Assembly: GCA_026393455.1 (NCBI GenBank)
Contig: JAPLAE010000101.1
Span: forward strand, 1 to 64,000
DNA from: Actinomycetota bacterium
GTDB taxonomy: Bacteria; Actinomycetota; Acidimicrobiia; Acidimicrobiales; Acidimicrobilacustridaceae
Direction of reading: 5' to 3'
DNA: 64,000 nucleotides
Of the stretch, positions 1 to 64,000 are shown piece by piece. The notes under the pieces are model-generated. The model was given only the letters and a program-made list of their open reading frames with translations. It was not told the DNA's origin and made no database searches. A program made the position numbers and the translations under genes. How positions within the stretch are numbered: position 1 is the stretch's first letter; every line of letters begins with the position of its first letter.

Positions 1-189
1 GACCCAACGTGGTTTGGTGCTGATGGGTTCGATGCGGGCGACAGGACGCCCGTCGAGGGTGACGATGACGGTGTCGCCTTCGAGGACGCGATCAAGGACC
101 GACCGGGTTTCGTTGCGAAGTTCACGGGCGCCGACTGTGGGCGGGTCAGAGGTGAGGGCCATGACGATGTTGTAGCACATGTGCGACAT
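1..189 (-). CDS. Phd/YefM-like antitoxin, partial (C-terminus runs off the window start)
   Basis: Reverse strand reads MSHMCYNIVMALTSDPPTVGARELRNETRSVLDRVLEGDTVIVTLDGRPVARIEPISTKPRWV; 'VGARELRN...VLDRVLEGDTVIVTLDGRPVARIEP' is the Phd/YefM N-terminal pattern. Start could also be 180 or 162. Confidence 0.75.
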   Translation of the reverse strand, partial: MSHMCYNIVMALTSDPPTVGARELRNETRSVLDRVLEGDTVIVTLDGRPVARIEPISTKPRWV

Positions 190-253
190 CGTGCGATAGC
201 GGTCGACCGGCCATCTTTCCGCCTGCGATCTCTGCCTGATTCTAATTGTTGAG

Positions 254-282
254 TTGATTGGTCGGGATTAGGCCCCTAGAGT
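254..282 (+). promoter_or_regulatory. Putative promoter of metY: TTGATT-17 bp-TAGAGT
   Basis: -35 like TTGATT at 254-259 and -10 TAGAGT at 277-282, spacing 17 bp, upstream of the metY start. Confidence 0.4.
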
Positions 283-331
283 CTCGCTCCTGTCCGACCG
301 GCCCGAGCCGGTTGATCGATGAGGAGTGACC

Positions 332-1642
332 ATGAGCGATAACTGGGGTTTCGATACCCGTCAGATTCACGCAGGCCAGGAGCCCGACCCCACCACCGGT
401 GCGCGCGCGGTTCCGATCTACCAAACGACCTCGTATCAGTTCCGAGACACGACCCACGCTGCGAACCTGTTCGCTCTGGCCGAGATCGGCAATATCTACA
501 CCCGCATCATGAACCCGACGCAGGGCGTTTTCGAAGCTCGTATCGCATCGCTTGAAGGGGCAACGGCAACCGCAGTTGGTCTTCCAGGCGCACTTGCAGT
601 CGCATCGGGTCAGGCTGCCGAAGCGCTTGCCATTCAGAACCTCGCTGAAGCGGGAAGCCACATCGTTGCCTCAGCAGCGTTGTACGGCGGCACCTACAAC
701 CTTCTTCACTACACACTTCCGAAGTTTGGTATCGACGCAACGTTCGTCGAAGATCCTGACAATCTCGACGAATGGCGCAATGCGATCCGTCCGAACACCA
801 AGGCGTTCTACGGCGAGACTATTGGCAACCCGCGCAATGACGTGCTCGACATCGAGGGCATTTCGAAGGTCGCGCACGAGGCCGGCATTCCGCTCATCGT
901 TGACAACACCGTCGCGTCGCCATGGCTTATTCGTCCGTTTGAGTGGGGCGCAGACATCGTCGTGCATTCGGCGACCAAGTTCATTGGTGGTCATGGCACC
1001 TCAATCGGCGGCCTCGTCGTCGACGGCGGTTCGTTCGATTTCTCGGCGAATGACAAGTTCCCGATGTTTACCGACCCCGACCCGAGTTACCACGGCCTTC
1101 AGTACTGGCCCGCCCTCGGAGCTGGTTCTTACATCATCAAGGCTCGTGTTCAGTTGCTTCGTGATCTTGGCCAGGCCATCACGCCGTTCAACTCGTTCCT
1201 GTTCCTCCAGGGTCTCGAAACGCTCAGCCTTCGCATGGAGCGTCACAACGACAACGCCGCAAAGGTTGCCGCGTATCTCGCCGGACACTCGCAGGTCGAA
1301 GAAGTGCAGCACGCCAGCCTTGCGTCATCGCCGTGGCATGAGCGGGCCAAGAAGTACACCGCCGGCAAGGGCTTCGGCTCCGTGCCCGCATTCATCATCA
1401 AGGGCGGCAAGGAAGCCGGACAGAAGTTTGTCGAAGCGCTTGAGCTGCACAGCCACGTTGCCAACATCGGTGACGTGCGCAGCCTTGCCATTCAGCCGGC
1501 AACCACAACGCATTCACAGCTCTCCGAAGCCGAGCAGATCACCGCTGGTGTGCAGCCGGGTCTCGTGCGCCTTTCGGTTGGCCTCGAGTCAATCGAGGAC
1601 ATCATCGCCGACCTCGACAAGGGCTTCGCCGCTGCGAAGTGA
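332..1642 (+). CDS. metY: O-acetylhomoserine sulfhydrylase (Cys/Met metabolism PLP enzyme)
   Basis: [37 protein letters not shown]..., PLP-Lys motif [21 protein letters not shown]-like gaggag upstream. Confidence 0.93.
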
Positions 1643-1666
1643 GTGTTTGGTTGTCTCAAGTTGTTG

Positions 1667-1697
1667 GAAGAGGCCCGGTCGATGACCGGGCCTCTTC
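1667..1697 (+). terminator. Rho-independent-type hairpin after metY
   Basis: GAAGAGGCCCGGTC-GAT-GACCGGGCCTCTTC, perfect 14-bp stem. Confidence 0.75.
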
Positions 1698-1739
1698 GCG
1701 TTTCTGACCGGCTACGTTCGGGGGAAACAAGGGGGAGTC

Positions 1740-2510
1740 ATGGAAGCAACATTTGATTTCAGCGGCAAGGTTGTCATCGTCACAGGTTCGACCAAAGGGT
1801 TAGGACGGGCCATGGTCGATGGTTTTGCCGACGCTGGGGCAAAGGTCGTGGTCAGCAGCCGCAAGCAAGATCTTTGTGATCAGGTCGCGGCAGAGTTGAC
1901 CGAACGCACTGGTGCCGAAGTATTTCCGTTGGCATGTCATGTCGGTGAGTGGGATTCGATCCCAGTTTTTGTCGACAAGGTCATGGAACGATTTGGTCGC
2001 ATCGATGTTCTTGTGAATAACGCCGGCATCAATCCCACGAGCGATTCGTTGATCGATACCAACATCGATCTGTGGCGCAAAGTATTTGCCGTAAACCTCG
2101 AGGGGCCATTGCGCATGGCGACATGCGTTGCTCCACATATGCGCGACTCCGGTGGCGGTTCAATCGTGAACATTGCGACGGTTGGCGCCTACAGCGGTGG
2201 TCCGGGTGTTGGTGCTTACGGTGCTTCAAAAGCAGGTCTCATCAATCTTGGGCGCACGCTGTCGAAAGAACTCGCACCGTGGAACATTCGTGTGAACACG
2301 ATTTGTCCTGGTCCGGTGAAAAGCGAACTCACTGAGGGCGCCGAACGAATGACCCCTGGTTTTTACGAGCGTGCTGCATCGGCGACCTCGTTGAAGCGAG
2401 TGGCCGAGACGGCAGAGATCATCGGCCCGGTGATGTACCTCGCCAGCGATCTGTCCTCGTTCGTCACTGGCGACGACATTGTCGTCGCAGGCGGAATGGC
2501 TCGTGGCTGA
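1740..2510 (+). CDS. SDR family oxidoreductase
   Basis: VTGSTKGLGRAM, NNAG, YGASKAGL and a C-terminal VVAGG motif. Confidence 0.9.
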   Translation: MEATFDFSGKVVIVTGSTKGLGRAMVDGFADAGAKVVVSSRKQDLCDQVAAELTERTGAEVFPLACHVGEWDSIPVFVDKVMERFGRIDVLVNNAGINPTSDSLIDTNIDLWRKVFAVNLEGPLRMATCVAPHMRDSGGGSIVNIATVGAYSGGPGVGAYGASKAGLINLGRTLSKELAPWNIRVNTICPGPVKSELTEGAERMTPGFYERAASATSLKRVAETAEIIGPVMYLASDLSSFVTGDDIVVAGGMARG

Positions 2511-3459
2511 GGACATCGTCTTCAGCGGCGAGATTGCTGTCATTACGGGTGCTGGTGGTGGGTTAGGGCGCGCCTACGCGCACATGCTCGGCGAAAGGGG
2601 CTGCCGCATTGTCGTGAATGATGTTGGTCGGCCGCACGGAGACAATGTTCCCGTTGCACGCGCGGTGGTGGATGAGCTTCATGCCAAGGGAATCGAAGCG
2701 GTCGCCGATAATCACAATGCGATTTCCGAAGGTGGCGCCATCATCCAGACTGCTCTCGAAGCATTTGGTGGCGTTGACATCGTGATCAATAACGCGGGTA
2801 TTGGTGCCGGTTCACCCATGGGCCCGAATTCTGCTGAAGAGTGGCGCGAAACAATCGATGCAACGTTGCAGACCTCTATTGCCGTGACGGGCGCCGCCTG
2901 GCCTCACCTGATTGAACGTGGTGGAGGTCGAATTGTGGTTACTGGTTCGCCGGCGATGTTCGGTGCATCGACCACGATTCCCTATTCAGCGACGAAATCT
3001 TCGATGTACGGCTTCACTCGATCTGTTGCTGCTGCAGGTCGTCGACATGGCATTTTCGCCAACAACATCATGCCATCGGCCTACACCCGGCTGACTCGTT
3101 CATTGCCTCCGGGCCCCATGGCGTCGCTCTTCGCCGATCACTATCCGCCAGAAGATGTTGCTTCTTTTGTGGTGTGGCTCTGTCACCAATCGTGTGAGGT
3201 GTCGGGTGAATCGTTTTCCGTAGGCGGAGGTCGAGCCGCGCGCGTTGCGTTGGCCGAGAACCACGGAGTGCTGGTCAACGATCAGGCTCCCGAATCGTGG
3301 GCAGCACAATTCGAAGACCTCATGTCGCTCGATGAGGTTGTCTTTCCGCTTTCGATGAACGACGAAGTCACCTGGCAGGCGCACACACTCGGTAAGTCGG
3401 TGCCTGAGGAACTCGCGCCGGGCGGTCCGCTTGATTGGAATCGCAAACCTCGGCCGTAG
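2503..3459 (+). CDS. SDR family oxidoreductase
   Basis: VITGAGGGLGRAYA, NNAGIG, YSATKSSM; GTG start at 2503 overlaps the end of the previous SDR. Confidence 0.87.
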   Translation: MAEDIVFSGEIAVITGAGGGLGRAYAHMLGERGCRIVVNDVGRPHGDNVPVARAVVDELHAKGIEAVADNHNAISEGGAIIQTALEAFGGVDIVINNAGIGAGSPMGPNSAEEWRETIDATLQTSIAVTGAAWPHLIERGGGRIVVTGSPAMFGASTTIPYSATKSSMYGFTRSVAAAGRRHGIFANNIMPSAYTRLTRSLPPGPMASLFADHYPPEDVASFVVWLCHQSCEVSGESFSVGGGRAARVALAENHGVLVNDQAPESWAAQFEDLMSLDEVVFPLSMNDEVTWQAHTLGKSVPEELAPGGPLDWNRKPRP

Positions 3460-3471
3460 CCAAACGGTTGG

Positions 3472-4596
3472 TCAGAGGTTCTCGACCACGTAATCGACGC
3501 ACTTGGTAAGCGCTTCGACATCTTCGGGATCAATTGCCGGGAACATCGCGACGCGGATCTGATTGCGGCCAAGTTTGCGGTAGCTGTCGGTATCGACAAT
3601 GCCATTTGCGCGGAGCACTTTGTTGACTTCGTCGGCCGAAACCGAATCGTCGAAGTCGATGGTGGCAACAACGTGGCTGCGCTCATCTGGATTCGCGACA
3701 AACGGCGATGCATACGAAGAGGCTTCGGCCCATGAGTACATAATTTCGGCGGAACGGTCGCACCGCGACGCGGCAAAGTGCAGGCCTCCGTTGTCGTTTA
3801 CCCATTCGACCTGCTGTACGGCAAGGAACACCGTGGCAAGTGCTGGCGTGTTGTAGGTCTGGTCTTTGCGTGAGTTGTCGAGCGCAGTGGTGAGGCTGAG
3901 CGATTCGGGAATCCAGCGCCCTGATGCACCGATCTTTTCGATGCGTTCGATAGCAGCGGGGGAGACGGCTGCCAGCCAAAGTCCGCCGTCAGACGCGAGG
4001 CACTTCTGAGGGGCGAAGTAATACACATCGGTTTGTGAGGCATCGAAGCGAAGACCACCAGCAGCAGAAGTTGCATCGACGAGAACGATTGCTTTGCCTT
4101 CGGAGCCAGCAGGGCGCACCAACGGCATCGAGACACCGGTTGACGTTTCGTTATGTGTAAACGCGTAGGTGTCGATTGCGTCGTCGACGATCGGCTGCGG
4201 GTGGGTTCCGACATCGCTCTTGATGACTACGGGGTCGTCGAGGAACGGCGCCGCAGCCGCGGCTTGCGCAAACTTGGACGAGAACTCACCGAAGGTGAGA
4301 TGTTGGCTTCGTCGATCGATGAGGCCGAAGGTGGCGATATCCCAGAACACGGTGGAGCCACCGTTGCCGAGCATGATTTCGTAGCCGTCGGGAAGGGCGA
4401 ACATTTCGGCCAGCCCATTGCGCAGGCGGCTCACCATGTACTTCACGGTGTCTTGTCGGTGGCTGGTGCCGAGGTACTCGCTACCGGCCTCAGCCAGTGC
4501 TGCAACGGCCTCGGGGCGAACCTTCGAGGGGCCACAACCAAAGCGGCCGTCGGCGGGAAGGAGATCGGTGGGGATGGTGATGGGGGATGTGCTCAC
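3472..4596 (-). CDS. serC: Phosphoserine aminotransferase
   Basis: ITIPTDLLPADGRFGCGPSKVRPEAVAAL, GTSHRQ, FAPQKCLASDGGLW; GTG start at 4596. Confidence 0.92.
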   Translation of the reverse strand: MSTSPITIPTDLLPADGRFGCGPSKVRPEAVAALAEAGSEYLGTSHRQDTVKYMVSRLRNGLAEMFALPDGYEIMLGNGGSTVFWDIATFGLIDRRSQHLTFGEFSSKFAQAAAAAPFLDDPVVIKSDVGTHPQPIVDDAIDTYAFTHNETSTGVSMPLVRPAGSEGKAIVLVDATSAAGGLRFDASQTDVYYFAPQKCLASDGGLWLAAVSPAAIERIEKIGASGRWIPESLSLTTALDNSRKDQTYNTPALATVFLAVQQVEWVNDNGGLHFAASRCDRSAEIMYSWAEASSYASPFVANPDERSHVVATIDFDDSVSADEVNKVLRANGIVDTDSYRKLGRNQIRVAMFPAIDPEDVEALTKCVDYVVENL

Positions 4597-4724
4597 CTCT
4601 CCATCGTCGCACTCCGAGAGGGTGGTCGCGTTACGCTGTGAGTCACACCGAATTCGATGCGGGGGAGGGTCGCTGAACCGGTAGCGTGCGGGCGCCCACT
4701 TCAGTCGATCCAAGGACTTCCCCA

Positions 4725-5930
4725 ATGGCCACAGAGCGCCTCTCTCGCCGTGTCTCCGCCATCACCGAATCTGCGACCCTTGCGGTCGATGCCCGGGCCA
4801 AAGCGCTGAAGGCCGCCGGCGAGCCCGTCATCGGGTTCGGTGCAGGTGAGCCTGACTTCCCGACACCGGCCCATGTGGTCGAGGCGGCCATTGAAGCTGC
4901 TCGCGACGTCAAGAATCATCGCTATACCCCTGCTGCTGGTCTGCCGGAACTGAAAGAAGCGATCGCAGCCAAGACGCTTCGCGATTCCAATGTTGTGGTC
5001 TCTCCGAGTCAGGTGCTCGTCACTAATGGCGGAAAGCATGCCGTCTACAACACCTTCGAAGCACTGTTGAACCCTGGCGATGAAGTTCTGCTTCCGGCGC
5101 CGTACTGGACCACCTATCCCGAGCCCATCGCACTCGCCGGTGGAGTTTCGGTTGTGCTTTCCACCGATGTTGAATCAGGTTTCCGCGTCACCGTTGAACA
5201 ACTTGAAGCAGCGCGCACAGACAAGACTAAGGCGCTTGTGTTCGTTTCGCCTTCGAACCCAACCGGAGCGGTGTACCCGCCCGAAGAAGTTCGTGCAATT
5301 GGTGAGTGGGCCCTCAAGCACGGCATCTGGGTCATCACCGATGAAATCTACGAACACCTCACCTTCGACGACAACGTGTTCACCTCGATCCTGGCTGAGG
5401 TTCCTGGTCTTGCCGACACCTGCGTGATTCTCAACGGCGTGGCGAAGACCTATGCCATGACGGGTTGGCGCGTCGGCTGGATGATCGGTCCTGCCGATCT
5501 CATTAAGGCTGCCACCAACCTTCAGTCGCATTCGACATCAAACGTGGCCAACGTTTCTCAGCGTGCCGCTATCGCCGCGCTCGAAGGTGGTCTCGAATGT
5601 GTCGAAGAAATGCGCGAAGCATTTGCTCGTCGTGCGATCCTCATTCATGGGCTACTCAATGACATTCCCGGGGTCACCTGCATGGTTCCCCAAGGTGCGT
5701 TCTATGCGTTCCCGTCGATGGAAGGTTTGTTCGGTCGCAACTTCGGCGACGTAACGCCCACGACAACCTCGGAACTGTGCGAGGTCATTCTCGACCAGGC
5801 AAAGGTTGCGCTTGTTCCTGGCGAAGCATTTGATGCGCCGGGGTATGTACGTATTTCTTTTGCTGTCAGTGATGCTGACATCGTCGAAGGCATCGGCCGC
5901 ATAGCGGAACTCGTCGCAAAGAGCAGCTGA
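4725..5930 (+). CDS. aspB: Pyridoxal phosphate-dependent aspartate aminotransferase
   Basis: [65 protein letters not shown]. Confidence 0.9.
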
Positions 5931-5937
5931 TCAACTG

Positions 5938-7909
5938 ATGACAACTGCGCCGTTCGGTTCGTGGTCTTCGCCGATCACCACCGATCTCATCGTTTCCAAA
6001 TCAGTCTCTATCGGCGAGGTTTTCGTCGGCGGCAACGATGTCTGGTGGAGCGAAGCTCGACCCGAAGAGGGTGGACGGGTGCAGTTGGTCCGCCATCATC
6101 CCGGTGGCGGAGCCGTCGATGTTCTGCCCGAGGGTTTCGGTGCGCGCACGCGTGTGCACGAATACGGCGGCGGTGCGTGGTGGCTGCATGGTTCCGATGT
6201 TGTGTTCGTGAATTGGGCGGACCAACGGCTCTATCGCTTGGCTGCTGGCACCTCGACCCCAACGCCTCTGACTCCTGAGCCCGCCGACCGTCATAGCGAT
6301 CGTTACGCCGACGGTCGATTCACTGCCGATGGCCGATGGGTGGTGTGTGTACGCGAACGACACGAAAGCGCCGACGCCGAACCAATCAACGAGATTGTTG
6401 CGGTGCGCGTGCATCACAACGGTGAACCGGCCGAACCAGTTGTTCTCGTTTCGGGTTCCGATTTTGTTGCTGCACCTCGTGTGAATCCTTCCGGCAACGT
6501 GCTCACGTGGTTCCGTTGGAACCATCCCGATATGCCATGGGACGGCACCGAACTTTGCGTTGCTTCGATGTACGACGATCAGTCGGACGATGGACAGATC
6601 GTTGTTGGCGACACTCGTGTTGTTGCCGGTGGCCGCGATGAATCCATTACGCAGCCCGAGTGGGCGCCCGATGGGTCGTTGTTGTTCATCTCGGATCGCA
6701 CCGATTGGTGGAACCTCTATCGAGTCTCCGCTGATGCAGTTCATGAACTCGTTGCGAATGGTGTTGCTGCTGAAGCACTTCCGATTGCGCCAGTCGATGC
6801 GGAAATCGGTGTGCCGCATTGGGTGTTCGATAATTCGCGCTACGCGATCCTTGCCGACGGGCGCATTCTCGTTGCCTGGTTCAGGTTGGGCATCGATCAT
6901 CTCGGTGTCATTCCCGCTGGCGGCGGTGCGATGGTTCCGCTCGAGTCGCCGTTCACCGCGCTGTCCTCAGTGCGCGCGTTTGGTTACGGCGCAGTTGTTG
7001 TCGGAGCGTCGCCAACCTCCGAAGCCGTCGTCGCCGTGCTCGATATTCCATCGAAGCCCGATATTGACGGTTCGACCTCAGTTCTTTCGGCACCGTTGCG
7101 GCCAGCACGCGACTTAGGCGTCGGTATCGAGTGGTACTCGACGCCTGAGCCGATCACGTTCGCAACCTCGGGTGATCGGTTCGCCCACGGTCTGTACTAC
7201 CCGCCAACAAACCCAGACTTTTCAGCGCCCGACGACGAGCGCGCGCCGCTCATTGTTTTGAGTCACGGCGGGCCCACGTCAGCTGCTCGTCCGCAACTCA
7301 ATCTCGGGGTGCAGTTCTGGACGTCACGCGGCTTCGGCGTTGTCGATGTCAACTACGGCGGCTGATGTCGACGATTCCATCGCCGCAACGCGTCTTCTCA
7401 TCGATCGCGGTGATGCCGATCGCGATCGACTCATTATCCGCGGTGGAAGCGCTGGCGGTTTCACCACGCTGAGCGCTCTCACATTCCGCGATGTTTTCGC
7501 TGCTGGCTGCAGTCTTTACGGCGTGGCCGATCTTGAAGCCCTGGCCCGCGACACACACAAGTTCGAAGCTCGCTATCTCGACTCGCTCGTTGGCCCTTGG
7601 CCGGCCCGCAGCGACATTTACGTCGAGCGTTCTCCGATCCATCACGTCGAAGACCTCGAATGTCCCTTAATCGTGTTGCAAGGCCTTGAAGATGAAATCG
7701 TGCCACCGAACCAATCGCAAATGATTGTCGAAGCGCTCGATGCCAATGGCGTGCCGTGGGCCTACCTCGAATTCGAGGGCGAACAGCATGGTTTCCGTCA
7801 AGCCGCCACGATCAAACGAGCGCTTGAGGCCGAGGCCTACTTCTATAGCAAGGTGCTTGGTTTCGATCTCGCCGACGATGTCGAGCCCATCGATATCGCT
7901 CATCTCTGA
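5938..7909 (+). pseudogene. Prolyl oligopeptidase (S9) family peptidase, disrupted by an internal deletion/frameshift
   Basis: ORF 5938-7365 has the beta-propeller region and ends ...[38 protein letters not shown] 7340-7909 resumes [36 protein letters not shown]...EQHGF. The segment usually between NYGG and the VDD motif is missing and the frame shifts. Confidence 0.8.
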
Positions 7910-7964
7910 CTCTTCACGCAACTGGGTTGGCGACGCACCGTTGCGCCCGTAAGGATGGACCCCT

Positions 7965-9521
7965 ATGGCACGGATTCTTGTTACTGAAACCATCGCTGAT
8001 GGCGGCCTCGATCGCCTCCGCGCTGCTGGACACACCGTCGATGTGCAGGAGGGTCTGAGCCCCGAGCAGCTCGTCGAGGCCATCAAGGGAGCCCACGCGC
8101 TCATCATCCGTTCGGCTACCGATGTCACCGCTGAGGTCCTGGCTGCTGGAACCGACCTCATCGTGGTTGGTCGCGCTGGTATTGGTCTCGACAATGTCGA
8201 CACCGCGGCCGCCACCGAACGCGGTGTCATGGTTGTGAACGCGCCTCAGTCCAACATTCTGTCCGCTGCCGAACACACCATGGCGTTGTTGCTGTCGATG
8301 GCACGCAACGTTCCCCAAGCTCATGCCGCTCTCGTTGCTGGCCGCTGGGAACGCAGTCGCTGGACCGGCATTGAACTTTCCGACAAGACACTTGGTGTTG
8401 TCGGCCTTGGTCGTATCGGCAAGTTGGTTGCACAACGGGCAATGGCCTTCGGAATGAAGATCGTGGCCTACGACCCCTTCGTTTCTCCCGAGATGGCTCG
8501 CCAGATTAACATCGAGATCGTCGATCTCGACGCGCTCCTTTCTGTTTCCGATTTCGTCACGCTGCATGTAGCCAAAACTCCCGAAACCGTTGGCCTTATT
8601 AACGCTGAGCGCTTAGCCAAGGCGAAGAAGGGCATTCGCATCGTGAATGTGGCTCGTGGCGGCATCATCGTCGAAAGCGATCTGGCTGACGCGATTCGTT
8701 CTGGTCATGTTGGTGGCGCTGCCATCGACGTGTTCGATAAGGAACCCACCACCGAATCTCCGCTCTTTGAACTCCCCGAGGTTGTTGTCACTCCGCATCT
8801 CGGTGCCAGCACGCACGAAGCGCAGGACAAAGCCGGCGACACCATTGCCGAAATGGTTGGCCTCGCACTTGCCGGTGAATTCGTCCCGTTCGCGGTAAAC
8901 GTCAACGCTGCTGAAGCCAGCGAAACCGTTCGCCCGTTCCTTTCGCTTGCCGAACGACTCGGTGCAACCTTTGGCGGACTCGCCACGGGTGTCGAGGCAC
9001 TCGAGGTTTCCTACGAAGGGGAAATCGGCGGCTACGACACGCGCATCCTCACGTTGTCGTTGCTCAAGGGTTTCTTTGGTCGCATCAGCGATGATCCGGT
9101 GTCGTATGTGAACGCGCCGAAGATGGCCGAAGAACGCGGTATCACCGTTACCGAAACCACCACGACCACGGCGCATAACTTCGTGAACCTCATCACCATT
9201 CGGGGTGGCGCTCACTCGCTTGCTGGCACCCTCATGGGTCTCGATGGTGAAGCTCGCCTCGTGATGGTCGACGATCACCGCGTTGATGTTCCGCCGGCCA
9301 ATCACATGCTCGTGGTTCGTAACGACGACCGCCCCGGCATGATCGGACTCGTCGGCACCATCGTTGGTGAATCGGGTCTCAATATCGCCGATATGGACGT
9401 CGGCCAGGCCCCGAGCGGCGCCTCCGCGATGATGGTGCTGTCCATCACCGATGCGGTTCCGGCTGAGGTATGCGAGCGCCTCCGTGCAGTCGAAGGCATT
9501 GTTTCCGTCGACGCCATCTGA
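7965..9521 (+). CDS. serA: D-3-phosphoglycerate dehydrogenase
   Basis: [50 protein letters not shown]-terminal ACT region; 518 aa long-form SerA. Confidence 0.95.
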
Positions 9522-9597
9522 GGCCAGCGCTCCCTTTGGGGTAGTGGGGGATTGCCCCATGGTTGCTTTCGCCATAGGAACCCGGCAGACTCTTGCC

Positions 9598-9633
9598 ATG
9601 CGTTCTATTGCTTTGGAGCTTCTACTTCGTTAG
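9598..9633 (+). CDS. leuL: Leucine attenuator leader peptide MRSIALELLLR
   Basis: atg cgt tct att gct ttg gag ctt cta ctt cgt tag; 4 of 11 codons are Leu, three in a row, directly followed by tandem hairpins and then leuA. Confidence 0.75.
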   Translation: MRSIALELLLR

Positions 9634-9692
9634 GCGGGTGCCACATATGGCGCCTGCCAACCTCCTGCGCCCTCGGGCCGGGAGGTTTTTTC
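9633..9692 (+). promoter_or_regulatory. leuA transcription attenuator (pause hairpin plus terminator hairpin)
   Basis: Hairpin 1: GGCGGGTGCC-acatat-GGCGCCTGCC (9633-9658, two G-T pairs). Terminator: AACCTCC...GCCC-tc-GGGC...GGAGGTT followed by Ts (9659-9692). GGCGC (9649-9653) can pair with GCGCC (9667-9671) as a candidate antiterminator. Confidence 0.7.
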
Positions 9693-9753
9693 GTTCTCCG
9701 GCCAGTTTCTGTTTGTTCCCCGAGCTACACCACATGCCCTGAAAGGCACCTTT

Positions 9754-11334
9754 ATGAGCACCACCGACACCACTGCAACCAACGACAGGGTCATCATTTT
9801 TGACACGACCCTTCGTGACGGCGAACAGTCGCCAGGAATCTCGCTCGATCAGGGCGAGAAGGTTGAGATCGCGGAACAACTCGCTCGTCTTGGTGTCGAT
9901 GTCATCGAGGCCGGGTTCCCGATCGCCAGCCAAGGCGATTTCGAATCGGTGCAGGCCATCGCCAAGTCTGTGCGCGGACCAGTGATTTGTGGGCTGTCTC
10001 GCACCGCACTTGGCGATATCGATCGGTGCTGGGAAGCAATTGAGTCGGCGGAGCATCCTCGTATTCACGTTTTCATTGCCACCAGCGAAACCCATATGAA
10101 GCACAAGCTGCGGATGACTCCCGATCAGGTGAAGGCCGAAGCTGCGGCCGGCGTTGCTCGCGCTCGTTCCTATACCGACGATATTGAATTCTCGCCGGAA
10201 GATGCATCGCGTTCTGATTTCACCTTCATGTGTGAGGTTCTGCAGATCGCAGTCGACAACGGCGCAACAACGCTGAACATTCCCGACACCGTGGGTTTTG
10301 CGGTGCCGCAGGAATACGCCGAACGTTTGGCCAATGTCCGCAACTTCGTTAAGGGCGATTACGTCATCTCTACCCATTGCCATAACGATCTGGGAATGGC
10401 CGTCGCTAACTCGTTGGCAGCAGTGCAACTGGGTGCCCGTCAGGTCGAGTGTGCGGTCAACGGTTTGGGTGAGCGCGCTGGTAATGCTGCGCTCGAAGAA
10501 ATCGTGATGGCGCTGCGTACCCGTTCCGATTACTTCGGAGGCATCGATACCGGCATCAAGTCAGAAGAGTTGGCCCGCACGTCACGTCTGGTCAGCCGCC
10601 TGACCGGTTATCCGGTGCAGTACAACAAGGCGGTTGTTGGTCGTAATGCGTTTGCGCATGAATCTGGCATTCATCAGCACGGCGTGTTGAATGAGCGCAC
10701 CACCTACGAGATCATGGACCCAGCCGCTGTTGGTCAGGGCGAATCGAAGATTGTTCTGGGCAAGCACTCAGGTCGTCACGCGTTCGCCGACACACTGAAG
10801 AAGATGGGTTACGACCTGCACGGCGACGCGCTGAATCAGGTGTTCACTCGCTTCAAGGAATTGGCCGACCGCAAGGTCGAACTGAGCGATGCCGACCTCG
10901 AAGCATTGGTCGCCGAAGAAATGGGCGACACCGTTCGCTATGCCTTCTCGCTTATCTCGCTCGATAGCCATGGTGGTTCGAGTTCCACGCCTACGGCAAC
11001 GATTGTGCTCGATCATGACGGCACCAAGATCGAAGCGACTGCGGAAGGTTCGGGCATGGTCGATGCCGCCTGCGCCGCAATCCATACTGCGACCGGCATC
11101 ACTGGCACTCTCACCGATTACGCCGTCACCTCGGTCACCGGTGGGGTCGATGCATTGGCCGACGTTGCCCTGCGCTTTGAGGTTGATGGTGTTTCGATGC
11201 CAGGCCGTGGCCTGTCCACCGATGTAGTCGAAGCTTCAGCCCGAGCACTACTCAACGCACTGAACCGCATTGTGCGAGTTCGTGACACCGGCGAAGACCC
11301 GAACGCAGTTTCACGGCCGGGCTCGCTCAGTTAG
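9754..11334 (+). CDS. leuA: 2-isopropylmalate synthase
   Basis: IIFDTTLRDGEQSPGISLDQGEKVEIAEQLARLGVDVIEAGFP, HCHNDLGMAVANSLAAV, C-terminal LeuA dimer region. Confidence 0.95.
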   Translation: MSTTDTTATNDRVIIFDTTLRDGEQSPGISLDQGEKVEIAEQLARLGVDVIEAGFPIASQGDFESVQAIAKSVRGPVICGLSRTALGDIDRCWEAIESAEHPRIHVFIATSETHMKHKLRMTPDQVKAEAAAGVARARSYTDDIEFSPEDASRSDFTFMCEVLQIAVDNGATTLNIPDTVGFAVPQEYAERLANVRNFVKGDYVISTHCHNDLGMAVANSLAAVQLGARQVECAVNGLGERAGNAALEEIVMALRTRSDYFGGIDTGIKSEELARTSRLVSRLTGYPVQYNKAVVGRNAFAHESGIHQHGVLNERTTYEIMDPAAVGQGESKIVLGKHSGRHAFADTLKKMGYDLHGDALNQVFTRFKELADRKVELSDADLEALVAEEMGDTVRYAFSLISLDSHGGSSSTPTATIVLDHDGTKIEATAEGSGMVDAACAAIHTATGITGTLTDYAVTSVTGGVDALADVALRFEVDGVSMPGRGLSTDVVEASARALLNALNRIVRVRDTGEDPNAVSRPGSLS

Positions 11335-11335
11335 T

Positions 11336-11932
11336 TCAGCGATTCGTTGCCGGCATCCACGCCGGTCGAGTGGCCTCAAAGGCCGCGATCGCATCGACGT
11401 GCTGAAGTGTGATGGCGATGTCATCGAGGCCATTCAGGAATCGTTCTTGGGTAGAATTGTCGAGCGGAAACTCCACGTCGATATCGAGCGAAGCAACGAC
11501 AACGCGCTTGGTGGCGATGTCGATGGTGATTTCAACGGTCGGGTCGGCTTCAACGGCACGCAGGATGCGCTCGCTTACGTCGGCGGGGAGCACGACGGGG
11601 ACGAGTCCGTTCTTGGCAGAGTTATTGCGGAAGATGTCGCCGAAGCGAGGAGCGATGACGGCTTTGAAGCCGTAATCCATGATCGACCACACGGCGTGTT
11701 CTCGAGATGAACCCACGCCGAAGTTGGCCCCGGCAACAAGGATGTTGGCCTCGCCAAACTGCGGAAGGTTCATGACGAACTCGGGATCTTCACGCCACTC
11801 TGAAAAGAGCCCCTGGCCAAAGCCAGTGCGTTCGACGCGCTTGAGCCAATCGCTCGGGATGATCTGATCAGTGTCGACGTCAGATCGGTCGAGGGGGAGT
11901 GCGGTTCCGGTGATGGTGATGACTGGTTCCAT
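11336..11932 (-). CDS. leuD: 3-isopropylmalate dehydratase small subunit
   Basis: MEPVITITGTALPLDRSDVDTDQIIPSDWLKRVERTGFGQGLF, GANFGVGSSREHAVW. Confidence 0.94.
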   Translation of the reverse strand: MEPVITITGTALPLDRSDVDTDQIIPSDWLKRVERTGFGQGLFSEWREDPEFVMNLPQFGEANILVAGANFGVGSSREHAVWSIMDYGFKAVIAPRFGDIFRNNSAKNGLVPVVLPADVSERILRAVEADPTVEITIDIATKRVVVASLDIDVEFPLDNSTQERFLNGLDDIAITLQHVDAIAAFEATRPAWMPATNR

Positions 11933-11948
11933 GATGTGCTCAGTTCTC

Positions 11949-13352
11949 TCAGGCCAGATCGCGAGGATCGGCGAAGGTTCCGGCAATTGCGGTTGCAGCA
12001 GCGACAGCGGGGGAGACGAGGTGAGTACGGCCACCCTTGCCCTGTCGTCCTTCGAAATTGCGGTTCGAGGTTGATGCCGAACGCTCACCCGGCGCCAACT
12101 TGTCGGGGTTCATGGCGAGACACATGGAACAACCCGGTTCACGCCAGTCGAATCCGGCCGCGGTGAAAATCTTGTCGAGGCCCTCGGCTTCGGCTTGACC
12201 CTTCACCATGAATGAACCCGGTACGACCATGGCCCGCACTCCGGCCGCAACCTGACGACCTTCGGCAACCGCAGCTGCGGCACGAAGATCCTCGATGCGA
12301 CTGTTGGTGCACGAACCGATGAACACGGTCTGCACAGGAATGTCTTTGATCGGCATGCCAGCGGTGAGGCCCATGTACTCAAGGGCGCGAGATGCAGCAT
12401 CGCGTTCTCCGGAATCGGCGAACGATGCCGGATCGGGCACATTGCTATCGAGCTCGATGACCTGACCAGGATTGGTTCCCCATGAAACGAAGGGACGAAG
12501 TTTTGTGGCGTCGATGTCGACAACCTTGTCGAATACGGCACCGTCATCGGTGGGGAGTGTGCGCCAGTACGCAACAGCAGCGTCCCAGTCGGCACCAGTC
12601 GGTGCGTACTTGCGATCCTTGAGGTAGTCGAAGGTGATTTCGTCGGGAGCAATGAGGCCAGCTTTGGCACCTGCTTCGATCGACATGTTGCACACCGTCA
12701 TGCGGCCTTCCATCGACAGCGAACGGATCGCTTCGCCGCGATATTCGATAACCGAACCGATGCCACCTCCGGTGCCGATACGACCGATGATGGCCAGCAC
12801 GAGATCTTTGGCGGTGACGCCGTCGGGAAGTGCACCGTTCACGTTCACTGCCATGGTTGAAGCTGGATGCTGGGGGAGTGTCTGGGTGGCCATGACATGT
12901 TCAACTTCAGAAGTACCGATGCCGAAGGCCAGCGCGCCGAACGCGCCGTGCGTAGCTGTGTGGCTGTCGCCGCACACGATGGTCATGCCCGGCATGGTCA
13001 GACCTTGTTCCGGTCCGATCACATGCACGATGCCTTGACCGGGAGTACCCATGGCGTGTTCGACAATGCCGAACTCGGCAGTATTGGCCCGCAACACATC
13101 AACCTGTTTGCGCGAGATCGGATCGGCGATGGGTTGGTCGATATCGGAAGTGGGGACGTTATGGTCCTCGGTGGCAACGGTGAGTTCAGGTCGCCGAACA
13201 GTTCGGTCACTCAGACGCAAACCGTCGAAGGCCTGTGGCGAGGTCACTTCGTGCACGAGGTGGAGATCGATGTAGAGCACGTCGGGCTCGCCGTCGGCGC
13301 GATGTACGACGTGATCGTCCCAAAGTTTTTGCGAAAGGGTTCTCGGGGCCAT
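11949..13352 (-). CDS. leuC: 3-isopropylmalate dehydratase large subunit
   Basis: [73 protein letters not shown]. Confidence 0.95.
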
Positions 13353-13417
13353 GTTCTGCTCCTGTTCGGGAGGTTGGCCGGCACTGACAATGACGTGAGT
13401 TCCGGACGGCGCCGTTT

Positions 13418-13438
13418 GCGTCTCATATAATGGGACGC
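13418..13438. promoter_or_regulatory. Palindromic operator between leuC and the divergent IclR gene
   Basis: GCGTCTCAT-ATA-ATGGGACGC; 9-bp arms with one mismatch, in the shared intergenic region. Confidence 0.6.
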
Positions 13439-13450
13439 TAATCTTGCTCC

Positions 13451-14119
13451 GTGGGAAACACTATAGGTGGTGTGGGTGTTTTAGACAAGGCGGTTGACGT
13501 GCTCAACGCGCTCGAAGTCCGCTCGTTGTCGCTGTCGGAACTCGTTGGGGTGACGGGACTGCCTCGGGCGACTGCTCATCGTCTTGCGACGGCGCTTGAA
13601 CGCCATGGTCTTGTTCGGCGCGACGTCGATGGTCGATTCATGCTCGGGACCCGATTGCTTTCTCTGGGACAGGCGGCGGCGGACGCATGGCCCCTCGCTA
13701 CTGCGGCGGCATCTGCCCTTGCGATTCTGCGAGATGAAACTGGTGAGAGCGTGCAGCTGTTTGTTCGCGACGGCGAGGAGCGTGTGTGTATTGCTGCTTT
13801 GCAGTCGCTGCACGGATTACGCACGATCGTGCCACTGGGTGCCCGGCTTCCACTCTCTGCAGGATCAGCAGCTCGTGTCTTGACGAGTGCCGATCAAACG
13901 GCAGGGGAGTGGATCGAGAGTGTGGGCGAGCGCGAGGCCGGGGTGGCGTCTGTTTCCGCTCCGGTGCGAGACGCGTCGGGTCGAGTGGTCGCTGCGGTGA
14001 GTGTGTCGGGGCCGATTGAGAGAACTTCTCGACAGCCAGGTAAGCGGTACGGTTCCTTTGTGGTCCGTGCAGCGAGAGAGATCGAATCAGAAGCTGGTTT
14101 GCGGGGCGTCGACGCGTGA
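13451..14119 (+). CDS. IclR family transcriptional regulator (NdgR/LtbR-like by context)
   Basis: [50 protein letters not shown] (IclR HTH) plus effector domain; divergent from leuCD. Confidence 0.85.
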
Positions 14120-15687
14120 CCGAACGGCCACTTGCAGCCATCGATATCGGTACCAATTCGTTCCACATGGTCGTCGCGCGAGTAGGCGAAGTTTCGGTCG
14201 CGGGCGAGTTCATTGGCCCTGCATTTGAAGTGATTGCTCGGGAGAAGGAAATGGTTCGCCTGGGCTCGAGTTCAGGCGACATGAAGGAACTCTCTGACGA
14301 TGCAATAGAGCGCGGCGTGTTGGCGCTGCGACGTCTGGTCAAGATCGCGGCCATTCACGACGCCGATGTCGTGGCAGTGGCGACGAGCGCGGTGCGCGAG
14401 GCTGAGAACGCCGATGTCTTCATCGAACGATCGCTCAATGAAGCAGGGGTTGTTGTCGACGTCATTGCTGGTGTGGAAGAGGCGCGGCTCATCCACATTG
14501 GAGTTCTCCAAGCCGTCCCGGTTTTCGATCAGCGCTTAGTCGTGATCGATATTGGTGGCGGAAGTACCGAGATTCTTGTAGGCGAACAAGGTGAGACCCT
14601 CGTTGCCGGCAGTTTGAAACTTGGCGCAATTCGATTGACCCGTCGTTTCTTCCGCGGAGAACGACTTCATCCCGGGGCAGTGGAATCTTGCCGCCGTCAT
14701 GTCCGTTCGCTGCTTTCGCCGATGGTGCGTGAGGTCGAGCGATTCGGTTTCGGGGTTGCCATTGCGTCGTCGGGAACAGCGGAAACGGTTGCGTCGCTTG
14801 TGAATTCTCAGCGGGGTCACGCTGTTCCTCGAACATTCAATAACTTCACGATGAGTAGCGACGAGATACAAGCCGCGGTGCGGGCGCTCATTGCCGCAAG
14901 TTCTGTTGAGGAGCGCAAGGCGCTTGCCGGGATGGACCCCAGCAGGGCGGACATCATCCTGGGGGGAGCGATCATCCTGGAGCAGGCCGTCGAAGAACTC
15001 GGGATCGATGAAATCATCATTTCGGACAACGCGCTTCGAGAAGGGGTGCTTCTTGATGCGCTTTCGAGGCGCCGAGGCGCCACCTTGCATCATCTTCGGG
15101 ATTTGCGGCGGCGAAGCGTTCTGCACCTTGCGGAATCCATGGATGACGACGTTGCCCATTCGATTCGTGCGGCGGGCTTCGCTCTCGATCTCTTCGATGC
15201 AACTGCATCGCTGCACGGGCTCGGAGACGATTCACGGGAATTGCTCGAGGCAGGCGCCCTACTTGCCAACGTGGGACTCTCTATCTCGCATTCTGAGCAT
15301 CACAAGCACAGCTATTACGTGATTCGTCATTCTGATTGTTTGGCCGGGTTTACCGACCACGAGATCGAATTGATTGCGCAAATTGCCCGATATCACCGAA
15401 AGAGCGCCCCAAAGGTGAAGCACACGGAGTATGCGCGCTTGCGTTTGGAGGACCAAGACCGAGTTCGGATCCTTGCAGGGCTTCTTCGCGTAGGGATTGC
15501 ACTTGATCGCTCACATAAGGGTCGCGTTCAACAGATCACAGTTTCTGTCGGGGCTGATGATGAGCCCGTTTCTATTCTCGTGAAACATCTTGACGATGTC
15601 GATGTTGATCTCGAGATTCAGACTGCTGAAGATCGCAAAGGCTTACTTGAATTCGTTCTTGATCGACGCGTGGTCTTTTCCTTGTGA
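14116..15687 (+). CDS. Ppx/GppA phosphatase family protein with C-terminal HD-like region
   Basis: LAAIDIGTNSFHMVVARV, VVIDIGGGSTEILVG, GALLANVGLSISHSEHHKHSYYVIRHS. Confidence 0.9.
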   Translation: MTERPLAAIDIGTNSFHMVVARVGEVSVAGEFIGPAFEVIAREKEMVRLGSSSGDMKELSDDAIERGVLALRRLVKIAAIHDADVVAVATSAVREAENADVFIERSLNEAGVVVDVIAGVEEARLIHIGVLQAVPVFDQRLVVIDIGGGSTEILVGEQGETLVAGSLKLGAIRLTRRFFRGERLHPGAVESCRRHVRSLLSPMVREVERFGFGVAIASSGTAETVASLVNSQRGHAVPRTFNNFTMSSDEIQAAVRALIAASSVEERKALAGMDPSRADIILGGAIILEQAVEELGIDEIIISDNALREGVLLDALSRRRGATLHHLRDLRRRSVLHLAESMDDDVAHSIRAAGFALDLFDATASLHGLGDDSRELLEAGALLANVGLSISHSEHHKHSYYVIRHSDCLAGFTDHEIELIAQIARYHRKSAPKVKHTEYARLRLEDQDRVRILAGLLRVGIALDRSHKGRVQQITVSVGADDEPVSILVKHLDDVDVDLEIQTAEDRKGLLEFVLDRRVVFSL

Positions 15688-15714
15688 ATCGAAGGAACTG
15701 CGGTTCTCGCTTCT

Positions 15715-15735
15715 CTGATGAACCGTGTTCATCAG
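15715..15735. terminator. Perfect hairpin between convergent genes
   Basis: CTGATGAAC-CGT-GTTCATCAG, 9-bp perfect stem between ppx/gppA and the hydrolase gene. Confidence 0.4.
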
Positions 15736-15739
15736 TAAT

Positions 15740-16633
15740 CTAGGGAGTGGACGGTCCGGTCGATCTGGTTCGTGACGCAACGTCACTGCATGCGGCGAGA
15801 AGTGCATCACTGAATCGTTCCGGCCTGGTGGCACAGAAATCATGACGGCCATCTACCTCAATGACGGTGGAATGGGCAATGGCATCGACGAGTTGTCGTT
15901 GCCGATGCGGCAAGACTGTTTCATCGCGCGTGGTGAGAACGACAGCGGTCGGGACGTTGACCGAACTTATCCAGCTGGTTGCATCGTACGAAGCGACTTC
16001 GTGTCCCGATTCGAGCATGGTCCGCAAATCATTAAGACGCGCTTGCTCGCGAGCCCAGTTACCGAGAGGTGTCGTGTCGTATTTCGATACCAGCACGCGT
16101 TCCGAGACACGTCGGTTGACTGAAGGCGGCGCAAGCCGGGTAGCGAGCGACAGACCAGAAACAACACCATTGAGGACGCGTTCGCCGCGTCGTTCGCTAA
16201 ATCGTGCCGCTGTTGCGCACAGTACGAGACCTTCGACCATCTTGGGGTGTCGACGCCACAGCAACTGAGCGATTGGACCTCCCATTGAATAGCCAACCGC
16301 AATTGCACGTTTAATGTTCAGCGCTTCGAGGAGTGCGGCAGCGTCATCGGCGCAGTCTTCGAGTCGAAAACGACGGCGACTACGAATGCCGCAGCCGTGA
16401 CCGCGATGATCGATAGCGACAACATTGAACTCGCGCTGAAGACCTTCATATGCACCGAACCAGTTGAGAGCCGAGTTCGCTGTCCAGCCGTGAAGAAGGA
16501 GAAGCGTTGGAGCACCCTGTGGTCCGGGGGCTTCTCGTATCCATGTTGTCCCTCGACCCGGAAGTTCGAGTGCACGACCGTCAGGTAGGCCTGGCGTCAG
16601 AAACGGCGTGGATCCTGGTAGCGAGGGTGACAT
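15740..16633 (-). CDS. Alpha/beta hydrolase
   Basis: TLLLLHGWTANSALNW, VAVGYSMGGPIAQLL, VDGRHDFCATRPERF. Confidence 0.88.
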   Translation of the reverse strand: MSPSLPGSTPFLTPGLPDGRALELPGRGTTWIREAPGPQGAPTLLLLHGWTANSALNWFGAYEGLQREFNVVAIDHRGHGCGIRSRRRFRLEDCADDAAALLEALNIKRAIAVGYSMGGPIAQLLWRRHPKMVEGLVLCATAARFSERRGERVLNGVVSGLSLATRLAPPSVNRRVSERVLVSKYDTTPLGNWAREQARLNDLRTMLESGHEVASYDATSWISSVNVPTAVVLTTRDETVLPHRQRQLVDAIAHSTVIEVDGRHDFCATRPERFSDALLAACSDVASRTRSTGPSTP

Positions 16634-16645
16634 GTTTGCTTCTCG

Positions 16646-17110
16646 TCAGGCTTCGATGCTGACGATCTCAACCTTGAGGACGCCACCGGGGGCTTCAAAG
16701 TCGACGATGTCGCCGACCTTGTTTCCCATGAGGGCCCGTCCCAAAGGTGAGCCTGGGGTGAGGACTTCAAGTTCCGCGCGTTCTTCAACGGAGCCGACCA
16801 GAAGTCGCTCAACCTCGTCGTCACCTTCGTAGCGGATGCCGACGATCACGCCTGAGACCACGGCGGATCCATCGGCGGCTTCGACGATTTCGGCGTCGAG
16901 GAGTAGTGCCTCGAGTTGGCGGATTCGGGCTTCCATCTTGCCCTGTTCCTCTCTCGCGGCGTGGTAGTCGCCGTTCTCAGAGAGATCGCCCATTTCACGG
17001 GCAGTCTGAATTTTGCGGGCAATATCGACTCGACCGTGGGTCGTGTGCTGCTCGTGTTCAGCGCTCAACCGGTCGTAGGTCTGTTGGGTGAATCGGTGTA
17101 CGACAGCCAT
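16646..17110 (-). CDS. greA: Transcription elongation factor GreA
   Basis: LSAEHEQ...ARKIQTAREMGDLSENGDYHAAREEQGKMEARIRQLEALL; GSPLGRALMGNKVGDIV. Confidence 0.94.
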   Translation of the reverse strand: MAVVHRFTQQTYDRLSAEHEQHTTHGRVDIARKIQTAREMGDLSENGDYHAAREEQGKMEARIRQLEALLLDAEIVEAADGSAVVSGVIVGIRYEGDDEVERLLVGSVEERAELEVLTPGSPLGRALMGNKVGDIVDFEAPGGVLKVEIVSIEA

Positions 17111-17182
17111 GTCGCTAGCGTACCGGCCCTTCGTGGAACTCGCCTAGGGCGGCGGGAGGGGGTCGGACTAGAGTGATGAGCC

Positions 17183-17233
17183 ATGTCCACACCGAGCCCA
17201 CACCGTTCGCGCTCCATCGTGATCATTCGCTAG
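17183..17233 (+). CDS. Ile/Val attenuator leader peptide MSTPSPHRSRSIVIIR
   Basis: atg tcc aca ccg agc cca cac cgt tcg cgc tcc atc gtg atc att cgc tag; a run of I-V-I-I just before the stop, followed by two strong hairpins and leuB. Confidence 0.75.
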   Translation: MSTPSPHRSRSIVIIR

Positions 17234-17290
17234 CGCACACCGAGTTCGGTGTGCGCCCTCGGCCGTCCACCCCGGTGGGCGGCTTTCTCG
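17233..17290 (+). promoter_or_regulatory. leuB-ilvE-cimA attenuator: pause hairpin plus terminator hairpin
   Basis: GCGCACACCGA-gt-TCGGTGTGCGC (17233-17256), then GCCGTCCACC-cc-GGTGGGCGGC followed by TTTCTCGTT (17262-17290). Confidence 0.7.
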
Positions 17291-17357
17291 TTCCAGCACA
17301 GGGCCTGTCCCTTTCCCGGCATTGCACTCTTCAGCACAGCAACCAATCGGAGTCATC

Positions 17358-18338
17358 GTGAGTCACAGAATCGGAGTTATCCCCGGAGACGGGATTGGGC
17401 ACGAGGTCATTCCCGTCGCCCTCAAGGTCATCGGTGCTGCGGGCGTCGAGCTCGACTGTGTTGACTACGACCTCGGTGGCGCTCGCTACCTGCGTGACGG
17501 CGTCGTTCTTGACGATGCGACGGTCGAAGAATGGCGCGGACTCGATGCTCTTTTGCTCGGTGCAGTCGGGACGCCAGATGTTCCGCCAGGTGTCATCGAG
17601 CGTGGCCTTCTTCTCAAGATGCGTTTTGATCTCGACCTCTATATCAATCAGCGTCCGTTCATTGCCCCCGACGGGTCACATGATTTCATCGTGATCCGCG
17701 AGAACACTGAAGGCACCTACGCGGGCGAAGGTGGCTTCCTTCGCAAAAACACGCGGTTCGAAGTCGCGACGCAGGGTTCGGTAAATACCCGGCACGGCGT
17801 TGAACGTTGTGTTCGCTATGCCTTCGAACTTGCACGCAGCCGTGATCGCAAGCACCTCACTCTCGTTCATAAGACCAATGTTCTGACGTTTGCTGGCGAT
17901 CTCTGGGAGCGCACCTTCAATGAAGTTGCCGCGGAATTCCCCGATGTTTCGACGGCTTACAACCATGTCGATGCTGCTTGCATCTACTTCGTTGAAGATC
18001 CGAAGCGATACGACGTTATTGTCACCGACAACCTGTTCGGCGACATCCTCACCGATCTCGGTGGAGCGGTCTCCGGTGGGATTGGGTTCGCCTCGTCGGG
18101 CAATCTCAATCCAGATCGAACGAGCCCTTCGATGTTTGAACCAGTTCATGGTTCAGCTCCTGATATTGCTGGGCAAAACAAAGCCAATCCCGTCGCTGCG
18201 ATTCTCTCAGCTGCGATGATGCTCGAATTCCTTGGTGAAGAAGCGGCAGCAACGACAATCCGCAATGCGTGTTCCGACACCGCCACCCTCACCGGTTCAA
18301 CCACCGAAATCGGCGACATTGTCGTCGCTCGTCTCTGA
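17358..18338 (+). CDS. leuB: 3-isopropylmalate dehydrogenase
   Basis: VSHRIGVIPGDGIGHEVIPVALKVI, ENTEGTYAGEGG, HGSAPDIAGQNKANP; GTG start at 17358. Confidence 0.93.
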   Translation: MSHRIGVIPGDGIGHEVIPVALKVIGAAGVELDCVDYDLGGARYLRDGVVLDDATVEEWRGLDALLLGAVGTPDVPPGVIERGLLLKMRFDLDLYINQRPFIAPDGSHDFIVIRENTEGTYAGEGGFLRKNTRFEVATQGSVNTRHGVERCVRYAFELARSRDRKHLTLVHKTNVLTFAGDLWERTFNEVAAEFPDVSTAYNHVDAACIYFVEDPKRYDVIVTDNLFGDILTDLGGAVSGGIGFASSGNLNPDRTSPSMFEPVHGSAPDIAGQNKANPVAAILSAAMMLEFLGEEAAATTIRNACSDTATLTGSTTEIGDIVVARL

Positions 18339-18349
18339 GAGGCAATGCA

Positions 18350-19267
18350 ATGCCAATTACACCTACGAACAAGATTTGGATGAACGGAACGCTCGTCAAT
18401 TGGGACGACGCGAAGATCCACGTCCTCACCCACACCCTTCATTACGGAACGGGTGTCTTCGAAGGAATCCGCGCGTATGAAACCCCAAAGGGTCCTGCGG
18501 TGTTCCGGCTTACCGAACACATTGAGCGCTTACACAATTCAGCGAAGATCCTCGGCATGGACATGCCCTATGGCGTCGATGAGTTGGTCCAGGCCACGAA
18601 GGACGTCGTCAAAGCATCGGGACTTCCTTCTGCCTACATCCGTCCGATCGCCTATTACGGCTACGGCGAAATGGGACTGAACACGCTTCCGTGCTCGGTC
18701 GATGTTTCGATTGCTTGCTGGCCATGGGGCGCGTACCTCGGTGAAGATGCGCTCACGAAGGGGATCAGCACAAAGATTTCTTCGTGGACCCGTCACGATC
18801 ACAACACCATGCCGCCGGCTTCGAAAACCACGGGCAACTACGTGAACTCTTCGCTGGCCAAAGTCGAAGCGCTCCGAGGTGGATACGACGAAGCGATCAT
18901 GCTTAACCCGCAGGGTTTCGTCAGCGAATGCACGGGCGAAAATATTTTCGTTGCGCGCGACGGCGTCTTGGTGACGCCGCCGATTGCGGCTGGCGCGCTC
19001 GAAGGAATCACTCAAGACAGCGTGATGACGATTGGTCGAGACCTTGGTTATGAGTTCCGCGTCGATTACCTGACGCGCTCTGACCTCTATGTCGCCGAAG
19101 AGATCTTTCTGTGTGGAACCGCTGCTGAGGTTTCGGCTGTGAATTCAGTCGATAATCGCGATATCCCGTGCCCCGGTCCGATGACGTCTGTCATCGCTGC
19201 TGAATATGGACGCGTTGTGCGCGGTCAGGTTCCCCGTTACGAGGACTGGTTGGAGTATGTCCACTAA
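18350..19267 (+). CDS. ilvE: Branched-chain amino acid aminotransferase
   Basis: KIWMNGTLVNWDDAKIHVLTHTLHYGTGVFEGIRAYETPKGPAVFRLTEHIERL, ECTGENIFVARDG. Confidence 0.93.
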   Translation: MPITPTNKIWMNGTLVNWDDAKIHVLTHTLHYGTGVFEGIRAYETPKGPAVFRLTEHIERLHNSAKILGMDMPYGVDELVQATKDVVKASGLPSAYIRPIAYYGYGEMGLNTLPCSVDVSIACWPWGAYLGEDALTKGISTKISSWTRHDHNTMPPASKTTGNYVNSSLAKVEALRGGYDEAIMLNPQGFVSECTGENIFVARDGVLVTPPIAAGALEGITQDSVMTIGRDLGYEFRVDYLTRSDLYVAEEIFLCGTAAEVSAVNSVDNRDIPCPGPMTSVIAAEYGRVVRGQVPRYEDWLEYVH

Positions 19268-20900
19268 CAACGGCGCCAAAACTGAGCTCTCATCGCTTCC
19301 ATCCTCGGTCGAGATTTTCGATACGACTTTGCGCGATGGCGCCCAGTTCGAAGGCATCTCACTCACCGTTGAAGACAAGCTTCGCGTTGCCGAGCAGCTC
19401 GATTGGCTTGGCGTTCGCTGGATCGAAGGGGGCTACCCCCAGGCCAATCCGAAAGACGAGGAGTTCTTCCAGCGCGCCCCGCTTGAACTCAAGCTCACAA
19501 ATGCCGAACTCGTGGCATTCGGTTCCACACGCAGGCCCGCAGGGAAGGTCGATGTTGACCCAACCTTGGCGGCTCTCGTTGGTGCCGGAACTTCGACAGT
19601 TTGCATCGTGGGTAAGAGTTGGGATTTCCATGTCACCGAGGCCTTACGAACGACGCTCGATGAAGGCATTGCGATGGTTGCCGAATCGGTTGCTTTTTTA
19701 AAGGCCGAAGGATTGCGCGTCTTTTTTGATGCTGAACATTTCTTCGATGGTTACAAAGCCAATCCTGAATTCGCGCTTCGAGTTCTCGAGGCAGCCATGG
19801 TCAACGGCGCCGATTGTGTGGTGTTATGCGATACCAACGGGGGGTCACTCCCGCACGAGGTTCAGCGCGTCACCGCCGAAGTCGTTTCTTTTGTTGGCGG
19901 CGCAACGGGCGTGGGCATTCACACTCAAAATGATTCTGGCTGCGCTGTAGCAAATTCTGTAGCGGCGGTTGTTGGTGGAGCTACACAGGTGCAGGGCACC
20001 ATCAACGGCTACGGCGAGCGCACGGGTAATGCAAACCTCATGACCGTCATTCCCGACCTCACGCTCAAACTCGGAGTGGCGACACTGCCTGAGGGGCACC
20101 TCGATCGACTCACCGTTGTGAGTCACCGCGTTGCGGAACTCGTCAACCTCCCGCCGCATCCCTCTGACCCATATGTTGGACAGTCTGCCTTTGCGCACAA
20201 GGGTGGCTTGCATACTTCGGCGCTAGGCCGCGCGGGCGGAGCGACCTACGAACACATCGATCCGGCAATTGTGGGCAACCACACTCGGGTACTCGTATCT
20301 GACCTCGGCGGGCGCGCTGGCATGGCCATGAAAGCCGACGAATTTGGCGTCGAACTTGACGATAAGTCCGTTGCCAAGCTGTCTGACGACCTGAAGCAAC
20401 TCGAGTCGGAAGGCTGGTTGTTTGAATCGGCCGACGCGTCTCTTGAACTTCGTATGCGCCGAGCCGCTGGTTGGGAACAAGCATTTTTCGAGGTTGAGGA
20501 ATATCGAGTTTCGAGTTCACACCGCGAAGGTGCTGCCACAACTGGCGGTGCCCTCGAGGTCACGACCGAAGCAACGGTCATACTCTGGATTGACGGCGAA
20601 CGAGTCACCGCCGATGGTGAGGGGAATGGCCCCGTCAATGCACTCGATGCCGCAGTTCGTCGAGCGCTCAACGGACGGTTCCCTGCGCTTGAACGAATTC
20701 ATCTGACCGATTTCAAGGTTCGCGTCGTCGATGGTGGCGCTGCGACCGGAGCGGTGGTGCGCGTGCTCATCGATTCCACCAACGGCGACCGCGTCTGGAC
20801 GACCGTAGGAGTCGATAGCAACGTGATTGAGGCCTCATGGCAGGCGCTCATGGACTCCATTCAGTTTGGTTTGGTCCACGCTGACGATCTTGCCGGGTAG
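19257..20900 (+). CDS. cimA: (R)-citramalate synthase
   Basis: VEIFDTTLRDGAQFEGISLTVEDKLRVAEQLDWLGVRWIEGGYPQANPKDEEFF; overlaps the ilvE stop by 11 nt. Confidence 0.9.
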   Translation: MSTNNGAKTELSSLPSSVEIFDTTLRDGAQFEGISLTVEDKLRVAEQLDWLGVRWIEGGYPQANPKDEEFFQRAPLELKLTNAELVAFGSTRRPAGKVDVDPTLAALVGAGTSTVCIVGKSWDFHVTEALRTTLDEGIAMVAESVAFLKAEGLRVFFDAEHFFDGYKANPEFALRVLEAAMVNGADCVVLCDTNGGSLPHEVQRVTAEVVSFVGGATGVGIHTQNDSGCAVANSVAAVVGGATQVQGTINGYGERTGNANLMTVIPDLTLKLGVATLPEGHLDRLTVVSHRVAELVNLPPHPSDPYVGQSAFAHKGGLHTSALGRAGGATYEHIDPAIVGNHTRVLVSDLGGRAGMAMKADEFGVELDDKSVAKLSDDLKQLESEGWLFESADASLELRMRRAAGWEQAFFEVEEYRVSSSHREGAATTGGALEVTTEATVILWIDGERVTADGEGNGPVNALDAAVRRALNGRFPALERIHLTDFKVRVVDGGAATGAVVRVLIDSTNGDRVWTTVGVDSNVIEASWQALMDSIQFGLVHADDLAG

Positions 20901-20911
20901 ATTCACTCTCA

Positions 20912-21472
20912 ATGGCTGCTCCTGATTACGTCCCCGTACCCGTCGACGATCCTGCCCGGGTGTATCAGTCACCTCCGTGGCGCCCCGAGTCATGGATGGC
21001 CGATCGACCGGCAGAAATTGTGGGCCGTCAGCCTCTTGGTCCGCGTTTGGGAGATCCAGGGCCCGACCAAGGTTTTGCGATCCGTCTCGCCCGCCAGGTC
21101 CGCGGCCGTCTGGTGCTTACGTCGGGCGAATCCGAAGCAGACGCGCTTTCGGGCACTGTTGCGATCGCGATGCGTCGTTCGGCGATGTTCGGCCGAGCCC
21201 CTTCGATTCACGACATCACTGTGGCACTCACGCTCTGGGGCTACCTCTCGGAAGCACCTGTTGAACTTGTCACTCTTCGTACGCAGGTGTTCGCGGCAGT
21301 TGCACACAGTCACCACTACATGGAGCGACGTGCCATCGTCGATGCTGTCCCTGAAGAGATGCTCCGGCTTGACCCGGCATCGGTCACGACCCTTGTGCGC
21401 AACGAACCGTCGCGCATCCTTGCGATGGCCAACGCCGCTTTGGCTGGTCAGTCGCACGACGACCACGCCTGA
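20912..21472 (+). CDS. Hypothetical protein following cimA
   Basis: 186-aa ORF with normal codon usage, starting 12 nt after cimA; no family recognised. Confidence 0.75.
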   Translation: MAAPDYVPVPVDDPARVYQSPPWRPESWMADRPAEIVGRQPLGPRLGDPGPDQGFAIRLARQVRGRLVLTSGESEADALSGTVAIAMRRSAMFGRAPSIHDITVALTLWGYLSEAPVELVTLRTQVFAAVAHSHHYMERRAIVDAVPEEMLRLDPASVTTLVRNEPSRILAMANAALAGQSHDDHA

Positions 21473-21525
21473 GGGCGGCTATTCGCCGAGAGCGAATCGG
21501 CCTGGAGTTGAACTCGTGAGGCGGT

Positions 21526-22443
21526 TTAGGGCTTTGCCGTTGTAGCGGTGGTGATCGACCCGACCGTGGGAGTGGTCGCGAAGATGTCGATTGGGGTTCC
21601 AGCAGGTATCGCTCCGGCGATCTTGATCACAACGTCATTGGGGATGCGAACGCAACCATTTGATGACTTCGTGCGAACCAGTTCGGGTTGGTTGGTCCCG
21701 TGAAACGCCACCTGCGGGAGCCCATTGTCGAACGTATCGAGGACTTCGCTGTATCCATTCGTAGGAAGGATCCATGCGCCGTAGACCCCGGTATCGGAGG
21801 AGTTCTTGATTTTTTCCGTTACGAAGAAACGCCCAACGGGAGTTGGTGTTGAGTCTTTGCCAATGACGACATCGGTTTCAACGAAGACAGATGCACCTTG
21901 GAAGACCTTCAAGTGGAAGGTCGAAAGATCGAGTTCCAAGTGAAAGTCGGTCGCCGCAATGGTGACATCTTCGGCTTTGATCCATCCGGTGGTGTGATTT
22001 GGACGAGCGGTGATGAGCACCTTCATCCAGTCGCCTTGGTTCTCGAGCACATCGACCACCAAAGGGTTCTTGTAATAAGTGGGGTTCGTGAACTCGTAAC
22101 CATCAGTGGTTTTCTTCACAGCGGCGGAGTTGAGACCAGTGCGGGGAATTGCGGCAACGGTGGCTTTCGCGGCAGTGGTGGTTGACGTGCTCGAAGGCGG
22201 TGTTGTTACGACGCTCTTGGGAAGTTCGCTGTACACCGTGAGCTTCGAGCCCTTGGCGGTTGCGTAGGTCGTCTGATACGGCACAACCGCCGTTGAAGCC
22301 GTTGAAGCCGTTGACTCCGAAGTGGAGGTATCTGATGGCGCCTTCTTCCCGTCTGAGCATGCGGCCACGCCCAAAACGAGGGCAAGTGAAATCGCGGCAG
22401 CAGCGATTGGGCGGAAGTGACCTAAACGGCGTGGGGAGTTCAT
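21526..22443 (-). CDS. L,D-transpeptidase (YkuD) lipoprotein
   Basis: Lipobox-like LGVAACSDG; LDLSTFHLKVFQGASVFVETDVVIGKDSTPTPVGRFFV and HGTNQPELVRTKSSNGCVRIPNDVV (YkuD HGT...S.GCVR). Confidence 0.9.
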   Translation of the reverse strand: MNSPRRLGHFRPIAAAAISLALVLGVAACSDGKKAPSDTSTSESTASTASTAVVPYQTTYATAKGSKLTVYSELPKSVVTTPPSSTSTTTAAKATVAAIPRTGLNSAAVKKTTDGYEFTNPTYYKNPLVVDVLENQGDWMKVLITARPNHTTGWIKAEDVTIAATDFHLELDLSTFHLKVFQGASVFVETDVVIGKDSTPTPVGRFFVTEKIKNSSDTGVYGAWILPTNGYSEVLDTFDNGLPQVAFHGTNQPELVRTKSSNGCVRIPNDVVIKIAGAIPAGTPIDIFATTPTVGSITTATTAKP

Positions 22444-22546
22444 GTAGTGCCTGCTGGGAGGTTCAGTCGTTGAGCCCGATTGGCTCAGATCGCCCAGATC
22501 AGTTGGCTGAACGGGGGAATGAAGGCCTGACGGTACCATCGACCCT

Positions 22547-23962
22547 GTGAACACCCCAGTCGCCCGAGTCCGCTTTGCTCCCTCGCCTACGGGCTACCTC
22601 CATATCGGTGGGGCCAGAACCGCCCTCTTCAACTGGTTGTTCGCACGGCAGCAAGGTGGCGAGTTTGTGCTTCGCATCGAAGACACCGATGCTGAACGCT
22701 CGCGACCAGAACTCATCGACGTCATTTTTCGGTCTCTGGAATGGTTGGGTCTCGACTGGGATGGCACTCCCGTGCATCAGTCCGAGCGCGGGGCCATGCA
22801 TCTCGCTGCAGTCGAGACACTTCTGGCGAATGGCTCGGCCTACTGGTGTTCGTGTTCCTCCGATGAGGTCAAAGCCCGAGCGGAAGCTCGTGGCGGCACT
22901 CCCGGCTACGACGGATTTTGTCGTGAACGGGGATTAGGCCCAGGCGAAGGTCACGTTGTTCGTTTTCGGGTTCCTGACACTGGCATCACCTCCTTCGACG
23001 ACCTCATTCGCGGCACGGTCAGTTTCGAAAACGCCGTACTTGAAGACTTTGTCATTCTCCGGTCGAACGGAACGCCGATGTTCCATCTGGCGAACGCAGT
23101 TGATGATGCCGATCAAGGAATTACTCACGTCATTCGCGGCGAAGACCTCATCAATGTCACACCCAAGGTTCTTCTGCTCCGTCAAGCACTTTCAACTCCT
23201 GGCGAACTGATTTTCGCTCATCTTCCGCTCATCGTGAATGAAAAACGTCAGAAGCTTTCGAAGCGACGCGACGATGTTTCGGTAGGCGATTACATCGATC
23301 GCGGCTATTTGTCAGAGGCGATGGTGAATTACCTCGCCACGCTGGGGTGGGGGCCACCTGATGACATCGAAATTCGTCCGCTTGCCGAAATTGTCGACTT
23401 GTTCCGCATCACCGATGTGAATAATTCCGGTGCCTTCTTTGATGTCAAGAAATTGCAGCATTTCAATGGCGAATACATTCGCAATCTGTCGGTTCCGCAA
23501 TTCGTCAGTCGCTCAACTCGATGGTTGTACGAAGACACTCCTTGGAAAGCAGATCGATTCGATATCTCCACCTTCGAAGTCCTTGCTCCACTTGTGCAAG
23601 AACGGGTGAAATTGCTTTCAGAAGTGCCCGGTTATGTCGATTTCATTTTCAGTCCCGACCCCGTTATCGATGACGACTCTTGGCAGAAGGTGATGGTGAA
23701 GGGTGCCGATCTGGCGGCGGCAGTGCTTGACCATGCTGTGGCTCAATTCGAGGAGTGCGAGTGGAACGCCGCATCTCTTGAAGCGGCACTTTTCTCGTAT
23801 GCCGAAAAGCACGAAATTTCGAAGGGCAAAGTGCAAGCCCCTGTGCGAGTTTCGGTGACTGGTCGCAGTATTGGTCCACCGCTGTTCGAATCGCTTGAAG
23901 TTCTTGGTCGGGACGAAACGCTTCGCCGTCTTTCATCAGCGAAGGTTCTCCTGCAGGGCTGA
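22547..23962 (+). CDS. gltX: Glutamyl-tRNA synthetase
   Basis: VRFAPSPTGYLHIGGARTALFNWLFAR; KLSKRRDDVSVGDY (KLSKR). Confidence 0.95.
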   Translation: MNTPVARVRFAPSPTGYLHIGGARTALFNWLFARQQGGEFVLRIEDTDAERSRPELIDVIFRSLEWLGLDWDGTPVHQSERGAMHLAAVETLLANGSAYWCSCSSDEVKARAEARGGTPGYDGFCRERGLGPGEGHVVRFRVPDTGITSFDDLIRGTVSFENAVLEDFVILRSNGTPMFHLANAVDDADQGITHVIRGEDLINVTPKVLLLRQALSTPGELIFAHLPLIVNEKRQKLSKRRDDVSVGDYIDRGYLSEAMVNYLATLGWGPPDDIEIRPLAEIVDLFRITDVNNSGAFFDVKKLQHFNGEYIRNLSVPQFVSRSTRWLYEDTPWKADRFDISTFEVLAPLVQERVKLLSEVPGYVDFIFSPDPVIDDDSWQKVMVKGADLAAAVLDHAVAQFEECEWNAASLEAALFSYAEKHEISKGKVQAPVRVSVTGRSIGPPLFESLEVLGRDETLRRLSSAKVLLQG

Positions 23963-23963
23963 C

Positions 23964-24566
23964 ATGTTCTTTGGACTGCGTTGGGTGATACGTATCGCCC
24001 TCGGACTGCTCACAGTCGTGGTTCTCTATGTTGGAATCACGTTCGCGCAGGTGTGGTGGGCGGCGCGGCAGAATGACACATCGCACGCTTCGGCGATCGT
24101 TGTCATGGGTGCCGCTCAGTGGAATGGTTCGCCGTCGCCGGTGCTGAAAGGTCGACTCGATCACGCTGCCGAGCTCTACCAAAAAGGCGTCGCTCCAGTG
24201 GTGATCGTCGCAGGCGGAAAGCAAGCGGGCGACAAGGTCACACAAGGTCTCGTGAGCTTCGAATACTTACGGTCGAAGGGAATCCCCGAAGGGGCGATCA
24301 AGATTGAAGTGGACGGAACAGATAGCTACGAGGAACTCTCTTCTTCGGCATTCATCATGAGACAAGCCGGATTACCTCACGACGTGGTGATCGTGACCGA
24401 TCCGTATCATTCATTTCGGGCCACTGACATTGCTGATGAGGTTGGACTTGCCGCTCATGTCTCACCGACCAAGGGCCGGTCAACGTTCAGTGATTATGTG
24501 CGCGAAACAGGCGCAGTCGCTATCGGCCGCATCATCAATTACCGCCGTTTGGCTGCGTGGCACTGA
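23964..24566 (+). CDS. YdcF/DUF218 family membrane protein
   Basis: N-terminal TM; IVVMGAAQWNGSPSPVLKGRLDHAAELYQKGVAPVVIVAGGKQAGD...EGAIKIEVDGTDSYEEL. Confidence 0.88.
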   Translation: MFFGLRWVIRIALGLLTVVVLYVGITFAQVWWAARQNDTSHASAIVVMGAAQWNGSPSPVLKGRLDHAAELYQKGVAPVVIVAGGKQAGDKVTQGLVSFEYLRSKGIPEGAIKIEVDGTDSYEELSSSAFIMRQAGLPHDVVIVTDPYHSFRATDIADEVGLAAHVSPTKGRSTFSDYVRETGAVAIGRIINYRRLAAWH

Positions 24567-24633
24567 CTCCGGCTCGGGTACCGGCCGTGGTTTGGTGTCA
24601 CCCCCGTTCCAGCCGGTAACGTTCGCTCGCCCT

Positions 24634-24705
24634 TCGGGGGTGGTGTAATTGGTAACACGAGTGGTTCTGGTCCATTTGTTGGGGGTTCGAGTCCTCCCCC
24701 CCGAG
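24634..24705 (+). tRNA. tRNA-Gln (CTG)
   Basis: TCGGGGG acceptor pairs with CCCCCGA; D-arm GTGTAATTGGTAACAC; anticodon arm AGTGG-TTCTGGT-CCATT; T-arm GGGGG-TTCGAGT-CCTCC. Confidence 0.93.
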
Positions 24706-24715
24706 CTTTGAAGAT

Positions 24716-24748
24716 CGGGCGCCGATACTGTCGGCGCCCGTTTCGCGT
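24716..24748 (+). terminator. Terminator after tRNA-Gln
   Basis: CGGGCGCCGA-tactg-TCGGCGCCCG followed by TTT. Confidence 0.75.
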
Positions 24749-24773
24749 GTTGTCCCGCCCGTAGGCTGAGCGC

Positions 24774-25365
24774 GTGACAACTCTTGGATCGCTTTGTGTC
24801 TATTGCGGCTCGAAATCCGGCAGCGACCCGCGACACGAGGCTGTTGCTGTTGAGTTAGGTCGACTCATGGCTCAGGCTGGTGTTCGCCTGGTTTACGGCG
24901 GCGGGTCGGTTGGATTGATGGGAGCGATCGCCGATTCTGTGTTGGCCAACGGGGGGGGACGTCTTCGGGGTGATGCCGAAAGGGCTCTTCACTTCGGAAA
25001 TCGGTCATCCCGGTCTGACCGAACTTGTTGAGGTCGGTTCTATGCACGAGCGCAAAGCACTGATGGCGGCTGAGGCCGATGCCTTCGTTGCTTTGCCGGG
25101 CGGATTGGGAACACTTGAAGAGCTGGCAGAGATCGCTACATGGTCACAGCTGGGTATTCACGCCAAACCGGTCGGTGTGCTTGATGTTGACGGGTTCTGG
25201 GAGCCACTGCTCGGGTTTCTCGCCAGCGCCGCCGACGCCGGACTTATTCGGCCCCAGCATCGAGACATCATTTTGCGCATTACCGCTGTCGAAGATGTGA
25301 TCCCAGCCCTGGCGGCGGCGACCGTGCCGCCGTCTGCGCCGCTGCTTGGTATCGAAGAGTCTTGA
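24774..25365 (+). pseudogene. LOG/TIGR00730-type Rossmann protein (cytokinin riboside 5'-monophosphate phosphoribohydrolase-like), frameshifted at a G8 tract
   Basis: Frame 1 LCVYCGSKSG...LVYGGGSVGLMGAIADSVLANGG; frame 2 DVFGVMPKGLFTSEIGHPGLTELVEVGSMHERKALMAAEADAFVALPGGLGTLEEL. Removing one G at 24951-24958 restores one ORF. Confidence 0.85.
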
Positions 25366-25407
25366 CCCGATGCGGTCCTGGCTGCGTTGACGCGAGACAA
25401 TTGAGAC

Positions 25408-26649
25408 ATGGAACAGGTCGACATCGCCGTTATCGGCGCCGGTCCCGCAGGCTCGTCTGCCGCGGCATGGGCGGCGCGTGGCGGGGCTTCGGTCGCTCTG
25501 TTTGAAAAGGCAACGCAGGGTCGCGAGAAATCCTGCGGCGATGGCCTGACGCCGCGAGCGGTCACAGAATGCCGCCGTCTGGGTATTGATCTCGATCGGT
25601 TCCACCGCATCGATGGACTGCGTGTTCAGGCGGGTAGCAAAGTTCGCGAAGTGTTGTGGCCCGACGGAGCATTTCCTCCGGTTGGCGCAGTTGCTCCGCG
25701 CGCTGAGTTCGACGCAATGGTGATGCAAGCAGCAATTGATTCGGGTGCAGACTTTCGCGAGAACTCGCCGGCCGAACTCTGGATCGAAGACGGCCGTGTC
25801 TTGGGTGTCATTTGCCATGGTGAAAAGGTGCGCGCTCACCTGACCGTGATCGCTTCTGGTGCTGGTTCACCGGCAGCGCGCGCTGTCGGAGCCGCACGTG
25901 TTGCATCGTCACCATTCGGTTTAGCTATTCGTGGCTACATCTCCTCGACCCGCGCCGATGATCGCCACATGGAGGCATGTCTCACCGTCAAGGGCCCCGA
26001 CGGTTCCATCGTCCCCGGCTACGGATGGGTGTTTCCCGCCGGCAACGGCATCGTCAACATCGGTGTTGGTGCGTTATCGACGATGAAGAACTTTTCTGAT
26101 CTCAATCTCAACACGATGCTCGAGGCGTACACCGCTCAAGTGCGCGACTCGTGGGGTCTTGGCGAGTTCATCGCTCGTCCAAAAGCGTGGCGTCTTCCGA
26201 TGCACGTTGAGCACCGCGGCGGCCATGGTTGGGTAGTTGTTGGCGATGCAGCTGGTCTCGTGAATCCCTTTAATGGGGAAGGCATCGACTACGCGCTCGA
26301 ATCTGGTCGTCATATCGCGGAATGTTTCCTGGCCGAACCCGGAACTGCCTGGGCCTCCTACCAAGCGATCGTGCGCAAGGAGTACGACCCGTTCTTTGCC
26401 ACCGCCCGTCGCTTCGCGTGGCTTATCGGCCGTCCGAAACTCCTGCAGTTCCTTCTCGGTATTGCGTTGTCGACCAATTTCACGATGAAACTCGTCCTCG
26501 ACATCATGGCGAATCTGGTCGATATGGAGCACCCCGGTTTGGCCGGCCGTTCGCTCACGATCGGGGGCAAGGTGCTTTCATTGGCCGACCCGCTTCTTGT
26601 TCGTTCACCGAAAAAGCCTGGGAAACGACCAACAACTCCTGTCGGGTAG
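25408..26649 (+). CDS. Geranylgeranyl reductase family FAD-dependent oxidoreductase
   Basis: DIAVIGAGPAGSSAAAWAARGGASVALFEKA, SCGDGLTPRAV, WVVVGDAAGLVNPFNGEGIDYALESG. Confidence 0.9.
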   Translation: MEQVDIAVIGAGPAGSSAAAWAARGGASVALFEKATQGREKSCGDGLTPRAVTECRRLGIDLDRFHRIDGLRVQAGSKVREVLWPDGAFPPVGAVAPRAEFDAMVMQAAIDSGADFRENSPAELWIEDGRVLGVICHGEKVRAHLTVIASGAGSPAARAVGAARVASSPFGLAIRGYISSTRADDRHMEACLTVKGPDGSIVPGYGWVFPAGNGIVNIGVGALSTMKNFSDLNLNTMLEAYTAQVRDSWGLGEFIARPKAWRLPMHVEHRGGHGWVVVGDAAGLVNPFNGEGIDYALESGRHIAECFLAEPGTAWASYQAIVRKEYDPFFATARRFAWLIGRPKLLQFLLGIALSTNFTMKLVLDIMANLVDMEHPGLAGRSLTIGGKVLSLADPLLVRSPKKPGKRPTTPVG

Positions 26650-26689
26650 GTTCAGGAGTCCCATACGGGGATGAACGGGGGAGTCGGTC

Positions 26690-27547
26690 ATGAGTAATTC
26701 GCCAGTCGCCATTGTCACGGGTGCGAGTCGAGGAATCGGTCGGGCTGGAGCGCTTGCGCTCGCTGAAGCTGGTTTCGATGTTGTCGTAAGCGCACGCACG
26801 GTGCGCGAAGGCGAAGGCGTTGCCGAACCGAACTCGGTTCGTGAAGAAACCACGCTTGCAGTGCCGGGAAGTCTTGAGCGCACCGCACAGGAAATTGAAG
26901 AGCGCGGTCAGCGAGCTCTCATCGTCCCTATGGATCTGATCGATGTCGCGTCGCTCAAGGCGTTGCCCGCGACGGTTATGGCTGAATGGGGTCGAATCGA
27001 CGTGTTGTTCAACAACGCGATCTTCCGCGGCGTCGGAACTCTTGATCGAATTGCCGATCTCACCATTGAGTCGATGACCAATCTTCTTGCCGGAAACTTC
27101 ATGAATCAGATTCTGCTTATCCAAGAAGTGATACCTCACATGCTCGCCGCTGGCGGCGGCACCATTATCGACATGGTGTCGGGTTCTGCCCGACTTGATC
27201 CTGCTGGTCCTCCCGGAGAAGGCGGATGGGGAATTCTTTATTCCGCATCAAAGGCAGCGTTTGGTCGCGTTGCCGGTGGCGTGAACGCGGAATATCGGGC
27301 AAAGGGAATCAAAGCGTTCAATGTTGATCCCGGCAACGTCGTGACTGAAGCTCGCAAAGCGGCCAAGCCAGACGATGAATACAGCTCGGGCTATGGCAGT
27401 GAACCGGCTGAAGCCACGGGGAAGGTTGTTGCGTGGTTGGCCTCTGATCCGACCTCAGACAAGTTCCTCGGCAAGTGGATCTTTGCTCCGAAACTTTGTT
27501 CCGACCTCGGGCTCCTTCCGGGTTGGACGTTCCAGGCACCGCAATGA
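26690..27547 (+). CDS. SDR family oxidoreductase
   Basis: IVTGASRGIGRAGALALAEAGFDVVVSARTV, FNNAIF, YSASKAAFGRV. Confidence 0.9.
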   Translation: MSNSPVAIVTGASRGIGRAGALALAEAGFDVVVSARTVREGEGVAEPNSVREETTLAVPGSLERTAQEIEERGQRALIVPMDLIDVASLKALPATVMAEWGRIDVLFNNAIFRGVGTLDRIADLTIESMTNLLAGNFMNQILLIQEVIPHMLAAGGGTIIDMVSGSARLDPAGPPGEGGWGILYSASKAAFGRVAGGVNAEYRAKGIKAFNVDPGNVVTEARKAAKPDDEYSSGYGSEPAEATGKVVAWLASDPTSDKFLGKWIFAPKLCSDLGLLPGWTFQAPQ

Positions 27548-27996
27548 ATGAACAGGAACGCGCCGATCGACACGAAATCCGAAAGATCGTCGACGATTAC
27601 GCGCGTCTTGCCGATCGCATCGAGAACGAAGCGCTTGCGTCGTTGTTCGCTCCCGAAGGCGTCCTGCGCATCTGTGAGCGCGGAAATCCTGAACCGGTTC
27701 GCCAACGCGTAGGACGCGCCGAGATTGCTGAGGCAATCAAGGGTTTGTCGCGCTATGACGTGACACTTCACATGATTGGGAACCATTACGTCGAACTCAA
27801 TGGTGACGTCGCTACTGGTGAAAGCTATTGCCGAGCGAGTCACATCCGACCGGTAGAAGGCGGCGATGCCGCGGCCCGCGAGAACTACGTCATGAATATC
27901 CGTTATCTCGATGACTTTGTTCGCATGGAAGCGGGATGGCGAATCGCAAAACGTGAACTCCAGGTCGAGTTCGCTGAGGTCGTCCCGATTCTCTGA
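27544..27996 (+). CDS. SnoaL/NTF2-like domain protein
   Basis: ERADRHEIRKIVDDYARLADRIENEALASLFAPEGVL...HMIGNHYVELNGDVATGESYCRASH; start overlaps the SDR stop. Confidence 0.82.
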   Translation: MNEQERADRHEIRKIVDDYARLADRIENEALASLFAPEGVLRICERGNPEPVRQRVGRAEIAEAIKGLSRYDVTLHMIGNHYVELNGDVATGESYCRASHIRPVEGGDAAARENYVMNIRYLDDFVRMEAGWRIAKRELQVEFAEVVPIL

Positions 27997-28005
27997 GATT
28001 GCGGG

Positions 28006-29064
28006 TTAGGCGCCGCGAAGCGATGCGACTGATGACGAAGTTGCCATCTCAAGAGCGAGGTTCGCCAACTCGGCGATTGTGTTCGCGGTACCGGTTGTGT
28101 CCTCGTCAGGGCGTGTTGCTGTAATGCGGGCCAATGCGCCCTCTGTGATGATCGAGAGCTTGAAGACCGCCAGCACTCGGTAGACATCGATATCGCTGAT
28201 CGAGCGACCGCTGGAAGCCTCGTAGCGGGCCAGAAGGTGATCTGCTGATGGGAAGCCCGGGTTGAGGCGGTGGGGCTGCGGAGAGCGGCTCCGCCACATG
28301 ATTTGGCCGGCCTCACCCCAATAGACACTGACCATGCCGAGATCGGTGAGCGGATCGCCGAGTGTGGACATTTCCCAGTCGAGAACCGCGACCATTTGGG
28401 AAGGGTCCGCACGACTCCACATCGTGTTGTTGAACGAATAGTCGCCGTGCACAATCGACGCCTCGGTGTGGGCGGGAATCGAACGCTTGAGGCGTTGGGC
28501 TACCTCGTCGATAGCGGGAAGTTCACGTTGTTTTGATTTCTCCCACTGTGTGCACCAGCGGTTCACCTGTCGCTCAAGAAATCCTGCAGGTTTGCCGAGT
28601 TGTCCGAGGCCTACTGCGTCAAAGTCGACAGCATGCAGGCGAGCAAGCACGTCGATAAGTTCGTTACTCGCTGCAAGTGCTTGCGCTTGGTCGAGATGCG
28701 CGACCTGATCGGTGTCGGAGTAGACGATGCCATCAACGAAATCCATTAAATAGAATGGAACTCCGATCACCGATTCGTCCTCGCACATCGCAACGGTGTG
28801 CGGCACGGGAACATCGGTGTCGCGTAAACCGGTTTGCACGCGGTATTCGCGGCCCATGTCATTAGCGGTAGCGAGGAACGCGCCAACGGGTGGGCGTCGT
28901 AGTACCCAATCGTTGGTGTCGTCTTGTACTCGGAACGTCAGGTTTGAAGAACCGCCCGACAGATGCGAAACCTTGACTGGACCCTGTGCACCCGCGACGT
29001 TGGCGGTTATCCACGTGTGTAATGCAGCGGTGGGGACAGCCTCGGCGACCTGCTCGGGGTTCAT
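28006..29064 (-). CDS. Phosphotransferase (aminoglycoside phosphotransferase-like kinase) family protein
   Basis: VKVSHLSGGSSNLTFRVQDDTNDWVLRRPPVGAFLATANDMGREYRVQ; SIVHGDYSFNNTMW; AVLDWEMSTLGDPLTDLG. Confidence 0.88.
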   Translation of the reverse strand: MNPEQVAEAVPTAALHTWITANVAGAQGPVKVSHLSGGSSNLTFRVQDDTNDWVLRRPPVGAFLATANDMGREYRVQTGLRDTDVPVPHTVAMCEDESVIGVPFYLMDFVDGIVYSDTDQVAHLDQAQALAASNELIDVLARLHAVDFDAVGLGQLGKPAGFLERQVNRWCTQWEKSKQRELPAIDEVAQRLKRSIPAHTEASIVHGDYSFNNTMWSRADPSQMVAVLDWEMSTLGDPLTDLGMVSVYWGEAGQIMWRSRSPQPHRLNPGFPSADHLLARYEASSGRSISDIDVYRVLAVFKLSIITEGALARITATRPDEDTTGTANTIAELANLALEMATSSSVASLRGA

Positions 29065-29104
29065 GTGATGGAAATCGGGGTCATCAGTCGACGGGCGTCG
29101 CAAC

Positions 29105-29929
29105 TCACCACAGTTCGTTGGCGTAGGTATCGGTGCCAACCACGGTGCGGAAGAAGGGTGCCACGAGATGCACATCAGCAAGACCAGCAGCTTCGACTGC
29201 ATCGGTGTAGGCCTTCATGCGTTTCGTAGCTTTCGTGACATCGCCACGCACAAAAATGACCTGAACGAGCCGTTCGGTGCCGCCCGCTGGCGAGCCAAGG
29301 TCCATGGGCTGATCGGCGGCTGGTGTGGCCACTGGCTGCCAAGAAGACACCAGTTCAATGTCGGAACCATTCATGAGATCGGCGTAAATACCGGACTTCT
29401 CAATGTCGGCGTGAACGCTCTTCGCATTGTGGCCGTCACGTGCGTCGAAGAACACGTTAAAAATGCCGTCGTACGCGCTGTCGAGAGCAACATCGACCGG
29501 AACGCCATCGGCGTCGCGATTTGCCGAGCCAATGAAGTCGAACAGGTTCGTGTGGGTGTGCTTGCGCTCGGGGAATCCGCGGCTATTGGTGTAGAGCCAT
29601 GTGACGCGCTCGGTGCTCCAGTTGTTCCAGTCGTCGTGGTGTCCGTCTTCGATCCAGTAGATCGCGACATACGAACCTGAATCGGTGGGGTTGGCAACGG
29701 CAGTGTCGCCTTCGGGCCAACGAAGATCTTTCAGGCTTCGCGTGGCAACCCAGCGCGAACCTGACATCTGATGCGGGGCCACCATGCAGCCTGCGTAAAA
29801 GTGATCTCGCTCGTACCAGCGGTTGTAGGCAGATTCGAAACCAGCGTTGGGGTCAACCATCGTGAGCAACATGGATCCGACCTTCATCGGATAGTCGTGG
29901 AGGCCGCCGGGATCGAGTGGGTATGCCAT
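29105..29929 (-). CDS. Hypothetical protein, EthD-like/dimeric alpha-beta barrel type
   Basis: Starts MAYPLDPGGLHDYPMKVGSMLLTMVDPNAGFESAYNRWYERDHFYAGCMVAPHQMSGSRWV, an EthD-like pattern; assignment tentative. Confidence 0.6.
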   Translation of the reverse strand: MAYPLDPGGLHDYPMKVGSMLLTMVDPNAGFESAYNRWYERDHFYAGCMVAPHQMSGSRWVATRSLKDLRWPEGDTAVANPTDSGSYVAIYWIEDGHHDDWNNWSTERVTWLYTNSRGFPERKHTHTNLFDFIGSANRDADGVPVDVALDSAYDGIFNVFFDARDGHNAKSVHADIEKSGIYADLMNGSDIELVSSWQPVATPAADQPMDLGSPAGGTERLVQVIFVRGDVTKATKRMKAYTDAVEAAGLADVHLVAPFFRTVVGTDTYANELW

Positions 29930-30011
29930 GTTTTCCTTCGCTTTCGAACGCGGGCGAAACGCCCCCTAGTAGGACTGAAACTAGCCGTTTGAAATGGCGT
30001 GTGATGCGCCG

Positions 30012-30920
30012 TTAGCGCCCGAAGGTGCCGAGCACTGACACCCGGTACATGAGGCGGCGGCCGGGGAAATCATTGAGTACGCGATGCATCGTGGAGCGGT
30101 TATCCCACATGAGTAGGTCGCCTTCTCGCCAGTGATGACGATAGGTGAAGTGCTCCTTGACCGAATGCTGAAAGAGGAACGCAAGGATCGCGTCGCTCTC
30201 ATCGGGCGGGAGACCAACGATGTGACGGGTATAGGTCGGGTTCACGAACAATCCTTTGGCGCCGGTCTCGGGATGGATGCGAACGACAGGATGTGCAGTA
30301 CGTCGATCTTGAGCAATTGCTGCGGCGTATTGCTCTGGGGAGGCATTTCCGAAGCGATAGCGAAGTTCAGTGGTGCGGCTGAGATCGTGAATGGCGGTGA
30401 GACCCTCGAGGTACAACTTCATGTTTGGTGACAGCGCGTCGTATGCCGCTGACGTTGATGCAAACATCGTGTCGCCGCCGACTTCGGGCAGTGTCTTGGC
30501 CTGAGTGAGTGTTCCCATCGGCGGATGAGGAAGGAACGTTTCGTCGGTATGCCACATCGACGCGGTATTGCCTTCATCGGAATCGAGAACGCTGACGTGT
30601 TCGAGCCCGGGACCAAGGTTGGGGAAGAATGCATGGATTTCGATCTCACCGATGCGGCGACCGAGGGACATGTGCTGCTCCGGTGTCAGCCCCGGGGCGT
30701 GGATGACGAGTACCTGGTTCTCGACCAGTGCGGCATGCACTGCATCAAGTGTCTCGTCGTCGAAATCGGAGGTGAGATCGAGGCCGGTGATTTCGGCACC
30801 GAGCGCAGGGGTCAGTCGGCGGCTCTGCATGGGGCGATGTTGACACTTTTCCAGCCCACTCGTAGGTTCGATCCACCGGCCGCCGGGTGGCGGCCCTTGA
30901 TCTTGGGGGATTGGTTCCAT
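30012..30920 (-). CDS. TauD/TfdA family Fe(II)/2-oxoglutarate dioxygenase
   Basis: ALGAEITGLDLTSDFDDETLDAVHAALVENQVLVIHAPGLTPEQH, WHTDETF, HRVLNDFPGRRLMYRV. Confidence 0.92.
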   Translation of the reverse strand: MEPIPQDQGPPPGGRWIEPTSGLEKCQHRPMQSRRLTPALGAEITGLDLTSDFDDETLDAVHAALVENQVLVIHAPGLTPEQHMSLGRRIGEIEIHAFFPNLGPGLEHVSVLDSDEGNTASMWHTDETFLPHPPMGTLTQAKTLPEVGGDTMFASTSAAYDALSPNMKLYLEGLTAIHDLSRTTELRYRFGNASPEQYAAAIAQDRRTAHPVVRIHPETGAKGLFVNPTYTRHIVGLPPDESDAILAFLFQHSVKEHFTYRHHWREGDLLMWDNRSTMHRVLNDFPGRRLMYRVSVLGTFGR

Positions 30921-31722
30921 GACAAATCTGTTCAGTTACGCCGGTAAGCGCGTTGTTCTCACGGGAGGCGCTACTGGTATTGGTGCTGCACTCGCTGATC
31001 TACTTGGCGAACTTGGCGTTGAGCACCTCACCATTCTCGACATCAAGGCCCCAACCGGCCGATGCGACACGTTCATCGAAGCCAATCTCGCCGATCCCGC
31101 ATCGATCGATGCGGCAATCGCGCAGCTTGAAGAACCGATCGACGTGGTGTTCTCGAACGCCGGGGTCGCGGCCAACGCTGGAGTTCGCACCTGCATGGCG
31201 GTCAATGTCGCCGCATCTCGTCGACTTACCGACGGACTCATTGATCGCATCACTAAGGGTGGAACAATTGTGTACACCGCTTCAATGGCAGGAAACGGTT
31301 GGCCTGCGCAGGTGGCTGAAATCACCGAGCTTCTCGAAATCGCCGACTGGGACGCGTTTCTTGATTGGTGCGAGGCGCACCCTGAGGTTGTCAACGACGT
31401 GTATGCGTTCTCAAAGATGTGCATGCAGGTGTACACAATGCGTCGTTCGTATTCGGCAATTCGCAATGGCATTCGCATCAACAGCATCTGCCCCGCCCCG
31501 GTTGATACGCCGCTCATGGCAGATTTCAAAGTCTCAATGGGCGAGGACGCCATCAACTGGGCCGTGGGCGTTCAAGGCAATGGACGGATGGCCATCGCCA
31601 CCGACATTGCGCCGTCACTCGCATTTATGGGTAGCGATGCCGCTGCGTTTATTAATGGCGAGAACTTGCACGTTGACAGCGGTTTGAGCTCGGCCATGGT
31701 TACTGGTCTGGCGTTTAGCTAA
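30919..31722 (+). CDS. SDR family oxidoreductase
   Basis: VVLTGGATGIGAALADLLGELG, SNAG, AFSKMCMQVYTMR; no standard YxxxK but an SDR fold pattern. Confidence 0.85.
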   Translation: MTNLFSYAGKRVVLTGGATGIGAALADLLGELGVEHLTILDIKAPTGRCDTFIEANLADPASIDAAIAQLEEPIDVVFSNAGVAANAGVRTCMAVNVAASRRLTDGLIDRITKGGTIVYTASMAGNGWPAQVAEITELLEIADWDAFLDWCEAHPEVVNDVYAFSKMCMQVYTMRRSYSAIRNGIRINSICPAPVDTPLMADFKVSMGEDAINWAVGVQGNGRMAIATDIAPSLAFMGSDAAAFINGENLHVDSGLSSAMVTGLAFS

Positions 31723-31727
31723 CCGCC

Positions 31728-32675
31728 ATGCATCCCGAAGACGAATTTCACCCGCCCACAACCGACGACCCTGAGTGGACCGAAACTTGCTGGTTCACGT
31801 TTGCTGTTCCCGAACGTAATTTGTCGGGGCAGATCTATCCGTATTTCAAGACAAATCAGGGCGTGGCTGCGGGCGGCGCGTTCTTTTGGGATGGACGTAA
31901 CGAGCGACCAGAAACCTGTGTGTACGCAAAGCAGTTCTGGCACCTCCCGTTAGGGGATCAGAAGCTCACCGATCTCACACTCGCCAACGGCATTCGTTAC
32001 GAATGCCTTGAGCCGCAGAAGAAATGGCGCGTGCGCTACGACGATCCCGATGACGGTGACGAGATCCATGTCGACCTCACGGTCACTGGCATCGTTGCCC
32101 CCAACATGCTGGGTGAATCGCATGTCGACCAACCGTGTCGCTATCAGGGCACGATTGTTCTGCACGGTGAAACGATTGCTGTTGACGCCTACGGGTTCCG
32201 CGATCGTTCTTGGGGGCCGCGTCCACAGTTCGGCCAGGGCATTCATGGGGGAGCGACGATGCGAGGCGGTTACAGCTACGCGACCGCTTCTGACACGCAC
32301 GCATTTCATGCGATCACCATGGATTTCGGCACCGGAGCAATCGCCATCCACGGTTCGTACATGGTCGATGGTGAGTGGGCGAAGTTGAAAAGTGGCGAAC
32401 GCCGAGTGATCGAACGCGATCGTGAAGGTTTCCCGCTTGTTGTGGAACTCGATGGCGTCGATGAACTCGGTCGATCGTTCAATGCTCGTGGCGAAACGAC
32501 AAACTCTCTTGGTTTCCTGATTAATCCGAATCTGTACACCATCAATTGTCTGACCCGTTGGTCGTTCGATGGCATCATCGCGTGGGGCGAAGATCACGAC
32601 AACCATTCGTTTCCCGACGCTCGTCGTCTGTTCCGCGAAGCGCGAGGCCAAACGCTCTGGACTGTTCCATCGTGA
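31728..32675 (+). CDS. Uncharacterised protein with lipocalin/DUF7064-like pattern
   Basis: 315 aa; FRDRSWGPRPQFGQGIHGGATMRGGYSYATASDTHAFHAITMD is characteristic of this uncharacterised family; function unknown. Confidence 0.65.
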   Translation: MHPEDEFHPPTTDDPEWTETCWFTFAVPERNLSGQIYPYFKTNQGVAAGGAFFWDGRNERPETCVYAKQFWHLPLGDQKLTDLTLANGIRYECLEPQKKWRVRYDDPDDGDEIHVDLTVTGIVAPNMLGESHVDQPCRYQGTIVLHGETIAVDAYGFRDRSWGPRPQFGQGIHGGATMRGGYSYATASDTHAFHAITMDFGTGAIAIHGSYMVDGEWAKLKSGERRVIERDREGFPLVVELDGVDELGRSFNARGETTNSLGFLINPNLYTINCLTRWSFDGIIAWGEDHDNHSFPDARRLFREARGQTLWTVPS

Positions 32676-33505
32676 GTGCTGAAATCCGAACGGCACTCGT
32701 AACTGGTGCTAGCAGAGGCATTGGTCGAGCTACTGCGATTGCGTTGGCGCGGGCAGGTTTTGATGTCGCGATTACCGCTCGAACGGTTGTCGATGGCGAT
32801 CCAACTTCGTTGACCGAAGACGGAAAGGTCCTTCCGGGAAGTTTGGCCTCGGCCGCAGCCGAGATCGAAGCGCTCGGTCGACGCGCGGTACAGATTCCAC
32901 TTGATCTTCTCGATCGCGATGCGCTCGTACCTGCAGTTGAGTCGGCAATTTCTGGGCTTGGACATCTTGATGTAGTTGTGAACAACGCGATCTTTGTGAG
33001 TGGCGGCGGGCCCAAGTATTTCCTCGACACCGATCCCGAAGATCTCATCAACCAGATGTGGGGCGACCTCACCGCTCAGTTGTTGTTGCTTCAACCGCAG
33101 GTCGCGCACATGATCTCGCGTGGCGGTGGGACTGTTATCAACATCGGTTCTGGTTCAGGAAAGTGGAAGTTGAAGTTCCCCATCGGTCAGGGCGGCCCCC
33201 AATTGGCCTACTGCGCATCGAAGGCGGGCTTTCATCGCGCGGCTGACCGATTGGCATTTGAGTACGGCGATCAAGGCATTGTTGCGTTCACCGTTGATCC
33301 GGGATTTGTAGCGACGGAACGTACGAAGATGGTCACTGAACTCGGCGAGATTGCTGCACGCGGTGTTGAACCCTCAGTCGTTGGTGAGGCGATTGTTTGG
33401 TTAGCCACGACTGGTGCGACTGCAGAAAAAAACGGCAGCTATCACGAGGCTCAAGCGATCGCTCGAGACCTTGGTCTCTTGCCGCCCCTTCCTGAAACCG
33501 ATTGA
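32672..33505 (+). CDS. SDR family oxidoreductase (paralog of 26690-27547)
   Basis: ALVTGASRGIGRATAIALARAGFDVAITARTVVDGDPTSLTEDGKVLPGSLASAAAEIEALGRRAVQIPLDLL; YCASKAGFHRA; GTG start at 32672 overlaps the upstream stop. Confidence 0.88.
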   Translation: MSAEIRTALVTGASRGIGRATAIALARAGFDVAITARTVVDGDPTSLTEDGKVLPGSLASAAAEIEALGRRAVQIPLDLLDRDALVPAVESAISGLGHLDVVVNNAIFVSGGGPKYFLDTDPEDLINQMWGDLTAQLLLLQPQVAHMISRGGGTVINIGSGSGKWKLKFPIGQGGPQLAYCASKAGFHRAADRLAFEYGDQGIVAFTVDPGFVATERTKMVTELGEIAARGVEPSVVGEAIVWLATTGATAEKNGSYHEAQAIARDLGLLPPLPETD

Positions 33506-33520
33506 TTCGCTCGCGGCGAA

Positions 33521-34486
33521 TCAGAGGTTGGGGGCAACCTGCGTGCAGGTGAGTTCAACGTGACGTTCGACGAGGTCATCGGGCATTCCGGCAACGCTGG
33601 CCCACAAATAGACGTGTTCCACGGGTGAACCGTTCGTTGCTTCGTGGATGGCTTCGACGGCATCAGCCGGCGTGAGCACTCGAAGGCCAGGGATCTGCCC
33701 TGTCTTTGCCGCACCACCGCGCAATTTCTCGATGGTGATTTCGCGTGGCGCATCGCGGCCCGAGCCCGCAGCGGCGGCGGCACGGTAGGAGTTCAATTGG
33801 TGTGCGTAGTGGGGGAGGATGCGTTCGAACGCTGCTTCAGGGTCATCGGCAACGATGATGTCGAGCATGCCGCCAGTGCGTGCATCTGCAGGATCGTGGC
33901 CGCCCTCGACGAGACCTTCGTGGTAGGGCTCGAGCAGCGCTCGATCAAGACTCAAGAGGCCGACGCCAAGCCGACCAGCGCGCTTGGCACCCTGTGGTCC
34001 CTGATAGCCAAGCCAAATTGGAAAAGGGTTCTGTGCGGCTGGGGGAGTGACGATGCCGTCGTCGAGAAGGTGGCGAATTTCGGCGACCGCGGCGTCGGTG
34101 AGTCCGTAGCGCTTTGAGACATCGGTGTTGTAGAGCTCGAACTCAGGAACGCTGTAGCCCGCCCCAATTCCCAGTTCGAGCCGACCGTCAGACAACTGAT
34201 CGATAACTGCTACCTCTTCGGCTACCAGTGCGGCGGGGCGAAGGGCGGCCAGAAGGACAGCGGTTCCGATTCGAACTCGCGACGTTCTTGCCGCTGCGGC
34301 TGCAGCGAACGTCAGGGGCTGGGGTAAGTAGCCGTCGGAGAAGAGATGGTGTTCAGAGAACCACACCGATGCTGCGCCCAGTCGTTCGGCCTCGACGACG
34401 AGATCAAGCGCACGTCCGTACACCTCGGGCCACGGACGCGCCCAAGGCTCTGGATTGCGCAGGTCGAAGTAGAGGCCGAGTTTCAA
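33521..34486 (-). CDS. LLM class (luciferase-like) flavin-dependent oxidoreductase
   Basis: KLGLYFDLRNPEPWARPWPEVYGRALDLVVEAERLGAASVWFSEHHLFSDGYLPQPL; GIGAGYSVPEFELY. Confidence 0.9.
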   Translation of the reverse strand: MKLGLYFDLRNPEPWARPWPEVYGRALDLVVEAERLGAASVWFSEHHLFSDGYLPQPLTFAAAAAARTSRVRIGTAVLLAALRPAALVAEEVAVIDQLSDGRLELGIGAGYSVPEFELYNTDVSKRYGLTDAAVAEIRHLLDDGIVTPPAAQNPFPIWLGYQGPQGAKRAGRLGVGLLSLDRALLEPYHEGLVEGGHDPADARTGGMLDIIVADDPEAAFERILPHYAHQLNSYRAAAAAGSGRDAPREITIEKLRGGAAKTGQIPGLRVLTPADAVEAIHEATNGSPVEHVYLWASVAGMPDDLVERHVELTCTQVAPNL

Positions 34487-34494
34487 CTCGGGGC

Positions 34495-35337
34495 TCAGGC
34501 GCCGACGGGCTTTTTGGCAACGAGTGCGTCGTGGCCAATGGCGGGTTCGATGAACGAACGGAAGTCAGGGCCTCGGCGCAAGTGATGTCCGCCATCGCAG
34601 TTGATTGCGGTACCGGTGATCCAGCGAGATTCATCGCTCAGAAGGAAACGAGCGAGGTTGGCAACGTCTTCCGGTTCGCCGACGTCGTCGAGGGGTGTGT
34701 TGACGATGTACGAGTCGTACACGGCTGATTCTCGCGGGATGCCTTCCATGATTTCGGTGGAGATGAAACCAGGACGAATCGCATTGAAGCGAACCTTTAC
34801 TTCACCGAATTCATCGGCAGCGTTCTTCATCATTTCTTCGATGCCCGCTTTAGCAACGCAATAGGCGCCGAACATGACGTGCGTCTTGTGTCCGGCAAGT
34901 GATGACATGCCGACAAATGAACCGCCGCCAGCGGCGACAAGGTGAGGAACCGAATGCTTCACTGACAACATTGTTCCGAGAACGTTGAGGTGAAGTACGC
35001 GAATGAATTCTTCGGTGTCGAGCAAGTGGTACGGACCCATCCCGCCACCACCGCCGGCGTTGGCAACGAAACCGTCGAGACGGCCGAATGCATCGACGTG
35101 GCCGGCAACAAGCGCTGCAACATCGGTTTCAATCGTGACATCGGTGACCTGATGACGGATCTGACCGGATGCGCCGCTGGCCTTGATGCGATCGACAACG
35201 TCGGTGAGTTTGCTTTCCGTACGGCCACAAATCGTGACGTTCATTCCATCTTCAGCGAGACGCGTTGCACACGCTGCGCCGATACCAGTGCCGCCGCCGG
35301 TGACGATTGCGGTACGACCTGCGAGTGATGAAGACAT
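34495..35337 (-). CDS. SDR family oxidoreductase
   Basis: MSSSLAGRTAIVTGGGTGIGAACATRLAEDGMNVTICGRT; YCVAKAGIEEMMK. Confidence 0.9.
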   Translation of the reverse strand: MSSSLAGRTAIVTGGGTGIGAACATRLAEDGMNVTICGRTESKLTDVVDRIKASGASGQIRHQVTDVTIETDVAALVAGHVDAFGRLDGFVANAGGGGGMGPYHLLDTEEFIRVLHLNVLGTMLSVKHSVPHLVAAGGGSFVGMSSLAGHKTHVMFGAYCVAKAGIEEMMKNAADEFGEVKVRFNAIRPGFISTEIMEGIPRESAVYDSYIVNTPLDDVGEPEDVANLARFLLSDESRWITGTAINCDGGHHLRRGPDFRSFIEPAIGHDALVAKKPVGA

Positions 35338-35392
35338 GTGTTTCTCCGTGAAGGGTGTGGTTGGTTTTAGAACTGTTAGTAAGCGCTGTGAG

Positions 35393-37147
35393 TTATCGCT
35401 GACCGCGGACGAGGCGTCCGGGTCGTGCACCAGTGTCGGCGCCATTGCGGCGGGTGACGACACCACTCACGATGGTGTTGACATAACCGGTTGCTCCTTG
35501 GAGCAACCGCTTTCCGCCGGCGGGAAGGTCATAGGCCATATGTGGCCGACCAACCTCGATGCGGTTCATATCGATGATGTTGATGTCGCCCTTCTTGCCT
35601 TCGGCGATCACACCGCGATCATTGAGGCCGTACAGGGTTGCGGTGTCGAGTGACTGCTTTTTGACCACGTACTCAATTGGAAGTCCTGGACCACGTGTGC
35701 GTGCGCCTTCCTTCGCCCAGAAGGAAAGGAGGTAGGTGGGGTAGGACGCGTCACAAATCATTGCGCAGTGAGCGCCACCATCAGAAAGGCCAGCAACACC
35801 AGCGGGGTGGAGCAACATTTCGCGTACGGCGTCTTGATTGCCCTCTGAATAATTGAAGAACGGCACCATCGACATTGCCCCAGCGTTGTGTTCGCTGTAG
35901 GTGTCGTACAACACCTCAAGCGGATCGCGTCCTTGTGCCTTTGCGATCGCAGTAATGGTTTTGTCGGGGGTTGGTTCGTAATCAACTGGCGAGCCGAGTG
36001 GATAGGTGCGATCGACCATTCCTTGAGCGAGCGCGTTCATTCCGTCGAATAAAACATTGGGGTCCGAAGGAAGATCGGTTTCGGAAAGGATCTTGGCTTT
36101 GACGGTGGGCTTCAGGAGTTCGGCGGCGAGTTCCTCGTGAGACAACTTGGCGCGCAGTTCAACATAGGTCGGACGCTTTGAGAAGGCATGGTGTCCGGGG
36201 AAGCCGAGCAGCATGCCGAATGGACGGGCAGCGACCTGCGGGTAAATCGGGGCGCCGGCATCGTGAGCAGCAAGCGACTCGGCCATGATCTCTCGCCACA
36301 GATCAGGCGCTGCGTCGACCTGAATGAGAGCGAAGGAAACCGGGCAGTCGATGTCAGCAGCGAGACGCTTCATCCACTCGACTTCAGTTTTCGGAGCGAT
36401 GATGTCTTCGCCAGCCGCACCCATGGGGGCGAGCTCAAATACGGAAGCGCCGCCGCGAGCCATTGCACGACCAAGGCCGAAGAGTTCATCTTCGGCAGCA
36501 AAGGTGCCGGGAACCGGTTCACCATTCATGGCGCGATGGCCGAGTGTGCGTGATGTGGAGAAGCCGAGAGCGCCGGCTTCGACAGCTTCGGTGACGTACT
36601 TGCCCATGAGGTCGATGTCCTCGGACGAGGCGGCCTCGTTTCTTGCGCCGCGCTCACCCATGACGTAGGTGCGAACCGCGCTGTGGGCGATCTGTACGCC
36701 GAAGTCGACGGCGAGATCGAGTTTTTCAAGTTTGTCGAGATAACCGGGGAATGATTCCCAACCCCAGGTCATGCCTTCAGTGAGAGCAGTGCCGGGAATG
36801 TCCTCGACACCTTCCATAAGTTCAATAAGAGCGTCTTCATAGCCAGGACGAACCGGAGCGAAGCCGACACCGCAGTTGCCACTCACGATGGTGGTGACGC
36901 CGTGTTGGCTCGAAGGCTCAAGGAGCCCGTCCCATGTGACCTGACCGTCGTAATGGGTGTGAATGTCGACAAAGCCGGGAGCCACGATCATGCCAGTGGC
37001 ATCGATAACTTCGGCTGCGTCTCCTTGAAGACCCCCGCCGCGTTGCACCGCCACGATGACGCCATTCGTGATGGCGATATCGCCCACGAAACGGTCGGCA
37101 CCGGTGCCGTCGACGATTGTGCCATTAGTGATCTTGAGATCGAACAT
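35393..37147 (-). CDS. N-acyl-D-amino-acid deacylase-like amidohydrolase
   Basis: DLKITNGTIVDGTGADRFVGDIAITNGVIVAVQRG, APGFVDIHTHYDGQVTWD, SGNCGVGFAP, LSDGGAHCAMICD. Confidence 0.88.
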   Translation of the reverse strand: MFDLKITNGTIVDGTGADRFVGDIAITNGVIVAVQRGGGLQGDAAEVIDATGMIVAPGFVDIHTHYDGQVTWDGLLEPSSQHGVTTIVSGNCGVGFAPVRPGYEDALIELMEGVEDIPGTALTEGMTWGWESFPGYLDKLEKLDLAVDFGVQIAHSAVRTYVMGERGARNEAASSEDIDLMGKYVTEAVEAGALGFSTSRTLGHRAMNGEPVPGTFAAEDELFGLGRAMARGGASVFELAPMGAAGEDIIAPKTEVEWMKRLAADIDCPVSFALIQVDAAPDLWREIMAESLAAHDAGAPIYPQVAARPFGMLLGFPGHHAFSKRPTYVELRAKLSHEELAAELLKPTVKAKILSETDLPSDPNVLFDGMNALAQGMVDRTYPLGSPVDYEPTPDKTITAIAKAQGRDPLEVLYDTYSEHNAGAMSMVPFFNYSEGNQDAVREMLLHPAGVAGLSDGGAHCAMICDASYPTYLLSFWAKEGARTRGPGLPIEYVVKKQSLDTATLYGLNDRGVIAEGKKGDINIIDMNRIEVGRPHMAYDLPAGGKRLLQGATGYVNTIVSGVVTRRNGADTGARPGRLVRGQR

Positions 37148-37255
37148 GGAGTTCCCCCTTCGGAAAATTCAAACGCTACTACTTGGTCCTAAGGCAATTC
37201 CTATGGCGCTTTATGACCCTGCTGATCGGGTGTTTTCCTGCGAATCGGTTGACCG

Positions 37256-38077
37256 CTAAGGGCGAGAACTGCCGTCGAGGTTCCGGACCTCGAGGCCAAA
37301 TTCGTCGATGTTGTCGAGGCTGACAGTGATGCGGCCAGTGATGTCGGGTGCGCAATCGCAAAGTACGAGCGTTCCTTCGACCATGGCTTCCATCGATTCA
37401 ATCTGATCGGGACGTAAACGATCACCCAAAATGGCGGCCGCGCCTTCAGAGAGCACTGCCGCGCGAGGCTCGACCGTGTTGACGCGCACACCGGTTCCGT
37501 AGAGCTCCATTGCCAGACCGTTGCTGATTCGGTTGAGCGCTGCTTTTGATGCTCCGTACGCAGAGATATTGGGCGAGCTTGGTTCGATCGGGTCCGAAGG
37601 TCCGCCCCAGAACTTGGCACTGCCGCTCGAGAGATTCACGATCCAACCTTCGCCGGCTTCGACCATTGCCGGAGCAACGGCAAGAGCGAGATCAAGTGGA
37701 GCATTCACATTGACTTCAAACATGATGTTGCGGCGCTTCACCGAGAATCCGGTGAGAGGTGCCTGGATCGAAGCCGCGGCATTGTTCACGAGGATTTCGA
37801 TGTGACCCCCAAGTGCTTCCGTTGCTTCGGGGATGACTCGAAGTCGATCAATGGGGTCAGTGAGATCGGCCACCACGATGGCCACGGTCGTGCCATAACG
37901 AGCAAGCCGGTCGCGAGTCGCGTTGAGACTTCCCTCGAGGGTGTCGTGCTGGTCGAGCGTGCGCGCCGTGAGCACAATGTTTGCACCTTCTGCGGCCATT
38001 CGCTCAGCGATTGCTGCACCGATGCCCCGGCTTGAACCAGTGACCACGACTCGGCGGCCTTCGAAGCGACCAGCCAT
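37256..38077 (-). CDS. SDR family oxidoreductase
   Basis: MAGRFEGRRVVVTGSSRGIGAAIAERMAAEGANIVLTAR, NNAAASI, YGASKAALNRI; start overlaps the DegT-family stop. Confidence 0.9.
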   Translation of the reverse strand: MAGRFEGRRVVVTGSSRGIGAAIAERMAAEGANIVLTARTLDQHDTLEGSLNATRDRLARYGTTVAIVVADLTDPIDRLRVIPEATEALGGHIEILVNNAAASIQAPLTGFSVKRRNIMFEVNVNAPLDLALAVAPAMVEAGEGWIVNLSSGSAKFWGGPSDPIEPSSPNISAYGASKAALNRISNGLAMELYGTGVRVNTVEPRAAVLSEGAAAILGDRLRPDQIESMEAMVEGTLVLCDCAPDITGRITVSLDNIDEFGLEVRNLDGSSRP

Positions 38078-39309
38078 CACAAACCCTTTTCCGAAACGAA
38101 TCCGTCGATGCATTCGCCGATGTAATTGCAGTCGTCGTCGGAGAGCGAATGGTTGTTGGGAACGATGAGACCCCATTCCATGACGCGGTCGGCGTTGGGG
38201 AGACCGTCGGAAGGAACACGGAACTCCTGCCCGCGAAGCATTGGTTGCCGAGTGATGTTTCCCGTCCACACCATGCGGGTATCGACACCATGGGATTCCA
38301 TCCACTGCTGAAGGTCGGCGCGTCGGATGCCTGAATCGGGCTGAATGATGAACGGGAACATGTGCCAGCCCGTTTCGATGCCGTCGGTCAGTTGAGGCAG
38401 GATGAAAAGGTGCGGGTACTTAGCAAGATGAGAACTTGTGATCGCAAAACTGCGCTGGCGACGCGCAAGGTTTTCGCCCAACTTGTCTAACTGAACAAGT
38501 CCAAACGCAGCCGAAAGTTCTGAAGGCTCGAAGTTCCAGCCGTTTTCATCAAAGATGAAAATGTTGTCGTATTCGAGTCCGTCATCGAGTGCGCTGAAAA
38601 AGCGGTTTTCCTTGCCCTTGAGCGAGCCGAAGAGTTGAAGTTCAGAGCGGCGGCCCCAACGACGAAACAACAATGCGCGGTCAGCGAGCTGGTCATTGTC
38701 GAAACACACCATGCCACCGGTGCCCGCGGCAGTGATGATGTGTGAGAGGGCGAAACTGGTGAGCGAAATATCGGCGCGAGTGCCGGTGGGAGTCCCTCGC
38801 AAGGTTTGTCCGAGTGCGTCGCAGGAGTCTTCGATAACGAGCAGATTGTGCTCGTCGGCAATTCCACGGATGACATCCCAATCAGGGCAGTTGCCGATCA
38901 GGTTCGGCGCCATAATCGCCCGAGTCTTCGGCGTAATCATCTCGGCAATCCGATTGACGTCGATCTGAAAGGTATCTGGGGTGACGTCGACGAACACGGG
39001 AACGGCACCCTTGCGGACGACCGGAGCTACATCGGTGGAGAAGGTCACTGCACTAGTGACGATTTCATCTCCAGGCTGAAGGTCGATGGCTTCATAGGCG
39101 AGGTACAACGCAGAACTTCCGGAGTTACACATGACGCCGCGCTTTTTTTCAAAGAGGTCGGCAACACGACGTTCCATGGCCTTGACGTTCTTCCCGATAC
39201 GCATGGACGTCGGCCCACCGCGTAAAACTTCGACAACGGCTTCGATCTCGCGTTCATCGTGTACAGATCCGGCGTAGTCAATGCGGCGTTCGCTGTTAAT
39301 GCGGCTCAT
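38077..39309 (-). CDS. DegT/DnrJ/EryC1/StrS-fold PLP enzyme with His at the usual Lys site
   Basis: RIDYAGSVHDEREIEAVVEVLRGGPTSMRIGKNVKAMERRVADLFEKKRGVMCNSGSSALYLAYEAIDLQPGDEIVTSAVTF; SLTSFALSHIITAAGTGGMVCFDND. Confidence 0.85.
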   Translation of the reverse strand: MSRINSERRIDYAGSVHDEREIEAVVEVLRGGPTSMRIGKNVKAMERRVADLFEKKRGVMCNSGSSALYLAYEAIDLQPGDEIVTSAVTFSTDVAPVVRKGAVPVFVDVTPDTFQIDVNRIAEMITPKTRAIMAPNLIGNCPDWDVIRGIADEHNLLVIEDSCDALGQTLRGTPTGTRADISLTSFALSHIITAAGTGGMVCFDNDQLADRALLFRRWGRRSELQLFGSLKGKENRFFSALDDGLEYDNIFIFDENGWNFEPSELSAAFGLVQLDKLGENLARRQRSFAITSSHLAKYPHLFILPQLTDGIETGWHMFPFIIQPDSGIRRADLQQWMESHGVDTRMVWTGNITRQPMLRGQEFRVPSDGLPNADRVMEWGLIVPNNHSLSDDDCNYIGECIDGFVSEKGL

Positions 39310-39800
39310 GGTTGCTCCTTGACGGTGAGTGTGTCGGTTCGTATTGGGGTTGATCGAAGATCGGCGACCAATTGGTCAACGAGTCGCACAAGTTCAGTGC
39401 AGTCACGCTGAGACCAGTCGCCGAGTACGTCAGTCATCTGTTCGACACGCAGGCCAACAATGCGGTCGTGTGCGTGACGTCCATTCGTGGTGAGCCGGGC
39501 GACGGCGAGACGAGCATCGTCTGGGTCGGTAACGCGTTCAACAAGTTCGGCATCTTCAAGGACACGAACTTGTCGGTTCGCAGCAGCGGGGTCCATGGAA
39601 CATCTGCGCGCGAGTTGCCCCATCGGCATCTCGCCAGTATCGGCAAGAGAGCGCAGGATCGCGTAACCGGCACGGGTGACGTCAACGCCAATGGCGGCAG
39701 TCTGTCGATGGTGTACGGCCCGGTTCACTGTGAGCCGAAAGAGTCGCTCGAGTGATCGTTCGGCGTCAGCGACTGTTGGCGGTGTGGGCATGCGAGGCAC
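39306..39800 (-). CDS. MarR family transcriptional regulator
   Basis: GYAILRSLADTGEMPMGQLARRCSMDPAAANRQVRVLEDAELVERVTDPDDARLAVARLTTNGR. Confidence 0.88.
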   Translation of the reverse strand: MPRMPTPPTVADAERSLERLFRLTVNRAVHHRQTAAIGVDVTRAGYAILRSLADTGEMPMGQLARRCSMDPAAANRQVRVLEDAELVERVTDPDDARLAVARLTTNGRHAHDRIVGLRVEQMTDVLGDWSQRDCTELVRLVDQLVADLRSTPIRTDTLTVKEQP

Positions 39801-39887
39801 GGTATGGCAGGTCTTGGACTATGTCAATGTTCTTGCGCCTCGCGATCTCGGCGCCGAGGATGGCCGATTCTGGACCAAAATGCCCCC

Positions 39888-41450
39888 ATGACCGACGTAA
39901 CTGCCACGAATCATCCCGCTCGCGCAGGGCTCGTACTTGGCTCGCTGATTCTTGTAGCGACCGTTGCGAACCTGAACCTTTCTGTTGCAAATGTTGCTCT
40001 GCCAGATATCGGACGCCACTTCGATGCCTCGCAAACCGGGCTCAATTTGGTGGCGGTTGCCTACTCGCTCGGGCTTGCGGCTTCGGTGCTGTGGCTCGGA
40101 GCGGTCGGCGATCGCCACGGTCGCAAGATGATGCTGCTTGTTGGCACAGGGCTCGCTGTTCCCGCATCAATCTTGGCCGCGTGGGCACCAAGCCTTGAGG
40201 TTCTCATTTGCGCGCGGGTGTTGGGGGGTCTTGCCGCGGGCATGGCCTTCCCCACGACGTTGTCACTGATCGCCGCGTTGTGGAGTGGTCCGGCTCGAAC
40301 CAAAGCGATTGCACTTTGGTCGGCACTCGGCGGTGCGATGGCGGCACTTGGTCCGCTGACTGCCGGAGCGGTGCTTATGTACTTTTGGTGGGGCTCGGTC
40401 TTTCTCATCACGCTGCCGCTGGCTGCAGTTGCGTTTTTCGGTGCATGGAAATTTGTTCCATCACATGTCCATGAGTCGACTGAACCGGTAGACAACTTGG
40501 GTGGCATTCTTTCCGTTGTCATGGTGGGTGCTGTGGTGTTGGCAATCAGTTTTGCGCCGGAACCAGGCATGCTGACGCAGACGCTCATCTTCGCCATCGT
40601 CGGCATAGGGGCGATTGGGGCATTCATTCTCCGTCAGCGACGCGTGCAAGTTCCGCTTTACGACTTGCATTATGCGAGTCGGAAACCATTCTGGGTCGCA
40701 GCGATTGCGGGAATTTTGGTCTTTGGTTCTCTTATGGGAGCCATGTTTGTCGGACAGCAATATCTGCAGAACGTCCTTGGGTATTCAACATGGACCGCGG
40801 GGTTGAGCGTATTGCCTGCAGCCTTTGTGATGGTGCTGCTTGCACCGCAATCAGCGAAACTCATCGAGAACTATGGATCACGCGTCACACTGATGCTTGG
40901 TTACGTCTCTTGCATGTTGGGATTCGGCGTCATGCTGTTTCTCTGGAACAGTCGCTCTTCGTTTGCCATGGTCAGTCTGGGTTATGTGTTCCTGGGTGCG
41001 GGTGTTGCATTTGCCGGAACGCCGGCATCTCGTGCACTTACGAGTGCAGTTCCGGTGCGAAAAGCCGGTATGGCTTCAGCAACGGCGGATCTTCAACGAG
41101 ATCTTGGTGGCGCGATCATGCAATCGATTTTCGGGGCACTATTGACTGCCGGTTACGTGAAGTCGTTTAACTCGCAGATCGAGTCCACGCCTCAGACGGC
41201 CGCCATCTCCGATCAAGTTGTGGGTCAACTCACGCGGTCGTTCTCGAGCGCAGAAAATGTCGCAACCACGTATCCGCAATATGCATCGCAAATAACAACC
41301 GCCGCTCGAGATTCATTCATCGATGGCCAACACTGGGCGTTTGCTGCAGGGGCATTCGCCATGGCACTCGGAATGGCGTTGGTGTGGTTCGCCTACCCGA
41401 GAAAAGACCAAGAAATCGCTATGTTTGCGGAGTATCAAGCCGCAGACTGA
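39888..41450 (+). CDS. MFS transporter, DHA2/EmrB type
   Basis: Multiple TM segments; LNLSVANVALPDIGRHFDASQTGLNLVAVAYSLGLAASVLWLGAVGDRHGRKMMLL. Confidence 0.9.
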   Translation: MTDVTATNHPARAGLVLGSLILVATVANLNLSVANVALPDIGRHFDASQTGLNLVAVAYSLGLAASVLWLGAVGDRHGRKMMLLVGTGLAVPASILAAWAPSLEVLICARVLGGLAAGMAFPTTLSLIAALWSGPARTKAIALWSALGGAMAALGPLTAGAVLMYFWWGSVFLITLPLAAVAFFGAWKFVPSHVHESTEPVDNLGGILSVVMVGAVVLAISFAPEPGMLTQTLIFAIVGIGAIGAFILRQRRVQVPLYDLHYASRKPFWVAAIAGILVFGSLMGAMFVGQQYLQNVLGYSTWTAGLSVLPAAFVMVLLAPQSAKLIENYGSRVTLMLGYVSCMLGFGVMLFLWNSRSSFAMVSLGYVFLGAGVAFAGTPASRALTSAVPVRKAGMASATADLQRDLGGAIMQSIFGALLTAGYVKSFNSQIESTPQTAAISDQVVGQLTRSFSSAENVATTYPQYASQITTAARDSFIDGQHWAFAAGAFAMALGMALVWFAYPRKDQEIAMFAEYQAAD

Positions 41451-41494
41451 GTCGGTTGGGACTTCTGCTTCCAATGAAAGAGTGCGCTGACGCG

Positions 41495-41532
41495 AAGAAG
41501 CCGCCGACCATTTCTGGGCGACGGCTTCTTTT
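41495..41532. terminator. Bidirectional terminator between MFS and P450 genes
   Basis: AAGAAGCCG...CGGCTTCTT with flanking T/A tracts, between convergent genes. Confidence 0.65.
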
Positions 41533-41555
41533 CGTAATTGTCGAAGTGACAGTAC

Positions 41556-42809
41556 TTACGCGGTTGCGAACGGTGCCGGATTACGGCGAGCACCAGCGCT
41601 GAAGGTGACGGGCATGTGCTTGACGCCACCAATGAAGTTCGAGCGCAGGATCTCAACATCACCAGCGAGGCGCATGTCGGGAATTCGCTCCATGATCTCG
41701 CGGAAGATCAGTTTGAGTTCCATGCGAGCGAGATTGGCGCCGAGACAGAAATGCTGGCCACCGCCACCGAACGCGATGTGCTCGTTCGGGAAACGCTCGA
41801 TGTTGAACTGATAAGGATCGTCGAAGACTTCCTCGTCACGATCGGCACTGATGTGCCACATGACGACCTTGTCGCCCTTTTTGATTTCCTTGTCACCAAT
41901 GATTGTGTCTTCCAAGGCGGTGCGGCGGAAGTGGTACACCGGCGTTGCCCAGCGAAGGACTTCCTCGATTGCTTGATCGATCTTCCCGTCGATGTCACCG
42001 GCGAGCGCAGCGTATTGATCTGGGTTCTGCATGAGAGCCCACATGCCCCACGACGTGGTGTTTCGGGTGGTCTCGTTGCCGGCGACGGTCAGCAGCACCA
42101 TGAACATGTCGAACTCGAGTTCGCTCATCTTGTCGCCCTCGATCTCGGAATTGATCAACTTCGTGATGATGTCTTCACGAGGGTCGTTTGCTCGCTCCTT
42201 ACCGAGTTGGTTGACATAGGAGTAGAGCTCGACCATGGCCGAAGCGTTGTCTTCGGTGGCGTACTCGGGATCGTCGAGGCCGATCATACGGTTCGACCAG
42301 TCGAACAGCATCATGCGGTCTTCCTGCGGGACGCCCATGATTTCGGCGATGGCCTGGAGGGGGAGTTCCGATGCCAGATCAACAACAAAGTCACACGAAC
42401 CGCGTTCGATGATGTTGTCAACGATAAGGATGGCGCGGTGCTCGAGGTACTTCTCAAGCATTCCGATCATGCGTGGTGTGAAGCCCTTGTTGACCAGCAA
42501 CCGATAGCGGGTGTGCTTCGGGGGATCCATGTACAGCATCATGAGTCCGCGCGGGTCGCCGCCGCCGGCGCCACCAGCAAGCTCATCGGGGGTCAGGATG
42601 GAGATGCCACCGGCCTCGGAGGAAAATAAAGCGGTGTCACGATTCACCGTGAGAAGGTCCTTGTGCTTCACGACGTTCCAGAACCCTTGGGCGCCTGGGT
42701 ACTCGTGCCAACTCACCGGATCTTCGGCGCGCAGGCGGTCGAACATTTGGTAGTGCTCGAGACGCTGGAAGCGGTCGAGGTCGAGGAGGTCGATTCCCTC
42801 GAGTGTCAT
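41556..42809 (-). CDS. Cytochrome P450
   Basis: AGNETTRNTTSWG (I-helix), EVLRWATPVYHFRRTA (ExxR region), HIAFGGGGQHFCLGANLARMEL (heme motif). Confidence 0.94.
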   Translation of the reverse strand: MTLEGIDLLDLDRFQRLEHYQMFDRLRAEDPVSWHEYPGAQGFWNVVKHKDLLTVNRDTALFSSEAGGISILTPDELAGGAGGGDPRGLMMLYMDPPKHTRYRLLVNKGFTPRMIGMLEKYLEHRAILIVDNIIERGSCDFVVDLASELPLQAIAEIMGVPQEDRMMLFDWSNRMIGLDDPEYATEDNASAMVELYSYVNQLGKERANDPREDIITKLINSEIEGDKMSELEFDMFMVLLTVAGNETTRNTTSWGMWALMQNPDQYAALAGDIDGKIDQAIEEVLRWATPVYHFRRTALEDTIIGDKEIKKGDKVVMWHISADRDEEVFDDPYQFNIERFPNEHIAFGGGGQHFCLGANLARMELKLIFREIMERIPDMRLAGDVEILRSNFIGGVKHMPVTFSAGARRNPAPFATA

Positions 42810-43010
42810 GCGGATCCCCTTGATCGGTGCTGAGACAGTCAGAAGACGTGCCTTCGGTGGCGAAACACTAATAGAGCGAGGCCATTTCGCCACTTTCCGC
42901 CCCCAAATTGTGGTCGAGGGGTTAGGGGCCCAGTTCGTGGCGGGGTCCGATGGCTGTCTTGGGGAGGTGCCGGGTAGCGTTTAAGAGCACGCATTTTCGA
43001 TTCCGCCCTT

Positions 43011-45308
43011 ATGACGAAACCTCACTCCGCCCCCCTGCAACGGTTTCTGCGTCGTCCCCTTCGTTCTGCGAGCACTCTCGCCGGGTTGTTTTTCGCACTT
43101 GCGGTCATCTTGGTGGTTGCCGCGGTCGGAGCGGTTTCCGCTGGGGCCGTCACCGATGAACAGCATTTCCGCCCATCGTTTGTCGGATCCCCGTATTTCG
43201 CGCCGGGACAGGTGTACACCCAGAACTTCCCCGATCCCGATGTGGTGTGGGACGAGGCGACACAGAAGTACTACGCATTTTCGACAACCACTGGTGGTGT
43301 CTATGTGCCGGTGATGTCATCAACAGATCTTGTGACATGGACAGCGCGGTCGAACTATCCGACCAATCCGTCACCGTACGCGAATGCAAATGGGCAAATC
43401 CATGACGCATTGCCAGATCCGTCTCCGACGGGGAGCACCTGGACGTCCGGGGAGAAGAACTTTCCCGATCAACTTTGGGCGCCGTCAGTCGCAAAGTTGT
43501 CAGTCAATGGTTCAAGCGCATGGTTCATGTTTTATGCACTTCGAGTGAATGACTTCGGCCGGCACTGCATCTATTACGCATCAAGTCAGACTCCTGACGG
43601 TCCGTATCTAGATCCGCATCAGATGTGGTGCGGAGATTCGCAGCTTGGTGTGATCGATCCGAGCGTCTTCGCTGATTCGGCGACGGGTAAGACATGGCTG
43701 TTATGGGAAGACCAGGGGAATCCGGGCAGCTACTGGGCATCCATTTTTGCCAAAGAAATAGTGATGACGAGTCGACAAACCGTTGCCTTTGCTCCGGGAA
43801 GTGTTCCCATTTACTTGTTGAAAGCCTCCGAAGGGTGGGAGCGCGGTGTGACGGAAAATCCGTCAATGGCTCGACTTTCTGACGGCGTTCCAACGCTTTT
43901 TTATTCGGGTTCCCACTGGGATTCCGACGGCTATTCGCTGGGAATGGCGAAGTGCGGTGCGCTGCAGTTCAGTTGGACGCCGATCTGCACTCGCGTTGGT
44001 TCAGGTCAAGTGATGTCTCGGCGCCAAGGCATGATGGGAATTGGGGGTTCATCTGTCTTTCGCGGTGCCGGCAATGTTCTTTACGTTGCCAATCACTATT
44101 GGGAAGAAGGTTTCGACCTCAGTTATCCAGAAAATCAGCGACGACTCGTTGTTGACCGCATCTTTGAAACTCCCGGTGGCCTCGCATTCTCGAACGAGCC
44201 GGGGGCAACGGGGGTGGCCGCGGTAAGCGGTTACGTCCCGGTTGGGCCGACGCGTGTTCTCGACACACGGTCGGCACTCGGTACAACTTCAACACGCTCA
44301 CTTGAATCCGGCGAAGTCTTTGTGCTCGACCTTTCAGAACGAACGACAGCGACAACAACGTCGGTCACGATGAACGTCACGGTCGATGGCACCACGGATA
44401 CTGGTTACCTTGCTGTGTACGCATGCGGCGATCCGCCAACGACATCAACACTCAACTATCTTCCCGGTGCGGTTTCGACAAACCTTGTCACGGTTCGGCT
44501 GAATGCAAGCCGCAAAGTGTGTTTCTATTCTCAATCTGCAACTCACTTGATCGTGGACTTTCAAGGTCTGTATGACTCTGCGGTTTCCTCCGCGGTAACT
44601 CCGGTAACTCCGACTCGAGTTCTCGACACGAGGCATTCGACGGCGGTTTCTGCCAACGGCCAGGTACAGGTCCCGATAACTGGCCCGGCTGGAGTCCCAT
44701 CTGGGGCAACAGCAGTGCTCGTAAGCCTCACTGCTGATGGCGCCAGTGGTTCTGGATATCTCACGGCGTGGCAGTGCGGAGGTACTCGGCCAACCGTGTC
44801 GAATGTGAATTATCAGTCGAAGGTGCCGTCAGGCAACGGCGCGATTATCCCGCTTTCTCCGGGCGGTTCGATCTGTGTTTATTCGCTACTTGACACAAAC
44901 GTCATCGTCGATGTTTTTGGCTATGTCGGGCCATCGGGACAACGACTCAATATCTCGACACCAACCCGAGTGTTTGACTCGCGTTCGTCCATCGGGTTGG
45001 TCAATGGTGGACAGACGGTCCCTGTACAGGTGACGGGTGCAGGAAAAGCAGCGGTTGGTTCGTCTGCGGTCGAGGTCAATATCACCGCGACTGATGCTCG
45101 AAGCCCCGGGTGGGTTTCGGTATTTCCGTGTTCAACTCCGCCGGCACCTGGTTCGGAAACCTCCGTGCTGAATCTTGTGACTGGCCAAACTAAAGCCGCA
45201 CATGTCGTCGTGCCTGTCGGAACAACCGGTGTCGATGCCGGCAAGATCTGTCTGCGTGCGCAAAACGCGACACAACTCATCGTTGATCTGTCTGGCGGTT
45301 ACAGCTAG
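43011..45308 (+). CDS. Secreted GH43-like glycoside hydrolase with three C-terminal ~110-aa repeats
   Basis: N-terminal hydrophobic signal; NFPDPDVVWDEATQKYYAFSTT, LGVIDPSVFADSATGKTWLLWED, GVTENPSMARLSDGVPTLFYSG; three PTRV(L/F)D(T/S)R repeats. Confidence 0.78.
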   Translation: MTKPHSAPLQRFLRRPLRSASTLAGLFFALAVILVVAAVGAVSAGAVTDEQHFRPSFVGSPYFAPGQVYTQNFPDPDVVWDEATQKYYAFSTTTGGVYVPVMSSTDLVTWTARSNYPTNPSPYANANGQIHDALPDPSPTGSTWTSGEKNFPDQLWAPSVAKLSVNGSSAWFMFYALRVNDFGRHCIYYASSQTPDGPYLDPHQMWCGDSQLGVIDPSVFADSATGKTWLLWEDQGNPGSYWASIFAKEIVMTSRQTVAFAPGSVPIYLLKASEGWERGVTENPSMARLSDGVPTLFYSGSHWDSDGYSLGMAKCGALQFSWTPICTRVGSGQVMSRRQGMMGIGGSSVFRGAGNVLYVANHYWEEGFDLSYPENQRRLVVDRIFETPGGLAFSNEPGATGVAAVSGYVPVGPTRVLDTRSALGTTSTRSLESGEVFVLDLSERTTATTTSVTMNVTVDGTTDTGYLAVYACGDPPTTSTLNYLPGAVSTNLVTVRLNASRKVCFYSQSATHLIVDFQGLYDSAVSSAVTPVTPTRVLDTRHSTAVSANGQVQVPITGPAGVPSGATAVLVSLTADGASGSGYLTAWQCGGTRPTVSNVNYQSKVPSGNGAIIPLSPGGSICVYSLLDTNVIVDVFGYVGPSGQRLNISTPTRVFDSRSSIGLVNGGQTVPVQVTGAGKAAVGSSAVEVNITATDARSPGWVSVFPCSTPPAPGSETSVLNLVTGQTKAAHVVVPVGTTGVDAGKICLRAQNATQLIVDLSGGYS
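44247..45305 (+). repeat. Three tandem protein-level repeats starting PTRVLDTR/PTRVLDTR/PTRVFDSR (boundaries approximate)
   Basis: PTRVLDTRSALG...HLIVDFQGLYDS; PTRVLDTRHSTA...NVIVDVFGYVGPS; PTRVFDSRSSIG...QLIVDLSGGYS. Confidence 0.8.
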
Positions 45309-45329
45309 CCGGTAGGCAGTCCTGCGTGG

Positions 45330-45402
45330 CACCCCCAACGGGATTTGAACCCGTGCGTCCACCTTGAGAGGGTGGTGTCCTAGGCCGCTAGACGATGGGG
45401 GC
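45330..45402 (-). tRNA. tRNA-Glu (CTC)
   Basis: Reverse strand GCCCCCATCGTCTAGCGGCCTAGGACACCACCCTCTCAAGGTGGACGCACGGGTTCAAATCCCGTTGGGGGTG; anticodon loop CCTCTCAA. Confidence 0.94.
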
Positions 45403-45523
45403 CGGTGTCACGCTTGCGTTGCTGGGCAAAGCCACAGCAGACCGGAGAGCATAGCGGGGGTCGAAGTTCAGATACCAAGCGGTCAATGACCGGTGGATCG
45501 AATGTGTGACGATGAAGTTCCGC

Positions 45524-46177
45524 TTAGATCTCTGAGTCGCGATTTGGTTCAGGTGGGAACTGGACATCGGCAGATGGACGCAGCGGACGAACGCCTTCGA
45601 TGGGGCCGACTCCCCGAACGGTGACCTCTTTCGGTGGTCCGATCTCGACCCAATCGGGCACGCCATTAAGTGCTGACGGGTGTGCGAGCAATTGGCCAGG
45701 TTCGGCTTCGTCGCAAAGCCGAGCAGCAAGATTGACGGGGCGACCGATGTAATCGTCACCATCGAACAACAAGGCTGTTCCGCTGGCGACGCCAGCTCGA
45801 AGGTCGATCGCGAATGATTCGAATCTGCCCGTCATTTCCGCAACGGTCGCCACGATGGGGCCAGGCTTCACGCCAACAAGGAGAACGCCGTCGCCTAACC
45901 ATTTGGCAACGCGCACGCCGCGTCGACCGGCAACTTCTTTCACTGCTGAGCGGAATACTTCAAGCGCGCGCACAGCGCGTCGAGGTCCATGTCGTTCGGT
46001 GAGTGCGGTAAACCCGCAGATATCAATGAACGCAAAGGTTCGTTCGAGAGCAATTGGTCCGCCAGTGGGCGGGACGTCCTCTGGGCGTTCGGTACCCATA
46101 CCGGTGGCTGGTGGGGGCGTCATAGGGCCGGCAGCGTTGGCGTCGGATTCTTTCGAGAAGTCGGGATCATCAGGCAT
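45524..46177 (-). CDS. Class III adenylate/guanylate cyclase domain protein
   Basis: FAFIDICGFTALTERHG, RVAKWLGDGVLLVG, DYIGRPVNLAARLCDEAEPGQLLA. Confidence 0.85.
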   Translation of the reverse strand: MPDDPDFSKESDANAAGPMTPPPATGMGTERPEDVPPTGGPIALERTFAFIDICGFTALTERHGPRRAVRALEVFRSAVKEVAGRRGVRVAKWLGDGVLLVGVKPGPIVATVAEMTGRFESFAIDLRAGVASGTALLFDGDDYIGRPVNLAARLCDEAEPGQLLAHPSALNGVPDWVEIGPPKEVTVRGVGPIEGVRPLRPSADVQFPPEPNRDSEI

Positions 46178-46254
46178 TTCTTATGACGATGACACAGATT
46201 GCACCCTGTGCGCAGCCGAGTTTCGAAAATATCCGATGAACTCAGAGGAACGGT

Positions 46255-47052
46255 TCAGCGTCGAGGGCGACCGAGGGCCTCTTGAACGGCCGTGGCCACG
46301 TGGGTGCCGGACTGGTTGAAGACTCGAGCGATCGAAAGTCCGCGCGCATCAGACATTCCTTGGCCGTCAAGCGTGAAACACAGCCAGTCGTCGACTCGTA
46401 GCGGACGATGGAACCAAAGTGCGTGGTCAAGGCTTGCGGTCATGAGTTTCTCGAAATCGCCAATGAGGCTGTGTCCTGTGAGTGCCGCTCCAAGGAGGTG
46501 CTCATCGGAGAGGTAGGCGAGTGCACACGCATTCATCACTGGGTCATCGCCGAATGATTCTTCGGCTCGCATCCACGCAGTCTTGGCCATGCCGTGAGCA
46601 TCGCGGAGTGCTCGAGTCTGGAAGAACAGGGGTGTTTCTTCATCCTCGAGCGCGTCAGGCTGCGGTGTATCGGCCGGCAGAAACGTTGCCTCGCGCTCTT
46701 CGCTTTCTTCTGGCGTATGAAAACTCGCGATGCAATTGAGAATCGCACCACCCGACTGTGATGCGACAACTTGTCTGGTGGAAAACGAACGACCATCGCG
46801 AATTCGTTGAACTTCGTACAGCACAGGCGCTGCTTCATCACCTGGGCGGACGTAATACGCGTGCATTGAATGAGGGATCTGTCCATCGTCAACGGTGAGT
46901 GCAGCAGCGCGGAGGGCTTGAGCGATTGCTTGACCGCCGTAAATTCGGCCCCAGCCGGTATGCGCGCTTGGGGCGAGAAACGCATCGGGGCTCACTGCTT
47001 CGAGGGTGAGCAGCGTCCGGAGGTCAGTGGCGAGGGGAAGCTCAAGAGTCAC
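46255..47052 (-). CDS. Acyl-CoA thioesterase II (TesB-like)
   Basis: GWGRIYGGQAIAQALRAAALTV, HSMHAYYVRPGDEAAPVLYEVQRIRDGRSFSTRQVVASQ, SLDHALWFHRPLRVDDWLCF. Confidence 0.93.
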   Translation of the reverse strand: MTLELPLATDLRTLLTLEAVSPDAFLAPSAHTGWGRIYGGQAIAQALRAAALTVDDGQIPHSMHAYYVRPGDEAAPVLYEVQRIRDGRSFSTRQVVASQSGGAILNCIASFHTPEESEEREATFLPADTPQPDALEDEETPLFFQTRALRDAHGMAKTAWMRAEESFGDDPVMNACALAYLSDEHLLGAALTGHSLIGDFEKLMTASLDHALWFHRPLRVDDWLCFTLDGQGMSDARGLSIARVFNQSGTHVATAVQEALGRPRR

Positions 47053-47210
47053 GGTAGGAGCCTGCCATGTGCGGGCATGTGGTCTCAGTTTTCGGACTCC
47101 AGCAAACTCGAATGCGATTTATTCGTCTATCCACCCTTCGTGGGACCGGCGCTTCTACCGTTTTCTTCGTCGCCGACTCCCGGCGATACATGACACCCCA
47201 AGGGGGACCA

Positions 47211-47966
47211 ATGGACATGGGCAAGAAGCTCATCGCCGAGGCGATCGGAACGTTCTGGCTAGTTCTCGGCGGCTGTGGGAGTGCTGTGCTGGCGGCAAAA
47301 TTGATCAGCAGCAGCGATGGCATTCAGTTAGGTATCGGTCTTGTAGGTGTGTCGTTTGCGTTTGGTCTCACTGTGCTGACGATGGCTTATGCGGTTGGTC
47401 ATATTTCTGGCGGTCACTTCAACCCGGCCGTCACCATCGGGTTATGGGTCTCAAAGCGTTTCCCGACGAAGGAAGTACTTCCCTACGTCATTGTTCAGGT
47501 AGTTGGCGCGATTCTCGCGGCGCTGACGCTGTGGGCGATTGCCTCCGGACGCGCAGGGTTTGACCTCAAGGTCGATGGACTTGCTGCGAACGGATATGGC
47601 GCGCATTCGCCAGGCGGATTCAATCTCGCCGCTGGCCTCATCACTGAAATCGTGATGACCGCAGGGTTCCTCTTCGTGATTCTCGGAGCGACGGCGAAGA
47701 AAGCAGTTGGGGCAGCAGCGCCGATGGCCATTGGCTTCGCGCTTGTGCTTATTCACTTGATTTCGATTCCGGTGACGAATACTTCGGTGAATCCGGCGCG
47801 ATCTACGGGACCGGCAATTGTTCAGGGTGGTTGGGCGCTTGGTCAGCTTTGGCTGTTCTGGGTTGCACCGATTATTGGCGCGATTATCTCCGGACTTGTA
47901 TGGCGATTCCTGAGCCCATCAGACAGCACTCTTGACGACGAACCAGAAGAGGCACGTGCCTACTGA
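47211..47966 (+). CDS. aqpZ: Aquaporin Z family channel
   Basis: [38 protein letters not shown] and [13 protein letters not shown] (two NPA motifs). Confidence 0.95.
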
Positions 47967-47993
47967 GTTTGCGTAATAGGTGTGAGTGAGAGC

Positions 47994-48022
47994 GGTCTGG
48001 CATTCCGATGGAGTGTCAGGCC
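47994..48022 (+). terminator. Hairpin after aqpZ
   Basis: GGTCTGGCATTCC-GAT-GGAGTGTCAGGCC followed by GTTTCTGTTTT. Confidence 0.65.
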
Positions 48023-48076
48023 GTTTCTGTTTTCGGAAGATGGGCTGCGTCGAAAGACGATCGTGAGTGAAGTCGC

Positions 48077-49528
48077 TCACGCGTGAATTTCTGGAACCCG
48101 TTCATTCCAGTTGCATGCCGCTTCGAGTTCAGATGCAAGACGAATGAGTAAGTCTTCGCGTCCAAACGGTGCAACAAACTGAATTCCAACGGGTAATCCG
48201 TTTTCGGTCCACCAAAGCGGCAGTGAGATCGCGGGTTGCCCAGTGACGTTGAATTGCGCGGTGTATTGCATGATCGAGGTCACTCGCCCGAGGCCTTCGA
48301 TCGGATCGCTCAGCCAACCAATTTTTGGCGGTGCACTGTTCAGTACTGGGGTGCAGAGGATGTCGAAACCATTGGGATTGAACGCGCTCGTCCACCAAGT
48401 GGCCATGCGACGAGACCATTCCTGCTGCCAGAAGATTGCATCGAGATACTGAGGAGCGGTGAATGAACGGCCGATCGTCGCGAACATCCAATTGCGCTCT
48501 TCGACATCGACTTCGGTGATGTCTCGTCCGAGCACCCGTCCCCATTCGTCAAGGTCGTGTGCGATGTGGGCAGCGATGACGGTTGTAAATGCGTTGGTGA
48601 ATTCAGGGTCACCCATCGCCTCTGGGTGCGAATCTTCGATCTTGTGTCCGAGTTGTTCGAGCAGTGACGCAGCAAAGCGAACGGCGCTGGTCATTTCCGA
48701 CGAGGTCTCGACGTAAGGGAGGAGAGGGTGGTCGAGGATTCCGATGCGCAGTGAGCCAGGATCGCGGCCGACTTCTTCGGCAAGAGGTCGTAGCAACGGG
48801 GGAGTGGCGTAGGCATCTCCTGGCATCGGACCAGACATTGCGTCGAGAAGGGCAGCGGTATCGCGCACCGTTCGCGTAACGACGCCGTTGGTGGTTGAAC
48901 CGGCCCATGATTCGCTAATGGCTGGTCCAAGTGGAACTCGACCACGCGTGGGTTTGAGCCCAACCAGTCCGCATTCGCTCGCCGGAATACGAATCGAACC
49001 GCCACCATCGCTGGCGTGAGCGGCAGGCACCATGAACGACGCGACTGCAGCTGCAGATCCGCCAGAGGATCCGCCTGTCGAATAGCCGGGGTTCCAAGGG
49101 TTGAGGGTGGCGCCGTGTGACTCAGGCTCGGTTGTGATGGTGGTGCCGAACTCGGGAGTGTTCGTTCGTCCAACGATCACGACACCAGCAGCCCGCAGTC
49201 GTGAAGTGACGTAGTCGTCTCTATCGGAGATGTACCCAGCGTTTTTGAGAAACGAAGTGCCAGCGTGATGAGGATCACCCACACTGCGGGTTTCGAGATC
49301 TTTGAGGAGGAAGGGCACGCCACGAAACGGGCCGTCGGGAAGTGCGCCTTCGGCTTCGGTCCGAGCCTTCTCGAATCGCTCATGGATAACAGCGTTGAGT
49401 ATCGGGTTGACCAATTCGATGCACGCTATCGCTGCATCAACGAGGTCTAGGGGTCGGACCTCGCCCGACTGGACGAGTTCAGCTTGCGCGGTGGCATCAA
49501 GTTGAGCAAAGTCGGAGGTTGAAGTCAT
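48077..49528 (-). CDS. Amidase (amidase signature family)
   Basis: [75 protein letters not shown]. Confidence 0.94.
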
Positions 49529-49567
49529 CCCCGGAAACTATCGCCAGGAAATTATGCGTGCCGATCT

Positions 49568-50806
49568 TCAGTTCGGCTGGGTTCGCATGACTTCCATCGC
49601 CGTTGTGTAAAACGTGGTCGCTGCTTCTGGCTTGAGTTCAGGGAAGGCTGCGCAAACGAGACCAGCCCCCACTGGGTTGACCGACAGGAACCACACTGCA
49701 GTTTCGGCGTCAATATCTGATCGGAGGAGTCCCTCGCCTTGGGCGTTCCTCACGAAATTCGCCATATTGGCGAGCGTGGCCTCTTGAAGTGATCCAACCA
49801 CGGCGGCAACTTCGGGCTCGTGCCGTGATGCATCGCGAGCGGCGAGGCGAAGCCCACGGTTGTCCAAATCGGAGTTGTCATTTAAACGAACTATGAGGTC
49901 GGAAACCGCTGGATCTGAAATCGCCTGGGATGATGCAAGCGTTTGAACAACGTCGAACCCGACGATTTGAGCACCAGCGCTGAGTTTGTCGATGATGACG
50001 GCGTTCATGAGGCCGGCCTTTCCGGCAAAGCGGTTGTAGATGGCGCCCGTTGTGAGCCGGGCGCGACGTGCGATATCGGCAACTGCAGCCGCGTGGTAGC
50101 CCTTCTCTGCAAAAACCTCGGCGGCGGAATTGACGAGAGCCTCATGGATTGCGTCGTGCTCGAGGATTTCATAGTGGGGGGCGTTGGACACGACGCGTGC
50201 CTTGTTCGGACGTTGAGCGGTAAGTGGAGTTGAAAGGGGAACATTCGTCACGGTCAAGCGCACGAGGTCGTCGACGGATTTCATGTAGCGCTTGGGAGGT
50301 TCGCTGACGATTCCAAAGACGTAGGAGCCAACCCAGCTCGCACCGCGCATGAGAACTTGGACTAATGGGTCTTGGCCGTCTCGCACTTCACCGCGAGCAG
50401 CAGCCTTGTCGCGTTCGACGAGCGCGGTGTCTGCGCGACGTCGGAGAAAGCCGTAGACCGAATCGTGGAGAGATGGGTTGTGGCGCGCTGCCAGGAGAAG
50501 TTCGGCCATAACGCCAAGTTGATTGCCGTTGAGTTTCGGCGAATCTGATGAGCCTGACCAGAACGCAATTGCTGCAGCGTCTAGTTGCCCGCCGAATTTT
50601 GGTTCGATGCGCTCGACTATGAGTGCTTCGATAAGAGATTCTTTGGTGGGGAATCTGTTGTAGATCGCGCTCGTCGCAAACCCACAGGTTTGGGCAACGG
50701 AGGTGAGCGCCGTGGCGTCGTAGCCAACGTGAAGAAGTTCGGTGGCAGCCGCATCGAGGAGTTCGATCCGAATTTCAGCTGAGCGTTGGCGACTGACTTT
50801 GACCAC
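49568..50806 (-). CDS. Transcriptional regulator with two tandem TetR HTH domains
   Basis: Two TetR HTH segments: LLDAAATELLHVGYDATALTSVAQTCGFATSAIYNRFPTKESLIEAL and LVNSAAEVFAEKGYHAAAVADIARRARLTTGAIYNRFAGKAGLMNAV. Likely GTG start at 50806; the listed ORF begins at a TTG. Confidence 0.87.
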   Translation of the reverse strand: MVKVSRQRSAEIRIELLDAAATELLHVGYDATALTSVAQTCGFATSAIYNRFPTKESLIEALIVERIEPKFGGQLDAAAIAFWSGSSDSPKLNGNQLGVMAELLLAARHNPSLHDSVYGFLRRRADTALVERDKAAARGEVRDGQDPLVQVLMRGASWVGSYVFGIVSEPPKRYMKSVDDLVRLTVTNVPLSTPLTAQRPNKARVVSNAPHYEILEHDAIHEALVNSAAEVFAEKGYHAAAVADIARRARLTTGAIYNRFAGKAGLMNAVIIDKLSAGAQIVGFDVVQTLASSQAISDPAVSDLIVRLNDNSDLDNRGLRLAARDASRHEPEVAAVVGSLQEATLANMANFVRNAQGEGLLRSDIDAETAVWFLSVNPVGAGLVCAAFPELKPEAATTFYTTAMEVMRTQPN

Positions 50807-50845
50807 GGTGGGTGGACCTTCCGTAACTTTGAGGTGACGCAGGAT

Positions 50846-50862
50846 CAAATAAAAGTTATTTG
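50846..50862. promoter_or_regulatory. Perfect palindrome, putative TetR operator
   Basis: CAAATAA-AAG-TTATTTG, about 40 bp upstream of the inferred TetR start. Confidence 0.55.
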
Positions 50863-51064
50863 TTCAATAGCGCTCACGCCATAATGCCACAGATAGCGCT
50901 TCTGTGTTTTTCTCTGTGAGTTGAGCCAACGGGCAACGTTTCGTTGCTCGAAGACACCGAACGGACACGCACGATCAACGGAAGATCAGCAAACCTAGTT
51001 ATCGCTGGGCACTTGGGAACGCTACGGGCACTCGGCGTCTGGACGCAGCCGCCCACTGTTCGGA

Positions 51065-51811
51065 TCAGGAACTGCTCGCGCTACCTACGTGGAGGGGGCA
51101 GCCGGAGGGGAGTCCGAGAGAGCGGGCTGCATTGTTTGTCAGGAGTCCCACCGGAGTGGCTGCATCGGTAATGCGCGGCAACGCGACCATCCACGATGTT
51201 GTTGGATCAACAACATCGAGCATCGATGCACACCAAGCACCTGACTGTCGGTCGACAACACCAGTGCCGATAGCAGTGGTCATGCTTATCGCGTGGTCAC
51301 CGCCGAGTTGTCGCATGTAAAAACCGATCGGGACGGTGATGGTGTGAAGGTCAGCCCACGCCTCGGGCGAAGTGCGGCGCAGCCACGAGAGCAATGCGAC
51401 AGTCGAGCCTGCTTCGGGAAGGACGCCAGTGATCTCGCGCCACGAATCTGCACCGCCAGCGAATTGTGTGACGAGCAACTTGGCATCTGTGTCTGAATCG
51501 ACGTGGTCGCCAGGTACTGCAGCACACACGATTCCGGAAGAATCGAATGCGACGAGGCCGCCAGCGGGTTCATTGCCGGATAGTTCGATGAGCCGGATGT
51601 CTTTGATTGTGAGACCGAGTGCCGCGAGCCCGTCGGTTGCGGTGTGGGCTGCGCTGATGAGCGATTCCCACCAGTTCGTCGCTGTCTCTTTCGCTGTCTT
51701 TCTGGAACCGTGAAGCGAACGGCCTTCTGCAACGATGGAATGGGCTGCGATGTCAATGATCGTTACTGCAGTGGAATCAGCAGACCAGTCGATGGTCAGC
51801 ACGAGTGTCAT
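51065..51811 (-). pseudogene. FGGY carbohydrate kinase, N-terminal domain only (likely truncated remnant)
   Basis: LVLTIDWSADSTAVTIID...GGLVAFDSSGIV...WREITGVLPEAGSTVALLSWLRRTSPEAWADLHTITVPIGFYMRQLGGDHAISMTTAIGTGVVDRQSGAWCASMLDVV; stops at CPLHVGSASSS where the second domain normally begins. Confidence 0.55.
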
Positions 51812-51861
51812 GTTGTGAGCCTGCCACGGGCGGCCTGCGCTCTACGAGTGCAAGGAGCGAT

Positions 51862-52719
51862 TCACTCACAGAATCGAACGGTTGCCCAGAGTCGGTCGAA
51901 GGTCGCTGGCCCGAGAACCGCTTCGAGAGCATCGACGAGGTCGGCGCGATCGGGAAGTGAGTCCATTGCCCATCGGGAGAACATGCCGCAATCCATCCAG
52001 GTTGCGAGTTTGGCTGCGTCGCTGCCGAAGGGGAATCCGCCTACCGTCGCGATCACCCTGCGAAATCGCTCCCAATCAAGTGAGGTTCCGAGCGAACGGG
52101 TCGCTTCGGCGAGTGTCGCGGGAGTGACAGGCCACTCTGCCGAAGACCCCGCTGGATGCAGTCCAACGATGTGTGACCATTCCAGTTCGGGCTCGTGAAG
52201 AGCGTGACGCACAAGTACTTCGAGCCACGCGGTAACGACGAAGTTGGTCATTGGTTCTGATGGGGGTGATGTGGAGAGACCAAGTGTGCGCCGACACGCA
52301 TCGGGGACTCGACCTTGTTGCGGTAAGACCGTTGGACCGAACCAGCGGGAGTCAGCCTCGTCACTCAGGACGGTGATGGCGCAACCATTTCGATTCACGA
52401 CATGAACAACGGTGTGATGGCCGGGGAATGTTCCTGCGTTCGTGGGCTGAGTGATCTCGGCCGGAGCGCGCACACCCACTGCAGTAATGGAATCAGCGGC
52501 AGATCGGCCAAGAAGCCCAGTGACCGGATCGGTGGAATCAAGTTCGTGAATTTCTGCGATGACATCACCGGTGTAGGTGATGAACGTTGCAATGTTGGGA
52601 GACAATGTTTCGAGATCAAGCGTGATCTGGGCCAGGGTCTCGACGGCAACGGCTGTGGTGTGCATGGGACGGTCTCTCCGCGTCGGTTGACAACGGCGAC
52701 CGGTTTCGGGTGATCGCAA
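51862..52719 (-). CDS. Hypothetical protein
   Basis: 285-aa ORF with consistent coding character; probable start at an internal ATG (MHTTAVAVETLAQ); no family recognised. Confidence 0.55.
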   Translation of the reverse strand: MRSPETGRRCQPTRRDRPMHTTAVAVETLAQITLDLETLSPNIATFITYTGDVIAEIHELDSTDPVTGLLGRSAADSITAVGVRAPAEITQPTNAGTFPGHHTVVHVVNRNGCAITVLSDEADSRWFGPTVLPQQGRVPDACRRTLGLSTSPPSEPMTNFVVTAWLEVLVRHALHEPELEWSHIVGLHPAGSSAEWPVTPATLAEATRSLGTSLDWERFRRVIATVGGFPFGSDAAKLATWMDCGMFSRWAMDSLPDRADLVDALEAVLGPATFDRLWATVRFCE

Positions 52720-52774
52720 TCCCTCGGAGAAATCTGGCGGCTACCCAAGAAAACGACAAGGGCTATTTGGCCGC

Positions 52775-53383
52775 TTACGTGAACGGGAGTGCGTCTTGGT
52801 TACTTGGAGGGAATAAACGGTGGAGCATCGCCTGCAAAACCAGTGCTGTAACTCGCGTGTCGGGGAGAGCTCGGTGGGCGTTGGGGTGGTCGATTCCTAA
52901 CGCCGCCGCACACGCTGCAAGCGAATAGCCGTCGTTATCGGGGAGCACGTGGCGAGCTAATTGCAGGGTGCACAAAGCGGGTTGATACGGCAAAGGTGTC
53001 TGGGTCCGCGCGTATTCGGCACCTAAGAAGCCAGCGTCGAACGAAAGGTTGTGCGCGACAATCATTGCCCCTTCAACGCGCTCGGCGAGTTCTTCCGCGA
53101 TCTTGGCGAATGTGGGTGCTCCGACTAAGTCGGCGGCGCTGATGCCGTGGATGTGTGTGGGGCCAGGATCGCGGCCGGGGTCGACAAGTGTTGACCACTC
53201 ATTGATGAACGATCCATCGGACGCGCATCGGACAACAGCGATTTCGATGATGCGATCCCGATCGGAACTGAGACCGGTGGTTTCGACATCGAGAACCGCA
53301 AACGGAAGAACGGGTGGTTGCTTTGACCACTCGCGCACGTTCACGCTTTGGAATGTCGATGGCTTCTGACTCACGGCACTCAC
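52775..53383 (-). CDS. DnaQ-like 3'-5' exonuclease
   Basis: FAVLDVETTGLSSDRDRIIEIAVVRC (ExoI DxE), IVAHNLSFDAGFLGAEY, NAHRALPDTRVTALVL. Confidence 0.92.
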   Translation of the reverse strand: MSAVSQKPSTFQSVNVREWSKQPPVLPFAVLDVETTGLSSDRDRIIEIAVVRCASDGSFINEWSTLVDPGRDPGPTHIHGISAADLVGAPTFAKIAEELAERVEGAMIVAHNLSFDAGFLGAEYARTQTPLPYQPALCTLQLARHVLPDNDGYSLAACAAALGIDHPNAHRALPDTRVTALVLQAMLHRLFPPSNQDALPFT

Positions 53384-53423
53384 GCTAGATCGTGTGTCCG
53401 ACAGTCAGGTCAATCTTGCCGAT

Positions 53424-54728
53424 TCAGGAATCGAGGGGACCGTCAAGTAACTCGGTGACGACAGCAGCGATTTCACTGCGCTCGGAGCGAGTCAAGGTGA
53501 CATGACCAAAAATCGGGTGACCGCGGAGGGCCTCGATCACCGTGATGATTCCGTCGTGTCGGCCGACGCGCAGATTGTCGCGCTGGGCGACATCGTGGGT
53601 GAGCACAACGCGGCTTCCTTCGCCGAGGCGACTGAGTGCGGTGAGAAGCACTGGTCGCTCAAGGTTCTGGGCCTCGTCAATGATGACGAACGTGTCGGTG
53701 AGGCTTCGTCCACGGATATGCGTGAGCGGAAGAACCTCGAGGAGTTCACGATGGATGACTTCATCGATGACCTCTGGACCAGTGATCGCTTCGAGGCCAT
53801 CGAGTACCGCCGCTGCCCATGGGCTCATCTTTTCGAATTCCGAACCGGGCAAGTATCCGAGGTCTTGTCCGCCGACGGCATAAAGCGGTCTGAAAATAAC
53901 AACGCGTTTGTGACTGCGTTGTTCGAGCACGGACTCCAAACCTGCAGCGAGAGCGAGCACGCTTTTGCCGGTTCCTGCAGGGCCCCCAAGAGACACGATT
54001 CCAATGGATTGATCGGAGAGAAGATCGATAGCAATGCGTTGTTCGGCCGAACGACCGCGAACGTCGAACAACTGGCCGTCACGGCGAACAAGGTGCAGTG
54101 ACTTGTCGGCATGAACGCGAGCAAGCGCTGATTGCGAACCCGCGTGCATGACCACACCGGTGTGGCACGGAAGATCGCGTGCCCGTTCGTCGTCAACGGT
54201 TCCGAGTTCGAACAATTCATCGATTAGAGAGCTCTCGCATGCAAGTTCAACGATGCCGGTCCAACTGTCGTCGCGGGCAAGTTCGTTTCGGTATTCATCG
54301 GCATTCAAGCCAACGATCGACGCCTTCAGGCGCAGGGGGAGGTCCTTGGTGACGACGGTGACCTGGTTGCCTTCAGCGGCGAGGTTTCGCGCCACTGCCA
54401 AGATCCGGTGATCGTTGGTGTCGCCTGCGAGTGACGGCGGAAGTGCGCCGAGGTCTTGATGGTTGATCTCTACGCGGAGGGTGCCGCCGGCATCGTTCAC
54501 AGTGAAGGCGGTTGTGAGAGATCCGTGTTTGACGCGCCAATGTTCAAGTTGACGTAATGCCTGACGAGCAGACCAACCCAATTCGGGGTGATTGCGTTTT
54601 GATTCGAGTTCGAGCACAACGACGACAGGAAGGACAACATCGTGTTCTTCAAACCGTGTCATCGACTTGGGGTCGGCGAGCAGAACTGACGTGTCGAGTA
54701 CGTAGACCTGTTTCCCAAGCGGCGTCAT
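53424..54728 (-). CDS. PIN domain-PhoH-like ATPase fusion protein
   Basis: [36 protein letters not shown] (PIN); [63 protein letters not shown] (PhoH). Confidence 0.93.
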
Positions 54729-54963
54729 TGACCTCCTCCCGCAGCAAGATCGAAGGATGCTTCTCTCGATTGCGTGGACAGGTTTGACGACATGGCCAGA
54801 GTGGTGGTCACTGGACTCCCGAAGGTGCGGTTGCTGCGACCCCGTCATCCAACACCGCGCGTCGGGCTCACGCGCGGATGCTTGAGAGGAGTTCGTCTTC
54901 TGTTCACAGAGCCGTCATCAACGCGGACGGTTCGACCTTGTCGAGGGGCTTGAAGGCGACTCG

Positions 54964-55743
54964 TTAGAGACTTAAGAGGATCTTGAAGGCCTCGCCGCGA
55001 GTGACGCCAGCGATCGATCCGACAGCTTCGGCATGGTCACGCACCCGTTTCCCGAAAGCTTCGGCGGCAGAGCCATCATCGTCAGTCGGAATTAAATGTG
55101 TCGTAATAAATTGACTTGCGTGAGCGAGAAGTGCGTCGACCTTTGCGTCGACGAATCCAGTGATGTCTTCAACATGATCGGGTTCGTCGGCTTCAAACAA
55201 AAGCGCGATCTCTGGGCGATGAACGTCAAGCCCATGGTGGCGGAAATAGTGCGGATCGCGTGCGGCAACGATTCCATCGAGTGCGAGCCATCCGGCATTG
55301 CGGTGATCGGGGTGAAGTCGATAGCGCTTCCACGGGTCGTGGGCGAGGACAACGTCAGGCTGGGTGGACCGAATCCAATAGGCGACCTGATCGCGAATAT
55401 GAAGCGTTGGTTGCAGCTCTCCGTCCACATGGCCGAGCATCACGACTTTGCCGGTGGAACCAAGGCGGCGCGCTGCTTCCATTTGTTCGGCTCGCCGTTG
55501 TTCCACCAGAGCATCGGTATTTCGATCGGCATCCCACGTGCCTTTTGAGCCGTCGGTCAAAACGAGATAGTTGACGACACAGCCTTTGCCCGCCCACTTC
55601 GCAAGCGTTCCTCCGCACTGAAATTCTGCATCGTCGGGATGGGCGACGATCACGAGCGCGCGACCGGGGGTGGCGAGATCGTGGGAGTCGATGGAGCGAG
55701 TCGGCAGATCACCGAGCGGTAGCGGAGGGAGTTCGGTCGTCAT
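54964..55743 (-). CDS. PIG-L/LmbE family deacetylase
   Basis: ALVIVAHPDDAEFQCGGTLAKWAGKGCVVNYLVLTDGSKGTWD (AHPDDAE); HPDHRNAG. Confidence 0.92.
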   Translation of the reverse strand: MTTELPPLPLGDLPTRSIDSHDLATPGRALVIVAHPDDAEFQCGGTLAKWAGKGCVVNYLVLTDGSKGTWDADRNTDALVEQRRAEQMEAARRLGSTGKVVMLGHVDGELQPTLHIRDQVAYWIRSTQPDVVLAHDPWKRYRLHPDHRNAGWLALDGIVAARDPHYFRHHGLDVHRPEIALLFEADEPDHVEDITGFVDAKVDALLAHASQFITTHLIPTDDDGSAAEAFGKRVRDHAEAVGSIAGVTRGEAFKILLSL

Positions 55744-56324
55744 GTTGTTTCTCCCCAATTCGGAGGCACTAAATCTTCGGGCCGGTCGACATCCCACGCA
55801 AGTCGGTCATCGTGAATGACGCGGACAGCGAGCCCAAGTCGTTTGGCTTCTGCTTGGTGTCGCTGAAATGAGGAGGGGCCATAGGAAAACACGAAGCCGC
55901 TATCAGTTGGGATCACAATGACGTTTGTGCCGTCGCCGTGACGGTCGGGTACGAGCGTGACGCCGTCGTAGTCAGCGAGCCACTCGAGGTGTTCGGCATG
56001 GGGAAGGTCGGCATGCGCAACGATCACGGTGTCGACGTCGAGGTGAGCGAGGTCAGCCACGCCTTCGTTCACGGCACCATTGAGGCCGCGGTCCGGCTTC
56101 CACAGAACGCTTGCGCCTTGCTGTGTTGCCCACGTTGCCACCGCTGTGTCATCACACACGACCCAGACAGCGAGGGGAGCAGCTGCAGCTACGACGATTG
56201 TCGCCATCGATTGAGCGAGCGTTGAGCGTTCGTCGGGATTGAGGGCTTCGGCAAGACGCGCTTTTGCATCGGAGAACGCTTTGACGGGAATGAGCACAGC
56301 ACGCGTTGGCTCAGAATCGGACAC
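55740..56324 (-). CDS. cofC: 2-phospho-L-lactate guanylyltransferase (F420 biosynthesis)
   Basis: AVLIPVKAFSDAKARLAEALNPDERSTLAQSMATIVVAAA...VVCDDTAVATWATQQGASVLWKPDRGLNGAVNEGV...AHADLPHAEHLEWL. Confidence 0.88.
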   Translation of the reverse strand: MSDSEPTRAVLIPVKAFSDAKARLAEALNPDERSTLAQSMATIVVAAAAPLAVWVVCDDTAVATWATQQGASVLWKPDRGLNGAVNEGVADLAHLDVDTVIVAHADLPHAEHLEWLADYDGVTLVPDRHGDGTNVIVIPTDSGFVFSYGPSSFQRHQAEAKRLGLAVRVIHDDRLAWDVDRPEDLVPPNWGETT

Positions 56325-56433
56325 CGCCGGAGTGTAGGTCGGGTGGTTCGCGTGGCTTCTAGCCACCCTTGGTGCGATGGCGAGATCGCTGCGATGAACG
56401 GATGGCGTTCGGCCGGGGGTAGCGTCGCCGCCG

Positions 56434-58257
56434 ATGGAGCGCGCCCTGTTGGACCAAAACGCCAATGACCAAGCAATCGCCGATGCCTGGGTTCTGCTCG
56501 GCACGATCGGGGCTGGCGGCCGGGCCAAGGTGGACCGTCGTGGGGTAATCACTCCCGAGGGAGCGACGTGGTCGCTCGATTGGTGGGTAGGGGCCGAAGA
56601 CCGATGGCATGTGGCGTCGGGTGTGGCTCTTGTGCGTCAATCTCTGACTGAGTCCACGCCGGTTGTCCTTAGTGCGATGAGGCTTCCCGGTGGCGAGATC
56701 GAGCAGCGAGCATGGAGCGTGGTTGACGGATCCACGGGTAGCCCTGTGCTCGTCATTGCTTTTCACAACGCCACGTCGATCCCCGTTGCGCTTGCTCTCG
56801 CGTTTACAAGCGCATCGAGCGCGTCGTCGACGATCGATTTCGCCGATGGCATCGTTACGATCGATGGCGACGCCGTTGCTGCGTTTTCACGCTTGCCATC
56901 TCGATTCGGAATTGAACTCGATGGGCGGTCGGCAAAAGACGTCACCATCGCCGGCGATGCCGTCAACGCGTTTCCTGATGACGGAATCAAATTGACGGGC
57001 GCCTGCACAACCGCATCGTTTGTTTTTCCACTGCCACACACCGCGACGTTGCAAGTTGTTCTTCCGCTCGGAGCGGCGATGAGCGCTGCTGATCTCAAAC
57101 GTTGTGATATCACCGCGCTTCCTCCTTTTGAACGTGTTGTCGCTGGTTGGAAAGCGCAGACGGCGCGAGCGCCAAAATTCGATCTTCCCGAGAGGCAGAG
57201 CGAAGAAGCAATTGACGGATCTCGCTCTCATCTCTTGGTGCACGTCGCTGGAGAGGACCCCCTTCGTTGGCCAGGTGTTCCCGTGAATGGTCTTGAGCGG
57301 TCGGAACTCACGATGGCTCTTGATGAACAAGGACTCTCGGCAGAAGCTGAGCGCCTTTTGATCGCGTCCACCGATCTTCAGAATGCCGATGGTTCCTTCG
57401 ACTCGCACAGCCTCGATGCAACGGCGAGTTGGGTCGTGACGCTGGAGCGACACGTTGCGTTGTCCGGTGACGGCGCGTTCGCTGACCAAATGATTGAACG
57501 AGTGGCCTCTGCAGCTCATTGGATAGCGAAGCGCCAACGCGGGAGTCGCTTGCGGCGTTCGAGTTCATTTTTTGCCATCGGCGATGGTCCGGTCGGGCTC
57601 GATGTTGCTCAACGTGTTGGTTATGACGCTCGTTGGACGGTTCGGGCCTATCGCTCGGCAATTGCGTTGCTTGACGGTGCAGCAGAGCCTGACGCTGCGC
57701 TTGCGGTTCGGCTGCACTTGGCTGCACTCAACGATGAGATGGATCGTCGTGGTGTGTCTCGAGTTGGGCCAGGCGATGGAACGGTTGATATAGGAGCGAT
57801 CGCTCAACTCCGGCGAGAGTTACTTTCCGGAGAACCGCTTTGGGCGTGGCCCAGCGAAACCGACGCTCACGATCCTTTTCGTACCGCGGCGTTCTTGCGA
57901 AATATCCGGGCCATCGTTGTGTCCGATGTCGATGCTGTTGTCGACCTGCTTCCAGGGTTCACCGAGGAATGGCTCGGTCAACCGATAGCGGTGCATCGAT
58001 TGCCGACGGCTGTTGGTTTGTTGTCGTTTGCATTGAGGTGGCACGGGGCTCGCCCAGCTTTGCTTTGGGAGGTCGAGGGCGATCAGAACCTCACAGTTAC
58101 GTGTTCATCGATTGATTCCGACTGGTCGACGGCCGATCTGCGAGGCGAGGCACTCCTTGCTGCGCCAGTCTTTGACCATGTTCATAGTCATTTCGCCCAT
58201 GCCAGCGAGGAATCGGTGGCGGAAACTCTGGTCGATGAGGGAACTTCTTTTACCTGA
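56434..58257 (+). CDS. Large hypothetical protein, possibly (alpha/alpha)6-barrel glycosidase-like
   Basis: 607-aa ORF; LLIASTDLQNADGSFDSHSLDATASWVVTLERHVALSGD resembles six-hairpin glycosidase segments; weak. Confidence 0.65.
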   Translation: MERALLDQNANDQAIADAWVLLGTIGAGGRAKVDRRGVITPEGATWSLDWWVGAEDRWHVASGVALVRQSLTESTPVVLSAMRLPGGEIEQRAWSVVDGSTGSPVLVIAFHNATSIPVALALAFTSASSASSTIDFADGIVTIDGDAVAAFSRLPSRFGIELDGRSAKDVTIAGDAVNAFPDDGIKLTGACTTASFVFPLPHTATLQVVLPLGAAMSAADLKRCDITALPPFERVVAGWKAQTARAPKFDLPERQSEEAIDGSRSHLLVHVAGEDPLRWPGVPVNGLERSELTMALDEQGLSAEAERLLIASTDLQNADGSFDSHSLDATASWVVTLERHVALSGDGAFADQMIERVASAAHWIAKRQRGSRLRRSSSFFAIGDGPVGLDVAQRVGYDARWTVRAYRSAIALLDGAAEPDAALAVRLHLAALNDEMDRRGVSRVGPGDGTVDIGAIAQLRRELLSGEPLWAWPSETDAHDPFRTAAFLRNIRAIVVSDVDAVVDLLPGFTEEWLGQPIAVHRLPTAVGLLSFALRWHGARPALLWEVEGDQNLTVTCSSIDSDWSTADLRGEALLAAPVFDHVHSHFAHASEESVAETLVDEGTSFT

Positions 58258-58427
58258 GGTGAAACGAGGCCGATGCCGCCGGGGCCACATTTCTTGCCTC
58301 ACTTGCTGTGAAAGTAGCGGCCTGCTCTCGCATGTGCCTCGGGTCACGTCTAGGGTTTGTCTCACAGAGGGGTTCCGTGGGGTGCCCCGATTCGAACCGT
58401 CGGCTATGGCCGAAGGAGGCAGTAATC

Positions 58428-60086
58428 ATGCAGAGGCGTGCGGGAATCCGTCGCTGGGCACCAGTCGTCGCCGCAGTCATGGCCTTTGGCCTGATCGCAA
58501 CGGCGTGTGGTGGGAGCTCAAGTAGCTCGTCCCAAAGCGGCAAAACCAGTGACGTAACCATTAAGGCTTCCGGTCCGCCGAAGGCTGGCGGCTCGGTCAA
58601 GTTTGGACTTGAAGCTGAAACCGATGGTTTCAATCCGTCCAGCAACCGTTGGGCCATTGCTGGCTACATGATCGGTAACGCGGTCTTCGATCCGCTTTCG
58701 GCATATGACGCGAATGGCAACTGGGCTCCGTACCTGGCCAAGGCCTTTACGTCGAGTGCCGATTTCAAGACATGGACTGTCGATCTTCGTGCAGGTGTGA
58801 CCTTCTCCGATGGCACCCCCGTTGACGCAACAGCCGTCAAACTCGCACTCGACAAGGTGAAGGCCAACGCTCTCACTGGCGCCGCACTTGCGAACATGGG
58901 CTCGATCACGGTGGTCTCAGCTTCGCAGCTGACCATCTCGACTGTTGATGCATGGGCATCACTTCCCGCAGTGCTTACGACGCAGGTTGGCTTCATTGCC
59001 GCTCCCGCTCAGCTCAATGCCGAAGGGGCAGCAGCATCGCGTCTGCCGATCGGTTCTGGTCCGTTCATTCAGAAGGAATGGATCCCGGACAATCACTGGA
59101 CCGGTACAAAGAATGCCAAATACTGGCGTTCCGACGACAAGGGCAACAAGCTCCCGTATCTCGATTCAGTGGAATTCCGCCCGATCGTTGATCCGCAGAA
59201 CCGAGTGAACGCTCTTCTCTCAGGTGATGTGCAGATGATCCACACCACTGACTGGCCGGCGATCAACCGTCTTCAGTCTGAAGCGGCCTCGGGCAACATC
59301 CAGTTTGTTGCTGACGGAACCGAAACTGAAGAGCAGTTCCTGATGTTCAACACGCAGAAGGCTCCGGTTGACGATGTGCGCGTGCGTCAAGGGCTCACGT
59401 TGTGCACCGATCCGACTGCAGTTCTGGTCGTGCAAGAGACGCCAGCCGGACGTTCGGCGGACAGTCAGTTCACGAAGGATTCGCCGTGGTATTCCAATAG
59501 CGGTTTCACCACCAATGATGTGGCTAAGGGCAAAGCGCTCCTTGATCAGGTGAAGGCCGAAAAGGGCCCGATCGTCATCTCGCTTGGAACCACACCAGTT
59601 CCGGCCAACACCAACACCACTGCACTCATTAAGCAGCAGTGGGAAGCCTGTGGCGTGACCGTAAATACAACGACCTCGGAACAGAGCAAGTTCGTTTCCG
59701 ATGCCGTGACCGGTAACTACACCGTCGACTTGTTCCGTCAGTTTGCTGCTTCCGATCCCGACGGCGATTACGTCTGGTGGACACCGAAGAATGCAGTTGG
59801 TCCGCTCACACTGAACATCGCTCGACTTGCTGACACTCAGATTGGTGCGGCGCTTGATAAGGCTCGTGCCTCGAACGATGTCGCAGTGCGCAAGCAGGCC
59901 TACGCCGACCTTCAGAAGCGTCAGACAGAACTTGCGCCGTACATCTGGATTTCGCACTCACAGTGGGCGATCGGTGCGGCCAAGAACATCCGCAACATCA
60001 CGAACCAGACTCTTCCCGATGGACAGGCAGCTCTGCCGTTCCAGCGTGGCGAGGTTCGTCTTACTCAGACCTGGCTCGATAACTAA
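58428..60086 (+). CDS. ABC transporter substrate-binding protein, family 5 (oligopeptide type), lipoprotein
   Basis: Lipobox GLIATACGGSSSS; GGSVKFGLEAETDGFNPSSNRW, AKAFTSSADFKTWTVDLRAGVTFSDGTPVDA. Confidence 0.92.
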   Translation: MQRRAGIRRWAPVVAAVMAFGLIATACGGSSSSSSQSGKTSDVTIKASGPPKAGGSVKFGLEAETDGFNPSSNRWAIAGYMIGNAVFDPLSAYDANGNWAPYLAKAFTSSADFKTWTVDLRAGVTFSDGTPVDATAVKLALDKVKANALTGAALANMGSITVVSASQLTISTVDAWASLPAVLTTQVGFIAAPAQLNAEGAAASRLPIGSGPFIQKEWIPDNHWTGTKNAKYWRSDDKGNKLPYLDSVEFRPIVDPQNRVNALLSGDVQMIHTTDWPAINRLQSEAASGNIQFVADGTETEEQFLMFNTQKAPVDDVRVRQGLTLCTDPTAVLVVQETPAGRSADSQFTKDSPWYSNSGFTTNDVAKGKALLDQVKAEKGPIVISLGTTPVPANTNTTALIKQQWEACGVTVNTTTSEQSKFVSDAVTGNYTVDLFRQFAASDPDGDYVWWTPKNAVGPLTLNIARLADTQIGAALDKARASNDVAVRKQAYADLQKRQTELAPYIWISHSQWAIGAAKNIRNITNQTLPDGQAALPFQRGEVRLTQTWLDN

Positions 60087-60107
60087 TCCAGTTCTGCAAA
60101 ATTTGCT

Positions 60108-60141
60108 GAAGGGGCCCGGTGCTTCGGTACCGGGCCCCTTC
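60108..60141 (+). terminator. Strong terminator hairpin with UUCG tetraloop between the two SBP genes
   Basis: GAAGGGGCCCGGTGC-TTCG-GTACCGGGCCCCTTC. Confidence 0.8.
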
Positions 60142-60238
60142 GCGTCATGGCACTATCCACCTTGTGGCATTTTCCCGTCATGGATGACGCCCCATCGGTA
60201 ATGTGAGAGAAGGAAGACCTTTGGCTCGGGAGGCGTTC

Positions 60239-61888
60239 ATGATTCGTCGGATGGTTTCAGTCGTTGCAGTTCTCGCTGCAGTCGCGCTTTTTGCATCGGC
60301 GTGCAGCAGTTCCGGCTCAAGTTCGGGAGGAAACTCCGCGACGAGTACCTCAGACATCACGGTGAAAGCAAAGGGTGCGCCAACTCCTGGCGGCTCAGTG
60401 AAGTTCGCGTTGGAGGCGGAGTCCGATGGCTTCAATCCGACAACAAACCGATGGGCCGTTTCAGGACACATGGTTGGTTCCGCGGTCTTTGATCCGCTTT
60501 CCGCTTACGACGAAAACGGGAAAGCGCAGCCGTATCTTGCGAAGTCATTTACGCCAAGCGCCGACTTCAAATCGTGGACGATCGAGTTACGTCCGAACGT
60601 GAACTTTTCTGATGGCACCCCGGTCAACGGCGCAGCAGTGGCGAAGTCGTTAAACGCAATGAAGAAGGATGCGCTGGTCGGGATTGCACTTGTGAATATT
60701 GCTTCTGTTGTTGCATCGGGTCCTTTGAGCGTGACGGTGTCGATGATCGATCCCGACGCGTCGTTGCCAGCGGAACTAACGACGCAGGTTGGCTATGTCG
60801 TTTCCCCCGCGCAACTCGATGCAGCCCCGCCAGCGAATACGAGATCACCAATTGGCTCGGGCCCATTCATCCAAAAAGAATGGGTCCCAGATAACCACTG
60901 GTCGGGCACGAAAAACCCTAACTACTGGCGTTCCGACGCGAAGGGCAACAAGCTTCCGTATCTCGACTCGGTTGAGTTCCGGCCCATCACCGATCCACAA
61001 AATCGTGTGAATGCGTTGCTCGCTGGCGATGTCAACATGATTCACACCACAGACTTCCCGGCGATGGCCAAACTCCGCAGCGAGGCGCAATCTGGTGCAG
61101 TGCAGGTTGTCTTCGATCAGACCGAGACTGAAGAAAGCTTCATAATCTTCAACACCTCAAAGTCTCCGATGGACGACGTGCGCGTTCGTGAAGGTTTGAA
61201 ACTTTGCACCGATCCAGCAGCAGTCCTTGTGATCAATGACACCCCTGCCGATCGCGCTGCCGATAGTCAGTTCACCAAAGATTCTCCTTGGTATTCCGAT
61301 TCAGGTTTCAAGACCAATGATCCTGCCGCCGGTAAAGCGTTAATCGCGAAAGTCATCGCGGAAAAGGGTCCGATCTCGTTGAGTCTTACAACTACGCCGG
61401 TCCCGGCAAACGTCAACACCACTGCGCTCATTAAGCAGCAATGGGAAGCGTGTGGGGTCAGCGTGACGACGACAACGACCGAACAGAGCAAATTTATCTT
61501 GGACCTAGCAACCGGCAACTATCAAGCGGACTTGTCGCGTCAGTTCAGCGGAACCGATCCCGCCGTCGATTACGTGTGGTGGACCGGAAAGAACGCGACC
61601 GGGCCGCTTGCGTTGAACTTTGCCCGACTCAATGATCCAGAAATCAACGCAGCGCTCGACAAGGGTCGTGCCTCACCTGATGTGGCCATTCGCAAAGACG
61701 CTTATGCCACAGTTCAGAAACGTCAAACAGCACTGGTTCCTTACATCTGGCTCGCTCACTCACAGTGGGCACTTGGTGCGGCCAAGAACATACGGGACTT
61801 CACATCGATGACGCTTCCTGACGGGGCAAAGGCGCAGCCATTCCAAGGTGGCATCGTCAAACTCACCGAAACCTGGATCGAGAAGTGA
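60239..61888 (+). CDS. ABC transporter substrate-binding protein, family 5, paralog of the preceding gene
   Basis: Lipobox LFASACSSSGSS; GSGPFIQKEWVPDNHWSGTKNPNYWRSDAKGNKLPYLDSVEFRPITDPQNRVNALLAGDVNMIHTTDFPA is near-identical to the upstream SBP. Confidence 0.92.
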   Translation: MIRRMVSVVAVLAAVALFASACSSSGSSSGGNSATSTSDITVKAKGAPTPGGSVKFALEAESDGFNPTTNRWAVSGHMVGSAVFDPLSAYDENGKAQPYLAKSFTPSADFKSWTIELRPNVNFSDGTPVNGAAVAKSLNAMKKDALVGIALVNIASVVASGPLSVTVSMIDPDASLPAELTTQVGYVVSPAQLDAAPPANTRSPIGSGPFIQKEWVPDNHWSGTKNPNYWRSDAKGNKLPYLDSVEFRPITDPQNRVNALLAGDVNMIHTTDFPAMAKLRSEAQSGAVQVVFDQTETEESFIIFNTSKSPMDDVRVREGLKLCTDPAAVLVINDTPADRAADSQFTKDSPWYSDSGFKTNDPAAGKALIAKVIAEKGPISLSLTTTPVPANVNTTALIKQQWEACGVSVTTTTTEQSKFILDLATGNYQADLSRQFSGTDPAVDYVWWTGKNATGPLALNFARLNDPEINAALDKGRASPDVAIRKDAYATVQKRQTALVPYIWLAHSQWALGAAKNIRDFTSMTLPDGAKAQPFQGGIVKLTETWIEK

Positions 61889-61927
61889 TCCCGAGCTGAA
61901 CCAAGACGCGCCACTACGTTCACAGGC

Positions 61928-62635
61928 GTGGCTGGTTCAGTTCGTCAACTTCGTGCAGGGTTGCGTAATAGCGCGCCCACGCTCGCTAACGAAAAAGAAC
62001 TTTGGGCCGAGGGCCATTTCGTTGTTGTCGGCCTCGATGAGGTCGGCCGCGGTTCATGGGCCGGGCCGTTGGTGATTGGCGCAGCAGTTATTCCGCAGGA
62101 TCGACGCGTTTACAAACTTCGTGATTCAAAGATGCTCACGGAAGCAGAACGAGAATCGATGTTTGATCGTGTGGCTAAATGGTGTGACGCGTGGTCACTC
62201 GGAATCGTGACCCATCAAGAATGCGACGAACTCGGAATGTCCGCAGCGCTGCGTCTAGCGGCGTCGCGCGCGATCACATCGCTCGGCGTTACACCCGATC
62301 GCGTTTTGCTTGATGGTTCACATGATTTCGTTGGTGGGGGTATCACGAAGACAATTGTGAAAGGTGATGCAACGTGTGTGTCGATTGCTGCCGCTTCGAT
62401 TCTGGCCAAGGTCAGTCGCGATCGCATGATGAGAGCTGAAGCGGAAAATTTTCCGGCTTATGACTTCCATCGCAATAAGGGCTACCCGTGCCCGCGACAT
62501 CGCATGGCGCTTGCCGCGTTAGGGCCGACCACGATTCACCGTCGTTCATGGTCCTATATGGATGATCTGCCATGGTCAGGAATCCACCGTTCGGATCCGG
62601 TAACAGCCCAGGCGAGTTTGTTTAACGTCGGGTAG
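61928..62635 (+). CDS. rnhB: Ribonuclease HII
   Basis: FVVVGLDEVGRGSWAGPLVIGAAVIP, LRDSKMLTEAERE, ASILAKVSRDRMM, HRNKGYP. Confidence 0.95.
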   Translation: MAGSVRQLRAGLRNSAPTLANEKELWAEGHFVVVGLDEVGRGSWAGPLVIGAAVIPQDRRVYKLRDSKMLTEAERESMFDRVAKWCDAWSLGIVTHQECDELGMSAALRLAASRAITSLGVTPDRVLLDGSHDFVGGGITKTIVKGDATCVSIAAASILAKVSRDRMMRAEAENFPAYDFHRNKGYPCPRHRMALAALGPTTIHRRSWSYMDDLPWSGIHRSDPVTAQASLFNVG

Positions 62636-62670
62636 TCGTTTGGGCGTTGGGTGGCAGGTACCCTCACGTC

Positions 62671-63105
62671 ATGAATCTCCGCTCCCGCATTGTTCTTCTC
62701 GCTTTTGTTCTTTGGACGGTGCTCGTCTGGGGCAATCGCATTTCGAACACGCTGCGATCTGAGGAATCGGCGAGTTCAAAGACCTTCTCAACAGTGCTTT
62801 CTGTCATCCTGTTGGCGTTTGCGGTGGCAGTGATTGTGGTTGTGGTCAAAGCCTGGAAGTCGCAGATCTCTCTCAGTGGAGCCAAAGTGCTGATGGTTGC
62901 CGCTGCGCTCACAGTGGTGGTTTGGCTTGTGCGAGTGCCCATGATCCTCATGGCGGACCATGGCGACAAGGATCCCGGGTTCAAGATCGTTCATGTCGGT
63001 CTAGGCGTGGTGTCGGTCGTTCTTGCTGCACTCGTCTGGCAGATCGGTGCGGTCGTGTTGCGCCAGGGCCGGGAGAGTTCGGCAATGGAGAGCAGTCGGG
63101 TCTGA
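62671..63105 (+). CDS. Hypothetical membrane protein
   Basis: About four hydrophobic segments, e.g. VLSVILLAFAVAVIVVVV and VLMVAAALTVVVWLV. Confidence 0.75.
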   Translation: MNLRSRIVLLAFVLWTVLVWGNRISNTLRSEESASSKTFSTVLSVILLAFAVAVIVVVVKAWKSQISLSGAKVLMVAAALTVVVWLVRVPMILMADHGDKDPGFKIVHVGLGVVSVVLAALVWQIGAVVLRQGRESSAMESSRV

Positions 63106-63124
63106 CCCGACTACATTCAGCGTC

Positions 63125-63442
63125 ATGGGTCAGCCAGTCACAGTTCTAGAGAAGCCGTCGTCAATCCCCGGTGTGGTCCGATTCGAGACCAATCGTCCGC
63201 TTACCGGCATGGGACACGAGATCTACCGATCTGCCGAGGATGCTGTCGCCGATCGTCCAGCCGACCTCGTAGCCCGCACGTTGTTCGAAGTTGCTGGGGT
63301 CGAGTCGGTCCATGTGAATGGCAATGTCATCACGGTGGCGTTCACGGGCAAGCCGGAGGGTTTGAAGGAACGCCTTGAGGAGCTCTTCACCTATTACCGA
63401 GAAGGCGTCGAAGTCGTGATGCCGGAAGGTTTCGGCGACTGA
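63125..63442 (+). CDS. Nfu/NifU N-terminal domain-like scaffold protein
   Basis: NPNxxRFxxNxPL-like: SSIPGVVRFETNRPLTGMGHEIYRSAEDAVADRPADLVARTLFEVAGVESVHVNGNVITVAF. Confidence 0.8.
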   Translation: MGQPVTVLEKPSSIPGVVRFETNRPLTGMGHEIYRSAEDAVADRPADLVARTLFEVAGVESVHVNGNVITVAFTGKPEGLKERLEELFTYYREGVEVVMPEGFGD

Positions 63443-63455
63443 TCAGTTGCCTTTA

Positions 63456-63471
63456 TCGAACATATGTTCGA
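63456..63471. promoter_or_regulatory. LexA/SOS box
   Basis: TCGAACATATGTTCGA, perfect 16-bp palindrome matching the actinobacterial/Gram-positive TCGAAC-N4-GTTCGA consensus. Confidence 0.9.
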
Positions 63472-64000
63472 TACTGGTGCGGTGGTTGTCCCCGCCGCTC
63501 TTTCCTCTTCCAGAGATCTCTCTGATCTTCAGGAACTGGCCGAACAGATTCGGCCGGTGGTGCTGGCGCGCCAAGCCGTACTGCCCGTTTGTGGGCCACT
63601 TGAACAGGTCATTCCCGACGGGGGGCTTGTGCGTGGTTCGACTATCGCCGTTGGCGGGGTCGGGGCCACTTCGCTGGCACTGCAGCTCGTTGCAGCGGCA
63701 TCGAAGAACGGTTCATGGGTCGCCGTTGTTGGACTGAGCGATCTCGCTCCGGTTGCGGTGCTTGAAGCGGGCCTTGATGCTGAGCGTGTGGCATTTATTG
63801 ATCCGGGAGGCTCGGGTCGACAGGTTGATGTTGTGGCTGCGCTTATCGGCGCAGTCGACATTGTCATGCTCGACTCGCGGTTGTCGTTACGCGATTCAGA
63901 TACTCGTCGACTTGGGTCGCGATTACGTGAACGCGGTTCGATTCTCGTTGTGGTGTCTCCAGGGAATGAACCAACTTCGCAATGGTCAAGTGATCTGGTT
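63464..64000 (+). CDS. ImuA-like RecA-fold protein, partial (runs off the window end)
   Basis: QAVLPVCGPLEQVIPDGGLVRGSTIAVGGVGATSLALQLVAAASKNGSWVAVVGLSDLAPVAVLEAGLDAERVAFID; adjacent SOS box. ATG at 63464 or GTG at 63482. Confidence 0.8.
   Translation, partial: MFDTGAVVVPAALSSSRDLSDLQELAEQIRPVVLARQAVLPVCGPLEQVIPDGGLVRGSTIAVGGVGATSLALQLVAAASKNGSWVAVVGLSDLAPVAVLEAGLDAERVAFIDPGGSGRQVDVVAALIGAVDIVMLDSRLSLRDSDTRRLGSRLRERGSILVVVSPGNEPTSQWSSDLV

Follow-up and report, generated by a model that had tools for sequence, protein, structure and literature searches.

A putative isoleucine- and valine-coded leader-peptide attenuator upstream of leuB-ilvE-cimA in the order Acidimicrobiales

The locus examined here raises the question of why an operon whose first gene is leuB should be preceded by a leader that codes for isoleucine and valine, and which amino acid that operon serves. 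In the 64,000-nucleotide stretch of actinomycetotal DNA that was analysed (the window), leuB, encoding 3-isopropylmalate dehydrogenase (17358-18338, plus strand, GTG start; NF002898, 479.8 bits against a cut-off of 393), is followed by ilvE, encoding a branched-chain aminotransferase (18350-19267, plus strand; TIGR01122, 403.9 bits against 245.6), and cimA, encoding citramalate synthase (19257-20900, plus strand; TIGR00977, 666.6 bits against 450). The gap between leuB and ilvE is 11 nt, and cimA overlaps the end of ilvE by 11 nt. On the other side of the leader, a divergent ORF (16646-17110, minus strand) is greA-like in appearance.

The leader ORF, MSTPSPHRSRSIVIIR, spans 16 codons on the plus strand (17183-17233, with its ATG at 17183 and TAG at 17231-17233) and, as originally predicted, ends in Ile-Val-Ile-Ile-Arg-stop. 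Its control codons, at positions -5 to -2 relative to the stop (ATC GTG ATC ATT, 17216-17227, plus strand), include no leucine, and they lie about 140 nt upstream of leuB with a terminator in between and no run of leucine codons. Among the 3143 stop codons on both strands of the window, only one is preceded by Ile or Val at all four of these positions, and it is the leader's own. A short upstream ORF with consecutive branched-chain amino acid (BCAA) codons near its stop is characteristic of the ilvB-type attenuators of actinobacteria, and a leader peptide rich in codons for the end product of the operon, here Ile and Val, is likewise found in trp-type attenuators.

A probable -10 box, TAGAGT (17169-17174, plus strand), lies 8 nt upstream of the leader ATG; it is not accompanied by a consensus -35, and no consensus promoter was called in the window at the leader. 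In relatives, TACACT-like boxes occur mostly 7-9 nt upstream of the leader ATG or GTG, often with TTGAC about 17 nt further upstream, and no consistent Shine-Dalgarno sequence was seen in the regions upstream of the leaders. Based on this distance between box and start codon, the leuB transcript probably starts at or adjacent to the leader start codon, and the leader ORF itself would be leaderless. A precedent is the ilvBNC operon of C. glutamicum, for which a study cited in PMC4046766 reports leader peptide formation without a ribosome binding site.

Folding of the leader region recovered the two hairpins that had been expected, with a z-score of -3.4 and none of 200 shuffled sequences equally stable. 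Hairpin 1 (17233-17256, plus strand) pairs 17233-17242 with 17247-17256 and begins within the stop codon; it is present where it was predicted, immediately after the ORF, with a stem of 10 bp rather than the 11 bp proposed. It shows covariation in an alignment of 46 leaders, with changes on both sides in 5 of its 7 consensus pairs. The second hairpin and its U-rich tail (17261-17292, plus strand) form an intrinsic terminator in which 17261-17270 pairs with 17275-17284 over 10 bp, followed by TTTCTCGTT and then leuB, in agreement with the original prediction. It is the only terminator-like site in 17090-17400, where 0.1 were expected, and is also part of the covariance model of these leaders. 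A hairpin and U-tracted intrinsic terminator between an upstream ORF and a BCAA gene is again the arrangement of ilvB-type attenuators. Rfam covariance models for leaders, riboswitches and T-boxes gave no match at the site, either at gathering thresholds or at E <= 5.

To assess conservation, LeuB was searched in 60 relatives, with upstream regions read in the sense direction, and the resulting leaders were combined with 30 of the loci listed when the GTDB genome collection was scanned with a sequence pattern, giving 46 non-redundant leuB leaders. Among the 79 listed matching loci of that scan that were examined, 30 lay directly upstream of leuB and 49 did not; those of the latter that were displayed appeared chance-like, with the exception of L137, which has a leader ending in Ile-Ile-Ile-Val. 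Since the first 46 leaders were selected via the terminator core, the invariance of that core stems in part from the pattern used and carries no evidential weight.

Conservation of the leader in related genomes is far above chance. A TAG stop codon at the base of hairpin 1 is present in all 46 leaders, and the spacing is likewise fixed. Ile occupies position -2 in 45 of the 46. Further from the stop, 34 leaders carry Ile or Val at -3, 45 carry Ile, Ala or Val at -4, and 40 carry Val or Ile at -5; position -1 is free to vary and encodes a BCAA in just 6. Over positions -5 to -2, in frame, 53% of the codons are Ile, 29% Val and 1% Leu, and these residues hardly occur in the other two frames. The comparison of leuB leaders among relatives thus bears out the proposed Ile/Val coding, in one frame only, and the exclusion of leucine from the control stretch. 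Moreover, in these GC-rich genomes the leaders prefer codons that are rare in the leuB coding sequence: ATT accounts for 32 of the 45 Ile codons at -2, compared to 26 among 505 ATT and ATC codons in the downstream leuB genes, and GTA for 29/54 in leaders compared to 20/945 in leuB. This preference may sharpen sensing or keep the ribosome's track unstructured. Four genomes of the same genus (G008, G011, G012 and G013; loci L016-L019) have leuB with a TAGGAT box at a similar place and no leader ORF, hairpin 1 or terminator, implying that the attenuator can be lost within a genus.

Across four gene classes the control codons match the pathway that the downstream gene serves. The covariance model of leuB leaders found matches in 204 genomes out of 297, and in 135 of the order's 174 genera, and 79 matches sorted by downstream gene preceded leuB (37), ilvB (32) or cimA (10), with every classified match upstream of one of the three. 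Collections of leuA, ilvB and cimA leaders were also assembled by gene, independently of the covariance model and the terminator-core selection. Since a high BCAA content close to a stop was the selection criterion, the choice among Leu, Val and Ile in these collections is informative and BCAA richness itself is not, and their codon composition was derived from peptide tails entered by hand. All 19 leuA leaders checked end in Leu-Leu-Leu-x-stop, and Leu makes up 78% of their control codons, compared to 1% in leuB leaders; the window carries such a Leu-coded leuA attenuator, separate from the leuB operon (9598-9695, plus strand), in which MRSIALELLLR-stop (9598-9633) is followed by a hairpin and a terminator. 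Leaders of ilvB were found in 24/26 cases and mostly read Leu-Val-Val-(Leu/Val/Ile)-x-stop, with some irregular. For cimA, a separate leader was found in 12 cases, with three or four Ile codons preceding the final codon.

In none of the 10 genomes checked in which cimA carries a separate leader does leuB have a credible BCAA leader (four low-scoring candidates were seen, none of this architecture), and in G281 and G208 the gene order is leuB-ilvE-leader-cimA. Because leuB is left without a leader in such genomes, and given the gene order in these two, the leader is tied to the citramalate/isoleucine function and not to leuB itself. The prediction that the leader codons disclose the physiological role of the operon is therefore supported, in that Ile/Val coding is conserved, the leader tracks cimA, and it then becomes Ile-only. 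Elsewhere in the phylum, further families and classes also have ilvB, leuB and cimA leaders.

Two observations on ilvB leaders were made along the way. In the window's own genome, the ilvB leader (L031, contig C43, minus strand, about 3366-3270) reads SLVVLR and continues with TAT CCC, in place of the TAG CAC of same-genus leaders; its stop appears to have been lost, with the frame continuing towards ilvB, and this could be an assembly error. In family f66, from another part of the phylum, LVLIT-type leaders (L397, L398, L406, L407 and L409) lie approximately 420-470 nt upstream of the ilvB match, a gap that fits another small gene or a long leader.

The pathway context is consistent with an isoleucine function. 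The isoleucine precursor 2-oxobutyrate can be supplied via the CimA route. In four same-genus draft genomes that are 98-100% complete (G002, G013, G018 and G019), no protein scored above cut-off for threonine deaminase (ilvA) with two models (cut-offs 379 and 441), the best scores being about 60 bits, while G042, G045 and G047 exceeded the cut-off for one or both models. The absence of a recognizable threonine deaminase from near-complete genomes of the genus suggests that CimA is the likely route to 2-oxobutyrate, and hence to isoleucine, in these organisms. A leader that places Ile first agrees with this, and, together with the association between leader and cimA, it favors the original proposal of an operon for threonine-independent isoleucine synthesis. 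Within the window, leuCD lies in 11336-14119 on the minus strand, divergent from a gene whose product resembles, by eye, an IclR-family regulator (13451-14119); given this arrangement LeuCD, which both the leucine and the citramalate routes need, would seem to be under control other than that of the leuB leader.

The sequence itself shows the ORF with its codon specificity, both hairpins, the order of the genes and the match to the pathway. On this basis the element is very probably a leader-peptide transcription attenuator that controls leuB-ilvE-cimA by sensing charged tRNA-Ile and, as a second input, tRNA-Val. We infer premature termination, and the direction in which the operon responds, as follows. 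Transcription would start at or beside the leader ATG, and a ribosome would load on the leaderless 5' end. With sufficient Ile and Val, the ribosome would reach the TAG and mask hairpin 1 on its 5' side, and RNA polymerase would terminate some 60 nt downstream. Under a shortage of Ile (or Val), the ribosome would stall 2-5 codons short of the stop, letting more polymerases through the terminator, so that readthrough would yield more LeuB, IlvE and CimA and thereby isoleucine via the citramalate route.

No competing antiterminator pairing is detectable by which a stalled ribosome would defeat the terminator. The last step might involve weak, transient pairing between strands 2 and 3, or hairpin 1 might interfere directly with the terminator. 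In a trp-type switch, the stalled ribosome would occupy strand 1 (17233-17242), and strand 2 (17247-17256) would pair with strand 3 (17261-17270), excluding the terminator. With strand 1 masked and strand 4 still to be made, the own-genus sequence folds best into a 2:3 structure of about -10 kcal/mol, and a 5-bp 2:3 helix is possible in 97% of alignment cells. However, the columns holding those 5 bp are nearly invariant, in part owing to how the sequences were selected, and so offer no covariation. Furthermore, no 2:3 antiterminator was detectable by masked folding, constrained alignment folding, duplex energies against shuffles or pair counts. In leuB leaders, the mean 2:3 energy is -7.2 kcal/mol compared to -8.1 for shuffled strands (z +0.37, i.e., weaker), and the pairing is no better than shuffled strands in any of the four classes (leuB, ilvB, cimA and leuA). 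Since 2:3 pairing is no stronger than in shuffled strands, the final step expected of a textbook attenuator cannot be seen in these leaders. With constrained folding of the whole alignment, the terminator is the best full-length structure in both ribosome states, beating 2:3, with exceptions in masked folding of single examples, such as L063. Judged by eye, neither a helix between strands 1 and 4 nor one between the last codon and strand 3 is common to the classes. The antiterminator that is mutually exclusive with the terminator in trp-type systems is thus not in evidence, and we regard such a switch as possible but doubtful. Of the attenuator originally proposed, the codon-coded leader and the terminator stand; the textbook antiterminator implied by the term is not supported.

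It is also conceivable, though we consider it unlikely, that no alternative pairing is involved and that hairpin 1, left free under a stalled ribosome, hinders closure of the terminator in the RNA polymerase exit channel. By its usual footprint, a ribosome waiting at codon -2 would extend about 6 nt into hairpin 1, and at the stop it would cover the whole 5' arm. A ribosome stalled at -5 to -2 would leave most of hairpin 1 free to fold, while one at the stop would mask its 5' arm and allow the terminator to close. The geometry favors such abutment: the control codon is at -2 and rarely at -1 (6/46), the stop is fixed at the base of hairpin 1, and the hairpins nearly abut in all four classes, with a median gap of 0-2.5 nt (range 0-5 nt), compared to 4 nt in the window. 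If true, one architecture with interchangeable codons (LLL, LVV, VxII or IIII) would serve every BCAA branch.

Explanations other than sensing of charged tRNA fit the data poorly. The leader is short and conserved in its C-terminal part, as an arrest peptide sensing a metabolite in the ribosome tunnel would be, but which residues are conserved (LLL, LVVL, VxII, IIII) depends on the pathway, and the remainder of the peptide varies, as codon sensing expects, making an arrest peptide very unlikely. A response to leucine, as leuB would suggest, finds single Leu codons in a few relatives in its favor (VVLIP in L014 and VILIS in L091); given the scarcity of leucine among leuB control codons relative to leuA leaders, and given that leuB without cimA carries no such leader, it is highly improbable. 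That a constitutive terminator merely adjoins a chance short ORF, with no regulation at all, is scarcely credible given that the leader is conserved across the order, is coded in one frame, prefers rare codons and matches the pathway.

Several actinobacterial ilvB and leuA leaders are already known (PMC1262725, PMC10272879, PMC4046766 and PMC13236596). The leuB leader resembles the ilvB(NC) attenuators of M. tuberculosis (ilvB1; PMC13236596), Corynebacterium (the ilvB-II motif; PMC10272879), and Streptomyces and Mycobacterium (PMC1262725) in its BCAA-coded short ORF, hairpin and U-tract terminator, and ilvB leaders are recovered by the leuB-leader covariance model. Unlike them, it targets leuB-ilvE-cimA or cimA, lacks Leu codons, has Ile at -2, and places its stop inside hairpin 1 with the two hairpins nearly abutting; moreover, the ilvB papers propose an antiterminator, whereas none is detectable here. 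For M. tuberculosis ilvB1, changing LVVI to AAAA abolished induction, and a ribosome at the stop was proposed to mask the antiterminator, which a stall at LVVI lets form (PMC13236596). These data support the class and the direction of response rather than the exact structure of the leuB leader. Control-codon changes in the S. coelicolor ilvB leader, in work cited in PMC1262725 and as summarized there, were reported to be without effect, which counts against a codon-sensing attenuator at leuB. Actinobacterial leuA leaders (C. glutamicum cg0303, PMC4046766; the LEU element, PMC1262725) likewise place a BCAA-coded upstream ORF before a leucine-pathway gene, but the LEU element is described as a pseudoknot in which a run of Leu codons pairs with the leuA Shine-Dalgarno box, whereas the leuB leader has a terminator and no Leu run. 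As in the enterobacterial trp and ilvGMEDA attenuators, a leader peptide rich in end-product codons and an intrinsic terminator precede the first gene; in contrast with these, the leuB leader has no detectable antiterminator, its ORF is probably leaderless, and its control codons lie before hairpin 1 rather than inside it. Because the antiterminator test failed, we do not assign it to the trp type and file it instead with the actinobacterial BCAA leader-peptide attenuators of the ilvB type.

In the open-access literature, no report relevant by title or abstract was found on an attenuator for citramalate synthase, for leuB in connection with isoleucine, or in Acidimicrobiia, and within that literature this is apparently the first such element to be reported for a citramalate-pathway operon. 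The four natural variants of one attenuator provide material on how a terminator may be defeated without a visible antiterminator. Leader codons can also be read as functional annotation: within one order, Leu-only, Leu/Val/Ile, Ile/Val and Ile-only leaders name the branch served, even for leuB and cimA, which belong to enzyme families common to several branches.
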